Shown here: positions 1 to 64,000 of the stretch, piece by piece
How positions within the stretch are numbered: position 1 is the first letter of the stretch
How the letters are laid out: each line of letters opens with the position of its first letter
Origin: Streptomyces rubradiris
GTDB taxonomy: Bacteria; Actinomycetota; Actinomycetes; Streptomycetales; Streptomycetaceae
Length of the DNA stretch: 64,000 nt
NCBI RefSeq assembly: GCF_016860525.1
Contig: NZ_BNEA01000015.1
Span: 1,798,001 to 1,862,000, forward strand
Direction: 5' to 3'
Translations under genes and position numbers: made by a program
Notes under the pieces: model-generated
The model's input: only the letters and a program-made list of their open reading frames with translations
Databases searched by the model: none
Told to the model about the DNA's origin: nothing

Positions 1-1041
1 GTGCCGGGCGATCAGCGTGTTGTAGGCCGCGGCAGTGCCGGTGACGGTGCCGGCCGTGGTGTCGACGGTGATCTCCGGGTACCAGGACATGGTCATCGAG
101 GTGGCGCTGGGGAAGGCCAGCGGCAGCCACACGTAGCGGGAGTCGTTCACCTTCCCGCCGAAGGAGTTGCCCCAGCGGTCACCCAGGTACAGGTACGAGG
201 TACCCGAAGTGCCCTGCACGGGAAGGACGTAGGCGGTCTGCGAGCCGTAGGCGGTGGAGTCGCCGACGGCCTTCCAGGACGTCCACGGCCCGGCGAGGGA
301 GGTGGCGGTCGCGTACTGCTGCTGGTTGGGGTTCCAGCCGGTGGCGCCCGAGGTGAGCATGAAGTACACGCCGCCGCGCTTGAACAGGGCCGGTGCCTCG
401 CGGTGGCCGCCGGGCCAGGGGTTGGCGACCAGGCCGGCGATGCCCGTGTAGTCGGCGGTGAGCCGGTAGATGTGCAGGTCGTAGTTCTCGTTGGCCGCCG
501 AGACCATATAGGCGGTGCCGTCGGTGTCGACGTAGGTGGTCAGGTCGCGGGACATGTACCGGCCGAGCGGGCGGAAGCTGCCCCGGTAGGTGTAGCTGCC
601 GTCGACCGTGTCGGAGACGGCGACGGCGGCGCGTGCCTCGCCGTAGTCGGTGCCGTTCTCCTTGTGCATCCACATCACGAACTTGCCGGTGGCCGCGTTG
701 TAGACGACCTTGGGGCGTTCGATGTAGGCGGTGGACAGCTCGGCGGCGGAGGACCGGGTGAGGACGCGGGCGCGGAACTCCCAGTTCTTCAGGTCGGTGG
801 AGCGGTAGGCGTTCACGGACCTGAAGGTGTTGTCGCTGTTGCGGTCCTCGCCGAACCAGTAGTAGGAGCCGCCCACTTCGATCACCCCGCCGCCGTGGGC
901 GTGCACCGGATTGCCCGACGTGTCGGTGAACTGCGTGCCGTTGGCGATGGTCCCCTGCGCCGCCCGGGCGGGTCCGGCGGTCGCCAGGGCGGCGGCGAGG
1001 GCGCAGCACAGGGCGAGCAGGACGGCGTACGCGCGTCTCAT
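1..1041 (-). CDS. Secreted GH43 family glycosidase, galactan 1,3-beta-galactosidase-like (C terminus cut by window edge)
   Basis: The visible 347 codons begin with a Sec-type signal peptide (MRRAYAVLLALC, cleavage near AARA/AQG). A five-bladed beta-propeller-type GH43 sequence follows, with GGGVIEVGGSYYWFGE, a YRSTDLKNWEF strand, ERPKVVYNAATGKFVMWMH and REAPALFKRGGVYFML. These strings match the exo-beta-1,3-galactanase branch of GH43. The protein probably acts outside the cell on arabinogalactan side chains. The start is preceded by a strong AAGGAAGGGG ribosome site lying inside the end of the upstream GH43 gene. Only one base separates the two genes, so they form a transcriptional unit. The reading frame is open to the left edge, so C-terminal modules, for example a carbohydrate-binding domain, cannot be judged. 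The GH43 assignment is firm; the substrate is inferred. Confidence 0.85.
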   Translation of the reverse strand, partial: MRRAYAVLLALCCALAAALATAGPARAAQGTIANGTQFTDTSGNPVHAHGGGVIEVGGSYYWFGEDRNSDNTFRSVNAYRSTDLKNWEFRARVLTRSSAAELSTAYIERPKVVYNAATGKFVMWMHKENGTDYGEARAAVAVSDTVDGSYTYRGSFRPLGRYMSRDLTTYVDTDGTAYMVSAANENYDLHIYRLTADYTGIAGLVANPWPGGHREAPALFKRGGVYFMLTSGATGWNPNQQQYATATSLAGPWTSWKAVGDSTAYGSQTAYVLPVQGTSGTSYLYLGDRWGNSFGGKVNDSRYVWLPLAFPSATSMTMSWYPEITVDTTAGTVTGTAAAYNTLIARH

Positions 1042-1042
1042 C

Positions 1043-2155
1043 TCACGCCCCTTCCTTCGCGGTGTCGGCCACGGGGACGCCGAAGTCGGGGGTGCCGTCC
1101 GGCTTCCAGCCGAGCTTCTGGATCCGGGTGTGCCGGTTGGGGTCGTGCAGCGGGTCGCCGGTGATCTCCTTGTACTGGCGGGCGTGGTAGACGAGGACGT
1201 CGGTACGGCCGTCCTCGGCGACGGTGAAGCAGTTGTGCCCGGGGCCGTACTGCCCCGTGCTGTCGTCGCTGGTGAACACCGGGACGGGCGACTTGTTCCA
1301 GCTGCGGGCGTCCAGCAGGTCGGCGTGGGCGTCGGCGGTCAGCAGGCCCACGCAGTAGTGCCAGTCGGTGGCGCTGGCCGAGTAGGTGAGGAAGATCCGG
1401 CCGTTGCGCTTGAGGACGTACGGACCCTCGTTGACCTTGTAGCCGACGCACTCCCAGTCGTACTCCGGTGTGGACAGGCGAACTTGGGGGCCGGTGAGGG
1501 TCCACGGGCCGGCCATCTCCGAGATCCACAGGGCCGTGTTGTTGTCCATGCCGGGCTCGTGCTGGGCCCAGACCAGATAGCGGGTGCCGCGGTGCTGGAA
1601 GGTGGTGGCGTCCAGGGAGAAGGTCTCCCAGGCGGTTCTGATCTGGCCCCGCTCCACCCACGTGCCCTGGAACGGGTCGGGGTGCGCGTTCTCCAGCACC
1701 CACATGCGGATGGCCCACACGTCCTCGGCGGGGGCCGAGGCGAAGTAGATGTACCACTTGCCGCCGATCCGGTGCAGCTCGGGCGCCCATATGTGGGCGC
1801 CCATCGGACCGGTCGCGTGCGCCCGCCAGATCACCGACTCGGCGGCCGTGGACAGCCCGTTCAGGGTGCGGGCGCGGCGCAGGACGATGCGGTCGTACTC
1901 GGGGACGGTCGCCGTGAAGTAGTAGCGGCCGTCGGTGTGGCGGGTGATGTGCGGGTCGGCGCGCTGGAGGACGAGCGGGTTCGCGTACGGAGTCGCCGCC
2001 GGGTGCTTCTTCGGGTGCGGCTTCGGGCCGGTCGCCCGCGCGGGGGCCGCCTGGGCGGGGCCGGGCGTGACGGCCAGGGCGCCGGCGGCGAGCGCGGCGC
2101 CCTTGAGCACCGTTCTACGGCCGGGGGTGTCGGGCAGGTCGTGGTCGCGGCTCAT
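1043..2155 (-). CDS. Secreted GH43 family glycosidase (alpha-L-arabinofuranosidase-like), Tat signal
   Basis: The product is 370 aa. The N terminus carries a twin-arginine signal (GRRTVLKGAALAAGALA, cleaved near AQAAPA). The mature part shows the GH43 set: RADPHITRHTDG with the putative catalytic base Asp, WAPELHRIGGKWYIYF, SLDATTFQHRGTRYLVW with the pKa-modulating Asp, and NEGPYVLKRNGRIFLTYSAS with the acid Glu. The sequence resembles Streptomyces exo-arabinofuranosidases of GH43, so release of arabinose from arabinan or arabinogalactan is the likely role. The ATG at 2155 is chosen because the Tat motif follows directly and GAGAGG lies upstream; an in-frame extension to 2194 is possible. It is the first gene of a pair with the galactanase-like gene downstream, which suggests joint attack on arabinogalactan. 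No linked regulator is obvious. Confidence 0.88.
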   Translation of the reverse strand: MSRDHDLPDTPGRRTVLKGAALAAGALAVTPGPAQAAPARATGPKPHPKKHPAATPYANPLVLQRADPHITRHTDGRYYFTATVPEYDRIVLRRARTLNGLSTAAESVIWRAHATGPMGAHIWAPELHRIGGKWYIYFASAPAEDVWAIRMWVLENAHPDPFQGTWVERGQIRTAWETFSLDATTFQHRGTRYLVWAQHEPGMDNNTALWISEMAGPWTLTGPQVRLSTPEYDWECVGYKVNEGPYVLKRNGRIFLTYSASATDWHYCVGLLTADAHADLLDARSWNKSPVPVFTSDDSTGQYGPGHNCFTVAEDGRTDVLVYHARQYKEITGDPLHDPNRHTRIQKLGWKPDGTPDFGVPVADTAKEGA

Positions 2156-2302
2156 GCGGACCGCCTCTCGATCGTTCGACATTTCGCACTGCATCTGTGA
2201 TTCCGAACGCCGAAAAGGTACGGGCGGGCAACGGGAGGGTCAATGGGGCGGACACCAGGACCCCCGGTCCCGCGCCGTCCTGCTTCGACTAGCGTCGTGA
2301 CC

Positions 2303-3229
2303 ATGACCAGCGACACCTCCCCCAGCCTCGCCGACGCCCTCGCCGCCGGGACGGTCGTGCTCGACGGCGGCATGTCCAACCAGCTGGAGTCGGCCGGGCA
2401 CGACCTGAGCGACGAGCTGTGGTCGGCGCGGCTGCTCGCCGAGCGGCCCGAGGCGGTCGCCGAGGCCCACCTCGCCTACTTCCGGGCGGGCGCGAGCGTG
2501 GCGATCACGGCCAGCTACCAGGCAACCTTCGAGGGCTTCGGCAAGCGGGGCATCGGCCGGGCGGAGGCCGCGCGGCTGCTCGCCCGCAGCGTGGACCTGG
2601 CCCGCACGGCGGCCCGGCAGGCGGCGGACGCGGGCGTGCGGCGACCGCTGTGGGTGGCGGCCTCGGTCGGACCGTACGGGGCGATGCTCGCGGACGGCTC
2701 CGAGTACCGGGGCCGGTACGGGCTGGGCGTGGCCGAGCTGGAGCGGTTCCACCGGCCCCGGATCGAGACGCTGGCCGCCGCCGCGCCGGACGTGCTGGCC
2801 CTGGAGACCGTGCCGGACGCCGACGAGGCCGCCGCGCTGCTGCGGGCGGTGCGCGGGCTGGGGGTGCCGGCCTGGCTGTCGTACACGGTCGACGGGCGGC
2901 GGACGCGGGCCGGCCAGCCCCTGGAGGAGGCGTTCGCGCTCGCCGCCGACGCGGAGGAGGTGATCGCGGTGGGTGTGAACTGCTGCGCGCCCGGGGACGT
3001 GGGGCCCGCCGTGGAGATCGCGGCGCGCGTCACCGGCAAACCGGTCGTGGCCTACCCCAACAGCGGCGAGGGCTGGGACGCCGGGGCACGTGCCTGGCGT
3101 GGCGGGGCGACGTTCGGCGCGGCCCAGGTCACGGCGTGGCGCGAGGCGGGGGCTCGGCTGATCGGCGGGTGCTGCCGGGTGGGGCCGGAGAGCATCGGCG
3201 AGATCGCGCGGACACTGGACGCGGCCTGA
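2303..3229 (+). CDS. mmuM: Homocysteine S-methyltransferase
   Basis: This 308-aa cytosolic protein belongs to the zinc-dependent homocysteine methyltransferase family. Family signatures include the N-terminal VLDGGMSNQLE strand, LETVPDADEA in mid-barrel, and the three zinc-ligand cysteines in GVNCCAP and GGCCRVGP. Proteins of this size normally use S-methylmethionine (or SAM) as donor and recycle homocysteine to methionine, without the cobalamin domains of MetH. The ATG at 2303 is preferred over upstream in-frame codons because the family usually starts a few residues before the ALAAGTVVLDGG strand. The gene is divergent from the GH43 pair, and nothing nearby suggests an operon. The family call is firm; the methyl donor is inferred from family knowledge. 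Confidence 0.92.
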   Translation: MTSDTSPSLADALAAGTVVLDGGMSNQLESAGHDLSDELWSARLLAERPEAVAEAHLAYFRAGASVAITASYQATFEGFGKRGIGRAEAARLLARSVDLARTAARQAADAGVRRPLWVAASVGPYGAMLADGSEYRGRYGLGVAELERFHRPRIETLAAAAPDVLALETVPDADEAAALLRAVRGLGVPAWLSYTVDGRRTRAGQPLEEAFALAADAEEVIAVGVNCCAPGDVGPAVEIAARVTGKPVVAYPNSGEGWDAGARAWRGGATFGAAQVTAWREAGARLIGGCCRVGPESIGEIARTLDAA

Positions 3230-3420
3230 GCGCAGTCCCCCGCCGGGGGGACGCGGAGGCACCGGCGCCGCTCGGTGGTGCGCCGATCGGCGCGCGCGGA
3301 GAACGCGAGCGCCACGGCGGCGCCCTTGGCTCGAACAACGCCCCCGTACTCCGATGGCGACGCGTTGTCACATCCGTACCATGAGTCTGGCTGGTTCCTC
3401 CCCAGCACAGGAGGTTCGTC

Positions 3421-3708
3421 ATGCGTCGCATCGGCACGACAGGCGCCACGCTCGCCATCGCCGGACTGTTCGCGCTCGCGGCTCCGGGCCAGGCCCTCGC
3501 CGCCCACGGAGACCTCGTGCTGAACGGGGTCGTCCACCCCGACCCCACCGGCTGTTTCAACGCTCAGCGGGTGACCGACGCCGTCAACAACACGGACACG
3601 CCCGCCCTGGTGTACGGCGGGGCCGACTGCACCGGAAAGGTCATCGCGGTCATCTGGCAGAACAAGGAATGGGTCCTCGACCCGGGCGACAGCGTCTACA
3701 TGCGGTGA
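3421..3708 (+). CDS. Small secreted protein of unknown function
   Basis: The 95-aa product has a clear signal peptide (MRRIGTTGATLAIAGLFALAAPGQALA) and a mature part of about 67 residues with two cysteines (GCFNAQ and GADCTGK) likely to form a disulfide. A strong ribosome site, AGGAGG, sits just upstream of the ATG. The mature sequence (LVLNGVVHPDPTGC ... YGGADCTGKVIAVI) looks like a single small beta-rich domain. Comparable short exported proteins are common in Streptomyces, but I cannot assign a function. The gene stands alone and is followed within 20 bases by a perfect 12-bp hairpin that probably ends its transcript. Expression as a monocistronic secreted protein is the simplest reading. 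Confidence 0.8.
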   Translation: MRRIGTTGATLAIAGLFALAAPGQALAAHGDLVLNGVVHPDPTGCFNAQRVTDAVNNTDTPALVYGGADCTGKVIAVIWQNKEWVLDPGDSVYMR

Positions 3709-3724
3709 TCCGCCCCTGAAAGCT

Positions 3725-3757
3725 CCGGCCGCCCGGACCCTCCCACCGGGCGGCCGG
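3725..3757. terminator. Bidirectional hairpin terminator
   Basis: A perfect 12-bp GC stem (CCGGCCGCCCGG at 3725-3736, complement at 3746-3757) with a 9-nt loop lies between two convergent genes, the small secreted protein and the carboxylesterase. There is no U-tract, as is usual in Streptomyces. Confidence 0.75.
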
Positions 3758-3783
3758 CTCGTTCCGTCCCCGCGGCGCACCCG

Positions 3784-5352
3784 TCAGCGGCGCAGTGCGT
3801 CCACCGAGCGGCGCAGCCGGCGCACGGCGGAGGCGAGTTCGGCGCCCGGCGCGCGCGGGACGGAGTGCCGCGGGGGCTCCGGGACGGCGGACGCGGTATC
3901 CCACAGGGCGACCTCCGCGTCCCGTGGGCCGCAGGCGACGCGCGGTTCGCCGCCGTCGAAGATCCGCACCGGGTGGGTGGCGTCCCAGGCCGCCCAGCCG
4001 GGGTCCCCGGTCGCAGCGAACCGCACCCACGCGGTGTGCATCGCGTCGCACAGCTCCTGGGGCGCGCCCGCACCGGCCAGCTTCTCGGACTCGGGCACGT
4101 CCCCGGTGTCGAAGACGAACCCGAGTTCCAGGGCGTGGCAGGCGCCGAGGCCGGGCAGCCGGGAGGGCCACGCGAACTCGTAGAGGTAACTGGCGCCGGG
4201 CCGGGCGTCGGCGAGCCGGTGCAACGGCACCCGCAGCAGGTGGTCGGTGACCATCTGGCCGACGATCTCGGCGGTTCCGGCGCCGGGGTGCAGGACCCGG
4301 TAGCCGCGCGGGATGTCGTGGCCGGCGTGGCAGCGGGCCATGGCCCCGGCCAGGGCGACCGCGCCGAGCCGGTCGACGCGCTCCAGCAGCCCGCCGGGCA
4401 CCAGCCACAGCCGGTACTCGTCCCGGGTCCAGCCCATGAGCAGTTCGGCGTCCCGGGCGGCGGTGCCCTCGGCCAGCGCCTTCAGCGGGTCCCCGGGCAC
4501 GAGGTCGCCGTCCACCACGATGCCGAACGCGGGACCGCCCAGCACCGGGCTGCCGAGCCGGCCGACCTCGGCCTGGGTGCGCAGCAACAGACCGCGGTCG
4601 ACGGCGGCGAACGCCTCGGCGGTGGCCGGTATCTTCAGCCGGGCGGCCATCCGGCGCACCACGCGCCGTACCTTGTCGCGGTCCGAGACCTCGGGTGGTC
4701 CGCTCTGCAGCACCGCCCGCCGGATCAGGCCCTGCGTCCGGGGCGCGGCCAGCAGGGCGCCCGCGCTGATGGCGCCGGCCGACTGCCCGCACAGGGTGAT
4801 CCGGTCCGGGTCGCCGCCGAAGGCCGCGATCGTCTCGTGCACCCAGAGCAGCGCGGCGAGCTGGTCGCGCAGACCGGGGTTCGGGGGCGCGTCGGGGAAC
4901 AGGCCGTAACCCTCCACGCCGAGCCGGTAGTTGACGGAGACGCAGACGACCCCGTCCCGCGCGAAGGTGCCGCCGTCGTACACCGGCACGGCCGAAGAAC
5001 CCCTGGTCAGCGCGCCGCCGTGCAGCCAGACCAGCACCGGGAGCCGGGCGCCGGGTCCCGGCTCGGGGGTCCATACGTTGAGATTGAGGCAGTCGTCGCC
5101 GGGGATGTCCGGGTCGGACAGGTACCGGGCGAACGCCTCGGAGTACGGCGGCTTCGGCGCGGTCGGCCCGAAGGCACCGGCGTCCCGGACCCCGTCCCAG
5201 GGCTCGGGCGGCCGGGGCGGGCGGAACCGCAGCGGGCCGAAGGGCGGGGCGGCGTAGGGAATCCCCCGGAAGACCGCGATGCCCCGCTCGTACCGGCCGC
5301 GTACGGCCCCGTAGGGGGTCGTGACCACGGGTCCCGCCTGGTCTGCCGCCAT
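3784..5352 (-). CDS. Type B carboxylesterase
   Basis: The 522-aa alpha/beta hydrolase of the carboxylesterase/para-nitrobenzyl esterase family has FRGIPYAAPPFGPLRFRPP near the N terminus, the disulfide-region motif DDCLNLNVWTP, the oxyanion-hole WLHGGALTRGS, and the nucleophile elbow ITLCGQSAGAISAGALL. A catalytic acid and a C-terminal histidine (GLGACHALELGFVF) complete the expected triad. No signal peptide is seen, so it is probably intracellular. The ATG at 5352 is preferred over an in-frame GTG 30 bases upstream because GAAGGG is spaced 9 nt from it. Substrate cannot be read from the sequence; the family hydrolyses varied carboxylic esters. It is convergent with the small secreted protein and is otherwise unlinked. 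Confidence 0.9.
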   Translation of the reverse strand: MAADQAGPVVTTPYGAVRGRYERGIAVFRGIPYAAPPFGPLRFRPPRPPEPWDGVRDAGAFGPTAPKPPYSEAFARYLSDPDIPGDDCLNLNVWTPEPGPGARLPVLVWLHGGALTRGSSAVPVYDGGTFARDGVVCVSVNYRLGVEGYGLFPDAPPNPGLRDQLAALLWVHETIAAFGGDPDRITLCGQSAGAISAGALLAAPRTQGLIRRAVLQSGPPEVSDRDKVRRVVRRMAARLKIPATAEAFAAVDRGLLLRTQAEVGRLGSPVLGGPAFGIVVDGDLVPGDPLKALAEGTAARDAELLMGWTRDEYRLWLVPGGLLERVDRLGAVALAGAMARCHAGHDIPRGYRVLHPGAGTAEIVGQMVTDHLLRVPLHRLADARPGASYLYEFAWPSRLPGLGACHALELGFVFDTGDVPESEKLAGAGAPQELCDAMHTAWVRFAATGDPGWAAWDATHPVRIFDGGEPRVACGPRDAEVALWDTASAVPEPPRHSVPRAPGAELASAVRRLRRSVDALRR

Positions 5353-5487
5353 CGCCGCCAGCCCTTCGCCGCGCGGCCGCACCGCTCGCCGGTGCGGACA
5401 CCGTTCACATCAGAGCACCACACCGCAGGGACGTATTCCCGTGCACGGGACCCACCGCACGGCCGTCCGGGGGACCTCCCGCGCGCC

Positions 5488-6207
5488 TTACGCGCCGGCT
5501 CCCGGCGCGGAGGCGCGCTTGGCGGTGTCCCGGCGGGTGATGGCCTCGGCCACCTCGCCGATGGCGGTGCGGACGAGGGTGCCGTAGCCGTCCTCCGGGA
5601 GGCTGGAGGCGTGCCGCCGGGCCGCGGTGATGTGTGCGGTGGCGGCGTCGAAGGAGCCGAGCCGGCGGTAGAGGTCGGCGAGGTTGAGGTGCAGGGACGG
5701 GAGGAAGCCGGCGAGGCTCAGGCCCTCGTGGTGGGCGCGCAGGCGCTGTCCGGTCAGCGCGTCGGCGGCGTCGAGGGCGCGGATGTCCCAGGCCAGGGCC
5801 TGGGCGGGGTCGTCGTAGAGGTCCGCCAGGTGGTGCGCGAGAGTGCAGCGGTGCAGCGGGTCGCCGGTCACGCCGGTCGCGGACCAGAGGTCCAGGAGCG
5901 TCCGGCGGGCGGCGGCGGGGTCGCCGGCCCGGCCCTGCGCGACGGCCCGGCCGATGGTCTCCATGACCGGGTCGGGGGTGGCGGAGGCGGGGGCGACGGG
6001 TTCCGGGGTGGCAGAGGCAGAGGCAACGGCTTCCGGAGTGGCGGAGGCAGAGGCAACGGCTTCCGGGGCGGCGGAGGCAGAGGCAACGGCTTCCGGGGCG
6101 GCGGAGGCAGAGGCAACGGCTTCCGGGGCGGCGGAGGCAGAGGCAACGGCTTCCGGGGCGGCGGAGGCAGAGATGACGGCTTCCGAGGTGGCGGGGACGG
6201 TGGTCAT
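5488..6207 (-). CDS. TPR-like protein with N-terminal decapeptide repeats
   Basis: The 239-aa protein has two parts. Residues 1 to about 80 are near-perfect copies of a 10-residue Ala/Ser/Val-rich unit (EAVASASAAP), which should be disordered and extended. From about residue 82 comes a helical domain (METIGRAVAQGRAGDPAAARR, LAHHLADLYDDPAQALAWD, FLPSLHLNLADLYRRLGSFDAA) typical of actinobacterial tetratricopeptide-like proteins. The ATG at 6207 has AAGGA upstream; starting at the internal Met would lose any ribosome site, so the repeats are probably translated. The gene begins 19 bases after the stop of the MerR-clamp fusion and is very likely co-transcribed with it. Function is unknown; a protein-protein interaction role is inferred from the fold only. 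Confidence 0.85.
   Translation of the reverse strand: MTTVPATSEAVISASAAPEAVASASAAPEAVASASAAPEAVASASAAPEAVASASATPEAVASASATPEPVAPASATPDPVMETIGRAVAQGRAGDPAAARRTLLDLWSATGVTGDPLHRCTLAHHLADLYDDPAQALAWDIRALDAADALTGQRLRAHHEGLSLAGFLPSLHLNLADLYRRLGSFDAATAHITAARRHASSLPEDGYGTLVRTAIGEVAEAITRRDTAKRASAPGAGA
6001..6180. repeat. Six tandem 30-bp units inside the TPR gene
   Basis: Six head-to-tail 30-bp units, in register with the codon frame, run from 6001 to 6180. The central three are identical and the outer ones differ by a few bases; a more degenerate seventh copy lies at 5971-6000. Unit length is a multiple of three, so copy-number change would alter the N-terminal arm by steps of 10 residues without breaking the frame. 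Confidence 0.95.
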
Positions 6208-6226
6208 CGCGGGGCGTCCTTGTCGG

Positions 6227-7279
6227 TCAGGGGCGGTGGTCGTGCCGGACGGGCATGGCCAGGGTGGTGAGGTCGCCGTGGTCGGCGGAGCGGATGGTGG
6301 CGGGCAGGCCGGGGCCGCGCAGGTCGAGCAGCACGTCGGGGCCGACTGCCGTGCTGACGGCCGGGTAGAGCGTGGTCAGCTCGAAGGAGATCCTGAGCTC
6401 CGGCCCGGTGACGGTGGCCGGGAGCGCGGCGCCGGGGCCGGGGGCGCCGGCCGCCTGGACGTGCAGGCCGTGCCGGGACACCCGCAGCGTGCTGCGCTCC
6501 CCGGAGTGGTCCTCCAGCGCGCGCAGCAGCGGCTCCTTCGCGACCGTCACCCGGGTGCCGGCCCCGGGGAGCGAGGCAAGCATCAGCCGGTGGTCGGGGA
6601 ACCCCGCCGCGAGCAGCCGGCAGTGCCGGTCCGCGCGGTCCGCGCCGCGCAGCCGGATCGTGTGCGCTGTCGCTTCGACGCGCATGAGCGGGCTGCGGCG
6701 GATGTGGGTGAGCGCGGTGCGCAGGTCGTCGCCGTCGACCGTGGCGGCCCAGTGGGTGGCCGCGGGTTCGGCGGGGACCAGGGTGCGGGTCGAGAGCCGG
6801 TAGCGGTCGGTCGCGGTCAGCGTGACCGCTTCCGCGGACACCTCCACGCGCAGCCCGCCGAGCACCGGCATGGCGGGGTCGTGCGCGGTCGCGGTCAGGA
6901 CCTGCTCGATGGCGTCGGCCAGCACGGGCCCCTTCAGCGCGGCGAGGGGCAGGCCCGGCGCGCCGGTGAGCGATGACTTGATCACGGCGGCCTTGCGCCG
7001 CACCGCTTCCGCGTCCGCGAGGGCCTTCGCCACGTGCGCGTCGATCAGCCGGGCCGCGTCCGCGGGTCCGGCGTCGAGGACCGCCTCGACGGCGGCCAGG
7101 GGCATGCCGATCTCCCTCAGCCGACGGAGTCCGGCGGCCCGGGCCACCTGGTCGGCGCGGTAGTAGCGGTAGCCCGTGACCGGGTCCACCTCGGCGGGGG
7201 GCAGCAGCCCGGAGTCGGCGTAGAACCGCAGCGCGCTGGAGGTCAGTCCACTGCGCCGGGCGAAGACCCCGATCGGCAT
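6227..7279 (-). CDS. MerR-type regulator fused to two DNA sliding-clamp (DnaN-like) domains
   Basis: Residues 1-70 are a standard MerR winged helix (MPIGVFARRSGLTSSALRFY, YRYYRADQVARAAGLRRLREIGMPL), followed by a short coiled-coil to about residue 100. Residues about 115-350 are not an effector domain of the usual MerR kinds but match domains II and III of the bacterial beta clamp: MPVLGGLRVEVSAEAVTLTATDRYRLS (shortened: ATDRYRL at 156-162), an AAGFPDHRLM segment, LRISFELTTLYPAVSTAV, and a C-terminal LAMPVR like the DnaN end. The first clamp domain is missing. Upstream in-frame starts exist (GTG at 7297, TTG at 7318); 7279 fits the family N terminus. It heads a two-gene unit with the TPR protein and is divergent from a LacI regulator. 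The domain reading is confident; what it senses is unknown. Confidence 0.88.
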   Translation of the reverse strand: MPIGVFARRSGLTSSALRFYADSGLLPPAEVDPVTGYRYYRADQVARAAGLRRLREIGMPLAAVEAVLDAGPADAARLIDAHVAKALADAEAVRRKAAVIKSSLTGAPGLPLAALKGPVLADAIEQVLTATAHDPAMPVLGGLRVEVSAEAVTLTATDRYRLSTRTLVPAEPAATHWAATVDGDDLRTALTHIRRSPLMRVEATAHTIRLRGADRADRHCRLLAAGFPDHRLMLASLPGAGTRVTVAKEPLLRALEDHSGERSTLRVSRHGLHVQAAGAPGPGAALPATVTGPELRISFELTTLYPAVSTAVGPDVLLDLRGPGLPATIRSADHGDLTTLAMPVRHDHRP

Positions 7280-7436
7280 CAGCTCAGAGTTGGGCACGGC
7301 GTCATCGTGGGGCTTCAACCCACTCGAAGGTCAACTCCGACGGCCGGTGGCACCCATCCAGAGGTTCCGAAGTCGTCGTCGGTGCCAGTCCCGTGAATTC
7401 CTCTGTCTTCCCGCCGTGTTGAGGCGCACCTATCGT

Positions 7437-7450
7437 AGGAAGCGCTTTCT
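7437..7450. promoter_or_regulatory. Candidate LacI-family operator
   Basis: AGGAAGCGCTTTCT is a 14-bp near-perfect palindrome with a central CG step inside AGCGCT, the classic shape of LacI/GalR-family operators. It lies about 90 bases before the LacI-type gene and in the divergent promoter region shared with the MerR fusion, so autoregulation is likely. Confidence 0.65.
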
Positions 7451-7539
7451 GTCGGTGCTGTCGGTGCACTGGCCGTGCAGGCGCGTTGGTCGCAGGTTTC
7501 GATGGCCCACGGGCGGGCCTGGGGGAGGCGGTTCGCTTC

Positions 7540-8625
7540 ATGGTCCGTGCGCGTGGTGCGAACGTGGCGGCCGGCCCGACGCTGGCGGTGGTGGCCCGGG
7601 AGGCGGGCGTGTCGGTGCCCACCGCGTCCAAGGTGGTCAACGGCCGGGAGGACGTCGCGCCGGAGACCCGCCGCCGGGTGACCGAGGCGCTCGACCGGCT
7701 CGGCTATGTGCGCCGGCCGCGCTTCGCCGGAGCGCCCGGTCTGGTGGACCTGGTGCTGCACCCTCTGGACAGTTCCCGGTCGGGCGCGGTGCTGAGCGGG
7801 GTGGAGGCGGCGGCGTACGAGGCGGGTCTGGAGGTCGTGGTGTCGGCCGCGCCCGCCCGGGGCCGGGACGCCCGGTCCGAGCAGGGATGGCTGGACAAGC
7901 TGACCGCGCGCGGCTCCTCGGGGGTGCTGTTCCACACGGCGGAGCCGTCCGCCGCGCAGTACGCCTGGCTGGACCACCACCGCATCCCCTACGTGCTCAT
8001 CGACCCGGTCCACGAGCCGCCGGCCGGGGTGGTGTCGGTCGGGGCGGCCAACTGGCAGGGCGGGGTGTGCGCGACCGGCCATCTGCTGGAGCTGGGCCAC
8101 GAGCGGATCGGGGTGATCGCCGGGCACCGGCGCACCCTGGCGGGCGAGGCGCGGCTGGCCGGTTACCGCTCGGCGCTCGCCTCGGCGGGCGTGCGGTACC
8201 GCCCCGAGTACGTACGGCACGCGGACTCCGACGAGGCCGGTGCCCGGCTGCGCACCCATGAACTGCTGGACCTGCCCGAGCCGCCGACCGCGGTCTTCGT
8301 GTGCTCGGACCGGATGGCGCTCGGGGTGTACGCGGCGCTGGCGGAGCGGGAGGTGCGGGTGCCGGAGGAGATGAGCGTGGTGGGCTTCGACGACCTGCCC
8401 GAGGCCCGCTGGACCGCTCCGGCGCTGACCACCGTCCGCCAGCCGCTCGCGGAGATGGCGGCGACGGCGCTGCGGCTGCTGGTGCGCATGACGCACGGGG
8501 AGCGCCCGGAGGGCACCCGGACCGAGCTGTCGACCCGGCTGGTGCGGCGGGCCAGCACGGCCCCGCCGCCGACGGCCCGCCCCACTGCGTACGGTCCCGT
8601 CACCGCACAGCGACCAACCGCGTGA
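7540..8625 (+). CDS. LacI-family transcriptional regulator
   Basis: The 361-aa protein has an N-terminal LacI helix-turn-helix and hinge (TLAVVAREAGVSVPTASKVVNGREDVAPETRRRVTEAL; two segments) followed by a periplasmic-binding-like sugar domain (SGVLFHTAEPSAAQY, LLELGHERIGVIAGHRRT, PTAVFVCSDRMALGVYAAL, VVGFDDLPEARWTAPALTTVRQPL). The sugar domain matches regulators of glycoside or oligosaccharide use. The start at 7540 is supported by GGGGGAGG 11 bases upstream; an in-frame start at 7486 would add 18 residues with no ribosome site. A palindromic operator lies upstream at 7437. No sugar transporter or glycosidase is adjacent; the GH43 genes are 5 kb away, so its target is open. The family call is secure, the effector unknown. 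Confidence 0.92.
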   Translation: MVRARGANVAAGPTLAVVAREAGVSVPTASKVVNGREDVAPETRRRVTEALDRLGYVRRPRFAGAPGLVDLVLHPLDSSRSGAVLSGVEAAAYEAGLEVVVSAAPARGRDARSEQGWLDKLTARGSSGVLFHTAEPSAAQYAWLDHHRIPYVLIDPVHEPPAGVVSVGAANWQGGVCATGHLLELGHERIGVIAGHRRTLAGEARLAGYRSALASAGVRYRPEYVRHADSDEAGARLRTHELLDLPEPPTAVFVCSDRMALGVYAALAEREVRVPEEMSVVGFDDLPEARWTAPALTTVRQPLAEMAATALRLLVRMTHGERPEGTRTELSTRLVRRASTAPPPTARPTAYGPVTAQRPTA

Positions 8626-8686
8626 TGTCCGGGCCCGGTTCGGCTGTCGTACGGTGACCCCGCCCCGCGGGGATCGTTGGCCGGGC

Positions 8687-8950
8687 ATGAACCACAGCAC
8701 GCGCGTCGCCGCGCCCCTCGCCGTGGCCGCGGTCGCCCTGGCCGCCGCCTACGGCACGGCCCATGCCGCCCGGCACACCCTCGCCCCCGCACAGCAGCAC
8801 ACCACCGTGACGTCGCCCGCGGCCTCACCCGAGGCATCCCCGGCGAACTCACCGGCTGCTTCGTCCGCGGCCTCGCCCGCCGACGAGCACGACCCCGAGG
8901 AAGACGTCGAACTCGACGAGAACGGCCGCCCCGACCTCGGAGAGGACTGA
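8687..8950 (+). CDS. Small exported or membrane-anchored protein, Ala/Ser/Pro-rich
   Basis: This is an 87-aa open frame starting MNHSTRVAAPLAVAAVALAAAYGTAHAA, which reads as a signal peptide or single membrane segment. A low-complexity Ala-Ser-Pro stretch and an acidic tail (DEHDPEEDVELDENG) follow. I recognise no family. The codon pattern is typical of the surrounding genes, and a perfect 18-bp hairpin sits just after the stop, which supports a real gene. No convincing ribosome site precedes the ATG, so the start is uncertain; an in-frame upstream codon at 8654 is an alternative. It follows the LacI gene by about 60 bases and could be co-transcribed with it. Confidence 0.5.
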   Translation: MNHSTRVAAPLAVAAVALAAAYGTAHAARHTLAPAQQHTTVTSPAASPEASPANSPAASSAASPADEHDPEEDVELDENGRPDLGED

Positions 8951-8968
8951 GCCCCGGCGGAGTTCGTC

Positions 8969-9015
8969 ACGTGTGACGGCCGGTCACCCCCCGGGGATGA
9001 CCGGCCGTCACACGT
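8969..9015. terminator. Perfect 18-bp hairpin terminator
   Basis: ACGTGTGACGGCCGGTCA at 8969-8986 is exactly complementary to 8998-9015, with an 11-nt loop. It lies between convergent genes (the small exported protein on plus, the 85-aa secreted protein on minus) and can serve both. Confidence 0.8.
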
Positions 9016-9056
9016 ATTCCGTTGTTCCCCCGGCCCCCCGGGTCCCGCCGTGCCCC

Positions 9057-9314
9057 TCAGTCTTCCTCGTCCTGGTCCGGCCCGGCGAGGAGGGCCTCCA
9101 CCACGTCCACGGCACTGCCGTCGTGGTCGCTGCCGGCGGTGCCGCTGCCGCTCTGGAGGTTGGCCGTGCGATCGACTTCGAGCCAGGAGTCGGCTTCGGA
9201 GTTGTCGATCACGGTGATCAGGCTGTCGGAGGCCGCGGCCGGGGCGGCACCCGCCCCGAGGAGTGCGGCGGCGACCGCCGCGGCCACCCCTAGCCCGGAT
9301 ACCGCACGGGTCAC
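9057..9314 (-). CDS. Small secreted protein coupled to the PEP-mutase-family gene
   Basis: The 85-aa product starts with a GTG at 9314 that overlaps the TGA of the upstream gene (GTGA), which implies translational coupling. Residues 1-28 form a signal peptide (VTRAVSGLGVAAAVAAALLGAGAAPAAA). The short mature part is acidic and polar (SDSLITVIDNSEADSWLEVDR ... VVEALLAGPDQDEED; two segments) without cysteines. The ITVIDNSEADSW strand is reminiscent of other small Streptomyces exported proteins, but I assign no function. A strong hairpin lies about 40 bases past the stop. The overlap makes co-expression with the lyase-family enzyme near certain if the start is right. Confidence 0.6.
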   Translation of the reverse strand: MTRAVSGLGVAAAVAAALLGAGAAPAAASDSLITVIDNSEADSWLEVDRTANLQSGSGTAGSDHDGSAVDVVEALLAGPDQDEED

Positions 9315-10174
9315 ACGCCCACGCCCTCGGGGACGAGCCGGTCGCGGGCGATGTTGCGCTCCAGCAGGCTGGTGGACGCCTTCACCCCGACGCCGCTCGC
9401 GGGATCGACCTCGGGCAGCCGTCCGTCGGCCGCCTTCAGACCGGCGAGCGCGGAATCCATCGCCTCGTGCGCGGCGAACAGGCACGGGGTGCTGTAGATG
9501 GCGACGTCCACGCCGAGGTCGGAGAGCTCACCGAGGGACAGGCGGGGCGACTTGCCGCCGGCGATCTGGTTGAACAGCAGCGGCTTGTCCCCGACGACCT
9601 TCCGGATCCGCTTGATCCACTCGACGCTGCGCACCCCGTCGACCAGCACCACGTCGGCGTCGGTCGCGGCCAGCCGCTCGGCACGGTGCAGGATGTCGTG
9701 CTCGTCCGTGGCGTCCGTACGGGCGACCACGACCAGGTCCTTGCGGGTCTCCAGGACCTTGTTCAGCTTCTCCAGGTACTCCTCCAGGGGCAGTACCTGC
9801 TTTCCGTCGGCGTGGCCGCAGCGACGGGGCCGCTTCTGGTCCTCCAGGATCACCCCGGAGGCGCCGATGCGTTCCAGCCCCTCGACGACGTGGCAGGCGA
9901 CCTCGGGGTCGACGTACCCGTCGTCGATGTCCACCAGCAGATGGTGGTGCGGGAAGGCGCCCCGCAGTCGCTGGACGAAGGCCACCATGTCGGGCCAGGC
10001 GATGAATCCGATGTCCGGCAGCCCGTAGTACGAGGCCGCGAAGCCGAATCCCGAGACGAACATCCCGTCGTAGTGCTTGGCCGCGATCGACGCCGAGTAC
10101 ATGTCGTACACGCCGATCAGCGGTGTGGTCCCGGGCCCGGCGATGGACTCGCGCAGCTTCTTACCGTAAGACAA
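9311..10174 (-). CDS. PEP mutase / isocitrate lyase superfamily protein
   Basis: This 287-aa TIM-barrel enzyme has MYSASIAAKHYDGMFVSGFG, LLVDIDDGYVDPEVACHVVEGLE with the Mg-binding acidic cluster, GVILEDQKRPRRCGH carrying the flexible-loop Cys of lyase members, and VVVARTDATDEHD. The family makes or breaks C-C or P-C bonds alpha to carboxylates; the RCGH loop favours a lyase over a true phosphonomutase. The start is a rare TTG at 10174, chosen because AAGGAG is spaced 7 nt from it and the next in-frame start would cut into the first helix. The long AT-richer leader to 10330 contains a perfect palindrome. The gene overlaps the downstream small secreted protein gene. Exact substrate is unknown. 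Confidence 0.87.
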   Translation of the reverse strand: MSYGKKLRESIAGPGTTPLIGVYDMYSASIAAKHYDGMFVSGFGFAASYYGLPDIGFIAWPDMVAFVQRLRGAFPHHHLLVDIDDGYVDPEVACHVVEGLERIGASGVILEDQKRPRRCGHADGKQVLPLEEYLEKLNKVLETRKDLVVVARTDATDEHDILHRAERLAATDADVVLVDGVRSVEWIKRIRKVVGDKPLLFNQIAGGKSPRLSLGELSDLGVDVAIYSTPCLFAAHEAMDSALAGLKAADGRLPEVDPASGVGVKASTSLLERNIARDRLVPEGVGV

Positions 10175-10308
10175 GGTCCGGCTCCTTCTGTGGGTGGGTG
10201 ACGCGGGCAGGATGGGTCACGCGTCTCGACGCCCTTTGCCAAGACGAGAGCATCTCTAGATACACACATGACCATCCCTCTACGCGAGCTTTAGTCACTC
10301 CGATGGAG

Positions 10309-10318
10309 GAACCGGTTC
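10309..10318. promoter_or_regulatory. Candidate operator palindrome upstream of the PEP-mutase-family gene
   Basis: GAACCGGTTC is a perfect 10-bp palindrome in the 156-bp leader region of the minus-strand lyase-family gene, about 135 bases before its start and just past the stop of the ThuA-like gene. The region is AT-richer than its surroundings, as expected of a promoter. The cognate regulator is unknown. Confidence 0.35.
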
Positions 10319-10330
10319 ACCGCAGAAACG

Positions 10331-10987
10331 TTACTGATTCACCCGGGCGGCCCACTTGAGCCCGCCGTTCAGGTGAGCCAGGAAGTCCAGATCGCGGTAC
10401 GCGGCCGAGGCATGGCCAAGGGCTGTGTAAAAGACCCTCCCGCCCGCCGGGCCCCGCTCGCGGCACCAGGCCAGCGGATGGTCCGCGCCCATCCCGCCGC
10501 CGTCGTACGACGTCTCGTCCGCGCGCAGCAGCAACCGCGCCGAACCGTCCGGGACGCGGTCGAAGTCGTACCACTCGTCGGTGAACTCCCACGCCGGCGG
10601 AAGATGCCGGGTCGCGGGGTGACCGGGGTCGGCGACCAGCGCCCGCCCCGGCTGGTAGGCGGGGTGCCGGGTGAAGCGGGCACCGAGGAGTTCGCCGTAG
10701 TACGGCCACCCGTACTCGGTGCAGGCCGCCGCGTGCACCCCGGCGAAACCGCCGCCCGACCTCGTGTACCGCTCCAGGCCCGCGCGCCCGGCCGGGGTCA
10801 GCACCTCCCCGCTGGTGGACAGGAAGACCACGGCCGCGAAACCGTCCAGCGGGCATTCGAGGTCCACGGGGTCCTCGGTGTGCTCCACGGCGAACCCCCC
10901 GAACGCCCGCACGGCGGAGACAGCGTCCGGGATCGAGTCGTGACGGTAGTCGGCGGTACGGGTGTAGAGGAGGAGACGAGGGGGCAT
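10331..10987 (-). CDS. ThuA-like domain protein (class I glutamine amidotransferase-like fold)
   Basis: The 218-aa protein is a complete ThuA-like domain: LLLYTRTADYRHDSIPDAVSAV at the N terminus, FAAVVFLSTSGEVLTPAGRAGLERYTRSGGGFAGVHAA in the middle, then GARFTRHP, WEFTDEWYDF and a late RVFYTALGHASAAY motif. ThuA domains occur in trehalose- and sugar-utilisation loci and in large secreted glycan-degrading proteins, but their chemistry is unsettled. No signal peptide is present. The gene follows the lipoprotein gene on the same strand at 220 bases distance and precedes the PEP-mutase-family gene by 156 bases. Family call firm, role unknown. Confidence 0.88.
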   Translation of the reverse strand: MPPRLLLYTRTADYRHDSIPDAVSAVRAFGGFAVEHTEDPVDLECPLDGFAAVVFLSTSGEVLTPAGRAGLERYTRSGGGFAGVHAAACTEYGWPYYGELLGARFTRHPAYQPGRALVADPGHPATRHLPPAWEFTDEWYDFDRVPDGSARLLLRADETSYDGGGMGADHPLAWCRERGPAGGRVFYTALGHASAAYRDLDFLAHLNGGLKWAARVNQ

Positions 10988-11206
10988 GGCGGGTTCTCCG
11001 GGGGCAGCGGGATGCGGGAACGGCCGGCCCCGGGCACGCCAGGCGGAGGCGGGCGGGGCGTTGATGGCGGCCGGTCGGGGGCAGGCGGGGGCCGGTTACG
11101 GCCGGTGGAGCCAGTGGGGTGAGGGAAAGGCGCGGGCGGGTGGTGGTGAGCGGGAGCGGGAGTCGCCTGGCAGCGGCGGGGGCCGGGGGCGGCTCGGGTC
11201 GGCCGG

Positions 11207-11827
11207 TCAACTGCTCCCGGGGACGCTGTTGTCGGGGGCTCCGTCGCCGTTGGGCGGGAGGTCTCCGCGCTGGATGGGGGCCGTCGCCGTGCGGGGCGAC
11301 GGCAGGAGCGGGACGAGCTCCCCGGGGGTGGGGCGGTGGAGGGCGTCGGCGGCCCGGCGGAGCACGTCCGGCGCGACCTCCTCCCCGTACAGGCGCACCA
11401 CTTGGCCCTTCACGGGTGCCCGGCAGACGTAGTCCTGGGGGCAGTCGGCTGCGCTGCCCCGCTCCGCGTACAGGTGCAGGACGGCGCCGTCCTTCGCCCA
11501 GTACGCGACGGAGAAGCCGTCGTCGCCGTTCACCCCGATGGACTGCTGCGCGAGCGTGAAGCCGGGTACCTCGGTGACGTAGACGAGTTCCGGCGCGATG
11601 CCCAACTCCCGGAGACGCTCGTCCATTTCGGCCTGCCCTGGTGCGGCGGACGCCGGGTCCTGGGAACTCCCGGCAGCCGTCGGCGCGGTACCGGAGGTCA
11701 CCGACCCGGAACCGGAGGCCGCCGGCTCGGGGCCGGAACGCGCCTTCTCGGTGCCGCACGCGGTGAGCAGTGCGGGAAGGACGAGGAGCAGCGGCAGGGC
11801 GCGTGCGGCACGGATCATGCCGCCCAT
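11207..11827 (-). CDS. Lipoprotein of unknown function
   Basis: The 206-aa precursor has a lipobox (LLLVLPALLTACGT, lipidated Cys at residue 24), so the protein should be anchored on the outer face of the membrane. A low-complexity Ser/Gly/Ala linker to about residue 65 separates the anchor from a compact domain (MDERLRELGIAPELVYVTEVPGFTLAQQSIGVNGDDGFSVAYW; two segments) with two cysteines (DCPQDYVC) likely disulfide-linked. The tail is Pro-rich. I do not recognise the family. The second Met (11818) could be the start instead. It is divergent from the VOC protein gene, 53 bases away, so both promoters share that short interval. Confidence 0.8.
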   Translation of the reverse strand: MGGMIRAARALPLLLVLPALLTACGTEKARSGPEPAASGSGSVTSGTAPTAAGSSQDPASAAPGQAEMDERLRELGIAPELVYVTEVPGFTLAQQSIGVNGDDGFSVAYWAKDGAVLHLYAERGSAADCPQDYVCRAPVKGQVVRLYGEEVAPDVLRRAADALHRPTPGELVPLLPSPRTATAPIQRGDLPPNGDGAPDNSVPGSS

Positions 11828-11880
11828 GGTGCCGCACAGGCATACCGCGGGGCACCGCCCGTCCCGTAACCTCTCGCGGG

Positions 11881-12513
11881 ATGAACGCCATCCCCCCGTT
11901 ACTGGATCATCTCGTGCTCGCCACCCCGGACTTGGACGCGACGGTCGCCGACTTCGCGCGCCGGACCGGAGTCACACCGGCGCCCGGCGGGGCCCATCCC
12001 GGTCTGGGCACCCGGAACCACCTGGTCGGGCTCGGCGGCCGGAGCTATCTGGAGCTCATCGGCCCCGACCCGGAGCAGCCGGAGCCCGCCGGGCCACGGC
12101 CGTTCGGTGTCGACCGGCTGGCTAAGCCCACCGTGCCGGCCTGGGCGATCAGCCCACCGGACCTGGACGCGGCGATCACCGGCGCCCGGACGCGGGGTGT
12201 CGACCCGGGCCCGCCACGGCAGATGAGCCGCCGCACTCCGGACGGCACCGTACTGCGCTGGCGGCTGACCGACTCCGATGCCGGGGCGGTCCCGGATCCG
12301 GTGCCGTTTCTGATCGACTGGGGTGGTTCCCTGCACCCGGCCGCCTCGGGACTGCCGGTCATCCCGCTGCTGGCGGTGTCGGCCTCGGTGCCCGACCCGG
12401 AGGCGGTCCGCGCCCGGCTGGCCGCACTGGGCACTTCGCTGGACCTCACCGAGGGACCCACCGCGCTCTCCTTCACCGTGGACACCCCGAACGGGCCGGT
12501 CGTCTTCGGCTGA
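11881..12513 (+). CDS. Glyoxalase-like (VOC-type) domain protein
   Basis: The 210-aa protein begins LLDHLVLATPDLDATVADFARRTGV and continues GAHPGLGTRNHLVGLGGRSYLELIGPDP, the signature of the glyoxalase-like domain related to vicinal oxygen chelate proteins. A second half (VPFLIDWGGSLHPAAS, LLAVSASVPDPEAVRARLAALG, LSFTVDTPNGPVVF) repeats the beta-alpha-beta-beta-beta theme. It is cytosolic. Such proteins may bind a metal and small carbonyl or aromatic compounds, but members with known function are few. The ATG at 11881 fits the family start; upstream in-frame codons give no extra homology. It sits in a short divergent interval with the lipoprotein gene. Confidence 0.87.
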   Translation: MNAIPPLLDHLVLATPDLDATVADFARRTGVTPAPGGAHPGLGTRNHLVGLGGRSYLELIGPDPEQPEPAGPRPFGVDRLAKPTVPAWAISPPDLDAAITGARTRGVDPGPPRQMSRRTPDGTVLRWRLTDSDAGAVPDPVPFLIDWGGSLHPAASGLPVIPLLAVSASVPDPEAVRARLAALGTSLDLTEGPTALSFTVDTPNGPVVFG

Positions 12514-12601
12514 CCTCCGGAACACCGCTCCCCCGCCCGCGAACCGGGCCCGCCCGCGCAGTCATCGAAACCCGGGGCCGTTTCGCACGGGACGACACCG
12601 G

Positions 12602-13294
12602 TCAGCCGCCCTGGCCGGCGCTGCCGATCGGGCCGACCTTCACCGGGGTGCCGGAGCCGTCCGTGACGGGCAGCGTGGCGGCGCCGGGCCAGCGGAGGGA
12701 GACCGACTTCGTCTCGTCCGGCGGGGTCACCACCAGCCCCGTGATACGGACGCCGGAGCCGCCCGAGTCGTTGAGCGGGTAGGTGATGCCGAAGGCCACC
12801 GACTCCCCGTCCTTCAGGACGACCCGGCTTGCCGACTCACCGGTGCGCTTCGCGGACAGCGAGCCGGCACTGGTCTTCAGGTCGACACCCGCGTAACCCG
12901 ACATCACGCAGTCCCGACCGCCGCCGTTCGTGAACTCCACCGCGACGGTGCCTCCCGGGTCGCCGTCGATGGTGTTGTCCATCGCCTTGACCTCCAACTC
13001 GTCGGTGCGGCACTTGCCGATCTTGCCGTCCTTGCCGGAGCCGGTCCCCGCGACCGTGCCCTGTCCCCCGCCCGTCTTCTTCCCGGCGGCGACCGTCGCG
13101 CCGCCCTGCGCGGAGCCGCCCGATCCCGAACCCTCCTTCGCGGCACCCGTTCCCGAGCCCCCGGTCGAAGAAGCCGAAGCGGACGCAGCGGGCGAAGCGC
13201 TCTGGCTCGTGGTGTCGCCGTCACTCGAGCAGGCGGTGAGCGAGAGGCCCGCGACGACGGCCAGGGCTGCGATGGTGATCGTGTTGACGCGCAT
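12602..13294 (-). CDS. DUF4232-type lipoprotein
   Basis: The 230-aa precursor has a lipobox (AGLSLTACSS, Cys22), a long Ser/Ala/Gly-rich linker to about residue 90, then a domain with IGKCRTDELEVKAM, TVAVEFTNGGGRDCVMSGYAGVDL, SRVVLKDGESVAFGITYPLN and a C-terminal VSLRWPGAATLPV strand. This layout and the two cysteines match the DUF4232 domain common on exported actinobacterial proteins. It should be an extracytoplasmic, lipid-anchored beta-sandwich. Function of the domain is unknown. The ATG at 13294 directly precedes the signal sequence. The gene stands alone; a 460-bp region without a gene lies upstream. Confidence 0.85.
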   Translation of the reverse strand: MRVNTITIAALAVVAGLSLTACSSDGDTTSQSASPAASASASSTGGSGTGAAKEGSGSGGSAQGGATVAAGKKTGGGQGTVAGTGSGKDGKIGKCRTDELEVKAMDNTIDGDPGGTVAVEFTNGGGRDCVMSGYAGVDLKTSAGSLSAKRTGESASRVVLKDGESVAFGITYPLNDSGGSGVRITGLVVTPPDETKSVSLRWPGAATLPVTDGSGTPVKVGPIGSAGQGG

Positions 13295-13754
13295 GGTGTC
13301 ATCCTTCGTGTCGGTCGGAGTGCCGGCCCCCGTCGGTCGCGGGCGGGCTTTTCTGACTGCCAAGAGTCGCCCGGCCCGGTTCACCGTTTCCCCCGACTAC
13401 CCGCTGGTACATCCCTGTTACAGGCGGAAGCCCCGTACGGCACACGCCACCGCCGGGCGCACGCCGTCCGCACGCACACCACCCCTCCGGTGCTGCCTGA
13501 CGTGGTCCGGCAGGAAAGCCGAGGTCCTGGCGCGGTGTGCCACACCGCACCGGGCACTCCGCCGGCCCACCCGGGACGGCGGTTCCCGCACCCTTTCGCG
13601 CCCGTTCGTCACAGCCATCCGTTGGGACGGACTCATGACCTGGCGGGCCTTGACCGCAACGGGTTCCAGGGATGGCCCGTGGGCGGCCGGACCGCCGCGG
13701 CCGGTGTCCGATTCCTTCAAGACCGGCCCGCCGACCGCTGCCTACGGTGGCCGC
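13295..13754. other. Gene-free interval, 460 bp
   Basis: This divergent interval lies between the DUF4232 lipoprotein (minus) and a VOC protein (plus). I see no coding sequence with family features, no RNA gene and no clear palindrome. It must hold the promoters of both flanking genes. Confidence 0.5.
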
Positions 13755-14159
13755 ATGACCGTACGTATCGCCGTGATCGGCCTGGTCAGCTCCGACCTGG
13801 CCGCCTCGCTCGCCTTCTACCGCCGCCTCGGGCTGGTGTTCCCCGAGGGAGCCGAGGAACAGCCGCATGTCGAGGCCGAGTTGCCCGGCGGGCTGGTGCT
13901 CGCCCTGGACACCGAGGAGACCATCCGCTCCTTCCATCCCGGGTGGCGGCCACCCGCCGGACCGGGGCGGGTCTCGCTCGCCTTCCGGTGCGGCTCCCCC
14001 GCCGAGGTCGACGCCCGGTACGAGGAGCTGGTGGCCGCAGGCCACCACGGGGAGCTGAAGCCGTGGGACGCCTTCTGGGGACAGCGCTACGCCACCGTGC
14101 ACGATCCCGACGGCAACCCGGTCGAGCTGTTCGCGCCGCTACCCGCCCCCGGCGAGTAG
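13755..14159 (+). CDS. VOC-family (glyoxalase/bleomycin-resistance-like) protein
   Basis: The 134-aa single VOC module has VRIAVIGLVSSDLAASLAFYRRLGLVFPEG at the start and YATVHDPDGNPVELFAPLP at the end, with a conserved Glu in NPVELF. The fold is a paired beta-alpha-beta-beta-beta unit, used by glyoxalases, extradiol dioxygenases and drug-binding proteins. Length is standard for a one-domain member that dimerises. Its last 21 bases overlap the end of the convergent AraC-type gene, an unusual tail-to-tail overlap. Substrate is unknown; the gene lacks other clues. Confidence 0.87.
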   Translation: MTVRIAVIGLVSSDLAASLAFYRRLGLVFPEGAEEQPHVEAELPGGLVLALDTEETIRSFHPGWRPPAGPGRVSLAFRCGSPAEVDARYEELVAAGHHGELKPWDAFWGQRYATVHDPDGNPVELFAPLPAPGE

Positions 14160-14828
14160 CTCCCCGAGCGGCATCCCCGCCAGCCGGCGCACCTCCCGCG
14201 CCAGGTGCGGCTGGTCCGCGTAGCCCGCGCGGATCGCCGTCTCCGCGTACGGCGTCCCGGCTTGGGCCAAGGCCAGTGCCCGCCGCAGGCGCAGGATGCG
14301 GGCCAGAGTCTTCGGCCCGTACCCGAACGCGGTCAGGCAGCGGCGGTGCAACCGGCGCTCGCCGACGCCGAGTTCACCGGCCGTAGCCGACACCGGGCGG
14401 CCCTCGTCCAGGCACTCCACCAGCCGGCGCAGCAGCGGGTCCGGGGCCGGCGCCTCCGCCGCCCGCTCCAGGGCGATGTCCTCCAGCGCTCTCGCCGGGT
14501 CGGGGGCCGCCGCGACCCGGTCACACAGCCGCCGCACCCGCGCCGCAGGCCAGAGGTCGGCCAACGCCACCCGCCGATCCCTCAGTTCGTGCGCCGGTAC
14601 GCCGAGCAGCGCGGGCGCGGTGCCGGGGAAGAAGCGGATGCCCGCCCAGGAACGGTCCGGGCCTTCCGGGGCGTAGGGGCGGGTGTCGGGACCCGCGACC
14701 AGCAGTCGGCCCTCGCTCCACAGCAGGTCCATGCAGCCGTCCGGCAGCACCGGCCGGGCGGCGGTACCGGTCGGCACCTTCGTCCACACGACCGCGCCGG
14801 TCAGTCGCGACGCCCGCTCCGTGTACAC
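14139..14828 (-). CDS. AraC-family transcriptional regulator
   Basis: The 229-aa protein has an N-terminal cupin-like region (VLPDGCMDLLWSEGRLLVAGPDTRPY) of the DUF6597 type and a C-terminal AraC helix-turn-helix pair (LGVGERRLHRRCLTAFGYGPKTLARILRLRRAL; two segments, then YAETAIRAGYADQPHLAREVRRLAGM). This pairing is common in Streptomyces regulators of small detoxifying genes. The start is a GTG at 14828. The 3' end overlaps the convergent VOC gene, so the two messages are mutually antisense there. Regulation of the neighbouring VOC gene is plausible but only inferred from position. Confidence 0.88.
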   Translation of the reverse strand: MYTERASRLTGAVVWTKVPTGTAARPVLPDGCMDLLWSEGRLLVAGPDTRPYAPEGPDRSWAGIRFFPGTAPALLGVPAHELRDRRVALADLWPAARVRRLCDRVAAAPDPARALEDIALERAAEAPAPDPLLRRLVECLDEGRPVSATAGELGVGERRLHRRCLTAFGYGPKTLARILRLRRALALAQAGTPYAETAIRAGYADQPHLAREVRRLAGMPLGELLAGGG

Positions 14829-14838
14829 GGCAGCCAGC

Positions 14839-15702
14839 CTATGGGGTGCACGAGACCCGCGGTGCCGGCGCCGGTGCGGGGGTGCCGAACAGCGGGAGCG
14901 CGTGGCGTCTGCGGAAGCGGCGGGCGTAGCCGGCGGTGATCCCTGCGGCCAGGGCCAGCAGGGTCAGGGAGACGGCGCGGTCCAGCAGCGGCACCGTGTC
15001 GGGTGGCAGTGTGGCGGCGGCGAGGGCGCCCACACCGCCGTCGAGGAACTGCTCGGCCCCCCAGAGCAGGGTGAGGACACGCTGCCCGCGGCGGAAGCGG
15101 GCGCTGGTCTGCCAGAGTCCGGCCCGGGCGCGGACCGCCTCGCCCCGGTGCATCCGCTGGCCCAGTTGGAAGGCCAGGGGTCTGCGGGTGAAAGCGGTGC
15201 CGAGTGCCCAGGCGCCGATCGCGAGGGGCAGTGCCGCGTTCTTGAACAGCAGGACGCGGGGGCCGCCTCCGATCAGGGCCACCAGCGCGGCGGCGACGAG
15301 CAGCACCGTGAGGAACAGGTCCACACCGTCGATCCGGCGGTGCCGCACGGCGCCGGCGAGCAGGCGCAGGGCCGGCGGTGCGCCGCTGAGCAGCAGGGCC
15401 GGGCCCTGATCGGCGCCGAGTGCGCGGGCCGCGTAGTAGACGAGGAGCGGCAGGAGGATGTCCACCGCGAGGGAGAACAGAGGGCCGCGGAAGGTGCCGG
15501 GGGGTCTTGGTGGACTGGAGCCAGGGGGCCTCACTGGCTTGGACGAGTCAGGTGGAGCTGATGACTTGAGTGGCTCGGACGGCCTGGACCGCTTCGGTGG
15601 CCCGGCCGTTGTGATCGGCTCGACGGTGCTGATCGCCCCCGCAGTCCCGGTCGGCCTCCCCGTCGTACCGCGCTGTTCCCCGCGTCCCGTCCGCACCGTC
15701 AT
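14839..15702 (-). CDS. VC0807-like integral membrane protein with Pro/Ser-rich N-terminal extension
   Basis: Of 287 aa, the first 70 are low-complexity and rich in Thr, Pro, Ser and Lys. From residue about 72 come five or six membrane segments (LFSLAVDILLPLLVYYAARAL, LFLTVLLVAAALVALIGGG, AALPLAIGAWALGTAFT, LTLLALAAGITAGYA) with a conserved PLAFQLGQR loop. This matches the VC0807-type membrane family of unknown function. The frame ends 10 bases before the AraC gene starts, on the same strand, so the two may be co-transcribed. Start at 15702 is taken as the longest sensible; a shorter protein beginning near the first membrane segment is possible. Confidence 0.75.
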   Translation of the reverse strand: MTVRTGRGEQRGTTGRPTGTAGAISTVEPITTAGPPKRSRPSEPLKSSAPPDSSKPVRPPGSSPPRPPGTFRGPLFSLAVDILLPLLVYYAARALGADQGPALLLSGAPPALRLLAGAVRHRRIDGVDLFLTVLLVAAALVALIGGGPRVLLFKNAALPLAIGAWALGTAFTRRPLAFQLGQRMHRGEAVRARAGLWQTSARFRRGQRVLTLLWGAEQFLDGGVGALAAATLPPDTVPLLDRAVSLTLLALAAGITAGYARRFRRRHALPLFGTPAPAPAPRVSCTP

Positions 15703-16071
15703 GTCCGCTGCCTCCTTGCCCGGCGCCCGAGTCGTACCGGGCGCTGCCGCGTCGGTGGCGGCGCCCGGCTGTCCTGCTGCGGCCGGACGGCTCCGGCCTG
15801 TGCAATCACGCTAGGCGCGGGGCGGGGGCGGACGGATCGGCGCACGGGTGGAGTGACGGGTGGAGATTCACAGGACAGGCACCGGCGCCTTCTCCACCGA
15901 GAGGCCTAGCCGGGACCTAGCCCTGTGGGTGGAGACGGTCGGCCGGTGCCGGACGGCGGTGAGGCGGCCGGTGCCGGACGGCCGTGAGGCGGCCGGTGCC
16001 GGACGGCCCTGAGGTGGCCGATGCCGGACGGCCCTGAGGTGGCCGGGCGGGGTGGAGGGGCCGCTCAGCAC
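15703..16071. other. Gene-free interval with minisatellite, 369 bp
   Basis: The interval lies upstream of the VC0807-like gene and downstream of the BrkB gene, both on minus. Apart from a four-copy 25-bp tandem repeat at 15941-16040, I see no gene and no clear terminator. Confidence 0.5.
15941..16040. repeat. Four tandem 25-bp units, intergenic
   Basis: Four copies at 15941, 15966, 15991 and 16016, each starting GGCCGGTGCCGGACGG (GGCCGATG in the last), differing at two or three positions. A partial fifth start follows. The unit is not a multiple of three, consistent with non-coding DNA, and lies about 30 bases past the BrkB stop. Confidence 0.93.
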
Positions 16072-17583
16072 TCACCACTCGGGACGCGCCGTACTCCTGC
16101 CGTCCCCACCACCGTCCGCGGTGCCGCTGCCGTTGATGCTGCCGCTGCCGCTGCCGTTGCGGCCCCCGTTCCAGTACTCCCCGCCACCGGCACCATCGTT
16201 GCCCCCGCCCCAGTACCCCCCGGGCCCGCCGAAGCCACCGCTCCCGGTGCCCCCGTTGCCATCCCCGAAGCCACCATCCCCGCCGAAGCCACCGCCCCCG
16301 CCGAAGCCACCTGTGCCCCCACCGGCCCCGCCGGGCCCCCCACTGCCCCCGGGCCCCCCACTGCCCGCGCCGCCCTCAGGGCCCCCGCCGCTCCCGTTCT
16401 CCCCGTTTCCCTTCGCGTTCCCGTGTCCACTCCCGGTCCCGTCCCCGTTGCCGTTCTTCCGGTGCGCGTGATGGGGATTGCGCGCATGGCTGCGCAGGCG
16501 TGCCGTCACGTCTTCCGGAGGGAGGAAGCGGGACCACCGCTCGGGGAACTCGGAGGGCATGTCGGGGTCGTCCGGGTCGGCCTCGCGGGCCGCCGCCGCG
16601 GCGCGGGCCACGTACTCGGCGACCTGTGCCTCCCGCATCCGCTCGTTGGCCTCGCGGGCGGCAGCCGTGGCCGCGGCCGGCCAGACGCGGTCGATGGCCG
16701 CGTTCACGGCCGCGCCGACGAGCACCGCGAAGGCGCCCACCCCGATCCACAGCAGGACCGCGACCGCGGCGGCGAGGGAACCGTAGATCGTGGCGCCCTC
16801 GATGGTGTACATGAGGTAGATGCGCAGCAGGAAGCTGCCCAGGACCCACATCGCGAGGGCGACCAGCGCGCCGGGCACGTCCTCGATCCACGGGGAGCGG
16901 ACCGGCACCGAGACGTGGTACAGCGTCGTCAGGAAGGCGATGGACAGGACGATCACGACCGGCCAGTACAGAACCTGGACGACCGTCGCCGACCAGGGCA
17001 CGATCCGGACCACCGCGTCCGGCCCGGCCACCATCAGCGGCAGCGCCACCGAGCCGATCAGCAGCGCCACGATGAACAGCAGGAACGCCATGATGCGGGT
17101 CTTGACGATGCCCCGGACGCCGTCGAGCCCGTACATGACGGTGATGGTGTCGATGAAGACGTTCACCGCACGCGAACCCGACCACAGGGCGAACAGGAAG
17201 CCTATGGAGATGACATCGGGCCGGCCGCCCTTCATCACGTCGTGCAGGATCGGCTCGGCGATCTCCTTGACGCCCTTGTCGGACAGCACCGTGCGCGACG
17301 CGTCGAGGAGATTGGTCTCAAGGCTGTGGATGGTGTCCGCGCCGGTCCAGTCGTCGACGTAGCCGAGCAGGCCGATCAGGCTCAGCAGCAGCGGCGGCAC
17401 GGACAGCAGCGTGAAGAACGCCGCCTCCGCCGCCAGACCGAGGATGCGGTACTCCATGCAGGAGTTGACGGTGTCCTTGAGCAACAGCCAGGCAGTCCTG
17501 CGCTTGGAGACGTTCCGGTAGAGAGCTCTGGCCCGGTGGAAGCGGCCGGCCGGGCGCTCGGGGGTTTCACTTGCTGGCTGCAC
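16072..17583 (-). CDS. YihY/BrkB-type inner membrane protein with a glycine-rich tail
   Basis: The 503-aa product has the YihY/virulence factor BrkB core: AAEAAFFTLLSVPPLLLSLIGLLGYV as the first helix, LFALWSGSRAVNVFIDTI, IVALLIGSVALPLMVAG, VVIVLSIAFLTTLYHVSVP, and a late GATIYGSLAAAVAVLLWIG segment; six membrane helices in all. After about residue 330 the sequence turns hydrophilic, and the last 130 residues are extremely Gly-rich with scattered Phe, Tyr, Trp and Asn. The core family is of unsettled function (RNase BN naming is historical). The GTG at 17583 is chosen as the furthest sensible start; there is little ribosome-site support. Divergent from the acyl-CoA dehydrogenase. The tail length is unusual for the family. 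Confidence 0.87.
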   Translation of the reverse strand: MQPASETPERPAGRFHRARALYRNVSKRRTAWLLLKDTVNSCMEYRILGLAAEAAFFTLLSVPPLLLSLIGLLGYVDDWTGADTIHSLETNLLDASRTVLSDKGVKEIAEPILHDVMKGGRPDVISIGFLFALWSGSRAVNVFIDTITVMYGLDGVRGIVKTRIMAFLLFIVALLIGSVALPLMVAGPDAVVRIVPWSATVVQVLYWPVVIVLSIAFLTTLYHVSVPVRSPWIEDVPGALVALAMWVLGSFLLRIYLMYTIEGATIYGSLAAAVAVLLWIGVGAFAVLVGAAVNAAIDRVWPAAATAAAREANERMREAQVAEYVARAAAAAREADPDDPDMPSEFPERWSRFLPPEDVTARLRSHARNPHHAHRKNGNGDGTGSGHGNAKGNGENGSGGGPEGGAGSGGPGGSGGPGGAGGGTGGFGGGGGFGGDGGFGDGNGGTGSGGFGGPGGYWGGGNDGAGGGEYWNGGRNGSGSGSINGSGTADGGGDGRSTARPEW

Positions 17584-17758
17584 GACCCAAAGGTATCGGC
17601 AGCACGGGACCGCCCTCACCTTCCGGGGCCCGCGATCGGTTCCATGGGGTGGGGTGAGGCGGTTCCGGCCCGCCGCGCGGCTCCGGTGTGTCACTCTGGA
17701 AGCCGAGACCAGCACTCCGGAAGCCATCACCTCGGCCTTCCCGGGTAGGTTCCCCGTC

Positions 17759-19396
17759 ATGGCAGGCATCCCCACCCACACCGTGACCAACCAGCCGCCG
17801 CCGCTGGTCGGCTACGACGTCTTCACCACCGACCGCGCCCTCGCCGAGGCCGTCGGCCGGTACACCGGCGCGGACGTCCTGGAGGAAGTGCGCGCGGAGC
17901 TGTCCGCGCTGGGCCGGGCGGTGGGTTCGGCGCAGGTGCAGGAGTGGGCGGTGCGGGCGGACGGGCATCCGCCCCGGCTGCGCAGCCACGACCGGTACGG
18001 CCACCGGATCGACGAGGTGGAGTTCGACCCGGCCTGGCACCGGCTGCTCGGCAAGGGGGTCTCGGCCGGGCTGGCCGGCGGCGCCTGGACACGGCCCTCC
18101 GGGCACGTGCGCCGGGCGGCCGGGTTCCTGGTGTGGACACAGGCCGAGGCGGGCACCTGCTGTCCGCTGTCGATGACGCACGCGGCCGTGCCCGCGCTGC
18201 GCGCCGACGCGGAGCTGGCCGCCGAGTGGGAGCCCCGGCTGGCGTCCACCGTCTACGACCCGCGGCTGCGGGTGGCCGGACAGAAGCCCGGGGCGCTGTT
18301 CGGGATGGGGATGACGGAGAAGCAGGGCGGCAGCGACGTCCGCGCCAACACGACCGCCGCCCGGCCGCTCGCGGAGGCGGGCACGTATCTGCTGACCGGG
18401 CACAAGTGGTTCTGCTCGGCGCCGATGTCGGACGCGTTCCTGGTGCTCGCGCAGGCGCCGGGCGGGCTGACCTGCTTCCTGGTGCCGCGCGTCCTGCCGG
18501 ACGGCTCTCGCAACGTCTTCCTGATCCAGCGGCTGAAGGACAAGCTGGGCAACCGCTCCAACGCCTCCGCCGAGGTCGAGTTCGACGGCACCTGGGCGCG
18601 CCGGGTCGGCGAGGAGGGGCAGGGCGTGCGCGTGATCATCGGGATGGTCGCCGCGACCCGGCTGGACTGCGCGCTCGGCTCGGCGGGCCTGATGCGGCAG
18701 GCGGTGGCCCAGGCGGTGCACCACTGCGCGTACCGGGAGGCGTTCGGCGGGAAGCTGATCGACAAGCCGCTGATGCGCAACGTGCTCGCCGATCTGGCGC
18801 TGGAGTCGGAGGCGGCGACGGCGCTCGCGCTGCGGCTCGCCGCGGCCTGCGACGACGGCGGTGAGCAGGAGCGGGCGTTCCTGCGGCTGGCGGTGCCGGC
18901 CGCCAAGTACTGGATCACCAAGCGGTGCGCGCCGGTGGCCGTGGAGGCGGCCGAGTGCCTGGGCGGCAACGGGTACGTCGAGGAGTCCGGCCTGCCCCGG
19001 CTGGTGCGGGAGTCGCCGCTGAACTCCATCTGGGAGGGCGCTGGGAACGTGCAGGCGCTGGACGTGCTGCGGGCGCTGCGCCGGGAGCCGGGCGCGCTGG
19101 ACGCCTGCCTGACCGAGATCGGCCGGGCGCACGGCGCGGACCACCGGCTGGACCGGGCGGTGAAGGACCTGTTCACCGAACTCGCGGATCTGGAGGGTGT
19201 CGAGGGACGGGCCCGGCGGCTGGTGGAGCGGCTCGCGCTGGTGCTCCAGGGTTCTCTGCTGGTACGGCACGCGCCGCCGGAGGTGGCCGACGCCTTCTGC
19301 GCGTCCCGCCTGGGCGGCGACCACGGCGCGTCCTTCGGCACCCTGCCGGCGGGCCTGGACCTGGAGTCGGTGGTCGAGCGGGCGCGGCCGGCCTGA
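17759..19396 (+). CDS. Acyl-CoA dehydrogenase family protein, AidB-like
   Basis: The 545-aa flavoprotein has the acyl-CoA dehydrogenase motifs FGMGMTEKQGGSDVRANTT, YLLTGHKWFCSAPMSDAFLVLAQ, FLIQRLKDKLGNRSNASAEVEFDG, and a late ECLGGNGYVEESGLPRLVRESPLNSIWEG. The last string with an Arg-Glu pair and extra C-terminal domain points to the AidB branch, whose Escherichia coli member binds DNA and has weak isovaleryl-CoA activity. It is cytosolic and FAD-dependent. ATG at 17759 fits the family start (about 20 residues before PPPLVGYDVF). No electron-transfer flavoprotein gene is adjacent. Whether it serves fatty or branched acid breakdown, or alkylation protection, cannot be told. Confidence 0.9.
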   Translation: MAGIPTHTVTNQPPPLVGYDVFTTDRALAEAVGRYTGADVLEEVRAELSALGRAVGSAQVQEWAVRADGHPPRLRSHDRYGHRIDEVEFDPAWHRLLGKGVSAGLAGGAWTRPSGHVRRAAGFLVWTQAEAGTCCPLSMTHAAVPALRADAELAAEWEPRLASTVYDPRLRVAGQKPGALFGMGMTEKQGGSDVRANTTAARPLAEAGTYLLTGHKWFCSAPMSDAFLVLAQAPGGLTCFLVPRVLPDGSRNVFLIQRLKDKLGNRSNASAEVEFDGTWARRVGEEGQGVRVIIGMVAATRLDCALGSAGLMRQAVAQAVHHCAYREAFGGKLIDKPLMRNVLADLALESEAATALALRLAAACDDGGEQERAFLRLAVPAAKYWITKRCAPVAVEAAECLGGNGYVEESGLPRLVRESPLNSIWEGAGNVQALDVLRALRREPGALDACLTEIGRAHGADHRLDRAVKDLFTELADLEGVEGRARRLVERLALVLQGSLLVRHAPPEVADAFCASRLGGDHGASFGTLPAGLDLESVVERARPA

Positions 19397-19448
19397 CCCC
19401 CGGACACCGCCACGCTCCGCTGTCGCCCGGCGCCGAACGTTCCGGCTG

Positions 19449-19529
19449 CCGCCGGACACCGCCACGACCCAGCTACCGCCGGACACCGCCACGACCCAGC
19501 TACCGCCGGACACCGCCACGACCCAGCTG
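19449..19529. repeat. Three tandem 27-bp units, intergenic
   Basis: Copies start at 19449, 19476 and 19503, each beginning CCGCCGGACACCGCCACGAC. The first two are identical and the third differs at the last base. More divergent copies flank both sides. They start about 50 bases past the acyl-CoA dehydrogenase stop. Confidence 0.9.
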
Positions 19530-19774
19530 CCGTCGGCCACGGCCACGCCACGCCGCGACCGGAAACCGTCCGCCACGCCACCGCCCGCCGGGCACCGTCA
19601 CGTTCCGGCGGCGGCCGGGCTCCCTCACGCACCGGCTGTCACCGGTCGGGCCTCGTCGGCAAGGGGTGGTGCTGCGCCGACACGGCACCACCCCCACCGC
19701 ACGGGCTCGACGAGCCCCGGCGGACGCGCAGCGCGTCGTGGTCAAGTCTCGGCCGCCGCCCGGTGGTTCACCAG

Positions 19775-19792
19775 GGTTGCAAGGGGTTGCAA
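19775..19792. promoter_or_regulatory. Paired TTGCAA sites upstream of the GAF regulator
   Basis: GGTTGCAAGGGGTTGCAA holds two copies of GGTTGCAA exactly 10 bp apart, so they face the same side of the helix. Each TTGCAA is itself a palindrome. They lie about 130 bases before the regulator start and are a candidate autoregulatory site. Confidence 0.4.
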
Positions 19793-19924
19793 CTTTTGGG
19801 GGCACATGCGCGGAGTCTGTGCCTCCGCCAAGAGCTGAGCGGCACTATGTGAGGACAGTCGGACCGGAAACCGCCGCCCGGACGGCTTGACAAGAGTGTT
19901 CGATGCCTTTCCGGGAGGACCGCA

Positions 19925-21235
19925 GTGGGGAACCCGCCGATGAATCTGGTGCGTCTGGCCGCGCGGGACGCGGCGCAGGCGGCGCGGGTGCTGAACGAGG
20001 TGCGCGAGGCCGCGCTCGCCGGGCGACGTGCGCGGATCGCGCCCCGGCCGGTGATCGAACAGTCGTGGGACCGGGTGCTGCGCAGCGGTGTCGACCCCGA
20101 ACGCGACGTCCGGTCCGGGCTGTTGCCCGCCGACGAGGTACGGCGACGACGGGAGGAGTCTCCGCTGCGGCAGGTCCTGCCGGTGCTCCGGGAGGGGCTT
20201 CTTTCGGTCGCGGACGTGGCGCAGCACATCATGGTCGTCGCGGACGCCGACGGCCGGGTGCTGTGGCGGGAGGGCGCCTCTCCGGTGCTGCGCAAGGCCG
20301 ACGGCCTGGGGTTCGAGGTCGGCGCGGACTGGCGGGAGGACGTCGTCGGCACCAACGGGGTGGGCACGCCCGCGGTGGTACGGCGGCCCGTCCAGGTGTT
20401 CGCCGCCGAGCACTTCGTACGGTCGCACACGTCCTGGACCTGTACGGGCGCGCCGATCACCGATCCGCGGGACGGCCGGCTGCTCGGTGTGGTGGACGTC
20501 AGCGGCCCGTTGGAGACGATGCATCCGGCCACCCTGGCCTGGGTGGACTCGGTGGCCAAGCTGGCCGAGGCCCGGCTGCGGGAGCTGCACCTGGCGTCGC
20601 TGGAGCGGCTGCGGGCGGTGGCGGCGCCGGTGCTGGCCCGGCTGCCGGGGCGGGCGGTGGTGGTGGACCGGGACGGCTGGGCGGCGGCGGTGACCGGGAT
20701 GCCGTACGTGCGGCGGGTGACGCTGCCCAAGTCGCTCGCGCCGGGCCACCGCCTGTTTGCCTCGCTGGGTGCGTGCACGGTGGAACCGCTGGCCGGGGGG
20801 TGGCTGCTGCGGGCGGAGGACCGGCCTGCCGCCCCGGACGCGTGCCGGATCGTGCTGGACCTCGCCGGGCGGGACCGGCGCACGGTCACGGTCACCGGCG
20901 CGTCGGGTTCCTGGTCACGGGAGTTGAGCCCGCGCCACGCGGAACTGCTGTTCCTGCTCGCCGAACACCGCTCCGGGCGCGGGGCGGCGGAGCTGGCCGG
21001 GGACCTGTTCGGCGACCCCTCCCGGACGGTGACCGTACGGGCGGAGATGTCCAGGGTCCGGCGGTATCTCGGGGAACTCCTGCGGCATCGGCCGTATCGT
21101 TTCCGCGACGAAGCGGAAGTGACGGTCGTCCTGCCGGACAACCCGAGTGACCTGCTCCCGCAGTCGACGGCGCCGGCGGTGGTACGGAAACGGAACACCG
21201 GTCACGAAGGCCGCAGCGAGCGGCCCCCGGCGTAG
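19925..21235 (+). CDS. GAF-domain transcriptional regulator, AcoR-like without an AAA+ domain
   Basis: The 436-aa protein has an N-terminal helical region (PRPVIEQSWDRVLRSGVDPERD) and a GAF sensor (MVVADADGRVLWREG, LGFEVGADWREDVVGTNGVGTPAV, HTSWTCTGAPITDPRDGRLLGVVDVSG), the arrangement of sigma-54 activators such as AcoR. In place of the AAA+ ATPase it ends in a winged-helix-like region (LSPRHAELLFLLAEHRSGRGAAELAGDLFG, TVRAEMSRVRRYLGELL) resembling bacterial activation DNA-binding domains. Streptomycetes lack sigma-54, so this is an adapted activator. The GTG at 19925 has GGGAGG six bases before it. Such genes often govern aldehyde or alcohol dehydrogenases, but none is adjacent here. Confidence 0.88.
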   Translation: MGNPPMNLVRLAARDAAQAARVLNEVREAALAGRRARIAPRPVIEQSWDRVLRSGVDPERDVRSGLLPADEVRRRREESPLRQVLPVLREGLLSVADVAQHIMVVADADGRVLWREGASPVLRKADGLGFEVGADWREDVVGTNGVGTPAVVRRPVQVFAAEHFVRSHTSWTCTGAPITDPRDGRLLGVVDVSGPLETMHPATLAWVDSVAKLAEARLRELHLASLERLRAVAAPVLARLPGRAVVVDRDGWAAAVTGMPYVRRVTLPKSLAPGHRLFASLGACTVEPLAGGWLLRAEDRPAAPDACRIVLDLAGRDRRTVTVTGASGSWSRELSPRHAELLFLLAEHRSGRGAAELAGDLFGDPSRTVTVRAEMSRVRRYLGELLRHRPYRFRDEAEVTVVLPDNPSDLLPQSTAPAVVRKRNTGHEGRSERPPA

Positions 21236-21403
21236 TCCCCTCACGGTCCCCTCGTGTTCGCCACACAGTCCCCGCCTGGTCACCTCCGGTACCGGCCCCC
21301 ACCGGCCCGTTCCTGCCGTAGCATCCCGTACGGGCCGCACCATCTGTTCCTCGCGTCAACGTTCGGACCCTCGGGCGCAGTTGGCCGGGCCCCTGGAGGA
21401 GAG

Positions 21404-22735
21404 ATGAAGCATCGCGGCAGACACCGGCGGCGCAGGCGGGGCGCGGCCCTGCGTGCCGCCCTGACCGGGACCGCGCTGGCGCTCACCGCCGCCGCCACCC
21501 TGATCAGCACATCCCAGGCCGAGGTCGCCGAGGACCCCGGCGCGCTCACCCCGCTGACCTCCCCGGCGGACACCGGGCGACTGCGGCTCCAGGAGCGCCT
21601 GGTGCCCGGTCGCTCGCTGGACCGGCTCGCCGCGGCGATGGGCCGCCCGGTCGGCGTGGACGCCGTGCTGCGCGACGCCGACCGCCGGATGCGCGAGGCG
21701 GACGACTGCTCCGCCGACGACCGCGCGTCCCTGCCGGTCGCCCCCGCCCCCGCCCGCGCCTACTGCTGGGACCCGGCCGACACCGCGGGCGACTGGCGGC
21801 CGGTCTCGGTGACCACCTCCGGCGACGCCGGCGTCGACGGCGTGCGGGGCACCCACCGGGTGGTCCTGGCCGGCTGGACGCACAGCGACACGGCCGGCCG
21901 TCCCGGGGAACAGGGCCTCGCCCGGGTGGCCTTCGTGAACGCGGACGACCCCGCGCGCCTCTCCTACCGCTGGGTGCTCCCGGTGGTGCCGGTGGACGGC
22001 GGTCGCGACTACCGGGGCCTCGCCTCCGGCGTCTCGGGCATGGTCTGGCACAAGGACAAGCTGCTGGTCACCACCGCGTCCGGCGGTGCCGACGCGCTCT
22101 ACGTCTACGACCTCGACCGCATCCAGCGCACCACGGTCGACGCGCCCGCGATCGGCCGGGTGCCCGGCGGCTGGTCCGCGGCCGGCTACGACTACGTCCT
22201 GCCGGCGGTCGCCTCCTACCGCTTCGCCGCCGGGCGCTGCTCGGCCTCCGGGCCGCCCTGTCCCGGCGCGCTCGCCCTGGACCGCGGCACGGCACCCGAC
22301 AGCCTGGTGGCCGCGGAGTGGACCGCACCGGACGACGACCGGCGCGCGCGGCTGTGGCGGTACGCGTTCGACACCGACCCGGCGCGCCCGGGGCTGCTCG
22401 CCACGGACGGCACGGGTGGGGTGGACGCGGTGGAGGCGTACCGCACCCGGGCGGCCGGGATCCGGGGCGTGCTGTCGTACCGGGAGGCCGGGGCGGACCG
22501 GCCGTCCTGGTATGTGGGACGGCTGCGCGGTACGCAGGACGGGCGCGGCGGGCTGTGGCGGCAGGACACCCGGCGGACCCGGGAGACGCACTGCGGCGCC
22601 GACGCCTCGGACCGCTGCTGGGCGCGGGGCGCGGGCTCCCTGTCCTACTGGCGGGAGACCGGTGAGGTGTGGTCGCTGTCCGACCGCATGCTGTTCGCGC
22701 TGCCCCTGGCCGGCCTGGACCGCTCCCTGGACTGA
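21404..22735 (+). CDS. Secreted beta-propeller-like protein of unknown function
   Basis: The 443-aa precursor starts with a long Arg-rich n-region (MKHRGRHRRRRRGAALRAAL) and a hydrophobic stretch, cleaved near STSQA. The mature part contains several Trp/Tyr-rich strands (HRVVLAGWTHSDTAG, SYRWVLPVVPVDGGRDYRGL, GMVWHKDKLLVTTASGGADALYVYDL, IRGVLSYREAGADRPSWYVG) with paired cysteines (DDCSAD, AYCWD, GRCSASGPPC, HCGAD, DRCW). The spacing suggests an extracellular beta-propeller. Very similar exported proteins of unknown function are common in Streptomyces. GGAGG lies 5 bases before the ATG. It may be co-transcribed with the acetyltransferase downstream (88-base gap). Confidence 0.82.
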   Translation: MKHRGRHRRRRRGAALRAALTGTALALTAAATLISTSQAEVAEDPGALTPLTSPADTGRLRLQERLVPGRSLDRLAAAMGRPVGVDAVLRDADRRMREADDCSADDRASLPVAPAPARAYCWDPADTAGDWRPVSVTTSGDAGVDGVRGTHRVVLAGWTHSDTAGRPGEQGLARVAFVNADDPARLSYRWVLPVVPVDGGRDYRGLASGVSGMVWHKDKLLVTTASGGADALYVYDLDRIQRTTVDAPAIGRVPGGWSAAGYDYVLPAVASYRFAAGRCSASGPPCPGALALDRGTAPDSLVAAEWTAPDDDRRARLWRYAFDTDPARPGLLATDGTGGVDAVEAYRTRAAGIRGVLSYREAGADRPSWYVGRLRGTQDGRGGLWRQDTRRTRETHCGADASDRCWARGAGSLSYWRETGEVWSLSDRMLFALPLAGLDRSLD

Positions 22736-22822
22736 GCCGAGAGGTCCCCGCCCCGGGCCGGCCCCGGCTCTCCCCACCGCGCGCGTCGACAGACCAGGTG
22801 GCGGGATGGTTCCCTGGCCCGC

Positions 22823-23395
22823 ATGAGCAGCGTTCCTGTCACCACGTGGTCCCTGGAGCAGACGTCCCCGGCCGACCTCCTGCCCGCCGCCGCCCCCGAC
22901 GGCGACGTCCGGATCGTCCGCGCCGGGGTGCCCTCCCCCGAGTTCAGCCGGTTCCTGTACGCCTCGGTGGGCGGCGACATCCGCTGGACCGACCGGCTGG
23001 GCTGGACGTACGCGCGCTGGCAGGAGTACCTGGAGCGGCCCGGAGTGGAGACCTGGGTGGCCTACGACCGGGGCACCCCGGCCGGTTACGTGGAACTGGA
23101 GGCGCAGGACGACGGCGTGGTCGAGATCGTCTACTTCGGGCTGATCCCCGCCTTCCGCGGCCGGCGCATCGGCGGCCATCTGCTGGCCCACGGCACGGCC
23201 CGCGCCTGGGACCTGGCCGAGCGGTGGCCGGGCCGGACGCCGACCAAGCGGGTGTGGCTGCACACGTGCAGCAAGGACGGCGAGCACGCGATGGACAACT
23301 ATCTGCGGCGGGGCTTCAAGCTGTTCGACACCAAGGTGGAGCCGGAACCGGAGGTGGCCACACCGGGGCCGTGGCCCGGCGCATACCCCGCCTGA
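22823..23395 (+). CDS. GNAT-family N-acetyltransferase
   Basis: The 190-aa protein has a GNAT core: TWVAYDRGTPAGYVELEAQDDGVVEIVYFGLIPAFRGRRIGGHLLAHGTARAWDL, containing the acetyl-CoA loop R-G-R-R-I-G-G, then VWLHTCSKDGEHAMDNYLRRGFKLFD (both read in segments). It should transfer an acetyl group from acetyl-CoA to an unknown amine. The protein is cytosolic. No ribosome site is evident, which leaves the ATG at 22823 as a choice from length and family alignment. A conserved Streptomyces gene upstream of the sulfur block; I see no functional link to it. Confidence 0.88.
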   Translation: MSSVPVTTWSLEQTSPADLLPAAAPDGDVRIVRAGVPSPEFSRFLYASVGGDIRWTDRLGWTYARWQEYLERPGVETWVAYDRGTPAGYVELEAQDDGVVEIVYFGLIPAFRGRRIGGHLLAHGTARAWDLAERWPGRTPTKRVWLHTCSKDGEHAMDNYLRRGFKLFDTKVEPEPEVATPGPWPGAYPA

Positions 23396-23485
23396 CCTGC
23401 TGGGACAAGCCTTCCGGCGGCACATGTGAGCGACACCACCCCTGTTTCGCATTTCGAGACATCAATGTCCGGATGATGGACGAAG

Positions 23486-23500
23486 CTGGACTGTGTCCAG
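23486..23500. promoter_or_regulatory. Palindrome upstream of the sulfur operon leader
   Basis: CTGGACTGTGTCCAG is a perfect 6-bp inverted repeat with a 3-bp spacer, 22 bases before the leader peptide start. Position near a presumed promoter makes it a candidate operator for a sulfur regulator, or a short mRNA stem. Confidence 0.4.
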
Positions 23501-23522
23501 ATCGCCGTGACACGCTTCCGTC

Positions 23523-23606
23523 ATGTCCGGAACTGGAATTGCCTTGGTGAGTCGGCGGCACGTCGACCTCGGCCGCATGTCCAGCGCCATCTGTCCGGTG
23601 GGCTGA
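23523..23606 (+). CDS. Short leader peptide of the sulfur operon, ending in Cys
   Basis: This is a 27-codon frame reading MSGTGIALVSRRHVDLGRM then SSAICPVG and a stop. The RRHVDL...SAIC string matches the recurrent Streptomyces leader peptides found ahead of sulfur-assimilation and transport genes, recalled from annotated genomes. It starts 209 bases before sulfite reductase and has its single Cys three codons from the stop codon. No ribosome site precedes the ATG, so initiation may be leaderless. The natural reading is a cysteine-sensing attenuator: slow decoding of the Cys codon when cysteinyl-tRNA is scarce would change folding of the RNA downstream, where two mutually exclusive hairpins are present. 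Function is inferred; the peptide match is strong. Confidence 0.8.
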   Translation: MSGTGIALVSRRHVDLGRMSSAICPVG

Positions 23607-23656
23607 CGCCTCCCAGCACCGCCGCACACCCCGTTCCCCTTCCCCCAGCGCAACGC

Positions 23657-23690
23657 CGCGCACGCCTGCCCGCGTGCGCGCTTCTGCGCA
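23657..23690 (+). promoter_or_regulatory. Candidate attenuator: two mutually exclusive hairpins
   Basis: A 9-bp perfect stem (CGCGCACGC at 23657-23665 with 23672-23680) competes with a 5-bp stem (TGCGC at 23675-23679 with GCGCA at 23686-23690), because both use 23675-23679. The pair sits between the leader peptide stop and the sulfite reductase start. The first resembles a terminator, the second an antiterminator. Folding was judged by eye only. Confidence 0.5.
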
Positions 23691-23731
23691 GGTCAGAGCT
23701 GATTCCCACCGGTCCCGAAGGACGTAGAACC

Positions 23732-25429
23732 ATGGCCGCCACCCCACCGAACCCCGCCGCCTCCGCGCCCCGCCGCAAGGTGAGCCGTCACCGCGGCGAG
23801 GGCCAGTGGGCCGCCGGCCACTTCACGCCGCTCAACGGCAACGAGCAGTTCAAGAAGGACGACGACGGTCTCAATGTGCGGACACGCATTGAGACGATCT
23901 ACTCCAAGCGCGGCTTCGACTCCATCGACCCGAACGACCTGCGCGGCCGGATGCGCTGGTGGGGGCTGTACACCCAGCGCAAGCCCGGGATCGACGGCGG
24001 CAAGACCGCGATCCTGGAGCCCGAGGAGCTGGACGACAGCTACTTCATGCTGCGCGTCCGCATCGACGGCGGGGCGCTGACCACGCGGCAGTTGCGGGTC
24101 ATCGGCGAGATCTCGCAGGAGTTCGCGCGCGGCACCGCGGACATCACCGACCGGCAGAACGTGCAGTACCACTGGATCCGGATCGAGGACGTGCCCGAGA
24201 TCTGGGAGCGGCTGGAGAGCGTGGGCCTGTCCACCGTGACCGCCTGCGGTGACACCCCGCGCGTGATGATCGGCTCCCCGGTGGCGGGCATCGCCGAGGA
24301 CGAGATCATCGACGCGACGCCGGCGCTGGAGGAGATGAAGCGCCGCGTCCTGAACAACAAGGCCTACTCCAACCTCCCGCGCAAGTTCAAGACGGCCATC
24401 TCGGGGTCGCCGTTGCTGGACGTGGTGCACGAGATCAACGACGTCGCGTTCGTCGGCGTGCGTCACCCCGAGCACGGGCCGGGCTTCGACGTGTGGGTGG
24501 GCGGCGGCCTGTCCACCAACCCCAAGCTCGGTGTGCGGCTGGGCGCCTGGGTGCCGATCGACGAGGTGCCGGACGTCTACGAGGGCGTCATCTCGATCTT
24601 CCGCGACTACGGCTACCGCCGGCTGCGCAACCGCGCCCGGCTGAAGTTCCTCGTCGCCGACTGGGGCGCGGAGAAGTTCCGGCAGGTGCTGGAGGACGAG
24701 TACCTGAACCGCAAGCTGGTCGACGGGCCCGCCCCGGAGCAGCCGGTGCGGCAGTGGCGCGACCACATCGGTGTGCACCGGCAGAAGGACGGCCGGTTCT
24801 ACGTCGGTTTCGCGCCGCGGGTCGGCCGGGTCGACGGCACCACGCTCACCAAGGTCGCCGACCTCGCCGAGGCGCACGGCTCGGGACGGGTCCGCACCAC
24901 CGTCGAGCAGAAGATGATCATCCTCGACGTCGAGCAGGACCGGGTCGACTCGCTGGTGGAGGGCCTGGAGGCGCTGGACCTCACCGCCCGGCCGTCCTCC
25001 TTCCGGCGCGGCACCATGGCCTGCACCGGCATCGAGTTCTGCAAGCTCGCCATCGTGGAGACCAAACAGCGCGGCTCCCAGCTGATCGACGAACTGGAGC
25101 GCCGCCTGCCGGAGTTCGACGAGCCGCTCACCATCAACCTCAACGGCTGCCCGAACGCCTGCGCCCGCATCCAGGTCGCGGACATCGGCCTCAAGGGACA
25201 GCTCGTCCTGAACGACCGGGGCGAGCAGGTCGAGGGCTACCAGGTGCACCTCGGCGGCGCCCTCGGCCTGGAGGCCGGCTTCGGCCGCAAGGTGCGCGGC
25301 CTGAAGGTGACGTCCGAGGAACTGCCCGACTACATCGAGCGGGTGCTGAAGCGCTTCCAGGCCGAACGCGAGGACGGCGAACGGTTCGCGACGTGGGCGG
25401 CGCGCGCTTCCGAGGAGGCGCTGTCGTGA
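23732..25429 (+). CDS. sir: Ferredoxin-dependent assimilatory sulfite reductase
   Basis: The 565-aa enzyme has two ferredoxin-like half-domains, the siroheme/substrate motif TADITDRQNVQYHWIRI, GDTPRVMIGSPVAG, and the four Cys of the siroheme-coupled 4Fe-4S cluster in ACTGIEFC (Cys431, Cys437) and NGCPNAC (Cys473, Cys477). It reduces sulfite to sulfide with six electrons from ferredoxin. Sequence alone does not rule out nitrite reductase, but the fixed neighbourhood (cysH, cysC, cysD, cysN, siroheme chelatase) settles on sulfite. Start ATG 23732 follows a weak GAAGGA site. Its stop overlaps the GTG of the Zn-ribbon gene (GTGA), so translation of the two is coupled. Probably controlled by the upstream leader. 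Confidence 0.95.
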   Translation: MAATPPNPAASAPRRKVSRHRGEGQWAAGHFTPLNGNEQFKKDDDGLNVRTRIETIYSKRGFDSIDPNDLRGRMRWWGLYTQRKPGIDGGKTAILEPEELDDSYFMLRVRIDGGALTTRQLRVIGEISQEFARGTADITDRQNVQYHWIRIEDVPEIWERLESVGLSTVTACGDTPRVMIGSPVAGIAEDEIIDATPALEEMKRRVLNNKAYSNLPRKFKTAISGSPLLDVVHEINDVAFVGVRHPEHGPGFDVWVGGGLSTNPKLGVRLGAWVPIDEVPDVYEGVISIFRDYGYRRLRNRARLKFLVADWGAEKFRQVLEDEYLNRKLVDGPAPEQPVRQWRDHIGVHRQKDGRFYVGFAPRVGRVDGTTLTKVADLAEAHGSGRVRTTVEQKMIILDVEQDRVDSLVEGLEALDLTARPSSFRRGTMACTGIEFCKLAIVETKQRGSQLIDELERRLPEFDEPLTINLNGCPNACARIQVADIGLKGQLVLNDRGEQVEGYQVHLGGALGLEAGFGRKVRGLKVTSEELPDYIERVLKRFQAEREDGERFATWAARASEEALS

Positions 25430-25608
25430 GCGAGCGGGCCGCGCCCTTCTACTGCCCCTATTGCGGCGACGAGGATCTGCGTCCGAGCGGCGAGGGTCAC
25501 GGCGCCTGGGAATGCGGGGCGTGCAACCGCGCATTCCAGCTGAAGTTCCTCGGGCTGCTGGCCCGGGGTGTTCAGCGAGCCGACCACGGAGGGGATGAGC
25601 GGATATGA
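25426..25608 (+). CDS. Small zinc-ribbon protein of the sulfur operon
   Basis: The 60-aa protein reads ERAAPFYCPYCGDEDLRPSG ... GAWECGACNRAFQLKFLGL. Two C-x2-C pairs (CPYC and CGAC) spaced about 20 residues apart form a rubredoxin-like zinc ribbon. It overlaps the sulfite reductase stop by GTGA and the cysH start by ATGA, so its synthesis is locked to both neighbours. Its role is unknown; electron transfer, metal insertion or complex assembly for sulfite or APS reductase are all possible. The position between sir and cysH is recalled as conserved across Streptomyces, which argues for a real function in sulfate reduction. Confidence 0.85.
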   Translation: MSERAAPFYCPYCGDEDLRPSGEGHGAWECGACNRAFQLKFLGLLARGVQRADHGGDERI

Positions 25609-26315
25609 CGACCACTCAGGAAGAGCGGTCAGCGCAGGAGTTGAAGGAGCTCGCCGAACGGGCGGGCCGTGAGCTGGAGGACGCCTCCGCGCTGGAGATC
25701 CTCCAGTGGGCGGTGGACACCTTCGGTGACGGGTTCTGCGTCACCTCCTCCATGGAGGACGCCGTGGTCGCCCATCTCGCCTCGCGCGTGCGCAAGGGCG
25801 TGGACGTCGTCTTCCTGGACACCGGCTACCACTTCCCGGAGACCATCGGCACCCGGGACGCGGTGGAGGCCGTGATGGACGTCAACGTCATCACCCTCAC
25901 CCCGCGCCAGACGGTCGCCGAGCAGGACGCGGAGTACGGCCCGAAGCTGCACGACCGCGACCCCGACCTGTGCTGCAAGCTGCGCAAGGTCAAGCCCCTC
26001 GAAGAGGGCCTGGCCAACTACCGGGCGTGGGCGACCGGCCTGCGCCGCGACGAGTCCCCGACCCGGGCGAACACCCCCGTCGTCGGCTGGGACGAGAAAC
26101 GGCAGAAGGTCAAGGTCTCGCCGATCGCCCGCTGGACCCAGGACGACGTGGACGCCTACATCACCGAACACGGCGTGCTGGCCAACCCGTTGCTGATGGA
26201 CGGCTACGCCTCCATCGGCTGCGCCCCGTGCACCCGCAGGGTCCTGGAGGGCGAGGACGCGCGCGCCGGCCGCTGGGCGGGACGCGCCAAGACCGAGTGC
26301 GGACTGCACGGATGA
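25605..26315 (+). CDS. cysH: Adenylyl-sulfate (APS) reductase, CysH family
   Basis: The 236-aa protein is of the thioredoxin-dependent sulfonucleotide reductase family. It has the PP-loop-like FCVTSSMEDAVVAHL, DVVFLDTGYHFPET, the two Cys pairs DLCCKLRK and CAPCTR that bind a 4Fe-4S cluster and mark the APS-using (not PAPS-using) type, and the catalytic Cys in the C-terminal ECGLH. It reduces APS to sulfite for the sulfite reductase encoded two genes upstream. It overlaps the Zn-ribbon gene by 4 bases and the downstream cysC by 4 (ATGA). The cluster cysteines are plain in the sequence; the substrate preference is family knowledge. Confidence 0.95.
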   Translation: MTTTQEERSAQELKELAERAGRELEDASALEILQWAVDTFGDGFCVTSSMEDAVVAHLASRVRKGVDVVFLDTGYHFPETIGTRDAVEAVMDVNVITLTPRQTVAEQDAEYGPKLHDRDPDLCCKLRKVKPLEEGLANYRAWATGLRRDESPTRANTPVVGWDEKRQKVKVSPIARWTQDDVDAYITEHGVLANPLLMDGYASIGCAPCTRRVLEGEDARAGRWAGRAKTECGLHG

Positions 26316-26878
26316 CGAACGACCAGACCCAGGAGATGCACGTGACGACCGGAGCCACCGTCTGGCTCACGGGTCTGCCGAGCGCCGGCAAGACCACCAT
26401 CGCGTACGAGCTGGCGGGCCGGCTGCGCGCCGAGGGCCACCGCGTCGAGGTGCTCGACGGCGACGAGATCCGCGAGTTCATCTCGGCCGGCCTCGGCTTT
26501 TCCCGGGCGGACCGGCACACCAACGTCCAGCGCATCGGCTTCGTCGCCGAACTGCTCGCCCGCAACGGCGTCAAGGCGCTGGTGCCGGTGATCGCGCCGT
26601 ACGCGGACAGCCGGGAGGCGGTGCGGGGGCGGCACGCGGAGAACGGGACGCCGTATCTGGAGATCCATGTGGCGACCCCGGTCGAGGTGTGCAGCGTGCG
26701 CGATGTGAAGGGGCTGTACGCCAGGCAGGCCGCGGGCGAGCTGTCCGGGCTCACCGGGGTCGACGACCCGTACGAGGAGCCCGAGAAGCCCGATCTGCGG
26801 ATCGAGTCCCAGCACCAGACGGTCCAGGAGTCCGCGGCGTCGGTGTACGCGCTGCTGAGCGAGAGGGGACTGGCATGA
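26312..26878 (+). CDS. cysC: Adenylyl-sulfate kinase
   Basis: The 188-aa kinase has a Walker A WLTGLPSAGKTTIAYELAG, the DGDEIREFISAGLGFSRADRHTNVQRIGFVAELLARNGV signature (read in segments), and DVKGLYARQAAGELSGLTGVDDPYE near the end. It phosphorylates APS to PAPS, the sulfate donor for sulfotransferases. Since the operon reductase is an APS-type enzyme, this kinase likely feeds sulfation, not reduction. ATG at 26312 overlaps the cysH stop; a second Met eight codons on is an alternative. It overlaps cysD by ATGA. Confidence 0.94.
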   Translation: MTNDQTQEMHVTTGATVWLTGLPSAGKTTIAYELAGRLRAEGHRVEVLDGDEIREFISAGLGFSRADRHTNVQRIGFVAELLARNGVKALVPVIAPYADSREAVRGRHAENGTPYLEIHVATPVEVCSVRDVKGLYARQAAGELSGLTGVDDPYEEPEKPDLRIESQHQTVQESAASVYALLSERGLA

Positions 26879-27810
26879 CCACGGTCGCCAAGACGGAGGG
26901 TGGCACGGAGAGCCCGTACGCCCTGTCGCACCTGGACGCGCTGGAGTCCGAGGCGGTGCACATCTTCCGCGAGGTGGCGGGCGAGTTCGAGAACCCGGTG
27001 ATCCTGTTCTCCGGCGGCAAGGACTCCATCGTCATGCTGCACCTCGCGCTGAAGGCGTTCGCCCCGGCCGCGGTCCCCTTCTCCCTGCTGCACGTGGACA
27101 CCGGACACAACTTCCCCGAAGTCCTCCGGTACCGGGACCGCGTGGTGGCCGCGCACGGGCTGCGCCTGCATGTGGCCTCGGTCCAGGACTACATCGACCG
27201 CGGTGTCCTCAAGGAACGTCCCGACGGCACCCGCAACCCGCTCCAGACGCTCCCGCTCACCGAGAAGATCCAGAGCGAGAGGTTCGACGCGGTCTTCGGC
27301 GGCGGCCGGCGCGACGAGGAGAAGGCCCGCGCCAAGGAGCGCGTGTTCTCCCTGCGCGACGAGTTCTCCCAGTGGGACCCGCGCCGCCAGCGCCCCGAGC
27401 TGTGGAACCTGTACAACGGCCGGCACGCCCCCGGCGAGCACGTCCGGGTCTTCCCGCTGTCCAACTGGACCGAGCTGGACGTGTGGCAGTACATCGCCCG
27501 CGAGGGCATCGAACTGCCGCAGATCTACTACGCGCACGAGCGCGAGGTGTTCCAGCGGTCCGGCATGTGGCTGACCGCGGGCGAGTGGGGCGGCCCGAAG
27601 GACGGCGAGACCGTGGAGAAGCGGCGGGTGCGCTACCGCACCGTCGGTGACATGTCCTGCACCGGCGCGGTCGACTCCGACGCCGACACCATCGAGAAGG
27701 TCATCGCCGAGATCGCGGCGTCCCGGCTGACCGAGCGCGGTGCGACCCGCGCCGACGACAAGCTGTCCGAGGCCGCGATGGAAGACCGCAAGCGCGAGGG
27801 GTACTTCTAG
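26875..27810 (+). CDS. cysD: Sulfate adenylyltransferase subunit 2
   Basis: The 311-aa protein has the PP-loop ATP-pyrophosphatase motif VILFSGGKDSIVMLHLA, DTGHNFPEVLRYRD, FGGGRRDEEKARAKERVFS, and an LSNWTELDVWQYI segment with C-terminal GDMSCTGAVDSDADT. It is the catalytic subunit that joins ATP and sulfate to make APS, with CysN as its GTPase partner encoded two bases downstream of the stop. Length is standard. ATG overlaps cysC by 4 bases. Confidence 0.96.
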   Translation: MTTVAKTEGGTESPYALSHLDALESEAVHIFREVAGEFENPVILFSGGKDSIVMLHLALKAFAPAAVPFSLLHVDTGHNFPEVLRYRDRVVAAHGLRLHVASVQDYIDRGVLKERPDGTRNPLQTLPLTEKIQSERFDAVFGGGRRDEEKARAKERVFSLRDEFSQWDPRRQRPELWNLYNGRHAPGEHVRVFPLSNWTELDVWQYIAREGIELPQIYYAHEREVFQRSGMWLTAGEWGGPKDGETVEKRRVRYRTVGDMSCTGAVDSDADTIEKVIAEIAASRLTERGATRADDKLSEAAMEDRKREGYF

Positions 27811-27812
27811 GC

Positions 27813-29144
27813 ATGAGCACGACCACGACCGAGGCGCTCTCGGCCACCACCCTGCTGCGGTTCGCCACCGCCGGCTCCGTCGACGACGGCAAGTCCACCC
27901 TCGTCGGGCGGCTGCTGCACGACTCCAAATCGGTCCTCGCCGACCAGCTGGAGGCCGTGGAGCGGGCCTCCGCGAGCCGCGGCCAGGACGGCCCGGACCT
28001 CGCCCTCCTCACCGACGGCCTGCGCGCCGAGCGGGAGCAGGGCATCACCATCGACGTCGCCTACCGCTACTTCGCCACGCCCCGGCGCCGGTTCATCCTC
28101 GCCGACACCCCCGGCCACGTGCAGTACACCCGGAACATGGTCACCGGCGCCTCCACCGCCGAGCTGACGGTCATCCTGGTCGACGCCCGCAACGGCGTGG
28201 TCGAGCAGACCCGCCGGCACGCGGCCATCGCCGCCCTGCTGCGCGTCCCGCACGTCGTGCTGGCCGTGAACAAGATGGACCTCGTCGGGTACGAGGAGCG
28301 GGTCTTCGCGGCGATCGCCGAGGAGTTCACGGCGTACGCGACCGAGCTGGGCGTCCCGGAGGTCACCGCGATACCGATCTCGGCGCTGGCCGGGGACAAC
28401 GTGGTGGAGCCGAGCGCCAACATGGACTGGTACGGCGGCCCCACCGTGCTGGAGCACCTGGAGACCGTGCCGGTCAGCCACGACCTGGCGCACTGCCACG
28501 CGCGGCTGCCCGTGCAGTACGTGATCCGGCCGCAGACCGCCGAGCACCCCGACTACCGGGGCTACGCGGGCCAGATCGCGGCCGGCACCTTCCGGGTCGG
28601 CGAGGAGGTCACGGTCCTGCCGTCCGGGCGGACCACCCGGATCGCCGGCATCGACCTGCTGGGCAGGCCGGTCGACGTGGCCTGGACGACGCAGTCGGTG
28701 ACGGTGCTGCTCCAGGACGACATCGACGTCTCGCGCGGCGACCTGATCGTGCCGACGAAGGACGCCCCGGCCACCACGCAGGACGTGGAGGCGACCGTCT
28801 GCCACGTCGCCGACGCGCCCCTCACCGTGGGCCACCGGGTGCTGCTCAAGCACGGCACCCGCACGGTCAAGGCGATCGTGAAGGACATCCCCTCCCGGCT
28901 CACGCTCGACGACCTGTCCCTGCACCCGCACCCGGGACAGCTCGTCGCCAACGACATCGGCCGGGTGAAGATCCGTACCGCCGAGCCGCTGCCGGTCGAC
29001 TCCTACGCCGACTCGCGCCGCACCGGCTCGTTCATCCTGATCGACCCCGCCGACGGCACCACGCTGACCGCGGGCATGGTCGGCGAGTCGTTCGCCGCCC
29101 CGGAGCCGGTCAAGGACGAGGCCGACGACGGCTGGGACTTCTGA
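27813..29144 (+). CDS. cysN: Sulfate adenylyltransferase subunit 1 (GTPase)
   Basis: The 443-aa GTPase has G1 GSVDDGKST, the switch I region EREQGITIDVAYRYF, G3 DTPGH, G4 NKMD and G5 ISA(L)AGDN, followed by EF-Tu-like beta-barrel domains (YRGYAGQIAAGTFRVGEEV, RTGSFILIDP). It couples GTP hydrolysis to sulfate activation by CysD. There is no C-terminal APS-kinase fusion, consistent with the separate cysC. It follows cysD with a two-base gap. The next firm gene, the lipoprotein of a sulfonate-type importer, begins about 240 bases on. Confidence 0.96.
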   Translation: MSTTTTEALSATTLLRFATAGSVDDGKSTLVGRLLHDSKSVLADQLEAVERASASRGQDGPDLALLTDGLRAEREQGITIDVAYRYFATPRRRFILADTPGHVQYTRNMVTGASTAELTVILVDARNGVVEQTRRHAAIAALLRVPHVVLAVNKMDLVGYEERVFAAIAEEFTAYATELGVPEVTAIPISALAGDNVVEPSANMDWYGGPTVLEHLETVPVSHDLAHCHARLPVQYVIRPQTAEHPDYRGYAGQIAAGTFRVGEEVTVLPSGRTTRIAGIDLLGRPVDVAWTTQSVTVLLQDDIDVSRGDLIVPTKDAPATTQDVEATVCHVADAPLTVGHRVLLKHGTRTVKAIVKDIPSRLTLDDLSLHPHPGQLVANDIGRVKIRTAEPLPVDSYADSRRTGSFILIDPADGTTLTAGMVGESFAAPEPVKDEADDGWDF

Positions 29145-29145
29145 C

Positions 29146-29250
29146 ATGAGGACGCCCGACGTCTACTCGACGTTCGCCAAGGAGGGCGGCCGCGTCGGCA
29201 GCGGCGCCCTCGGCAGCGGGCAGGGCGGAGTGGCGCGATGTGTGCGCTGA
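29146..29250 (+). CDS. Possible short peptide after cysN
   Basis: A 34-codon frame begins one base after the cysN stop (MRTPDVYSTFAKEG...) and ends VARCVR. It has the position of a coupled gene and a typical GC3, but no recognisable family and no ribosome site. It could equally be non-coding spacer before the importer genes. Confidence 0.25.
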   Translation: MRTPDVYSTFAKEGGRVGSGALGSGQGGVARCVR

Positions 29251-29381
29251 CGTACGCGCACCGCTCGCGCGCCCGCTCCCCCCACCCGGCGTCGTCCCGG
29301 AAGCGACGAAGACCTCCAGCCGAACTCCCGGCCACGACCTGAGAGACCGTGACCGCCGGGCCAACGAGAGGAAACCCTCCC

Positions 29382-30491
29382 GTGCCTGCCATCAGCTCAT
29401 CGCTCCTGCGCCGCGGCACAGCGGCCATCGCCGCTCTTCCCCTGCTCGCGCTGGCCGCCTGCGGCTACGGCTCCGAGGCCAAGGACGACGGCACCGCCAA
29501 GATCGCCGCCGGTGCCGAGAAGACCGACGGGCTCGACTCCGTCAAGATCGGGTACTTCGGCAACCTGACCCACGCCACCGCGCTGGTCGGCGTGCAGAAG
29601 GGCTTCTTCCAGAAGGAGCTGGGCGCCACCGCGGTCAAGCCCGCCGTCTTCAACGCGGGCCCGTCCGAGATCGAGGCCCTCAACGCCGGCTCCATAGACA
29701 TCGGCTGGATCGGCCCGTCCCCGGCCATCAACGGCTACACCAAGTCCAACGGCAAGAGCCTGAAGATCATCGGCGGTTCCGCCTCCGGCGGGGTGAAGCT
29801 GGTCGTCAACCCGGCGAGGATCAAGTCCCTGAAGGACGTCGAGGGCAAGAAGATCGCCACGCCCCAGCTCGGCAACACGCAGGACGTGGCGTTCCTCAAC
29901 TGGGCCGCCGACCAGGGCTGGAAGGTCGACGCGCAGAGCGGCAAGGGTGACGTCACCGTCGTCCGCACGGACAACAAGATCACCCCGGACGCCTACAAGT
30001 CCGGCTCGATCGACGGCGCTTGGGTGCCGGAGCCGACCGCCTCCAAGCTGGTCGCCGAGGGCGCCAAGGTGCTCCTGGACGAGGCGACGCTCTGGCCGGA
30101 GAAGAAGTTCGTGATCACGAACATCATCGTGCGCCAGAGCTTCCTGAAGGACCACCCGAAGGCGGTCGAGGCCGTCCTGAAGGCGGCGGTCGAGACCAAC
30201 AAGTGGATCAACGCCCACCCGGACGAGGCCAAGGCCGCCGCGAACCAGCGGCTGGAGACGGACGCCGGCAAGGCGCTCCCGGCCAAGGTCCTCGACCCGG
30301 CCTGGAAGTCCATCCAGTTCACCGACGACCCGCTGGCCGCCACCCTCGACACCGAGGCCGAGCACGCGGTCAAGGCCGGCCTGCTGGAGAAGCCGGACCT
30401 GAAGGGGATCTACGACCTGACGCTCCTCAACAAGGTCCTCAAGGCCGAGGGCCGTCCCGCGGTCGACGCCGCCGGCCTCGGCACCAGCTGA
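29382..30491 (+). CDS. Sulfonate/sulfate-type ABC transporter substrate-binding lipoprotein
   Basis: The 369-aa precursor has a lipobox (LALAACGYG, Cys27). The mature domain matches the SsuA/NrtA/TauA type: VKIGYFGNLTHATALVGVQKGFF, PSEIEALNAGSIDIGWIGPSPAINGY, GVKLVVNPARIKSLKDVEGKKIATPQLGNTQDVAF (in segments), GSIDGAWVPEPTASKLV. It captures an oxyanion or sulfonate outside the membrane for import. GTG at 29382 follows GAGAGG. Placement after cysN and before an ATPase and permease makes a sulfur source the likely ligand; sulfate itself, taurine or alkanesulfonates cannot be told apart. Confidence 0.92.
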   Translation: MPAISSSLLRRGTAAIAALPLLALAACGYGSEAKDDGTAKIAAGAEKTDGLDSVKIGYFGNLTHATALVGVQKGFFQKELGATAVKPAVFNAGPSEIEALNAGSIDIGWIGPSPAINGYTKSNGKSLKIIGGSASGGVKLVVNPARIKSLKDVEGKKIATPQLGNTQDVAFLNWAADQGWKVDAQSGKGDVTVVRTDNKITPDAYKSGSIDGAWVPEPTASKLVAEGAKVLLDEATLWPEKKFVITNIIVRQSFLKDHPKAVEAVLKAAVETNKWINAHPDEAKAAANQRLETDAGKALPAKVLDPAWKSIQFTDDPLAATLDTEAEHAVKAGLLEKPDLKGIYDLTLLNKVLKAEGRPAVDAAGLGTS

Positions 30492-30527
30492 CGCCCCCGA
30501 CCGACGCGTCCCCAGGAGGTGACGACC

Positions 30528-31307
30528 ATGGCCACGACCCTCGCCAAGGCCGACGAGACCGTCGAGTTCGCGGCACGCCTTGAGCACGTCTCGAAGTCCT
30601 TCGCGACCCCGGGCGGACAGCAGCTCGTCCTGGACGACATCAGCATCGATGTCGCGCCGGGTGAGTTCGTCACCCTCCTCGGGGCCTCGGGCTGCGGCAA
30701 GTCCACGCTGCTGAACCTGGTGGCGGGCCTGGACCGGCCGAGCGCCGGCTCCATCACCACGGACGGCCGCCCCGCCCTGATGTTCCAGGAACACGCCCTG
30801 TTCCCATGGCTGACCGCGGGCAAGAACATCGAACTCGCCCTCAAACTGCGGGGCGTTCCCAAGCCCGAGCGGCGCGGCAAGGCCGAGGAACTGCTCGAAC
30901 TGGTGCGGCTGAAGGGCGCCCACGGCAAGCGGGTGCACGAGCTGTCCGGCGGTATGCGCCAGCGGGTGGCGATGGCCCGCGCGCTGGCCCAGGAGAGCAA
31001 CATGCTGCTGATGGACGAGCCGTTCGCCGCGCTCGACGCCATCACGCGGGACGTGCTGCACGACGAGCTGACCCGGATCTGGTCGGAGACCGGGCTCTCC
31101 GTCCTGTTCGTCACGCACAACGTGCGCGAGGCGGTGCGGCTCGCGCAGCGGGTGGTGCTGCTGTCCTCCCGCCCGGGCCGGATCGCGCGCGAGTGGCGCG
31201 TGGACCTCCCGCAGCCGCGCCGCATCGAGGACGCGCCCGTGGCCGAACTGTCCCTTGAGATAACCGACGTACTGCGTGGGGAGATCCGCCGCCATGGCCA
31301 GCACTGA
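30528..31307 (+). CDS. ssuB: Sulfonate-type ABC transporter ATP-binding protein
   Basis: The 259-aa ATPase has Walker A GASGCGKSTLLNL, Q-loop LMFQEHALFPWLTAGKNIELAL, signature LSGGMRQRVAMARAL, Walker B LLMDEPFAALDAITRD and H-loop FVTHNVREAVRLAQRVVLLSSRPG. The last string is typical of nitrate/sulfonate/taurine importers. ATG 30528 is 8 bases after AGGAGG, better than the GTG at 30519. Its last 14 bases overlap the permease gene. It should energise import by the adjacent permease and lipoprotein. The gene symbol reflects family, not proven substrate. Confidence 0.93.
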   Translation: MATTLAKADETVEFAARLEHVSKSFATPGGQQLVLDDISIDVAPGEFVTLLGASGCGKSTLLNLVAGLDRPSAGSITTDGRPALMFQEHALFPWLTAGKNIELALKLRGVPKPERRGKAEELLELVRLKGAHGKRVHELSGGMRQRVAMARALAQESNMLLMDEPFAALDAITRDVLHDELTRIWSETGLSVLFVTHNVREAVRLAQRVVLLSSRPGRIAREWRVDLPQPRRIEDAPVAELSLEITDVLRGEIRRHGQH

Positions 31308-32172
31308 GACGACACCGGTCCAGGACGCCGGGAGCGTCGAGGCCGGCCTGGACGCGCTGGAGACCACGACCACGGGCCGCCCCCCGCTGCGCGAGACCCT
31401 CGTCAACAAGATCCTGCCGCCGGTCATCGCCATCGCGGTGGTCCTGGTGGTCTGGTACATCCTGTACCCGGTCGTGGACGACCCGACGAAGCTGCCCTCC
31501 CCGGGCGCGGTGGGCAACGCGTTCCGGGACGCCTGGCTCCAGGGCGAGCTGCTCGGCTACATCTGGACCAGTGTCTCGCGCGGTCTGCTGGGCTTCGCGT
31601 TCGCGCTGGTCATCGGCACCCCGCTGGGTCTGCTGGTGGCCCGGGTGAAGTTCGTGCGCGCGGCCATCGGGCCGATCCTGTCCGGGCTCCAGTCGCTGCC
31701 GTCGGTGGCGTGGGTGCCGCCGGCGGTGATCTGGCTGGGCCTGAACAACTCGATGATGTACGCGGTGATCCTGCTCGGCGCCGTGCCGTCCATCGCCAAC
31801 GGTCTGGTGTCCGGCGTCGACCAGGTGCCGCCGCTGTTCCTGCGCGCGGGCCGCACCATGGGCGCCACGGGCGCCAAGGGCGTCTGGTACGTGACCCTGC
31901 CGGCCTCGCTCCCCGGCTATGTGGCGGGTCTGAAGCAGGGCTGGGCGTTCTCCTGGCGTTCGCTGATGGCCGCGGAGATCATCGCGCAGTTCCCCGATCT
32001 CGGCGTGGGCCTCGGCCAGTTGCTGGAGAACGGCCGCACCGCCAGCGACATGGCGATGGTGTTCGAGGCGATCCTGCTGATCCTGTTCGTCGGCATCGCC
32101 ATCGACCTGCTGATCTTCAGTCCGCTGGAGCGGCGGGTGCTGCGCAGCCGCGGCCTGCTGGTGAAGAGCTGA
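31294..32172 (+). CDS. ssuC: Sulfonate-type ABC transporter permease
   Basis: The 292-aa membrane protein has a soluble N terminus of about 45 residues, then six helices (VIAIAVVLVVWYILYPVV, LGFAFALVIGTPLGLLVA, MMYAVILLGAVPSIANGLVSGV, VFEAILLILFVGIAIDLLIF) with the EAA-like loop FLRAGRTMGATGAKGVWYVTLPASLPGYVAG and the WRSLMAAEII segment. It forms the channel for the SsuA/NrtA-type importer. ATG at 31294 overlaps the ATPase gene by 14 bases, so translation is coupled. Family call is secure. Confidence 0.93.
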   Translation: MASTETTPVQDAGSVEAGLDALETTTTGRPPLRETLVNKILPPVIAIAVVLVVWYILYPVVDDPTKLPSPGAVGNAFRDAWLQGELLGYIWTSVSRGLLGFAFALVIGTPLGLLVARVKFVRAAIGPILSGLQSLPSVAWVPPAVIWLGLNNSMMYAVILLGAVPSIANGLVSGVDQVPPLFLRAGRTMGATGAKGVWYVTLPASLPGYVAGLKQGWAFSWRSLMAAEIIAQFPDLGVGLGQLLENGRTASDMAMVFEAILLILFVGIAIDLLIFSPLERRVLRSRGLLVKS

Positions 32173-32178
32173 CCTCCC

Positions 32179-32919
32179 ATGCGCACCAGGCCGGTTCTCC
32201 TCGTCATCGCCCACGGCAGCCGTGACCCGCGGCACGCGGCGACCGTGCACGCCCTCGTGGAGCGGGTGCGGTCGCTGCGGCCCGGGCTGCGCGTGGAGAC
32301 CGGCTTCCTGGACTTCAACGTCCCGACGGTGCACGGGGTGCTCGAGTCGCTGGCCGCGGAGGGCGTCCGGGACGTGGTCGCCCTGCCGCTGCTGCTGACC
32401 CGGGCGTTCCACGCCAAGGCCGACATCCCGGCCGTGCTGCGGGACGCCCCGGCGCGGCTGCGGATCCGGCAGGCGGAGGTCCTCGGCCCGTCGCCGCTGC
32501 TGCTGTCCGCGCTGGAACGGCGGCTGTACGAGGCGGGGCTGACGCCCGCCGACAAGTCCTCGACCGGGGTCGTGCTGGCCTCGGCGGGGTCCTCCGACCC
32601 GGAGGCGATCGCAGTGATCGCTGACATCGCGCGGGAGTGGCGGCACACCGGTTGGTGCGCCGTGCGGCCTGCGTTCGCCTCCGCATCCCTTCCCCGTACC
32701 GAGGACGCGGTGCGGGAGCTGCGGCGGCTCGGCTGCGCGCGGGTCGCCGTGGCACCGTATGTGCTGGCCCCTGGCTTCCTGCCGGACCGGATCGCGCGCG
32801 GCGCGGCGGAGGCCGACGTGTGCGCCGAGGTGCTGGGCGCGGCACCGGAGGTCGCCCGCGTGCTGCTGGAGCGCTACGACCGGGCCCGGCGGCCGGCTCT
32901 GACGGCACTCGGCGCGTGA
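32179..32919 (+). CDS. Sirohydrochlorin chelatase, CbiX/SirB type
   Basis: The 246-aa protein has the CbiX fold twice: VLLVIAHGSRDPRHAATVHALVERV with the metal-site His, VETGFLDFNVPTVHGVLESL, VVALPLLLTRAFHAKADIP with the second His, and a related C-terminal half (VVLASAGSSDPEA, VAVAPYVLAPGFLPDRI). It inserts ferrous iron into sirohydrochlorin to make siroheme, the cofactor of the sulfite reductase in the same run, or cobalt for cobalamin in other settings. It follows the permease gene by 6 bases, so it is likely the last gene of the sulfur block; a hairpin follows. Confidence 0.9.
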   Translation: MRTRPVLLVIAHGSRDPRHAATVHALVERVRSLRPGLRVETGFLDFNVPTVHGVLESLAAEGVRDVVALPLLLTRAFHAKADIPAVLRDAPARLRIRQAEVLGPSPLLLSALERRLYEAGLTPADKSSTGVVLASAGSSDPEAIAVIADIAREWRHTGWCAVRPAFASASLPRTEDAVRELRRLGCARVAVAPYVLAPGFLPDRIARGAAEADVCAEVLGAAPEVARVLLERYDRARRPALTALGA

Positions 32920-32957
32920 CGCCCGCACCGGCCGGCACGGTCTTTCCGGCCTGACAG

Positions 32958-32985
32958 CGGCCGGCCGCGCCGGGTCCGCCGGCCG
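32958..32985. terminator. Hairpin ending the sulfur block
   Basis: CGGCCGGC at 32958-32965 pairs with 32978-32985 over a 12-nt loop, between the chelatase gene (plus) and the 99-aa gene (minus). It can terminate both convergent transcripts. Confidence 0.6.
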
Positions 32986-32992
32986 TGGGCGG

Positions 32993-33292
32993 TCAGAGGT
33001 CGAGGGCGTGCAGCAGGTGCCGGGTGTAGTCGAGGCTGGCCGTGCCGGCCGAGGCGGCGATGGCGATCGTCTCCAGTGCGGAGCGGATCCGGCCCCGGTT
33101 GGGCGGCAGGCCGTCCTCGGCGGACTGGGCCAGCTGCTCCTGGATGGTCTCGCCGCTGCCCACCAGCCCGGGGTACTCGGCGCGCAGCGCCTCGGTGAGC
33201 CGGTCGGCGGCCTCCATCAGGGTCTCCAGGTCCGGGGTGCGGTCACCGTAGCGGGCCGGGCCGTTGATGTTTCCGAAGTTGTATGTGCTCAT
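32993..33292 (-). CDS. Small protein of unknown function (MSTYNFGNINGPARYGD)
   Basis: The 99-aa protein begins with a beta-like strand MSTYNFGNINGPARYGDR followed by helices (LETLMEAADRLTEALRAEYPGL, QLAQSAEDGLPPNRGRIRSALETIAIAASAG). The NxGNINGPxxxGD start resembles short N-terminal motifs seen in actinobacterial effector-associated proteins, but the likeness is too short to name a family. There is no signal peptide or cysteine. It is isolated: convergent with the sulfur block, with an almost 1-kb region lacking genes upstream. The frame continues upstream of 33292 but without coding character there. Confidence 0.7.
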   Translation of the reverse strand: MSTYNFGNINGPARYGDRTPDLETLMEAADRLTEALRAEYPGLVGSGETIQEQLAQSAEDGLPPNRGRIRSALETIAIAASAGTASLDYTRHLLHALDL

Positions 33293-33981
33293 GTCCTGTC
33301 CTCGCTCGCGGGCCTGGGGAGCCGCCGGGCGGCCGGGGCCGCAGACGTCCCCGATGTCGTGGGTGCGCGCCGCCGACCGGTACGGCCGTGCCGGAGGAAC
33401 GGTGCCAAGGCAGGTCGGCGGGCTGGATGTTGGCCTGTTTTCGCCGGTACGGTGCTGACTGGACCGCGGATTCCGGCGCCGGACGCCGTCCGTCCCGGAC
33501 GGGGCCACGGGCCCGTGGGGGCCGGAAATCGCCACCCGTCCGGGTGAGCGGTGTCCGTTGACCGTCCCCGCCGGGTCCGGCGCGGGAGGGAGCGTACGGC
33601 TGGTCGCCGGCGGGCGCCCGGCCGGTCGTCGGCGGCGGTACGCCCGGGGTCGCCGGCGGAGGTACGGCCGTCTGCGCGGCGAAGTCGCCGTCCGGGCCGT
33701 GCGCGGGTGTCCGGGCGCCGGGGCACGGCGTCCTCGCGACGGCGTGGCGACGCCGGTAGTGGTCTGCCCCTCACCCTGATTCCGCCCCTTCCGGCCTTCC
33801 GTGGGCTTCACCCTAGGAACAGCCTGACGGGTTTGTCGCGCGCTTCGGTGAGCCGGGCCAACGGGGGGCGGGTGTGTGGTATCGGCGGCCGCGGTCCGGC
33901 GTTCCCCTGTGACGTCGGACCGCGGCGGCGTCTGGTTCTGCGTCGGCCGCGGCCCCGGTGTCACTGGGAGGCCCGCGAATG

Positions 33982-33991
33982 GAAAATTTTC
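33982..33991. promoter_or_regulatory. AT-rich palindrome
   Basis: GAAAATTTTC is a perfect 10-bp AT-rich palindrome in otherwise GC-rich intergenic DNA. No gene start lies close by on either strand, so a regulator site or an RNA promoter element is only a guess. Confidence 0.3.
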
Positions 33992-34067
33992 AGCCAACTG
34001 TCCGACGGGCGCCGTGCCTTGCCGGGAGGGGCGGGCGCACGTGTACGGCCGCCGTGCCCCGTGGGGG

Positions 34068-34088
34068 CGGGCACGACGGCCGTGCCCG
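34068..34088. terminator. Hairpin, possible terminator of the glycosyltransferase
   Basis: CGGGCACG at 34068-34075 pairs with CGTGCCCG at 34081-34088, 5-nt loop. It is about 175 bases past the glycosyltransferase stop on its strand. Confidence 0.4.
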
Positions 34089-34158
34089 CGCCGAGGCGGG
34101 CTGCGCGAAACTCTGGCCGATGAGCGGGGGCCGGAGCAACCTCTTCACGCAGCTGTGA

Positions 34159-34171
34159 CTTGTTCAACAAG
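34159..34171. promoter_or_regulatory. Spaced palindrome CTTGTTCAACAAG
   Basis: Six-base perfect arms around a single central base, typical of a dimeric repressor site, with no gene start nearby on either strand. Confidence 0.3.
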
Positions 34172-34225
34172 GTTTCGATATCACACGGCGGATCTCCGCC
34201 GGCCGGAACGGACACCGGCCGCCCG

Positions 34226-34271
34226 GCCGGCCGCCGGGTCCTACGGCTGCCGGCCGCCGGGTCCTACGGCT
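34226..34271. repeat. Perfect 23-bp tandem duplication at the glycosyltransferase 3' end
   Basis: The 23 bases at 34226-34248 recur exactly at 34249-34271. The second copy contains the glycosyltransferase stop codon (34264-34266) and its last Glu-Pro codons, and the first lies just downstream of the gene. Confidence 0.9.
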
Positions 34272-35499
34272 CGCGGCGCCCCGGCAGTTCGGCCTCGATG
34301 AGGTCGGCCGCCCGCCGGGTGCCGCCCTCCTGGGCCATCTCCGCCTGGATCCGCTCCAGTCGGCGCGCGACCTCCGGATCGTCCACGAGGGCGAGGGCGG
34401 TCTCGCGGAGCAGGTCGGCGGTGGCCTCCTCGGTCGCCAGTTTCCGGGCGACGCCGAGCGCCTGGAGCATGTCGGCGTTGCCGAACTGGTCGACGGCCTG
34501 CGGTACGGCGATCATGGGCGTCGCGGTGGCCAGCCCCTCCTGGCTGCCGCCGGCGCCCGCGTGGGTGACGAACAGGTCGGCCTGGCGCAGGATCGCGAGC
34601 TGCGGCACCCAGTCGTGCACCTCCACGTTCTCCGGCAGCTCGCCCAGTTCGGCGGGGGTCACTTTCCGGCCGACCTGGAGGACGAGGTGCCAGCCGGGCA
34701 GGTTCCCGAAGGCGCGCACGCACTCCCGGTAGAAGGCGGGCTGCTTGGTGAACGCCGAGCCGAGCGACACCAGCGCGACCTTGTCCACGCCGGCGGGCCG
34801 CTGCCAGCCGCCTTCCTCGGTGCGGTCTCCCTGGCAGGCGCCGACGAAGGTGTACACGCTGTCGTCCACCCGGTCGGCGTGCGGCTGGAGCGCCTTCGGG
34901 ATGAGCACCAGGGAGCGCGGCGGATGCCCCGTGAACACGTCCGGGTGCTCGGTGATCCCGTTCTCCCTCAGCCATGCCTCGAACCGGGCGTAGTAGGCCT
35001 GTCCGCGCTCGGTCTGCCGGGGTTCGCGCCACATCGGCTCGGCGACCTCCTCCTCGTAGCCCTTCCAGGCGACGAGGTTCGGGGAGAGGGAGATCGCCGG
35101 GACGCCCCAGCGGTGGGCGAGGACGCGGGCCGGGTAGGAGGTGATGTCGTGCAGGACGAGGTCGGGGATGTCGTCGGCGTATGCCTCGGCGAGCTGCGGG
35201 AGCGCCTGGATCGCGTCGTTCAGGAACGGCTCTACGTTGTCCAGCAGGGTGCTCCCCCATGCCTCCGGGTCGGCGTCGGGGCCGGGCAGGCTGGAGCGGT
35301 AGGGGACGGGCCGGGCGCCGGTGGCGGCCACCTTGTCGGCGAAGACCGGCGGGATGGCGTACGTGACGCGGTGGCCGCGGGCGACGAGTTCACGGATCAC
35401 CTCCAGGCTGGGGTTCACATGGCCGTGGGCGGCGATGGAGAACATGGCGATGTGGGCGGGGGTGGTCTGAGCGGTGGCGGAAGTGGTCCGAGCGGTCAT
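34264..35499 (-). CDS. mgt: Macrolide glycosyltransferase, OleD/MgtA-like
   Basis: The 411-aa GT-B enzyme (family GT1) is nearly the textbook OleD/Mgt sequence: [26 protein letters not shown] with the catalytic His, [47 protein letters not shown], and the nucleotide-sugar site [43 protein letters not shown] (in segments). It glucosylates macrolides at the desosamine 2'-hydroxyl with UDP-glucose and so inactivates them in the cytosol. No macrolide synthase is in view, so it looks like a stand-alone resistance gene. The ATG lies 7 bases past a plausible -10 element and lacks a ribosome site, which suggests a leaderless mRNA. C-terminal end is shorter than OleD as I recall it and ends in a duplicated segment. 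Confidence 0.95.
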
Positions 35500-35506
35500 G
35501 ACGTCG

Positions 35507-35535
35507 ACAGTAAGCGAGACGATACGTCTCGTCTA
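35507..35535 (-). promoter_or_regulatory. Promoter with embedded operator for the macrolide glycosyltransferase
   Basis: On the minus strand a -35-like TAGACG (35530-35535) and -10-like TACTGT (35507-35512) are 17 bases apart. The spacer holds a perfect inverted repeat, GAGACG-ATA-CGTCTC (35516-35530), the form bound by TetR-type repressors. The -10 ends 7 bases before the ATG, so transcription would start at or next to it. Confidence 0.55.
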
Positions 35536-35575
35536 ATTCTTTTTCCGTGCGTGGGATACGCCTGACGGCGGGCGG

Positions 35576-36853
35576 TCAGCGCTGGTAGCGGGCCAGTACC
35601 AGGTTGCCGTCCCGCTCCAGGCGGTGGCGCAGCCCGGCGAGGGTGCTCGCGCCGCTGTAGTACTGCTGGTACGCCGGGGTGGCCACCTTGTCCTTCCATT
35701 CCGGGTAGCCGCGCACGAACTGGGCGGGTGCTGGGCGGAGCCGGGCCGCGAGGGCGGTGCCGGTGGCCCAGCCGTGCCGCGCGGTGTGCAGGGCCGGGTC
35801 CTTCAGGGCCTGGGTGCCGGTGGGCAGCATCCAGTCCCCGAGGGCGAGGCGCACCATGTTCCGGGGCCGCAGCAGGAAGTCGATGAAGGCGACGGCCTCC
35901 TTCTTGTGCGGGCAGTCCGCGGAGACGGACAGGGTCTGCGGGCTGACGCCCTGGGTGAGCCCGTCGGCGCCGGCCGGGGCGGGCAGCACCTGCCAGTGGA
36001 AGCCCTCGGGGGCCTGCCGCACGATCTGCTGGCGGTAGGAGAAGCCCAGCGGGACCATCGCGTACCGGCCGCCGAAGAGGCCGGGCAGGGTGTCCGCGCC
36101 GCCGCTGCCGAGGGTCGAGGCGGGGGCACTGCGGTCGACGGTGACCTGGTCGTGGATGGTGCGCGCCACGACCGCGTCCCCGGCCTCGAACCGCACGGTG
36201 ACCTTGCCGTCCGCACCCCGGTGGAAGAGCCGTCCGCCCGCCGACAGGGACAGGTTGAGCGTGGCGGACACGGGATCCTTCAGCGGCCAGGCAACGCCGT
36301 ACCGGCCGGGCCCGGTGAGCTTCTTGGCGACCTGCCGGAACTCCGGCCAGCTCCAGGGGTGCCCGGCGGTCGGTATGCGCACCTTGGCCGCGCGCAGCCG
36401 GTCGGCGTCGGCGATCAGCACGCGGGGCTCCTGGAGGAACGGCACGCCGTAGACACCGCGCCCGAAGGTGGCCGTCTCCCAGCTGCCGCGCGGGATGTCG
36501 GCGGCGAGCCGGGCGGGCAGCAGGCCGGACAGGTCGGCGAGGTAGCCGCCGTAGGCGAAGTCGGCGAGGTCGTCGGAGGCGTCGTGGATGACGTCCGGTG
36601 CCTCGCCGCCCTCGAAGGAGGTGAGCAGCTGGTCGTGCACGCTGTCCCAACTGCCCTGGACGTACTCGACCTTGATCTCCGGGTGGGTGGCGTTCCACTC
36701 CCGCACCAGCTCCTTGGTGGCGGCGACGGAGTCCGGCTGCCAGGCCAGCGACTGGAAGCGCAGGGTGACCGGGCCGTCCGCGGGGGCGCCCGGGGAGCAG
36801 CCCGTGAGGAGCAGCAGGAGCGCGGCGAGCGCCAGGGTGATCCGGGTCCGCAT
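35576..36853 (-). CDS. Sugar ABC transporter substrate-binding lipoprotein
   Basis: The 425-aa precursor has a lipobox (LALAALLLLLTGCS, Cys19). The mature part is a family 1 extracellular solute-binding protein: VTLRFQSLAWQPDSVAATKELVREWNATHPEIKVEYVQGSWDSVHDQLLTSFEGGEAPDVIHD (in segments), VYGVPFLQEPRVLIAD, and a late KKEAVAFIDFLLRP. These bind oligosaccharides for MalFGK-type importers. The ATG shares its A with the upstream permease stop (TGATG). It is last in a three-gene unit with both permeases upstream, an inverted order compared with the common binding-protein-first layout. The ligand is unknown. Confidence 0.92.
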   Translation of the reverse strand: MRTRITLALAALLLLLTGCSPGAPADGPVTLRFQSLAWQPDSVAATKELVREWNATHPEIKVEYVQGSWDSVHDQLLTSFEGGEAPDVIHDASDDLADFAYGGYLADLSGLLPARLAADIPRGSWETATFGRGVYGVPFLQEPRVLIADADRLRAAKVRIPTAGHPWSWPEFRQVAKKLTGPGRYGVAWPLKDPVSATLNLSLSAGGRLFHRGADGKVTVRFEAGDAVVARTIHDQVTVDRSAPASTLGSGGADTLPGLFGGRYAMVPLGFSYRQQIVRQAPEGFHWQVLPAPAGADGLTQGVSPQTLSVSADCPHKKEAVAFIDFLLRPRNMVRLALGDWMLPTGTQALKDPALHTARHGWATGTALAARLRPAPAQFVRGYPEWKDKVATPAYQQYYSGASTLAGLRHRLERDGNLVLARYQR

Positions 36854-37704
36854 CAGTTCTTCACCGCCCCGGTGAGCAGGCCGCTGGTGATCCGCCGCTG
36901 GACCAGTGCGAAGAAGACCAGGGAGGGCAGGGTGGCCAGGAACGCGGCGGCGGCCAGCGGGCCGAGGTCGGCCACGCCCTCCGCGCCGATGAAGTGAGTG
37001 AGGACGACGGGAAGCGTCTGCCGCCGCGGGCTCTTGAGCAGCACCAGCGCGAAGAAGAACTCGTTCCACGCGGTGACGAACGCGAACAGGGCCGTCGCCG
37101 CGATGCCCGGCGCGAGCAGCGGCGCCGTCACCGACGCCAGCGTTCTCAGCCGTCCGGCGCCGTCGACGGCCGCCGCCTCCTCCAGTTCGGCGGGGACCGC
37201 GCGGACGTGGCCGGCGAGCATCCACAGCGCGAACGGCAGCGACCACACCACGTACACCAGCACCAGTCCGGTCAGGGAGTCGATCAGCCGCAGCCGCTTG
37301 AGCACCAGGAACAGCGGGATGATCAGCAGGACGAAGGGGAACGCCTGGCTGACCACCACCCAGCCCGTGGCCGCCCGGGCCGCCCGGGTGCGGTGCCGGG
37401 CCATGACGTAGGCCATCGGGGTGGCGATCAGTACCGTGACGGCGGCGGTGGCGAGCGCCACCAGCAGGGAGTTGAGGGCGGCGGGCGCCAGCGGCTGCTC
37501 GGCGAAGGCCTGCCGGACGCTCGCCAGGGTGGGGTGGCGCGGGATCCAGGTGGGGTGCGGGCTGCCCAGCTCGCGCGGGGACTTCAGCGCGGTGGACAGC
37601 AGCCACAGCAGCGGGAAGGCGAGGAACAGCAGGTAGCCCAGCAGGGCGGTGTACTGGCCGGCGCGGGCGGCGCGGCGGGTCCTCGGGGTGCGCGCGGTCC
37701 TCAT
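36853..37704 (-). CDS. Sugar ABC transporter permease, MalG type
   Basis: The 283-aa protein has six membrane helices (LLGYLLFLAFPLLWLLSTALK, LLVALATAAVTVLIATPMAYVMA, SQAFPFVLLIIPLFLVL, LVLVYVVWSLPFALWMLAG) and the EAA loop ELEEAAAVDGAGRLRTLASVTAPLLAPGI that contacts the ATPase. Overlap with the upstream permease stop (ATGA) and with the downstream binding-protein start (TGATG) shows a tight operon. The ATPase is missing from the locus, as usual for streptomycete sugar importers that share one (MsiK-type) subunit encoded elsewhere. Confidence 0.93.
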   Translation of the reverse strand: MRTARTPRTRRAARAGQYTALLGYLLFLAFPLLWLLSTALKSPRELGSPHPTWIPRHPTLASVRQAFAEQPLAPAALNSLLVALATAAVTVLIATPMAYVMARHRTRAARAATGWVVVSQAFPFVLLIIPLFLVLKRLRLIDSLTGLVLVYVVWSLPFALWMLAGHVRAVPAELEEAAAVDGAGRLRTLASVTAPLLAPGIAATALFAFVTAWNEFFFALVLLKSPRRQTLPVVLTHFIGAEGVADLGPLAAAAFLATLPSLVFFALVQRRITSGLLTGAVKN

Positions 37705-38633
37705 GCGTCCGCACCGCCGCGCAGCCGGCCGGCCAGGAACACCGCGAGCAGGACGGAGACCACGGCGACGAGCACACAGCCCATGGCCGCCGCGTAGCCG
37801 AACTGGCCGTAGCGGAAGGCCTCTTCGTAGGCGAAGAGCATGGGCAGCCGGGTCTTGCCGCCGGGTCCGCCGCCGGTGAGGACGTAGACCAGGGCGAAGG
37901 AGTTGAGGTTCCAGATCAGGTTCAGCGCGGTGATGGCGAGGGCCACGGGTCTGAGCGCGGGCCAGGTGACCGTGCGGAAGCGGCGCCAGGCGCCCGCGCC
38001 GTCGACCGCGGCCGCCTCGCGGAGTTCGCGGGGGACGTTCTGCAGTCCGGCGAGCAGGGCGACCGTGGTCTGCGGCAGGCCCGCCCAGACGCCGACGACG
38101 ATGACCGCGGGCAGCGCGGTGGCCAGGCCGCTCAGCCAGTCCCGGCCGTCCCCGAGGCCGAGGCCGCGCAGGGTCTCGTTGAGGACGCCCGCGTCCGGGT
38201 TGTAGACGAGCCGCCACATGATGCCGACGACGACCTCGGGCATCGCCCAGGGCACGATCGTGAGGGCGCGGGCCAGGCCGCGCAGCCGTAGGTCCTGGTT
38301 CAGCAGCAGGGCCAGGCCGAGCGCCAGCAGGAACTGGGGCACGGTGACGCCCACCGCCCAGACCAGGCCGATGCGGAACGACTCCCAGAACAGCGTGTCG
38401 TGCAGCAGGTCCCGGAAGTTGAGGACGCCGATCCAGCGGGTGGCGGCCGTCCGGCCGGACTGGGCGTCGGTGAAGGCCAGCAGGACGCCGTAGAGCAGCG
38501 GGCCTACGCTGAGCAGCAGGATCGGGATGAGGGCGGGCAGGACCAGGAACCAGGCGCCGCGGTCGGAGGTCCGGAGTCCGGCTCGGGGGTGTGCCCCCGC
38601 CGCCGGTGTCCGCGCTTCGGCCACCTCTGTCAC
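37701..38633 (-). CDS. Sugar ABC transporter permease, MalF type
   Basis: The 310-aa protein has a first helix GAWFLVLPALIPILLLSVGPLLYGVLLAFTDAQSG, further helices, and the EAA loop ELREAAAVDGAGAWRRFRTVTWPALRPVA. It pairs with the MalG-type permease. The GTG at 38633 is chosen because AAGGGG lies about 9 bases upstream; an ATG at 38672 would add 13 residues without a ribosome site. The promoter lies in the divergent interval shared with the phosphotransferase gene. No LacI-type regulator is adjacent. Confidence 0.9.
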   Translation of the reverse strand: MTEVAEARTPAAGAHPRAGLRTSDRGAWFLVLPALIPILLLSVGPLLYGVLLAFTDAQSGRTAATRWIGVLNFRDLLHDTLFWESFRIGLVWAVGVTVPQFLLALGLALLLNQDLRLRGLARALTIVPWAMPEVVVGIMWRLVYNPDAGVLNETLRGLGLGDGRDWLSGLATALPAVIVVGVWAGLPQTTVALLAGLQNVPRELREAAAVDGAGAWRRFRTVTWPALRPVALAITALNLIWNLNSFALVYVLTGGGPGGKTRLPMLFAYEEAFRYGQFGYAAAMGCVLVAVVSVLLAVFLAGRLRGGADA

Positions 38634-38790
38634 GGAATCAACCCCTTTGCCTGCCCCGGTTGGCGTGTTCATGGTCGTGAAGGCCCGGTACCCCGTCAAG
38701 GGCCCGCGCACCACCGCCGACCTGTACGGATGCGAGACTGGCCGGGCACCGGACGGACACGGCACGGGAAGACGGCACGGAGGCGGGACG

Positions 38791-39654
38791 ATGGACGAGG
38801 CACGCGCGCGGGACGTACTGGCCGCGACGGGGGTGCTCCCGGGACCGGCCCGGGACGCCCGGCTGGTGGCCTTCGGCGAGAACGCGGTGTTCGCCGCCGG
38901 CGACGTGGTGGTGAAGGTCGGCCGGGACGCCGAGCTGCTGCCGCGGGCCGAGCGCGAACTGGCCGTCGCCGCCTGGCTGGCCGAGGCGGGCGTGCCGGCG
39001 GTGCGGGCGGCCGAGCCGAAGCCCCTGCTGGTGGACGGCCACCCGGTGACGGTGTGGCACCGGCTGCCGGACGCCGTACGGCCCGCCGAGCCACGGGATC
39101 TCGCCGCACTGCTGCGCATCGTGCACGCCCTCCCCTCTCCCTCGTTCGCCTTGCCGCCCCGCGATCTGCTGGGCGGTGTGGAGCGCTGGCTGCGGCTCGC
39201 GGGTGACGCGATTGCCCCGGAGGACGCGGCCTACCTCCGTGCGCGCCGCGACGGCTTCGCGGCGCGGGCGGCGGCGCTGACACCCCATCTGCCGCCGGGG
39301 CCGGTCCACGGCGACGCGCTGCCCCGCAATGTGCACGTCGGGCCGGACGGGCCGGTCCTGGTCGACCTGGAGACCTTCTCCGCGGACCTGCGCGAGCACG
39401 ACCTGGTGGTCATGGCCCTCTCCCGCGACCGCTACGGGCTGCCCGCCGAGGCGTACGACTCCTTCACCGGTACCTACGGCTGGGACGTGCGCGAGTGGGA
39501 CGGCTGCGAGGTGCTGCGCGGTGCCCGGGAGACGGCCAGCTGCGCGTGGGTGGCCCAGCACGCCCCGGCCAACCCGAAGGCCCTGGCCGAGTTCCGGCGC
39601 CGGGTGGCGTCCCTGCGGGGCGGGGACGAGACGGTGCGGTGGTATCCGTTCTGA
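38791..39654 (+). CDS. APH-family phosphotransferase
   Basis: The 287-aa protein has an aminoglycoside phosphotransferase/choline kinase fold: FGENAVFAAGDVVVKVGRDAELLPRAERELAVAAWL with the ATP-binding Lys, the catalytic loop PVHGDALPRNVHV (HGD-x4-N intact), and the metal-binding Asp in VLVDLETFS. GGAGG sits 11 bases before the ATG. The enzyme probably phosphorylates a small hydroxyl compound in the cytosol; the substrate is unknown and resistance need not be its role. It is divergent from the sugar importer. Confidence 0.87.
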   Translation: MDEARARDVLAATGVLPGPARDARLVAFGENAVFAAGDVVVKVGRDAELLPRAERELAVAAWLAEAGVPAVRAAEPKPLLVDGHPVTVWHRLPDAVRPAEPRDLAALLRIVHALPSPSFALPPRDLLGGVERWLRLAGDAIAPEDAAYLRARRDGFAARAAALTPHLPPGPVHGDALPRNVHVGPDGPVLVDLETFSADLREHDLVVMALSRDRYGLPAEAYDSFTGTYGWDVREWDGCEVLRGARETASCAWVAQHAPANPKALAEFRRRVASLRGGDETVRWYPF

Positions 39655-39709
39655 CGGTGCCTCGTCCGGAAGGGTCAGGGGCGCCACGACGCGCCCACGG
39701 AGGACATCG

Positions 39710-40432
39710 CTACGCGGGCTGGTCCTCGGTCAGCTCGCGGAGCGGCCACGCGCCGTCGACCACCGCGTCCGTCTCGCCCTTGCGCCGCAGGAACGCCTGG
39801 AAGTCCGCCGCCCATTCGGCGTACCACTGGATCTGACGCCGGTGCAGTTCGGCGGGGCCGAGGGCGGCGATCTTCGGGTGCCGGTCGGCTATCGCGGAGG
39901 CGAGCCGCGCGGCGGCGAGGGCGTCGGCGGTGGCGTCGTGGGCCGCGCCCAGGACTATGCCGTACTCGGCGCAGACCGCCTCCAGGTTCCGTTTGCCGCG
40001 GCGGTAGCGGTCGGCCCAGCGGTCGATGGTGTACGGGTCGACGACCGGAGCGGGGGCGGTGCCGAGCCGGTCGGTCAGGGACGGCAGGCCGTACCGGCGC
40101 AGTTCGGCGGAGAGCAGGGTGAGGTCGAAGGCCGCGTTGTAGGCGACGACCGGGACGCCCGTCCTCCAGTACGACACCAGGACGTCCGCGATGGCGTCGG
40201 CCACCTGGTCGGCCGGGCGGCCCTCGGCCGCCGCGCGTGCGGTGCTGATGCCATGGACCGCGACCGCGTCGGCCGGGATCTCCACGCCCGGATCGGCCAG
40301 CCACTCCCGGTGGCCCGCGGGCTCACCGGCCCTGACCTCGATCACGGCACCGGTGACGATGCGCGCCCGACGCGGATCGGTCCCGGTCGTCTCCAGGTCG
40401 AAGCCGATCAGCAGCTCCTGGTGCCAGCCCAT
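39710..40432 (-). CDS. DEDDh-type 3'-5' exonuclease (DNA polymerase III epsilon-like)
   Basis: The 240-aa protein carries the exonuclease motifs Exo I IGFDLETTGTDPRRARIV, Exo II VVAYNAAFDLTLLSAEL and Exo III with the His of the DEDDh class in GAAHDATADALAAARL. It should remove nucleotides from 3' ends of DNA or RNA with two metal ions. It lacks polymerase or BRCT domains. Stand-alone members act in repair or RNA turnover. It is convergent with the phosphotransferase gene and lies 100 bases downstream of the SAV2148-like gene on the same strand. Confidence 0.92.
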   Translation of the reverse strand: MGWHQELLIGFDLETTGTDPRRARIVTGAVIEVRAGEPAGHREWLADPGVEIPADAVAVHGISTARAAAEGRPADQVADAIADVLVSYWRTGVPVVAYNAAFDLTLLSAELRRYGLPSLTDRLGTAPAPVVDPYTIDRWADRYRRGKRNLEAVCAEYGIVLGAAHDATADALAAARLASAIADRHPKIAALGPAELHRRQIQWYAEWAADFQAFLRRKGETDAVVDGAWPLRELTEDQPA

Positions 40433-40533
40433 GGGCGGCCCCCCTTCTCGGTGGTGCTTTCCCCCAGTGCCTCCACCATCGCACGCGGCACTGACAATCC
40501 GCCGACGGCCTCGCCCCGCCCGGCTCCGGCGGG

Positions 40534-41772
40534 TCAGGACACCGGGCGCGAATCCGCCCAAGCCAGCTCGAATTCCTCGCGGTATGTCGGGAAAAGACCG
40601 GATTCTCCGGCATCGTCGGACGTGACCAGCCGGCTGCCGTTGCGCAGCACCAGGACCGGGGACTCCATCCCGCGCGCCCCCCGCAGATAGGACTGCACCA
40701 CCGCGACGCCGTCCGCCCCGTCGCCGTCCACCAGGTAGGCGGTGAAGCGGGGCGTCTCGTCGTACACCTGGATCTCGAATGCGCCCGGGTCGCGCAGCCG
40801 GGACCGCACCCGGCGCATGTGCAGGATGTTCATCTCCACCGAGCGGCTCAGTTCGCCCCGTTTCATCCCCAGTTCGCGCTCGCGGCGCTTGACCGAGCTG
40901 GAGGCCGGGTTGAGGAAGAGCAGCCGCACCCGGCAGCCGGACTCGGCGAGCCGGACCAGGCGGCGCCCGGAGAAGTTCTGCACCAGCAGGTTGAGGCCGA
41001 TGCCGATGGCGTCGAGCCGGCGGGCGCCGCCGAAGATGTCCTCGGCCGGGAACTGGCGCAGCAGCCGCACCCGGTCGGAGTGGACCGCGACGACGTCCGC
41101 GTACCGGTCACCGACCAGGTCCTCGACCGCGTCCACGGGCAGCCGGCGCGCCGAGGGCACGTCCCCGCCCGCGCCGAGCATCTCCAGCAGCCTGGCCGAG
41201 GCCCGCTCGGCCTGGCCCAGTACCGCCTCGGACAGGGCCCGGTTGCGGGAGACGACGTTGCGGGTCACCTCCAGCTCGTCCAGGGCGAGTTCGAGGTCAC
41301 GGCGCTCGTCGAAGTAGGGCTCGAAGCACGGCCAGTGCTGCACCACCAGCTCGCGCAGCTGCGGCAGGGTGAGGAAGCTGAGGACGTTGTCGTCGGCCGG
41401 GTCGAGCAGGTAGCCCTTGCGGCGGCTGACCTCGCGGACGGCGACCGCCCGCTGCACCCACTCCTGTCCGGCCGGGCCGGCCGCGGCCACCACCCACTCG
41501 TCGCCGTGGACGGGTTCGTAGACGGGCCGCAGCACGGCGGCCACGACCGCGCGCAGCCGTTGTTCGACGAGGTTCAGCCAGATGTAGGCCCGGCCGGCCC
41601 GCTGGGCGCGGGTGCGCACCTCGCGCCAGGCGTCGGCGTCCCAGTCCAGCTCCGGGCCGATGGACCCCGCGTCCATCGGCCGGGCCAGGGACACCGCGCC
41701 GGGCGGGACGTCTGCGGAGTTCCCCTCGTGACCCTCGTCACCAGGAGGCAGCTCCAGCCCTCCCGAGCCCAC
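40534..41772 (-). CDS. SAV2148-family HEPN-like protein
   Basis: The 412-aa protein matches, from memory, the actinobacterial SAV2148 family annotated as having a HEPN-like domain. Notable regions are RAYIWLNLVEQRLRAVVAAVLRPVYEPVHGDEWV, ELVVQHWPCFEPYFDERRDLELALDELEVTRNVVSRNRAL (both in segments; RNRA fits a HEPN R-x4-6-H-like site only loosely) and VRLLFLNPASSSVKRRERELGMKRGELS, which resembles a phospholipase D-like or effector fold. HEPN proteins often act as RNases or scaffolds in defence and stress. GTG at 41772 has GAAGG upstream. The family is conserved across Streptomyces, which argues for a housekeeping role. Confidence 0.75.
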   Translation of the reverse strand: MGSGGLELPPGDEGHEGNSADVPPGAVSLARPMDAGSIGPELDWDADAWREVRTRAQRAGRAYIWLNLVEQRLRAVVAAVLRPVYEPVHGDEWVVAAAGPAGQEWVQRAVAVREVSRRKGYLLDPADDNVLSFLTLPQLRELVVQHWPCFEPYFDERRDLELALDELEVTRNVVSRNRALSEAVLGQAERASARLLEMLGAGGDVPSARRLPVDAVEDLVGDRYADVVAVHSDRVRLLRQFPAEDIFGGARRLDAIGIGLNLLVQNFSGRRLVRLAESGCRVRLLFLNPASSSVKRRERELGMKRGELSRSVEMNILHMRRVRSRLRDPGAFEIQVYDETPRFTAYLVDGDGADGVAVVQSYLRGARGMESPVLVLRNGSRLVTSDDAGESGLFPTYREEFELAWADSRPVS

Positions 41773-41885
41773 CCGTGCACCGCCTTCCGCTCCCGGGGCT
41801 TCCCATCTCAACGATCAAGGAAGCCTACTCCGGGAGCGGCCGGCGGTGCAGCCGGATGGACAGGTCGGTGTCCCGGCTGCTTTGC

Positions 41886-43337
41886 TCAACTACGCCATTC
41901 CCAGTGCCCGTTCTGCCATGCCAGTTCCTTGGGAGTGAGCGGATTCATAGCCGTGACGTCCCGGGGGGCGATGGAAAAGCCCTGCCAGTGCACGGGCATG
42001 GGCTGCTGGTCCTCGTCCCGGGCGATGTGGTGGAAGCCGACGTTCACCCAGACCACGGGATGGGTGAGGGTCTGGCCGTTCACCCACTTGTCGACGGACT
42101 TCGGGTGGCCCGTCGCGCACTTGGGGTTGTCGTTGGCGAACAGCTCGCACTTGTCGTACTGGGTGACGTACAGGTCGTGCCGGGTGAAGGGGCGGCCCGG
42201 GTACTTGGTGGTGGGTCCGGGGACCAGTTCGTACGAACGGGCGTGCCCGTCCTTGTTCTTGCCGGTCGCGCTGACCATCCGCCACCAGCGGTAGTTCTTG
42301 TAGTCGCCCGCGAACTCCTTGGCCGGCCTGGTGCGGGTGGTCCTGGCGGTCGGGCCCTCCTGCCGCCCGGAGGGGGCGCTGACGGTGGAGTCGTACTGCT
42401 CGACCTTCGTCCCGGAGGAGCCGTCGAGGCCGAAGTCGAGCCGCCAGAAGACGTTGTGGCTGTGGCTGGTCGCGTAGTCCTTGGCGTTCTTGCCGATGGG
42501 CCAGCCGCGCCCGTCCTGGGCGTTGTAGTCCTCCCAGGAGAGACTGCCGGTGGCGCCGACGTTCATGTTGACCGTGCCGTCGTCCTGGAAGCGCCACTCG
42601 GTGATGTACTCGTACCAGCCGACCTGGTTGACCGTGTACACCAGCAGGTCCTTGCCCTGCTGCTGGTAGGTCTTGTCCGACTGGACGATGTCGTGCATCC
42701 GGTAGGCGTGGCCACGCGAACGGGTGGTCGTGCACAGCCCCTTGACGTTCGGGTTCCTCGGGTCGCCGTCCGGGACCTTGACGGTCTTGATGGTGCCGCC
42801 GGGACACTCGCCGGGCGACAGTGTCATCAGCTCCTGGGCGAAGCCCTGGCCCGTCAGGTCGTAGTACTCGTGCTTGCCGTCGTCGTAGGGGACGTGGACC
42901 TGGGCGAGCCTGGCGCTGTTGAGGACCTTGATCGGCTTGGTCTCGCCCTTGGGCTGGTAGGAGACGTTCTCCAGGACGAGGCCGGCCTTGCTGTCGTAGC
43001 GCCAGCACATCCGCCAGGTCGTGCCGGTGGTGAGCTTCTGTTCGATCGTGTAGGCGGCGCTGCAGCCCGGGGCCGCGGCGGGGGCGGTGCGCGGCCGGGC
43101 CGCGGCGGGACCCGCGCCGGCCGTCGCGGCGGCGGCCAGCGCGGCCAGGGACACTCCGACGGCCGCGGTCTTGCGGGCGGCGCGGCCGAGGGCGCGCGGC
43201 CGGGCGCCGCCGGGCAGGCGCTGTTCGGGCAGGTGCTGCGCAGACAGACGCTGTTCGGGCAGGCGCTGTTCAGACAGGTGCTGTTCAGACAGGTGCTGCG
43301 CAGACAGACGCTGTTCGGGCAGGTGCTGTTCGGGCAT
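41886..43337 (-). CDS. Copper amine oxidase catalytic domain protein with N-terminal pentapeptide repeats
   Basis: After eight 5-residue repeats (PEQHL/PEQRL/SAQHL) and a signal-like hydrophobic segment (KTAAVGVSLAALAAAATAGAG), residues about 100-480 are the catalytic beta-sandwich of copper amine oxidases. Visible landmarks are TTWRMCWRYDSKAGLVLENVSYQ, the putative base Asp160 (HEYYD), cofactor Tyr242 in VGWYEYITEW, copper His292 and His294 (HSHNVFW) and His437 (GFHHIARDED). The residue before the Tyr is Trp, where the family has Asn (N-Y-D/E). The usual N2 and N3 domains are absent here, but an N2-like sequence is in the gene just upstream. The ATG has AAGGAG. Secretion and copper binding are likely; amine oxidation is uncertain because the Asn helps topaquinone formation. 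Confidence 0.82.
   Translation of the reverse strand: MPEQHLPEQRLSAQHLSEQHLSEQRLPEQRLSAQHLPEQRLPGGARPRALGRAARKTAAVGVSLAALAAAATAGAGPAAARPRTAPAAAPGCSAAYTIEQKLTTGTTWRMCWRYDSKAGLVLENVSYQPKGETKPIKVLNSARLAQVHVPYDDGKHEYYDLTGQGFAQELMTLSPGECPGGTIKTVKVPDGDPRNPNVKGLCTTTRSRGHAYRMHDIVQSDKTYQQQGKDLLVYTVNQVGWYEYITEWRFQDDGTVNMNVGATGSLSWEDYNAQDGRGWPIGKNAKDYATSHSHNVFWRLDFGLDGSSGTKVEQYDSTVSAPSGRQEGPTARTTRTRPAKEFAGDYKNYRWWRMVSATGKNKDGHARSYELVPGPTTKYPGRPFTRHDLYVTQYDKCELFANDNPKCATGHPKSVDKWVNGQTLTHPVVWVNVGFHHIARDEDQQPMPVHWQGFSIAPRDVTAMNPLTPKELAWQNGHWEWRS
43215..43334. repeat. Eight tandem 15-bp units encoding a pentapeptide repeat
   Basis: Eight contiguous 15-bp units fill 43215-43334 exactly and abut the start codon (43335-43337). 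Units 2-3 and 6-7 are identical 30-bp blocks, so a higher-order duplication occurred. Each unit encodes Pro/Ser-Glu/Ala-Gln-His/Arg-Leu. Confidence 0.95.
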
Positions 43338-43378
43338 GGTGGGACGACTCCTTGCCGAGGTCAGGGATGTGCGGGCGG

Positions 43379-44191
43379 TCAGCCGCGGTCGAGGGCGGCG
43401 GTCGTGCGGGCGCTCAGGTCGATCACCAGGTCCCTGGTGTCGATCCACGGCCCGTTCCTGACCTTGGAGAACAGCCGTACGCACCGGTGTGTCCCGCAGG
43501 CGTCGAGGACGGCGGGCTGGGCGCCGGGCGCGGCCCGGTAGATGCCGCCGCTCAGCTCCAGCTGGTCCGGGGAGGTGAGGTCCTTGCCGGTGGCGTCCTT
43601 GTAGTCCGCCTTGAGGCCCGCGCCGAGCGGGCTCGCGATCAGCAGGCGGGCCGCCTCCGCGTTCTCGGCGCGGCTCGGCGGCGGCTGCGCGCCGCGCTGG
43701 GTGGTCGTCCGTTCGACCTTCCCGGTGCCCAGGTTGACGGTCTTGGTGACGAGCGTGTCGTTCTTGTAGTCGTAGAAGGCCACGTCGGCCCGGCGCGGTG
43801 CGTCCGGGTCGTCCGTCTCGCCGGCTTCGGGCTCGGCGAGGTCGATGCTCAGCCGCTGTGGTCCGCGCTCCCCGGCGACGTTCTCGCCCAGGGCGGACAG
43901 CCGCCCGGCCAGCGCGGCCTTCTCCACCCGGCCGAGCTCGTCGTCGGTGAGCGGGTCGCGGCCCGTTCCCCGCTCCGCCTCGGCGGGCGCCCGCTCCACG
44001 ACGCCGGGCGGCGCGGCGTCCGGGCCCTGCCCGGCCTGCCGCGCGGCCCGCGTGGCGCCGCCGGCCCCTCCGGACTCGCCGGCGCCCGCCGTGCCCGGCA
44101 GGGTGATCGCGACCATGGCGGCGGTCCCCACCGCCGCCAGGGCCGCACCGGTCAGTACTTTGCCCAGATGGCGGTGCACTTTCTCGCGCAC
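43379..44191 (-). CDS. Secreted protein resembling the N2/N3 domains of copper amine oxidases
   Basis: The 270-aa precursor has a signal peptide (LTGAALAAVGTAAMVAITLPGTAGA). After a linker, residues about 75-190 read DPLTDDELGRVEKAAL, QRLSIDLAEPE, RRADVAFYDYKNDTLVTKTVNLGTGKVER, QPPPSRAENAEAARLLIASPLGAGL. This is the pattern of an amine oxidase N2 domain (a charged-residue pair before a strand, then VDL..G.V and QPP). A CGTHRCV pair may form a disulfide. The stop is 41 bases before the catalytic-domain gene on the same strand, so the two are probably one operon encoding a split enzyme. GTG start at 44191 follows GGGGGA. Confidence 0.78.
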   Translation of the reverse strand: MREKVHRHLGKVLTGAALAAVGTAAMVAITLPGTAGAGESGGAGGATRAARQAGQGPDAAPPGVVERAPAEAERGTGRDPLTDDELGRVEKAALAGRLSALGENVAGERGPQRLSIDLAEPEAGETDDPDAPRRADVAFYDYKNDTLVTKTVNLGTGKVERTTTQRGAQPPPSRAENAEAARLLIASPLGAGLKADYKDATGKDLTSPDQLELSGGIYRAAPGAQPAVLDACGTHRCVRLFSKVRNGPWIDTRDLVIDLSARTTAALDRG

Positions 44192-44340
44192 GTCTTCCCC
44201 CTACTCCCCCTTGGTTCCCGGGAGTACGTTTCTGCCCCACTGGTTCGGCGCGTGGCGGGTACCAGAACCGCCACACGCACTGGTCACCTCACAAGAGGCC
44301 GGGCGGGCCACAGGAGGTTGCCTCACTTTCGGACAACACT

Positions 44341-44359
44341 CGGGGCCGACGCGGCCCCG
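44341..44359. other. GC hairpin in the glgX leader
   Basis: CGGGGCC at 44341-44347 pairs with GGCCCCG at 44353-44359, 5-nt loop, about 30 bases before the glgX start. It could be an mRNA leader structure or a terminator of upstream transcription. Confidence 0.4.
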
Positions 44360-44390
44360 GGCGGACGGCACACCTGGGAGAGTCGTATCC

Positions 44391-46502
<2,112 letters not shown>

Positions 46503-46534
46503 GGCGCGCGGAGTAAGGCGCGTGGAGTAAGGCG

Positions 46535-46557
46535 CGCGGCCCCCTGGCGGGGCCGCG
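46535..46557. terminator. Hairpin terminator after glgX
   Basis: CGCGGCCCC at 46535-46543 pairs with GGGGCCGCG at 46549-46557 over a 5-nt loop, about 30 bases past the glgX stop. Confidence 0.7.
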
Positions 46558-46763
46558 TGTCCGCCACGCGCGCGTGGAGCGTGTCAACCGCGGCGCCGGT
46601 CGCGAGGGGCCGGCAGAGACGCCGCGTAGGCCGGATGGGTGAGTACGGCGGCCCGGCCGGCGCGCCGAGCGCGAGCGCGCCCTCCGCCGAACCTGGACAC
46701 GCGGGCGTGATCCGGGCACCGGCCGATGACACGAAAGACGGCGGGCGGGGTACGTAGGTTCCC

Positions 46764-49133
46764 ATGACTCCTGCGCGTCCCGGACCGGGGGTGCCCACGG
46801 CCACCTACCGGCTACAGCTTCAGCCCGCGTTCCCGTTCGCCGCCGCCGCGGCGGCCGTACCGTATCTGGCGTCGCTCGGCGTCTCGCACCTGCACCTGTC
46901 GCCGGTCCTGGAGGCCGTCCCGGGCTCCGCGCACGGCTACGACGTGGTGGACCACGCGCGCGTGCGCGAGGAACTGGGCGGCGAGGAGGGCCTGCGCGCG
47001 CTGGCCCGCACCGCGCGGGAGCACGGCCTCGGCCTGGTGGCGGACGTCGTGCCCAACCACATGGCGATGGTGCCCCGGTACAACCGCGCCCTGTGGGAGG
47101 TGCTGCGCGACGGGCCCGAGTCGCCGTACGCGCGCTGGTTCGACATCGACTGGGCGGCACACGGTGGCCGGGTGCTGCTGCCGGTGCTCGGCGGCCCGGT
47201 CGGCGCGGAGCTGGAGCGGCTGCGGGTGGACGGCGACGTGCTGCGCTACCACGACCACGCCTTCCCGCTGCGTCCGGGCACCGAGCGGCTGCCGCTGCCC
47301 GAGCTGCTGGACGCGCAGTGGTACCGCCCCGTGTGGTGGCGGCTGGCCCGTACCGAGCTGAACTACCGGAGGTTCTTCAGCATCTCGGAGCTGATCGGGC
47401 TGCGGGTGGAGGATCCCGAGGTCTTCGACGCCACCCACGCCACGATCCTGCGGCTGCTGCGCGAGGGTGTGTTCGACGGGCTGCGGATCGACCACCCCGA
47501 CGGCCTCGCCGACCCCGACGGCTATCTCGCACGGCTGCACGAGGCGACCGGCGGGCGCTGGACGGTCGTGGAGAAGATCCTGGCCGACGGCGAGCACCCG
47601 CCGGCCTCCTGGCCCGTCGCGGGCACCACGGGATACGACGCCCTGCGACACGTCGACGGCCTGTTCACGGACCGCACCGGGGCGTACGAACTGCTGGGCC
47701 GCTACCGGGCGTTCGCGGCCCCGCAGACGGACCGGGGCGGCAACTGGGAGGCCACGGTCCGGCGGGCCGCGTACAAGGTGCTCACCCACGAACTGGCCAC
47801 GGAGACGGACCGGCTCACCCGGGTGGCCGCCCGGCTGTGCGCCACCTCGCCCGACCTCTCGCTGCGCGACCGCGCCCCCTGGGCGCTGCGCACGGCCGTG
47901 GAGGAGCTGCTGGTGCGGATGCGGGTCTACCGGCCGTACGCCTCCGGTGACGCCTCCGCCGTGATCACCGAGGAGGACGCCGAGGAGGCCCGGCTGGCGT
48001 TCGTGGTGCCGGAGGAGGCCGAGGCCGTCTCCGTGGTGCGCCGGCTGCTGGTCGAGCCCCCCGGCGACCCGTCGGCGCCGGACCACGCCGACCGGGTGGA
48101 GTTCCGTACCCGGTTCGCGCAGACCGCGTCGGCGCTACGGGCCAAGTCGGTGGAGGACACCGCCTTCTACCGCTATGTGCCGCTGCTGTCGGCGACCGAG
48201 GTGGGCGGCGACCCGGGCAGCCCGGGCGTGTCCCCGGAGGAGTTCCACGCGTACTGCGCGCGCGTGCAGCGCGACCGGCCGCTGACCGGCACGGTCGTCT
48301 CCACGCACGACACCAAGCGCAGCGCGGACGTGCGCGCCGCGCTGGCCGTGCTCACCGAGTGCCCGGACCGCTGGGCGCAGCTGCTCGCCGAGGTGAGCCT
48401 GGCCGAGGAGGGCGCGCCGGACGGACAGCTGGCCTGGGCGGCCTGGCAGACGGTGTTCGGGCTGGGCCCGGCCGAGGAGGACCGCATCCAGCAGGCGCTG
48501 TTGAAGCACGCGCGCGAGGCGGGCATGTACACCAGCTGGACGGAGCAGGAGCCGCCCTACGAGGAGGCGGTCGCCGCCTTCGTCTCCGCCGGACCGTGCG
48601 GTCCGCCCGGCGAGCGGGTGGCCGCGTTCCGCAAGGCGCTGGACCCGCAGGTGCGGGCCAATGTCCTGGGCACCGCGCTGGTGCACCTGACGATGCCGGG
48701 GGTGCCGGACGTGTACCAGGGCACGGAGGGCGAGTACCGGGCACTGGTGGATCCGGACAACCGGCGGCCGGTGGCGTTCCCGCCCGAGGCGCCCGGCGAG
48801 AAGGACGCGCTGACGACGGCGGCGTTGCGGCTGCGTGCCCGACGCCCGGACGCGTTCGGCGCGGACGCGTCGTACGAGCCGCTGGACGCCGAGGGTCCGG
48901 CGGCCGGCCACTGTCTGGCGTTCGCGCGCTCCGGTGAGGTCGTGACGGTGGTGACCCGGCTGTCGCTGCGGCTCGCCGAGGCGGGCGGCTGGCGCGGGAC
49001 ATCGCTGCCGCTGCCGCCCGGCCGCTGGGCCGATGTGCTCGCCCCCGGCCGGGAGTTCACCGGCCACACGCGCGTGGCGGACCTGCTGGACCGGTCCCCG
49101 GTGGCCCTGCTGGAGCGCGTCGCGGAGGACTGA
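46764..49133 (+). CDS. treY: Malto-oligosyltrehalose synthase
   Basis: The 789-aa GH13 enzyme starts VPTATYRLQLQPAFPFAAAAAAVPYLASLGVSHLHLSP and has DVVPNHMA, the nucleophile Asp in GLRIDHPDGLADPDGYL, the acid Glu in VVEKILADGE, and VVSTHDTKRSADVRAAL with the third carboxylate. It isomerises the reducing-end alpha-1,4 bond of maltodextrins to the alpha,alpha-1,1 bond, producing maltooligosyl trehalose for TreZ. The substrate would come from GlgX and phosphorylase action on glycogen. ATG at 46764 is the only start near the family N terminus. A hexanucleotide array begins 54 bases after the stop. Confidence 0.96.
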   Translation: MTPARPGPGVPTATYRLQLQPAFPFAAAAAAVPYLASLGVSHLHLSPVLEAVPGSAHGYDVVDHARVREELGGEEGLRALARTAREHGLGLVADVVPNHMAMVPRYNRALWEVLRDGPESPYARWFDIDWAAHGGRVLLPVLGGPVGAELERLRVDGDVLRYHDHAFPLRPGTERLPLPELLDAQWYRPVWWRLARTELNYRRFFSISELIGLRVEDPEVFDATHATILRLLREGVFDGLRIDHPDGLADPDGYLARLHEATGGRWTVVEKILADGEHPPASWPVAGTTGYDALRHVDGLFTDRTGAYELLGRYRAFAAPQTDRGGNWEATVRRAAYKVLTHELATETDRLTRVAARLCATSPDLSLRDRAPWALRTAVEELLVRMRVYRPYASGDASAVITEEDAEEARLAFVVPEEAEAVSVVRRLLVEPPGDPSAPDHADRVEFRTRFAQTASALRAKSVEDTAFYRYVPLLSATEVGGDPGSPGVSPEEFHAYCARVQRDRPLTGTVVSTHDTKRSADVRAALAVLTECPDRWAQLLAEVSLAEEGAPDGQLAWAAWQTVFGLGPAEEDRIQQALLKHAREAGMYTSWTEQEPPYEEAVAAFVSAGPCGPPGERVAAFRKALDPQVRANVLGTALVHLTMPGVPDVYQGTEGEYRALVDPDNRRPVAFPPEAPGEKDALTTAALRLRARRPDAFGADASYEPLDAEGPAAGHCLAFARSGEVVTVVTRLSLRLAEAGGWRGTSLPLPPGRWADVLAPGREFTGHTRVADLLDRSPVALLERVAED

Positions 49134-49546
49134 GGACCGACTGAGAGCCGAGGGCCGGCACGGGCACAGGCACGAGCACAGGCACGGGCACTGGCACTGG
49201 CACTGGCACTGGCACTGGCACTGGCACTGGCACTGGCACTGGCACTGGCACTGGCACTGGCACTGGCACTGAGGCAACGGGACGGGTCCCACGGGCGGTT
49301 CCCGCCGCACCCGCGACGCGCCCGGGTCACCGCCCGCGCCGGTGGTGCGCTCACCGGACGTACGTCATACCGGTGGTGCGCTCACGGGTCTCGTGTCGTA
49401 CCGGTAGTGCGCTCGTGGCACACAGCGGCCCGCTTCCCGTCGGCTCCGCGCCCCCGCACGCCCCGGGCGCCTCCCGCGCCGACTGCTTGACAGTTCCTCC
49501 GTCGCGTGCGGGACTGGGAGGGCGAAGCCGGGCGGACAAGTCGGGG
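49134..49546. other. Gene-free interval with hexanucleotide array, 413 bp
   Basis: Between treY and the M14 peptidase I see no gene. It holds the GGCACT array (49187-49270), short direct repeats around 49367-49410 (CGGTGGTGCGCTCAC-like), and a TTGACA at about 49487 that could be a -35 for the peptidase, though no good -10 follows. Confidence 0.55.
49187..49270. repeat. Fourteen perfect copies of GGCACT
   Basis: An uninterrupted 84-base array of the hexamer GGCACT, flanked upstream by degenerate copies (GGCACG, GGCACA, GAGCAC). It lies 53 bases past treY. Read as protein it would give only His-Trp or Pro-Val alternation, so it is taken as non-coding. Slippage would be expected to vary its length. 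Confidence 0.97.
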
Positions 49547-50797
49547 GTGAGTCCTCTGCCGGAGCTGCGCTACCCCAGCGTTCCCGAAATGATCGCCCGC
49601 GCCCAGGCGCTGGCGGCCCGGGAACCCGGGCTGTGCGCACTGCGCCAGGTGGGTGCCTCGCGCGCGGGAAGACCCCTGCACCTGCTGTCGGTGGGACACT
49701 CCCCCCGCGCGGTGCTGGTCGTCGCCGGAGCGCACGCCAATGAGCCGACGGGCGGTTCCACCCTGCTGGTGCTCGCCGAACGCGTGCTGTCCTACCGGGA
49801 GTTGCGGACCGGCACCTCCTGGCACTTCCTGCTGTGCGCGGACCCGGACGGCGCGAGCCTGCATGTGACCCCGGCGCCGCGCAGCCTGCTCGACTACCAC
49901 CTCGGTTTCTACCGGCCGACGGGCGCGGAGCAGCCGGAGTGGTCGCCGTCGGTGCTGCCGCCGGACCGGCTGCCGCCCGAGACCCGGACGCTGACCAGGG
50001 TGATAGACGAGTTGCGGCCGTACCTGCAAGTGACCCTGCACGGGACCGACCTGGGCGGCAGCTGGGTGCAGTTGACCAAGGACGTGCCGGGTCTGGCCGA
50101 GCCGTTCGCCAAGTCCGCGGCGGAGCTGCACATCCCGGTGGAGACGGGGGCCTCGGACGCGGCGGGCTGGCCGGCCTCCGGCCCCGGGGTGCATGTGATG
50201 CCCGGCCCGGACAGCGGCGTGCCCTATCCGAGCATGCCGGACGACGCCCGGCACAGCACCTGGTACCACGCGCACCGGTACGGCGGTCTGACGGCCGTGG
50301 TGGAGGTGCCGATGTGGGCCAGCGACCTGGTGGACGACCCGGCCCCGCACCCGGAGCCCGAGGCGGCCCTGCGCGGCCTGGCCGCCCGGCTGCTGCGGGA
50401 CGCGCGGCAGGTGGAGCGGGTCCTCACCGAGGCGCTGCCCCGGCTGGAGGGCGTGGACGGACCGCTGCTGCGGGCCGCGCGGTGGGCGCTGGAGCTGATC
50501 CCGGGCCTGGCCGAGGACTGGGCGCACACCTCTCCGGCGGGCACCACGATGGCGTACGTCGGGAGTGTGGACGCCTTCGGGCGGCGGCTGCCGCTGCGGG
50601 CGGCGGCGATGCTGCTGCGGGTGCTGCGGGAGGCGGACGACCGGGCGGCGCCGCGCCTGGAGCGGCTCGTGGCCGCCTGGTGCGACGCCTTCGCGCAGCG
50701 GTTCCGGGCCCGCTGGGTGCCGCTGGAGCACCAGGTGGAGCACCAGTCGCGGACGGTGCTGGTGGCGGCGCAGCAGGCCCGGGAGCGGGTGGCGTGA
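49547..50797 (+). CDS. M14-family zinc carboxypeptidase
   Basis: The 416-aa protein has the M14 metal site: AVLVVAGAHANEPTGGSTLL with His and Glu (HxxE) and the third ligand in LQVTLHGTDLGGSW, plus HVMPGP and WYHAHRYGGLTAVVEVPMW near the catalytic Glu strand. The C-terminal 130 residues are helical and extra to the fold. No signal peptide is present, so a cytosolic amidase or carboxypeptidase role is likely. GTG at 49547 is chosen because the SPLPELRYPSVPEM start fits the domain; ribosome-site support is weak. Substrate unknown (peptides, amidated glycans or gamma-glutamyl compounds in this clan). Confidence 0.87.
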   Translation: MSPLPELRYPSVPEMIARAQALAAREPGLCALRQVGASRAGRPLHLLSVGHSPRAVLVVAGAHANEPTGGSTLLVLAERVLSYRELRTGTSWHFLLCADPDGASLHVTPAPRSLLDYHLGFYRPTGAEQPEWSPSVLPPDRLPPETRTLTRVIDELRPYLQVTLHGTDLGGSWVQLTKDVPGLAEPFAKSAAELHIPVETGASDAAGWPASGPGVHVMPGPDSGVPYPSMPDDARHSTWYHAHRYGGLTAVVEVPMWASDLVDDPAPHPEPEAALRGLAARLLRDARQVERVLTEALPRLEGVDGPLLRAARWALELIPGLAEDWAHTSPAGTTMAYVGSVDAFGRRLPLRAAAMLLRVLREADDRAAPRLERLVAAWCDAFAQRFRARWVPLEHQVEHQSRTVLVAAQQARERVA

Positions 50798-50875
50798 GCG
50801 GGTGCGCCCGGCGCACCGCCCGGTCGCCCGTCCGCCGCCAGGTCACGGACCGTGGCCCGGCCCCACGCTCAGCTC

Positions 50876-51289
50876 TCAGTCGTCGAAGGCGAAGACGTGC
50901 CGGGTGCGTGCCTTCATGACGCACGCGCTGGTGTAGGTCTCCCGGAAGCCGACCGGCCGGCCGTTCCACCGGCCGAGTGCCCGGGCGGTCACCGGGGCGT
51001 GGATCATCGGGCAGAAGACGTTCTCGGCCGGGATGCGCCCGATGTCTCCGCCGGCGGCGCCGAGTTCGGCGCAGGCCTCGGCCGCGCGCGCGTGCAGGCG
51101 GGGCGGATCGCAGCGCAGCAGCGTGCCGCGCACCGTACCGGTCCGGGCACTGCCCTTGGTGACCGTCAGATAGAGCCAGGTGTCGGCGCGGGCTTCCCGG
51201 GTGGCCGCCCGGGCCGGCCCGGCGGTGAGGAGGGCTGCGACGGCCAGCAGGGCACCGGCCACCGCTGTCGCTCTGGTGAGGTGAGTCAT
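50876..51289 (-). CDS. Subtilisin inhibitor-like protein (SSI family)
   Basis: The 137-aa precursor has a signal peptide (RATAVAGALLAVAALLTAGPARA) and an SSI domain: DTWLYLTVTKGSARTGTVRGTLLRCDPP, EACAELGAAGGDIGRI, reactive loop VFCPMIHAPVTARALG, and TSACVMKARTRHVFAF at the end. Four cysteines occupy the two conserved disulfides. By alignment with SSI the reactive bond is Met-Ile (P1 Met), which favours inhibition of subtilisin-like proteases. It is secreted and typically dimeric. In Streptomyces these inhibitors control extracellular proteases during mycelial development. Gene is convergent with the M14 peptidase. Confidence 0.94.
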   Translation of the reverse strand: MTHLTRATAVAGALLAVAALLTAGPARAATREARADTWLYLTVTKGSARTGTVRGTLLRCDPPRLHARAAEACAELGAAGGDIGRIPAENVFCPMIHAPVTARALGRWNGRPVGFRETYTSACVMKARTRHVFAFDD

Positions 51290-51350
51290 GCCGGTTGCAT
51301 CGGCACGACGGCCCGTCTTCCCGAGCGCCGCTCACCCGATCGGGACGGCA

Positions 51351-51478
51351 CACCCGCTGACCCGCTCACCCGTTCGGGACGGCGCACCCGCGTGGTCGCT
51401 CTCCCCTCGGAAGGGCACACCCGCGTGGTCGTTCACCGTTCGGGAGGGCACACCCGCGTGGTCGTTCACCCGTTCAAA
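51351..51478. repeat. About four degenerate 33-34-bp tandem units, intergenic
   Basis: Units keyed on CACCCGCGTGGTCG-type sequence start at 51351, 51385, 51418 and 51451 (periods 34, 33, 33). Similarity is high in the last three. They fill the interval between the inhibitor promoter and the FHA gene stop. Confidence 0.85.
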
Positions 51479-52046
51479 AACGGCCCGCCGTGTCCTGGCC
51501 CGCCGCGAGCCGGAACGCCATCCGGCCGAAGGCGACCTGGTCACCCTCGCGGACCACGACCGCGCCGGTCACGCGGCGACCGTTGACGGTGGTGCCGTTG
51601 GTGGAGCCCAGGTCCCTGAGCACCCACAGGCCGCCCTGGCGGCGGAGTTCGGCGTGCGCGCGGGACACCGTCTCGTGGGTCAGGCGCAGCCCGTTGGCGG
51701 GATCGCGGCCGATGCGCAGCGGATGGGTGTGGTCCGGGTGCGGCAGCAGCAGCTTGGGCAGCCGCTCGGCCTGCCAGGCGCGGCGCAGCCGTACGGTGAA
51801 CCCGGACACGGCCCCCACAGTGCCGAGGACCGCGCGGGAGAAGCGGTTCTCCTGGGGCAGGTCGGCGACGAGGACGGCGAGTTCGTCGGAGCGGCGCGCG
51901 GCGAGCGCCAGTTCCATGCGGCGGACGAACGTGTCGTGCGAGAGCCGGCCCAGGGCGACGCCTTCGCGCAGCACCCGCAGCACCTTGTCGCGCTCCGCGT
52001 CGGACAGGCGCGCGGGGTAGGTGGAGAACTCGAAGGACGACGTCAC
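51474..52046 (-). CDS. DUF1707 and FHA domain protein
   Basis: Residues 1 to about 55 form a DUF1707 (SHOCT-like) helix pair (ARLSDAERDKVLRVLREGVALGRLSHDTFVRRMELALAAR; two segments). Residues about 100-185 form a forkhead-associated domain with RIGRDPANGLRLTHETVSRAHAELRR, LGSTNGTTVNGRRV and VAFGRMAFRL, which binds phosphothreonine peptides. The combination suggests a reader of Ser/Thr kinase signals, perhaps at the membrane, though no helix spans it. GTG at 52046 is used. It is divergent from treZ, with a 178-base shared promoter region. Confidence 0.9.
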   Translation of the reverse strand: MTSSFEFSTYPARLSDAERDKVLRVLREGVALGRLSHDTFVRRMELALAARRSDELAVLVADLPQENRFSRAVLGTVGAVSGFTVRLRRAWQAERLPKLLLPHPDHTHPLRIGRDPANGLRLTHETVSRAHAELRRQGGLWVLRDLGSTNGTTVNGRRVTGAVVVREGDQVAFGRMAFRLAAGQDTAGRF

Positions 52047-52224
52047 GCTGGTGATTGTCGGGCAGTGAACTCCGGGTGTCCAGGAAACGCGGAACCGGTG
52101 GCGCCGCACCGGAACTTCCGCGACACCAGCCCGCCGAGGGCGAATTGACGAGCGGATTGATCGTTCCAGGCGGCACGATGGGGACCGCTGAGCATCACGG
52201 TGAGCAGACGAAGGGGAACCGTCC

Positions 52225-53970
52225 GTGCAGTTCGAGGTGTGGGCACCGAAGGCAGACCGGGTGACGCTCCATTGTGAGGGCACCACGCGCGCGCTGGCGC
52301 GCGATCCCGCGCGTGAGGGGTGGTGGACGGGCGAGGCGGAGGCGGCGGACGGCGCGCGGTACGGGTTCGCGCTGGACGACGGGCCGGTGCTGCCCGATCC
52401 GCGTTCGCGCCGCCAGCCGGACGGCCCGGACGGGCTGAGCGCGGTCGTGGACCACGGGCGCCACGAGTGGCGCGCGCGGTGGGCGGGGCGCGGGCTGCCG
52501 GGCGCGGTGCTGTACGAGCTGCACGTGGGCACGTACACCCGCGAGGGCACCCTGGACGCCGCCGCGGCCCGGCTGGACCACCTGGTGGAACTAGGTGTCA
52601 CGCACGTGGAGTTGATGCCGCTGTGCCCCTTCCCGGGACGGCACGGCTGGGGCTACGAGGGGGTGTCGCTGTGGGCGGTGCACGAGCCGTACGGCGGACC
52701 CGAGGCGCTGAAGCGGTTCGTGGACCGGGCGCATGAACTCGGGCTGGGCGTCGTCCTGGACGTCGTGCACAACCACTTGGGCCCGTCGGGCAACCATCTG
52801 CCGCGGTTCGGGCCGTACTTCACGGACACGCACACCACTCCCTGGGGCTCGGCGGTGAACCTGGACGCGCCCGGCTCGGACGAGGTGCGGGCGTTCCTCA
52901 TCGGCAGCGCGCTGGCGTGGCTGCGGGACTACCGGATCGACGGGCTGAGGCTGGACGCGGTGCACGCGCTGTACGACACGCGCGCGTGCCACTTCCTGGA
53001 GGAGCTGTCGGCGGCCGTGGACGCGCTGGCCGGGGAGGTGGGCAGGCCGCTGTTCCTGATCGCCGAGTCGGACCTGAACAACCCGCGCTTCATCACGCGG
53101 CGCGCGGAGAACGGGCTCGGGCTGCACGCGCAGTGGAACGACGACTTTCATCACGCCCTGCACACCGCGCTGACCGGCGAATCCCAGGGATACTACGCCG
53201 ACTTCGCACGGAAGCCGTTCGCCGCGCTCGCCAAGACGCTCACCGGCGGCTACTTCCACGACGGCACGTACTCGTCGTTCCGGGGCCGGCACCACGGCCG
53301 TCCGCTGGACCGCACGCGGGTGGCCGGGCACCGGCTGCTCGGCTACAGCCAGACCCACGACCAGGTCGGCAACCGCGCCCAGGGCGACCGGCTCGCCGCG
53401 CTGCTCTCGCCCGGCCTGCTGGCCTGCGCGGCCACGCTGACCCTGACCGCGCCGTTCACGCCGATGCTGTTCATGGGCGAGGAGTGGGCGGCGGGCACGC
53501 CCTGGCAGTTCTTCACCGACCACACCGATCCGGAGCTGGCCGACGCGGTACGGCGGGGCAGGCGACGGGAGTTCGCGGCGCACGGCTGGGCCGAGGAGGA
53601 CGTACCGGACCCGCAGGACCCGGCGACCCGGGAGCGGTCGTGCCTGGACTGGTCGGAACCGGAACGCGAGCCGCACGCGCGCGTGCTGGCCTGGTACCGG
53701 CGGCTGATCGCGCTGCGCCACGCCCAGCCCGACCTCACCGGCCCCGACCTCGCCGCCACGCGGGTGGCCTACGACGAGGAGGCCCGCTGGCTGGCCCTGC
53801 GGCGCGGGGACGTACGGGTGGCGGTGAACCTCGGCAAGCAGACCGCGGCGATCCCGCTGGGCACCGGCCGGGTGGAGGTCCTGGCGGCCTGGGAGCCGGT
53901 CCCGGCACCGGGCCCGGACGGGCTGCTCCAGGTCCCCGGCGAGTCCTGCGTGGTCCTGTCCCAGCCCTGA
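52225..53970 (+). CDS. treZ: Malto-oligosyltrehalose trehalohydrolase
   Basis: The 581-aa GH13 enzyme has an N-terminal Ig-like domain (QFEVWAPKADRVTLHCEG) and a barrel with ELHVGTYTREGTLDAAA, VVLDVVHNHLGPSGNHL, nucleophile Asp in IDGLRLDAVHALYD, acid Glu in LIAESDLNNPR and YSQTHDQVGNRAQGDR. It releases free trehalose from the product of TreY, the last step of glycogen-to-trehalose conversion. GTG at 52225 is preceded by AAGGGGAA. It is 3 kb from treY, with three unrelated genes between. Confidence 0.96.
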   Translation: MQFEVWAPKADRVTLHCEGTTRALARDPAREGWWTGEAEAADGARYGFALDDGPVLPDPRSRRQPDGPDGLSAVVDHGRHEWRARWAGRGLPGAVLYELHVGTYTREGTLDAAAARLDHLVELGVTHVELMPLCPFPGRHGWGYEGVSLWAVHEPYGGPEALKRFVDRAHELGLGVVLDVVHNHLGPSGNHLPRFGPYFTDTHTTPWGSAVNLDAPGSDEVRAFLIGSALAWLRDYRIDGLRLDAVHALYDTRACHFLEELSAAVDALAGEVGRPLFLIAESDLNNPRFITRRAENGLGLHAQWNDDFHHALHTALTGESQGYYADFARKPFAALAKTLTGGYFHDGTYSSFRGRHHGRPLDRTRVAGHRLLGYSQTHDQVGNRAQGDRLAALLSPGLLACAATLTLTAPFTPMLFMGEEWAAGTPWQFFTDHTDPELADAVRRGRRREFAAHGWAEEDVPDPQDPATRERSCLDWSEPEREPHARVLAWYRRLIALRHAQPDLTGPDLAATRVAYDEEARWLALRRGDVRVAVNLGKQTAAIPLGTGRVEVLAAWEPVPAPGPDGLLQVPGESCVVLSQP

Positions 53971-53992
53971 GGCACGCGGGCCCCGCCCGCCG

Positions 53993-54928
53993 TCAGGGTT
54001 CCGGTTCCTTCTCCGGGAAGTCGGTGACCCGCTCCAGCAGGATCGGCTCCCAGGCGCGCAGCAGCCGGCCGCGCAGCACCGGCGGGGAGCCGGCCGCGCG
54101 GCCCTCCAGGTGGTCGGCGAACCGGATGACGGTGTCGCAGCGGGCCAGCCACAGACCGCGCAGGCAGGGGCGGGCGCCGTAGCCGGCGAGGGTGGCGGCG
54201 CGGACGGCCGCCGGGGAGCCGACGGCGACGGCCAGCCCGGCGATGTCCTCGGCGGGGTCGCCGAGGGCCGCCCGCGTCCAGTCCAGGACGCCCCGCACCC
54301 GGCCGTCGGCGCCGACCACCACATGCGCGCCGGTCAGCCCGTGGTGGGTGAGGACGGCGGCACCGGGCTGGGCGGCGAGCTGGGCCGCGTTCGCCGGGGA
54401 GAACTGGTGCAGCCGGGCGGCGTCGAACTCGTCGGCCGAGGCGAGCCGTTCGGCCGCGTGCACGGCCATCCGGCGCAGCGCCTCCAGCGAGCGCGGCGCG
54501 GCGCGGGGCACGCCGAGCGCCTCGGCCTGGCGTACGGGCACCGCGCGCAGCCCGCCGAGCAGCCCGGCCAGATCGGCCTCCCCGACGGCGGAGACGTCGT
54601 GCTCGTCGGCCGTGCCGCCGGGCACCCGTGTGTCGAGGGTGTAGGCGAGCCCGGGTGCCCAGTCGCCGTGCGCGACGCTGACCGGGACGGCGACCGGCAG
54701 GTGCGGGCGGACCAGGTCGCGCAGCCGCAGTTCCCGGCGGCGGCGCGTGGACGCCTCCCGGTCGGGCGCGAGGCGCAGCACGTGGCGGTCGCCGATCCAC
54801 CAGGTGTACTCCCGCTCCGGCGTCACCGGCCGCACGCCGGGTCCCCCGGTGCCGTCGCGGCCCTCCTTGAGCAGCGAACGGACCAGTCTGCGGACGGTGT
54901 CCGCGGTGGGTGCCGGTGCCTGGGTCAT
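53993..54928 (-). CDS. APH-fold phosphotransferase-like protein with altered catalytic loop
   Basis: The 311-aa protein follows the APH/Fub-type phosphotransferase fold (EYTWWIGDRHVLRLAPDREASTRRRRELRLRDLV, LGGLRAVPVRQAEALG). The catalytic loop reads VLTHHGLTGAHVVV: the catalytic Asp of HGD is Leu and the metal-binding Asn is His. The later GVLDWTRAALGDPAEDIAGLA, with its Asp, is normal. Loss of the catalytic base points to a pseudokinase or a changed chemistry. The start ATG at 54928 is typical. It lies 53 bases after the M24 peptidase on the same strand and is convergent with treZ. Confidence 0.85.
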   Translation of the reverse strand: MTQAPAPTADTVRRLVRSLLKEGRDGTGGPGVRPVTPEREYTWWIGDRHVLRLAPDREASTRRRRELRLRDLVRPHLPVAVPVSVAHGDWAPGLAYTLDTRVPGGTADEHDVSAVGEADLAGLLGGLRAVPVRQAEALGVPRAAPRSLEALRRMAVHAAERLASADEFDAARLHQFSPANAAQLAAQPGAAVLTHHGLTGAHVVVGADGRVRGVLDWTRAALGDPAEDIAGLAVAVGSPAAVRAATLAGYGARPCLRGLWLARCDTVIRFADHLEGRAAGSPPVLRGRLLRAWEPILLERVTDFPEKEPEP

Positions 54929-54981
54929 GGGTGCGCGCGTCGCCGTTCCGGGGTCGTCGGGGTGGGGTCTCGCGGGATGCC

Positions 54982-56109
54982 TCAGTCCACTGTGACCATC
55001 TCGCGGGTGGTGTTGTTCAGGCGCCGGCCGCCGTCCTCGGTGACCGTGACGATGTCCTCGATGCGCACCCCGAAGCGGCCGGGCAGGTAGATGCCGGGCT
55101 CCACGGAGAAGCACATGCCGGGCACGAGCGGCTGCTCCTCGCCCTCGATCATGTACGGCGGCTCGTGCGTGGTGACGCCGATGCCGTGCCCGGTGCGGTG
55201 GATGAAGTACGCGCCGTACCCGGCGTCGGCGATCACCGCGCGGGCGGCCCGGTCGACGTCCTGGCAGGCGGCGCCGGGGCGTACGGCCTGGTAGCCGGCC
55301 TCCTGGGCGGCGCGTACGACGTCGTGCACCCGGCGCTCCTCCTCGGTGGGTTCGCCGACGTGGACCGTGCGGGTGGTGTCGGAGCCGTAGCCGTCCTTCA
55401 GGCCGCCGAAGTCGAGGACGACCATGTCGCCGGGCCGGATGACCCGGTCGCCGACCTCGTGGTGCGGGTTGGCGCCGTTGGGGCCGGAGCCGACGATGGT
55501 GAAGTCGACCTGTTCGTGGCCGAAGCGGCGCAGCAGGGCGGCCAGGTCCCGGCCGACGTCGGACTCGCGGCGGCCGGCGAAGGGAAGCTTCCGGATCTCC
55601 TCGAACGCCTGGTCGGCGGCGGCCCCCGCGGCGGCCAGGAGGTCCAGCTCGGCCCTGTCCTTCACCGCGCGCAGCATGGGCAGGGCGTCGGTGAGGGCGG
55701 CGTAGGAGGTGCCGGGCAGGGTCCGCTGGAGGCCCAGCAGATGCATCGCCCAGGTGTTGTCGCTGATGCCGAACCGGCCGCGGCCGTCGAGGAGGCCGGC
55801 GGTGACGGCGTAGGGGTCCGTGCCGTCGGTCCAGTCGCGCAGGGTCAGCGCGGGGGCGCCGGGTGCCTGCTCGGCGTCCGGGGCCTCCAGGGTGGGCACG
55901 ACGAGGACGGGGTCGCGCCCGGGGGCGAGGACCAGCACGGTCAGCCGTTCGGTGATCGCGGTGGGGGTGTAGCCGGTGAGCCACACCAGGTCCGGGCCCG
56001 GGGCCACGAGCAGTCCGGCGAGGCCGGCGTCGGCCGCGGAGCGCACGGCGCGGTCCATGCGGGCCCGGTAGTCGGCGGCGGTGAAGGGCGCGGGCGTGGT
56101 ACCGGTCAT
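54982..56109 (-). CDS. M24-family metallopeptidase, Xaa-Pro aminopeptidase-like
   Basis: The 375-aa protein has a creatinase-like N-terminal domain (MDRAVRSAADAGLAGLLVAPGPDLVWLTGYTPTAI) and a pita-bread domain with all five metal ligands: Asp in MVVLDFGG, Asp in GSDTTRTV, His in HRTGHGIGV, Glu in FSVEPGIYL and Glu in VRIEDIVTV. It should cleave N-terminal residues before proline in the cytosol. Length is usual for a PepQ/PepP-type enzyme. It is the first gene of a pair with the altered phosphotransferase. Confidence 0.94.
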   Translation of the reverse strand: MTGTTPAPFTAADYRARMDRAVRSAADAGLAGLLVAPGPDLVWLTGYTPTAITERLTVLVLAPGRDPVLVVPTLEAPDAEQAPGAPALTLRDWTDGTDPYAVTAGLLDGRGRFGISDNTWAMHLLGLQRTLPGTSYAALTDALPMLRAVKDRAELDLLAAAGAAADQAFEEIRKLPFAGRRESDVGRDLAALLRRFGHEQVDFTIVGSGPNGANPHHEVGDRVIRPGDMVVLDFGGLKDGYGSDTTRTVHVGEPTEEERRVHDVVRAAQEAGYQAVRPGAACQDVDRAARAVIADAGYGAYFIHRTGHGIGVTTHEPPYMIEGEEQPLVPGMCFSVEPGIYLPGRFGVRIEDIVTVTEDGGRRLNNTTREMVTVD

Positions 56110-56321
56110 CCGGGCCTCCGGGCGCTGCTGGGGAGAGGGGGCGCTGACGTCTCGGGCAGCATCCTGCCCGTCCGGCCGGACCCACGCGACCGGATGCCCG
56201 GAAGGGGCGTCCCGCGGTACGCGGCGAAACGGCTCGGCATGGGCCCATGATGACGCGTGGGACGGATGGTGACCAGCGGTTTCGCGGGGTGTGGTGGGGC
56301 ACTGCGCCGGTCGCGGAGCCG

Positions 56322-56858
56322 TCAGGTGACCAGTCCGGGGGTCACCGTCAACTGCTGGTACGCCCCGCTGTCGTGGCGCACGGTGAGCAGTACCGCCCTG
56401 CCGGGGCGGGACCGGCTGACGGCGCGGGCGAGGTCGGCGGCGCTGTCGACGCGGTCCGCGCCGAGCTGGAGCACGATGTCGCCCCGGACCAGTCCTGCCG
56501 TGTAGCCGGGGCCGGGCACGTGGACGGCCACCACCAGTGCGCCCGCCTTCGCGCCGTCGGCCACCTCAACGCCGAGGGTCGCGCCGGGCGGGGCGGGGGC
56601 GGCCGTGGGCGCGGGCGACGGGGCCTGACGGGACGGCCCGGCCGGTGCGCCGACGCCGGTCACCGTGGCGGCGGCGATGCCGATGGCGATGCCGCAGAGC
56701 AGCAGTGCCGTGCCGGCGCCCAGGCCGATCAGCAGCGTCCGCGACCGCCGTGCGCGCCGGGGCGCGGCGTGCGGGCGGCGGACGGGGCCCTCGCCGCCGC
56801 CCGCTTCCCGCGGGCTCTGTCCGGGCATCGGCTTGGGACGCAACACAGTCTGTTCCAT
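56322..56858 (-). CDS. Membrane-anchored PDZ-domain protein
   Basis: The 178-aa protein has a basic cytosolic start (PRRARRSRTLL), one membrane helix (IGLGAGTALLLCGIAIGIAAATV), a Pro/Ala linker, and a C-terminal PDZ domain (GATLGVEVADGAKAGALVVAVHVPGPGYTAGLVRGDIVLQLGADRVDSAADLARAV; read in segments). It looks like a DegP/HtrA PDZ part without the protease domain, facing outside the cell. It could tether or regulate a protease. ATG at 56858 follows GGAGG by 10 bases; an upstream in-frame start at 56954 would add 32 unlikely residues. Confidence 0.88.
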   Translation of the reverse strand: MEQTVLRPKPMPGQSPREAGGGEGPVRRPHAAPRRARRSRTLLIGLGAGTALLLCGIAIGIAAATVTGVGAPAGPSRQAPSPAPTAAPAPPGATLGVEVADGAKAGALVVAVHVPGPGYTAGLVRGDIVLQLGADRVDSAADLARAVSRSRPGRAVLLTVRHDSGAYQQLTVTPGLVT

Positions 56859-57000
56859 GGTTCGCTCGCCTCCGGCTGGTGCTCTACCCGGTACGGCGGG
56901 CCGTGACGAGACACGAAAGGGTGAGACTGGCCGGAGGGTGGCGACGGTAGTCATGCCTGACCGTGGCCGGCCACGGCCGGTGGGGCGGCGCCCCCGTCTG

Positions 57001-57879
57001 TCATCCGCGCCCGGTTCCCCCGCTCAGCAGCCCGCGCACCACCTCCCCCGCCGCTCCCGCCGGGGCGCCGCCGTGGAGGAGTTCCGTGCGGTGCACGACG
57101 CGGGGGGCGGTGAGGGGGACGGCGACCGTGCCGGTGGCGCCCGTGGCCGCCGAGCGGGGCAGCAGGGCGAGGCCGTGCCCGGCGGCCACGAGGGCGGTGA
57201 GGGTGCGCAGGTCGGTGCCCTCGTAGCGCAGGGCGGGCCGGAAGGCGCCGCCCGCGGTCGCGGGGTGCGCCTGGGCGAGCGGCAGGGCGGCGTCGGGGGC
57301 GTCCAGCCAGCGGGCGTCGCGCAGATCGCCGAGGCGCAGGCCGGTCCGTCCGGCGAGCGGGTGTCGGGCGGGCAGCAGCACGCTGACCGGTTCCTCGGCG
57401 ATCCCGTGCGTGGTCAGCGGTGCCACGTCGGGCAGCCGGAGCGGATCGCTCGGCGCGGCCAGCCCGTCGACGAGGCCGAGTTCGGCGGCGCCGGTGGCGA
57501 CGGCGGCGGGTATCTCGGCGCGGGTGAGGACGCGCAGGACGACGCCGGCCGGCGGAAGGGCCGCGAGGACGGCGGGGGCGAGTGCGGTCGGGGTGGTGGC
57601 GAGGGTCAGGCCGTGCCGGGGTGCGGCGGCGATGCGGACGACGTCGGCGCGGGCCGCGTCCAGGCGCAGCAGCAGTGGTCCCGCGTGCTCCAGCAGCCGT
57701 TCGCCGGCCGGGGTGGGCACCACCGGTCGGCGGGTCAGCAGGGGCGCGCCCAGGTCCTGTTCGAGGGCGGCGATGTGCTGGGAGACCGCGGACTGGGTGT
57801 AGCCCAGCTCGCGGGCGGCCTGCGAGAAGGAGGCGAGACGCGCCACGGTGACGTAGGTGCGCAGCAGATGCGGGTCCAT
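57001..57879 (-). CDS. LysR-family transcriptional regulator
   Basis: The 292-aa protein has an N-terminal LysR winged helix (HLLRTYVTVARLASFSQAARELGYTQSAVSQHIAALEQDLG; two segments) and a periplasmic-type effector domain. It is divergent from the glutamine amidotransferase-like gene, with about 90 bases between, the usual layout for LysR control of a neighbour. A Met at 57891 would add four residues. Effector unknown. Confidence 0.92.
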   Translation of the reverse strand: MDPHLLRTYVTVARLASFSQAARELGYTQSAVSQHIAALEQDLGAPLLTRRPVVPTPAGERLLEHAGPLLLRLDAARADVVRIAAAPRHGLTLATTPTALAPAVLAALPPAGVVLRVLTRAEIPAAVATGAAELGLVDGLAAPSDPLRLPDVAPLTTHGIAEEPVSVLLPARHPLAGRTGLRLGDLRDARWLDAPDAALPLAQAHPATAGGAFRPALRYEGTDLRTLTALVAAGHGLALLPRSAATGATGTVAVPLTAPRVVHRTELLHGGAPAGAAGEVVRGLLSGGTGRG

Positions 57880-57972
57880 GCCGTCCAGCATCCCACCGCA
57901 TCAGCATTGCTTATGGAGTGTGCGGAAACCATCGTTGGACGTGAACACCGGGCGGTGCGGAGGATGGTGGCC

Positions 57973-58695
57973 ATGACACACACCGCCACGCTCGCCCTCG
58001 TCGGCGACCACTCCCCGCACGTCGCCTCGCACACGCGCGTACCGCTCCTGCTGGAGGCCCTTGCCGCACGCGACCGGCTGGTCCTGGACGCGTACTGGAT
58101 CCCCTCCGAGGACGCCGAGGCCGGGGACGCGGTGCGCGGGTTCGACGCCGTGTGGGTGCTGCCGGGCAGCCCGTACCGCAGCGCGGCGGGCGTCCTCGCG
58201 GCGATTCGTACCGCCCGGGAGGAGGGCATCCCGTTCCTGGGCACGTGCGGCGGCTTCCAGCACACGCTGCTGGAGTTCGCCCGGAACGTGTGCGGGCTGA
58301 CCGGGGCCGCGCACGCCGAGACCGACCCGGACGCCGCGGACCCGCTCATCGAGCCGCTGGCCTGTTCGCTGGTGGGCCACTCGGCCGCGGTGACGATCAC
58401 ACCGGACTCGCTGGCCGCGTCCGTGATCGGCGCGACGCGCACGGTCGAGCGGTACTTCTGCGCCTACGGTCCCGCCCGCCGTCTCGACCCGCTCGGCGCC
58501 CACGGGCTGCGGTTCTCCGGCCACGACGAGGACGGCCGGGTCCGGATGGCCGAGCTGCCCGGCCATCCGTTCTTCCTGGCGTCGCTGTTCCAGCCGGAGC
58601 TGGCGGGCGACGGCTCGGACCCGCACCCGATGGTCCGGGCGCTGGCCCGCGCGGCGGTCGGGCACGCGGCCTCCCGGCCCGCCCGCACCGCCTGA
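57973..58695 (+). CDS. Class I glutamine amidotransferase-like protein, CTP synthase C-terminal type
   Basis: The 240-aa protein has the nucleophile region FLGTCGGFQHTLLEFARN typical of the CTP synthase glutaminase domain, FDAVWVLPGSPYRSAAG, and near the end LFQPELAG. In active glutaminases the last motif is H-P-E; here His is replaced by Gln, so ammonia release may be lost or the reaction changed. Such proteins (annotated as CTP synthase C-terminal region-related) are common in Streptomyces. It lies divergent from the LysR regulator, which probably controls it. ATG at 57973 is used; one three codons upstream is possible. Confidence 0.85.
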   Translation: MTHTATLALVGDHSPHVASHTRVPLLLEALAARDRLVLDAYWIPSEDAEAGDAVRGFDAVWVLPGSPYRSAAGVLAAIRTAREEGIPFLGTCGGFQHTLLEFARNVCGLTGAAHAETDPDAADPLIEPLACSLVGHSAAVTITPDSLAASVIGATRTVERYFCAYGPARRLDPLGAHGLRFSGHDEDGRVRMAELPGHPFFLASLFQPELAGDGSDPHPMVRALARAAVGHAASRPARTA

Positions 58696-58700
58696 CCGCC

Positions 58701-58725
58701 GCCCCGGCCGTCCGGCCGGCGGGGC
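58701..58725. terminator. Possible bulged hairpin between convergent genes
   Basis: GCCCC at 58701-58705 pairs with GGGGC at 58721-58725, and GGCCG with CGGCC inside, with a 3-base bulge. It lies between the amidotransferase-like gene and the multicopper oxidase. Confidence 0.35.
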
Positions 58726-58734
58726 CGCCGTCGC

Positions 58735-60600
58735 TCAGCCCGTGTGCCCGTGGCCGTCGTGCGCCCCGTCATGGGAGAACTTCAGGGCCTCGGGCGGCAT
58801 GACGACGAAGGGCCGCATCATGCCCATGTCCTCGTGCTCCAGCAGGTGGCAGTGGTACATGAACCGGCCGTACGCGCCGTCGAAACGGCCCATGATCCGC
58901 AGCATCTGGTTGCCCGGCACCCGGAAGACGTCCTTGTGGCCGCGCTCGTTGGGTGCGAGCGGTATCGACGTCCTCGCGTCGTACCGGACCGGGGTGCGGG
59001 TGCCGCCGACCGCCGGGTCGAAGCCGGAGACGTCGTAGGCGTCCCGGCCCAGCAGCTGGAAGTCGGCCAGGTGGATGTGCATCGGGTGCTCGACGGCGGA
59101 GAGGTTGAGGAAGCTCCACTGCTCGTGGCTCCCCTCGCCGATGGTGAACCCGAGGGCGTCGTTGAAGGTGCGCGCGGTGCGCCGGTACGTCTTCGTGGTG
59201 CCGTCGGGCCCGGTGACCTGCACGATGCCGTCGGCCGGGAGCCTGAGGCCCGCCGGACGCTCGATCTCGGTCATCTCCCAGATCTCCGGGTGCCCGCCGC
59301 CGCCCTTGGTGGCGGGCGGGGTGAGCAGGATCAGGCGGTGGCCGTGCGGTATGTCGTGGGTGAGGCGGCGGAAGGAGCCGGAGAGCACCTCGGGCAGTTC
59401 GAAGGTGTCCTCCTCACCGCTGTCCCGGACCCGGAACTGGAGCACGTCCGGATACGGCACGTCCCCGGCCGCGTCGGCCACCCCGGGAAGCTCATTGGGG
59501 CCCTTGTTGACCAGGCGCAGGGTCCGGCCGGCCAGGGCGCGGAAGTCGATCAGCAGGTCGAACCGCTCGGCCGGCGCGGCGGTCAGGTCGGGCAGCTCCG
59601 CGTCGAAGTCGACCGGTACCGGGCGCGGCAGCAGGCCGCCGTCGCTGCCGATCTGGTGCACGATGCCGGGCACCGGCTCGCCGTCCTCGTCGATCAGGAC
59701 CAGGTGGAAGATGCGCGCGTTGGAGGCGTTGACCAGCCGGAAGCGGTACCAGGCCGGGTCCACCTCGGCGTACGGCCAGATCCGTCCGTTGACCGTGGTG
59801 TACGGGCCGGTGAACGGGATGGAGACCGGCTTGCCCGTCTCCGGGTTGCGGTCCTGGACGATCAGCGTCTTGTGCAGCAGCCGGCCGTTGAGCCTGCCGT
59901 CCTCGTCGGTGTCGATGTTGCGGTCGGCGATGAGCAGCGGTATCTCCCGCTCCCCGGACGGCAGATGGAGGGCGTCCTCCTCGTCGTCCCGGACCAGGTA
60001 GGTGCCGTACAGGCCCGCCATCACATTCCAGCGGGTAATGCTCATAGCATGGTCGTGATACCACCACTGGACCGCCTGGTGGTCGTTCGGGTACTCCGAC
60101 AGCTGGGCGTCGCCGGGGCCCACGGCGTTGTCCGTCCAGCCGTCGTTGCCGCCGCCGGTCTGCGCGCCGTGCAGATGGGTCACCAGCCAGGCGGGCAGGG
60201 CGGCGACATTCTTGTCGGGCTCGACGCCCCCGCGGCCGGGCTCCGTGGTGGGCTGCGCCCCTTCCGCGCGCCGCTTCACCTCCACCGCCGTGACCGGGTA
60301 CTCGTTCTCCTTGGGGATGCGGTTGGTCCAGGCGATGCGGACGCGCCGGCCGCGCCGCACTTCGATGGTCGGACCCGGCACCTGTCCGTCGTAGCCCCAC
60401 ATCAGGGTCGGCGGCAGCTGCGGGTGGAGCCGCACCCAGGCCGGGCGCAGCGCGATCTCGGTCTCGCGCAGGACGTCGTCCGTGGCGGGCCGCAGGACCG
60501 GCGGTACGGTCAACGGCGCCAGGTACGGCGTCAGTTCCCTCGTGGTCGGTGCGGGCACGCGCCCGGTGTCTGCGGCGAGCCTCTCGATCATCTCGGTCAA
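58735..60600 (-). CDS. Multicopper oxidase, phenoxazinone synthase/CotA-like
   Basis: The 621-aa enzyme has all four copper motifs: [17 protein letters not shown] (HxH), [11 protein letters not shown] (HxH), [14 protein letters not shown] (HxxHxH) and [16 protein letters not shown] (HCHxxxHxxxM, with an axial Met). It should oxidise phenolic substrates with reduction of oxygen to water. It resembles streptomycete phenoxazinone synthase (which makes the actinomycin chromophore from o-aminophenol) and CotA-type laccases. No signal peptide is seen. The TTG at 60600 has GGGGGG 9 bases upstream; an ATG at 60591 lacks one. It follows geosmin synthase on the other side of a 113-base gap. Confidence 0.92.
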
Positions 60601-60713
60601 GGCCGAACACCCCCCGTGTTGGCGACTTGTTGTTCCCCTTGCTCCTGAAGACTCCCGAGGAGTCACCGAAGTTCCATGAATGCCCTGTTCCGTACGAGGA
60701 GATTCGGCGATCG

Positions 60714-63852
<3,139 letters not shown>

Positions 63853-63856
<4 letters not shown>

Positions 63857-64000
63857 GCGGGCACGAGCCCCTGCCGGTCCCGGACGTCTTCGATCCGCGC
63901 CGGTACGCCGCCGGGGTGCCCTACGCCGACTACCGCGTGCTGCGCGATCACCATCCGGTGGCCTGGCAGGAGGAGCCGGAGGTGCTGGGCTGGCCGGCCG
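63853..64000 (+). CDS. Cytochrome P450, N terminus only (cut by window edge)
   Basis: The first 49 codons, from a GTG overlapping the hydrolase stop, read ...VPDVFDPRRYAAGVPYADYRVLRDHHPVAWQEEPEVLGWPA (segments). The PDVFDPxxYAxGxPYxxYRxLR start is typical of bacterial soluble P450s. The heme-binding Cys and I-helix lie beyond the window. Its partner is the upstream hydrolase. Confidence 0.75.

Follow-up and report, generated by a model that had tools for sequence, protein, structure and literature searches.

The closest described systems to the locus reported here are the regulators of the TipA class (TipAL/TipAS, SkgA). TipA, a MerR regulator of Streptomyces lividans, occurs in two forms, a long one that is the regulator and a short one that binds the ligand, and it is presented in PMC7762955 as a minimal autoregulated system. 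On the side of the sliding clamp, the gene clusters of griselimycin and mycoplanecin producers contain second DnaN-encoding genes, GriR and MypR, which protect the producers, and the two peptides fill both subsites of the clamp pocket, according to PMC10817943. Here we describe a gene in which a MerR head is fused to two domains of a sliding clamp, found in a window (the whole stretch of DNA that was analysed, 64,000 nucleotides long) of Streptomyces rubradiris, together with its relatives, which fall into three subfamilies, A, B and C.

Like the TipA class, the MerR-clamp protein joins a MerR head to a putative ligand-binding part and appears to control its own gene, but the ligand-binding part would here be a clamp instead of a TipAS domain, and the TipAS domain (PF07739) was not among the six Pfam families listed for the window protein up to E 10. 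Subfamily C alone resembles TipAS in that a shorter second product is predicted from an internal start, whereas subfamilies A and B pair with a separate tetratricopeptide repeat (TPR) gene rather than with a short form. As an actinomycete clamp relative that could bind clamp-directed peptides, the protein is comparable to GriR and MypR; it differs from them in that MerR goes unmentioned in PMC10817943, and in that no protein family recurs in more than 3 of 79 scanned neighbours of subfamily A genes. It differs from DnaN (TIGR00663) in its fused DNA-binding head, in its score below the dnaN family cut-off, and in the absence of domain I, of the ring contacts and of net positive DNA-facing helices. 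The pair of MerR and clamp domains is already visible in databases, in which some members are called MerR regulator and others DNA polymerase III beta family protein, and such names make the annotation of members misleading. No description of a MerR-clamp protein was recognised among the literature matches listed, subscription papers and preprints being outside the scope of that search.

A MerR head joined to clamp domains II and III

The gene is read from the minus strand, and the elements of its promoter, the parts of its product and the TPR-fold partner gene are placed in the window as follows.

7329..7334, minus strand: -35 element TTGACC of a MerR-type promoter, the same in all 17 subfamily A loci
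7310..7328, minus strand: 19-nt spacer with the operator, TTCGAGTGGGTTGAAGCCC in the window; family form CTTCAA-N5-TTGAAG
7304..7309, minus strand: -10 element CACGAT, its A2 and T6 conserved in each of the 17 subfamily A loci
6227..7297, minus strand: MerR-clamp fusion gene, 356 aa, start GTG at 7297, 6 nt past the -10 element
7070..7279, minus strand: MerR winged helix-turn-helix, residues 1-70 if numbering begins with the ATG at 7279 (PF13411, E 1.6e-15)
6968..7066, minus strand: long helix in the AlphaFold2 model, residues 72-104, the expected MerR dimerisation helix
6593..6952, minus strand: clamp domain II, residues 110-229 (PF02767, E 1.6e-10, and structure comparison)
6245..6592, minus strand: clamp domain III, residues 230-345, from structure and alignment; ring-interface helix shortened
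5488..6207, minus strand: TPR-fold partner gene (239 aa), downstream of the MerR-clamp gene after a gap of 19 nt; conserved part about residues 70-239

The original prediction, made from the letters alone, had read the gene as a fusion of a MerR head with clamp domains II and III that lacks the first clamp domain, and this reading was borne out. In the Pfam search the MerR domain and clamp domain II were both significant (PF13411 and PF02767), the profile matches of the window protein scoring 57.4 and 37.9 bits against cut-offs of 21.6 and 28.2, and, by Pfam, the dnaN profile and structure, domains II and III are the only clamp domains present. In the AlphaFold2 model of the single chain, the arc of domains II and III keeps the clamp's own geometry. 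The helix at residues 72-104 is expected, by analogy with other members of the MerR family, to be the dimerisation helix. The curated dnaN profile TIGR00663, with a cut-off of 137.65 bits, gave 40.2 bits for subfamily A, 45.5 for B and 114.2 for C, all below the cut-off, and by the features tested the MerR-clamp protein is a member of the MerR family and not a clamp.

Occurrence, subfamilies and origin

Protein searches returned, among the candidates scored, 1335 relatives of the window protein and 1093 of a subfamily B member. A profile (A3) built from 15 members was searched against 150 Streptomyces genomes with a match cut-off of E < 1e-80, and 64 of them matched while 86 did not. All 150 genomes gave some match at E <= 1e-20, and the further matches listed came mainly from MerR heads or from ordinary clamps, the latter covering columns 117-350. 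Of the 64 matching genomes, 61 gave a near full-length match, and three (G013, G096 and G137) a match that was partial in one frame. Subfamily A comprises 17 of the 64, namely the genome of the window and 16 others with identities of 65-74%, and subfamily B comprises 11, at 36-44% identity. From the remaining 36, 30 genes were fetched and 29 could be read, all of which show the promoter and linker of subfamily C, and ten of which were placed as C by the tree.

Outside Streptomyces, four full-length members (G198, G429, G377 and G346) were found among the matches listed for a phylum sample of 296 genomes, in which at most 7 candidates were scored per genome, so that further members may exist. 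The four belong to two other families of the same class, and one of them, G346, has one internal stop; the other matches listed were clamps (from about column 96) or MerR heads alone. In a set of 61 relatives, 6 of them with a subfamily A match, no genome of another genus matched at E <= 1e-60. A contig search returned mostly other MerR regulators, with only L003 and L004 of 80 loci matching over the full length.

In phylogenetic trees, the clamp parts of all 32 proteins formed one clade against five DnaNs (support 99/98), and the 32 MerR heads likewise formed one clade against eight other MerRs (support 93/92). One fusion event fits both, and a clamp apparently became the sensing part of a transcription factor once, as judged from these trees. 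Decayed copies were also seen, at L140, L142, L197, L198, L199 and L200, as genes with internal deletions, as genes with a broken frame, or as a partner that lacks an intact MerR-clamp gene; in one of them an internal deletion fuses the MerR start to the TPR protein.

Promoter, operator and probable self-control

A palindrome inside a spacer of 19-20 bp is the mark of MerR-controlled promoters, as stated in PMC9909328. The family promoter lies directly upstream of the gene and consists of TTGACC, a spacer of exactly 19 nt and a -10 element with A2 and T6; the palindrome in its spacer is CTTCAA-N5-TTGAAG in subfamilies A and B, of which the window's is an imperfect copy, and CTCGAC...GTCGAG in C. 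This arrangement was present in 17 of 17 A loci, in all 10 aligned B loci (of 11) and in 29 of 29 readable C genes. By script, the 19-nt spacer was found in 17/17 A, 9/10 B and 10/10 C loci, and the promoter of the tenth B locus (L138) is visible in the alignment. The promoter was also recognised by eye in four of four members outside Streptomyces, with a weak palindrome in L194. From the -10 element to the presumed start codon there are 6-7 nt, and the message is therefore probably leaderless.

The operator was searched for in 29 A and C genomes, by a pattern that would miss degenerate targets. The window's own genome (9.05 Mb) has one match with up to 3 mismatches, at window positions 7313-7334, and none for the reversed-pattern control. 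The 16 further A genomes have 18 sites with up to 2 mismatches (control 0), 16 of which are the own promoter, G111 and G002 each having one extra operator-like site with 2 mismatches away from it. In 12 C genomes there were 12 sites, all at the own promoter, against 3 control matches in 2 genomes. Since the operator is nearly exclusive to the own promoter in A and C, the own operon is very likely the main target of the regulator, and closed self-control by the MerR-clamp protein is, on these sequence patterns, highly probable. The operator sites in A and C genomes thus agree with action at the own promoter as in the TipA class. The original prediction had also suggested that such a transcription factor could couple gene expression to replication proteins. 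Broad coupling of this kind was not sustained, and regulation of replication genes is unlikely, because across the A and C genomes that were scanned the operator is almost confined to the own promoter.

A predicted internal start in subfamily C

Where the MerR head meets the clamp, all 29 C genes that could be read (of 30; L202 could not be parsed) carry (A/C)GGGAGA followed by a start codon, which is ATG in 27 and GTG in two. Carriers of the internal start are the subfamily C genes L160-L169, L201 and L203-L220, together with L195, and a C-like relative of another family has GAGGAG-N6-ATG at the same border. Over the rest of these C genes, 8639 codons contain 53 comparable in-frame sites. The Shine-Dalgarno sequence is formed by an Arg codon, which is AGG in 26 of the 29 genes, although AGG accounts for only 59 of their 1174 Arg codons (5.0%), Shine-Dalgarno sites included. 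The conserved internal ribosome-binding site and start point to translation of a clamp-only protein in subfamily C, with a predicted length of about 245 residues (244 and 248 in the two that were counted), and from this conservation we infer that the internal start is used. No conserved internal start was found in A or B, in which the best alignment column had 5 of 17 and 3 of 10 sequences, respectively.

The clamp peptide pocket

Pocket and ring interface were compared in 36 proteins, namely 17 A, 10 C and 9 of the 11 B proteins, L135 and L137 being left out for lack of a clean start. Six pocket residues (L155, T172, R176, P242, M362 and P363 in E. coli numbering) do not vary among the 36 proteins, P363 being assigned to subsite II in the list given in PMC11139829. 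In the window protein, the pocket residues of domain II are L140, T157, R159, Y160, R161, L162 and P228, and domain III ends in the pocket stretch LAMPVR (L340, M342, P343, V344), these numbers being taken partly from alignment by hand. Across the 18 pocket columns, identity between subfamilies was 0.589, compared with 0.261 for the rest of the 223 columns, and none of 20000 random column draws was as high.

Subsite I is mostly kept in all three subfamilies, the exception being R152, which is M or L in most A, F or H in most B, and L in C. In subsite II of A and B, N320 is replaced by E or D in most proteins and Y323 by T or V in most, so that ordinary clamp motifs need not bind there, whereas in C this subsite is kept, with N at position 320 in 9 of 10 and F or Y at position 323; R246 is kept in C alone. 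A motif beside the C-terminal pocket residues, RSADxG..TTL (window residues 330-341), is nearly fixed in A and B, unlike in C and DnaN, and it may mark a changed ligand.

Proposed mechanism

We put the probability at roughly 0.55 that the MerR-clamp protein is, as a whole, a TipA-like, self-controlled sensor and decoy with a disarmed clamp as its ligand pocket. According to this model, the dimer would hold its own promoter in an off or poised state until a molecule that fits the clamp pocket occupies the clamp domain, candidate ligands being a clamp-binding peptide antibiotic or the clamp-binding peptide of a cellular or phage protein. The ligand-bound protein would then kink the long-spacer promoter and its own expression would rise, and the surplus clamp-only form (in C) or the TPR partner (in A and B) would soak up or handle the ligand, in the way that TipA deals with thiopeptides. 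To us, sensing through the clamp pocket seems reasonably probable, and sequestration as the output has a little under an even chance. A monomeric sensor of clamp-binding peptides was among the possibilities raised at the outset; it is the reading that survives, with subsite I mostly kept, and the sensing itself is what we infer.

In its most specific form, the proposal would describe a widespread actinomycete sensor and sponge for clamp-directed peptide antibiotics of the griselimycin/mycoplanecin type, derived from a copy of the antibiotic target that is too truncated to function in replication and that raises its own level on contact, with subfamily C yielding a regulator and, from the same gene, a free decoy clamp; we regard this version as rather unlikely. 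The sliding clamp is among the most conserved machines of the cell, and here it would have been turned into the sensing part of a transcription factor. If clamp-directed molecules are indeed sensed, these genes could provide a ready reporter in the search for further clamp inhibitors and could point to natural products in soil that are directed at the clamp.

TPR partner, gene neighbourhoods and alternative readings

The TPR gene is next downstream in 17 of 17 A loci (in L123 as a fragment of only 39 aa), in all three A-like loci from other genera, in 7 of the 11 B loci and in none of 10 C loci. Its product was modelled as eight helices with a mean pLDDT of 83.5, Foldseek gave weak matches to this model (best E 0.011), many of which are TPR proteins, and database names for the partner are mostly hypothetical protein or tetratricopeptide repeat protein. 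In the window TPR protein the conserved part, about residues 70-239, is preceded by a repeat-rich N-terminal extension (window 6207-5990, minus strand) of near-identical ten-residue repeats (AAPEAVASAS-like), which is absent from the other TPR proteins compared. An LLxLW stretch noticed by eye in the TPR protein was dropped as a candidate clamp-binding motif because it falls inside a predicted helix and has not been retained in B.

TPR relatives are present in 140 of the 150 Streptomyces genomes. In 9 of 10 TPR loci fetched (L170, L172-L179), the TPR gene lies directly behind ung on the same strand with a gap of 0-449 nt, the identity of the neighbour as Ung having been checked in one locus; the tenth, L171, is a further TPR copy located elsewhere. 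Judged by gene order, ung and the TPR gene form a conserved core pair. Around subfamily B genes, a member of the dnaB cluster occurs in 6 of 11 loci (L131, L133, L134, L135, L138 and L141), its identity as DnaB having been checked on one. These six loci share a core neighbourhood in which a beta-lactamase-like gene (named by eye) follows, and rplI is also present in L131, L134 and L141. A recA-like gene, also named by eye, follows a subfamily C gene at L160:5259-6434 (minus strand).

The ung and dnaB neighbourhoods leave a repair or replication reading open, in which the protein senses the state of replication or repair: the clamp domain would compete with the real clamp, free clamp-binding proteins would switch the operon on, and the TPR protein would act in repair with Ung. 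The mostly kept subsite I fits such a sensor as well, as do the core TPR copy behind ung and the dnaB neighbours. However, the near confinement of the operator to the own promoter in A and C leaves little use of the signal beyond the TPR protein, subsite II is altered in A and B, the 86 genomes without a match at E < 1e-80 indicate that such a sensor is not needed everywhere, and the distance between ung and the TPR gene varies. We therefore hold this alternative to be rather unlikely.

Another possibility is that only the fold was reused, the clamp arc binding an unrelated small molecule and the pocket residues persisting as core. These residues do belong to the fold core as well, so that ligand binding is not proven by their conservation alone, and it is consistent with reuse of the fold that subsite II has changed in A and B while the RSADxG...TTL motif of the last strands is nearly fixed there. 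Against it, the pocket columns stand far above the rest of the domain also in comparison with DnaN (identity 0.576, against 0.244 elsewhere), which makes mere reuse improbable in our judgement.

The neighbourhoods of subfamily A bear on a third alternative, a guard against phages, in which the clamp part would lure phage proteins that act against the clamp of the host or make use of it, and the operon would respond. These neighbourhoods vary by locus, and besides the TPR gene few frames recur, in two or three loci. Of 100 listed frames (100-1200 aa, four per side, 17 loci), 79 were scanned, and the commonest Pfam family, the protein kinase domain, reached no more than 3 of the 79; among the 25 of 35 PADLOC families listed, none exceeded 3 members either. 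Three neighbours have protein kinase domains, which probably explains the PADLOC matches. A shared gene cluster or defence island around A genes was thus rejected, no family being found above 3 of 79 neighbours. Gp168 is presumably a phage protein. Its solved complex with the beta clamp (7evp), the patchy occurrence of the family, the lack of shared A neighbours beyond the TPR gene and a few frames, and the decayed copies (L140, L142, L197-L200) would all suit a phage guard, but there is no sign of a defence island around A loci, and a TPR partner is not known to act as an effector. A phage guard is accordingly quite improbable.

Ring contacts and DNA-facing surface

PCNA has two clamp domains per chain, as does the MerR-clamp protein. 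A PCNA-like trimer of two-domain protomers had been suggested in the original prediction, and the comparison of the 36 proteins turned against it. The E. coli beta ring is held on the domain III side by I272 and L273, according to PMC11139829. At these positions none of the 36 proteins has I, L or V: the 17 A and 9 B proteins mostly have G, E or D, and the positions are deleted in 10 of 10 C proteins. The stretch that corresponds to E. coli residues 260-286, which has 26-27 residues in five of five DnaNs, is reduced to 21 in all 17 A and to 18 in all 10 C proteins, and it has 22-23 in 7 of the 9 B proteins, the other two (40 and 56 residues) carrying insertions, so that it is shortened in 34 of 36. 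With domain III having lost its beta-type ring interface in this way, a ring or trimer is unlikely, and the MerR-clamp protein can probably no longer form one, as judged from the aligned residues.

The four DNA-facing helices, whose limits we took on assumption, together carry a mean net charge of about -5.3 (A), -2.8 (B) and -0.8 (C), compared with +1.4 in DnaN. A ring closing as a trimer around DNA is therefore very improbable: two clamp domains per chain and a modelled domain II-III arc with the clamp's own geometry would allow it, but the lost I272/L273 contacts, the shortened interface (34 of 36), the helices that are not net positive and the attached MerR head, whose dimer helix would impose two-fold symmetry, set the protein apart from PCNA. 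The net charge of domains II and III as a whole is -5.6 in A, -6.7 in B, -12.9 in C and -9.4 in DnaN; since A and B are here less negative than DnaN, the loss of positive charge is local to the DNA-facing helices and not general.
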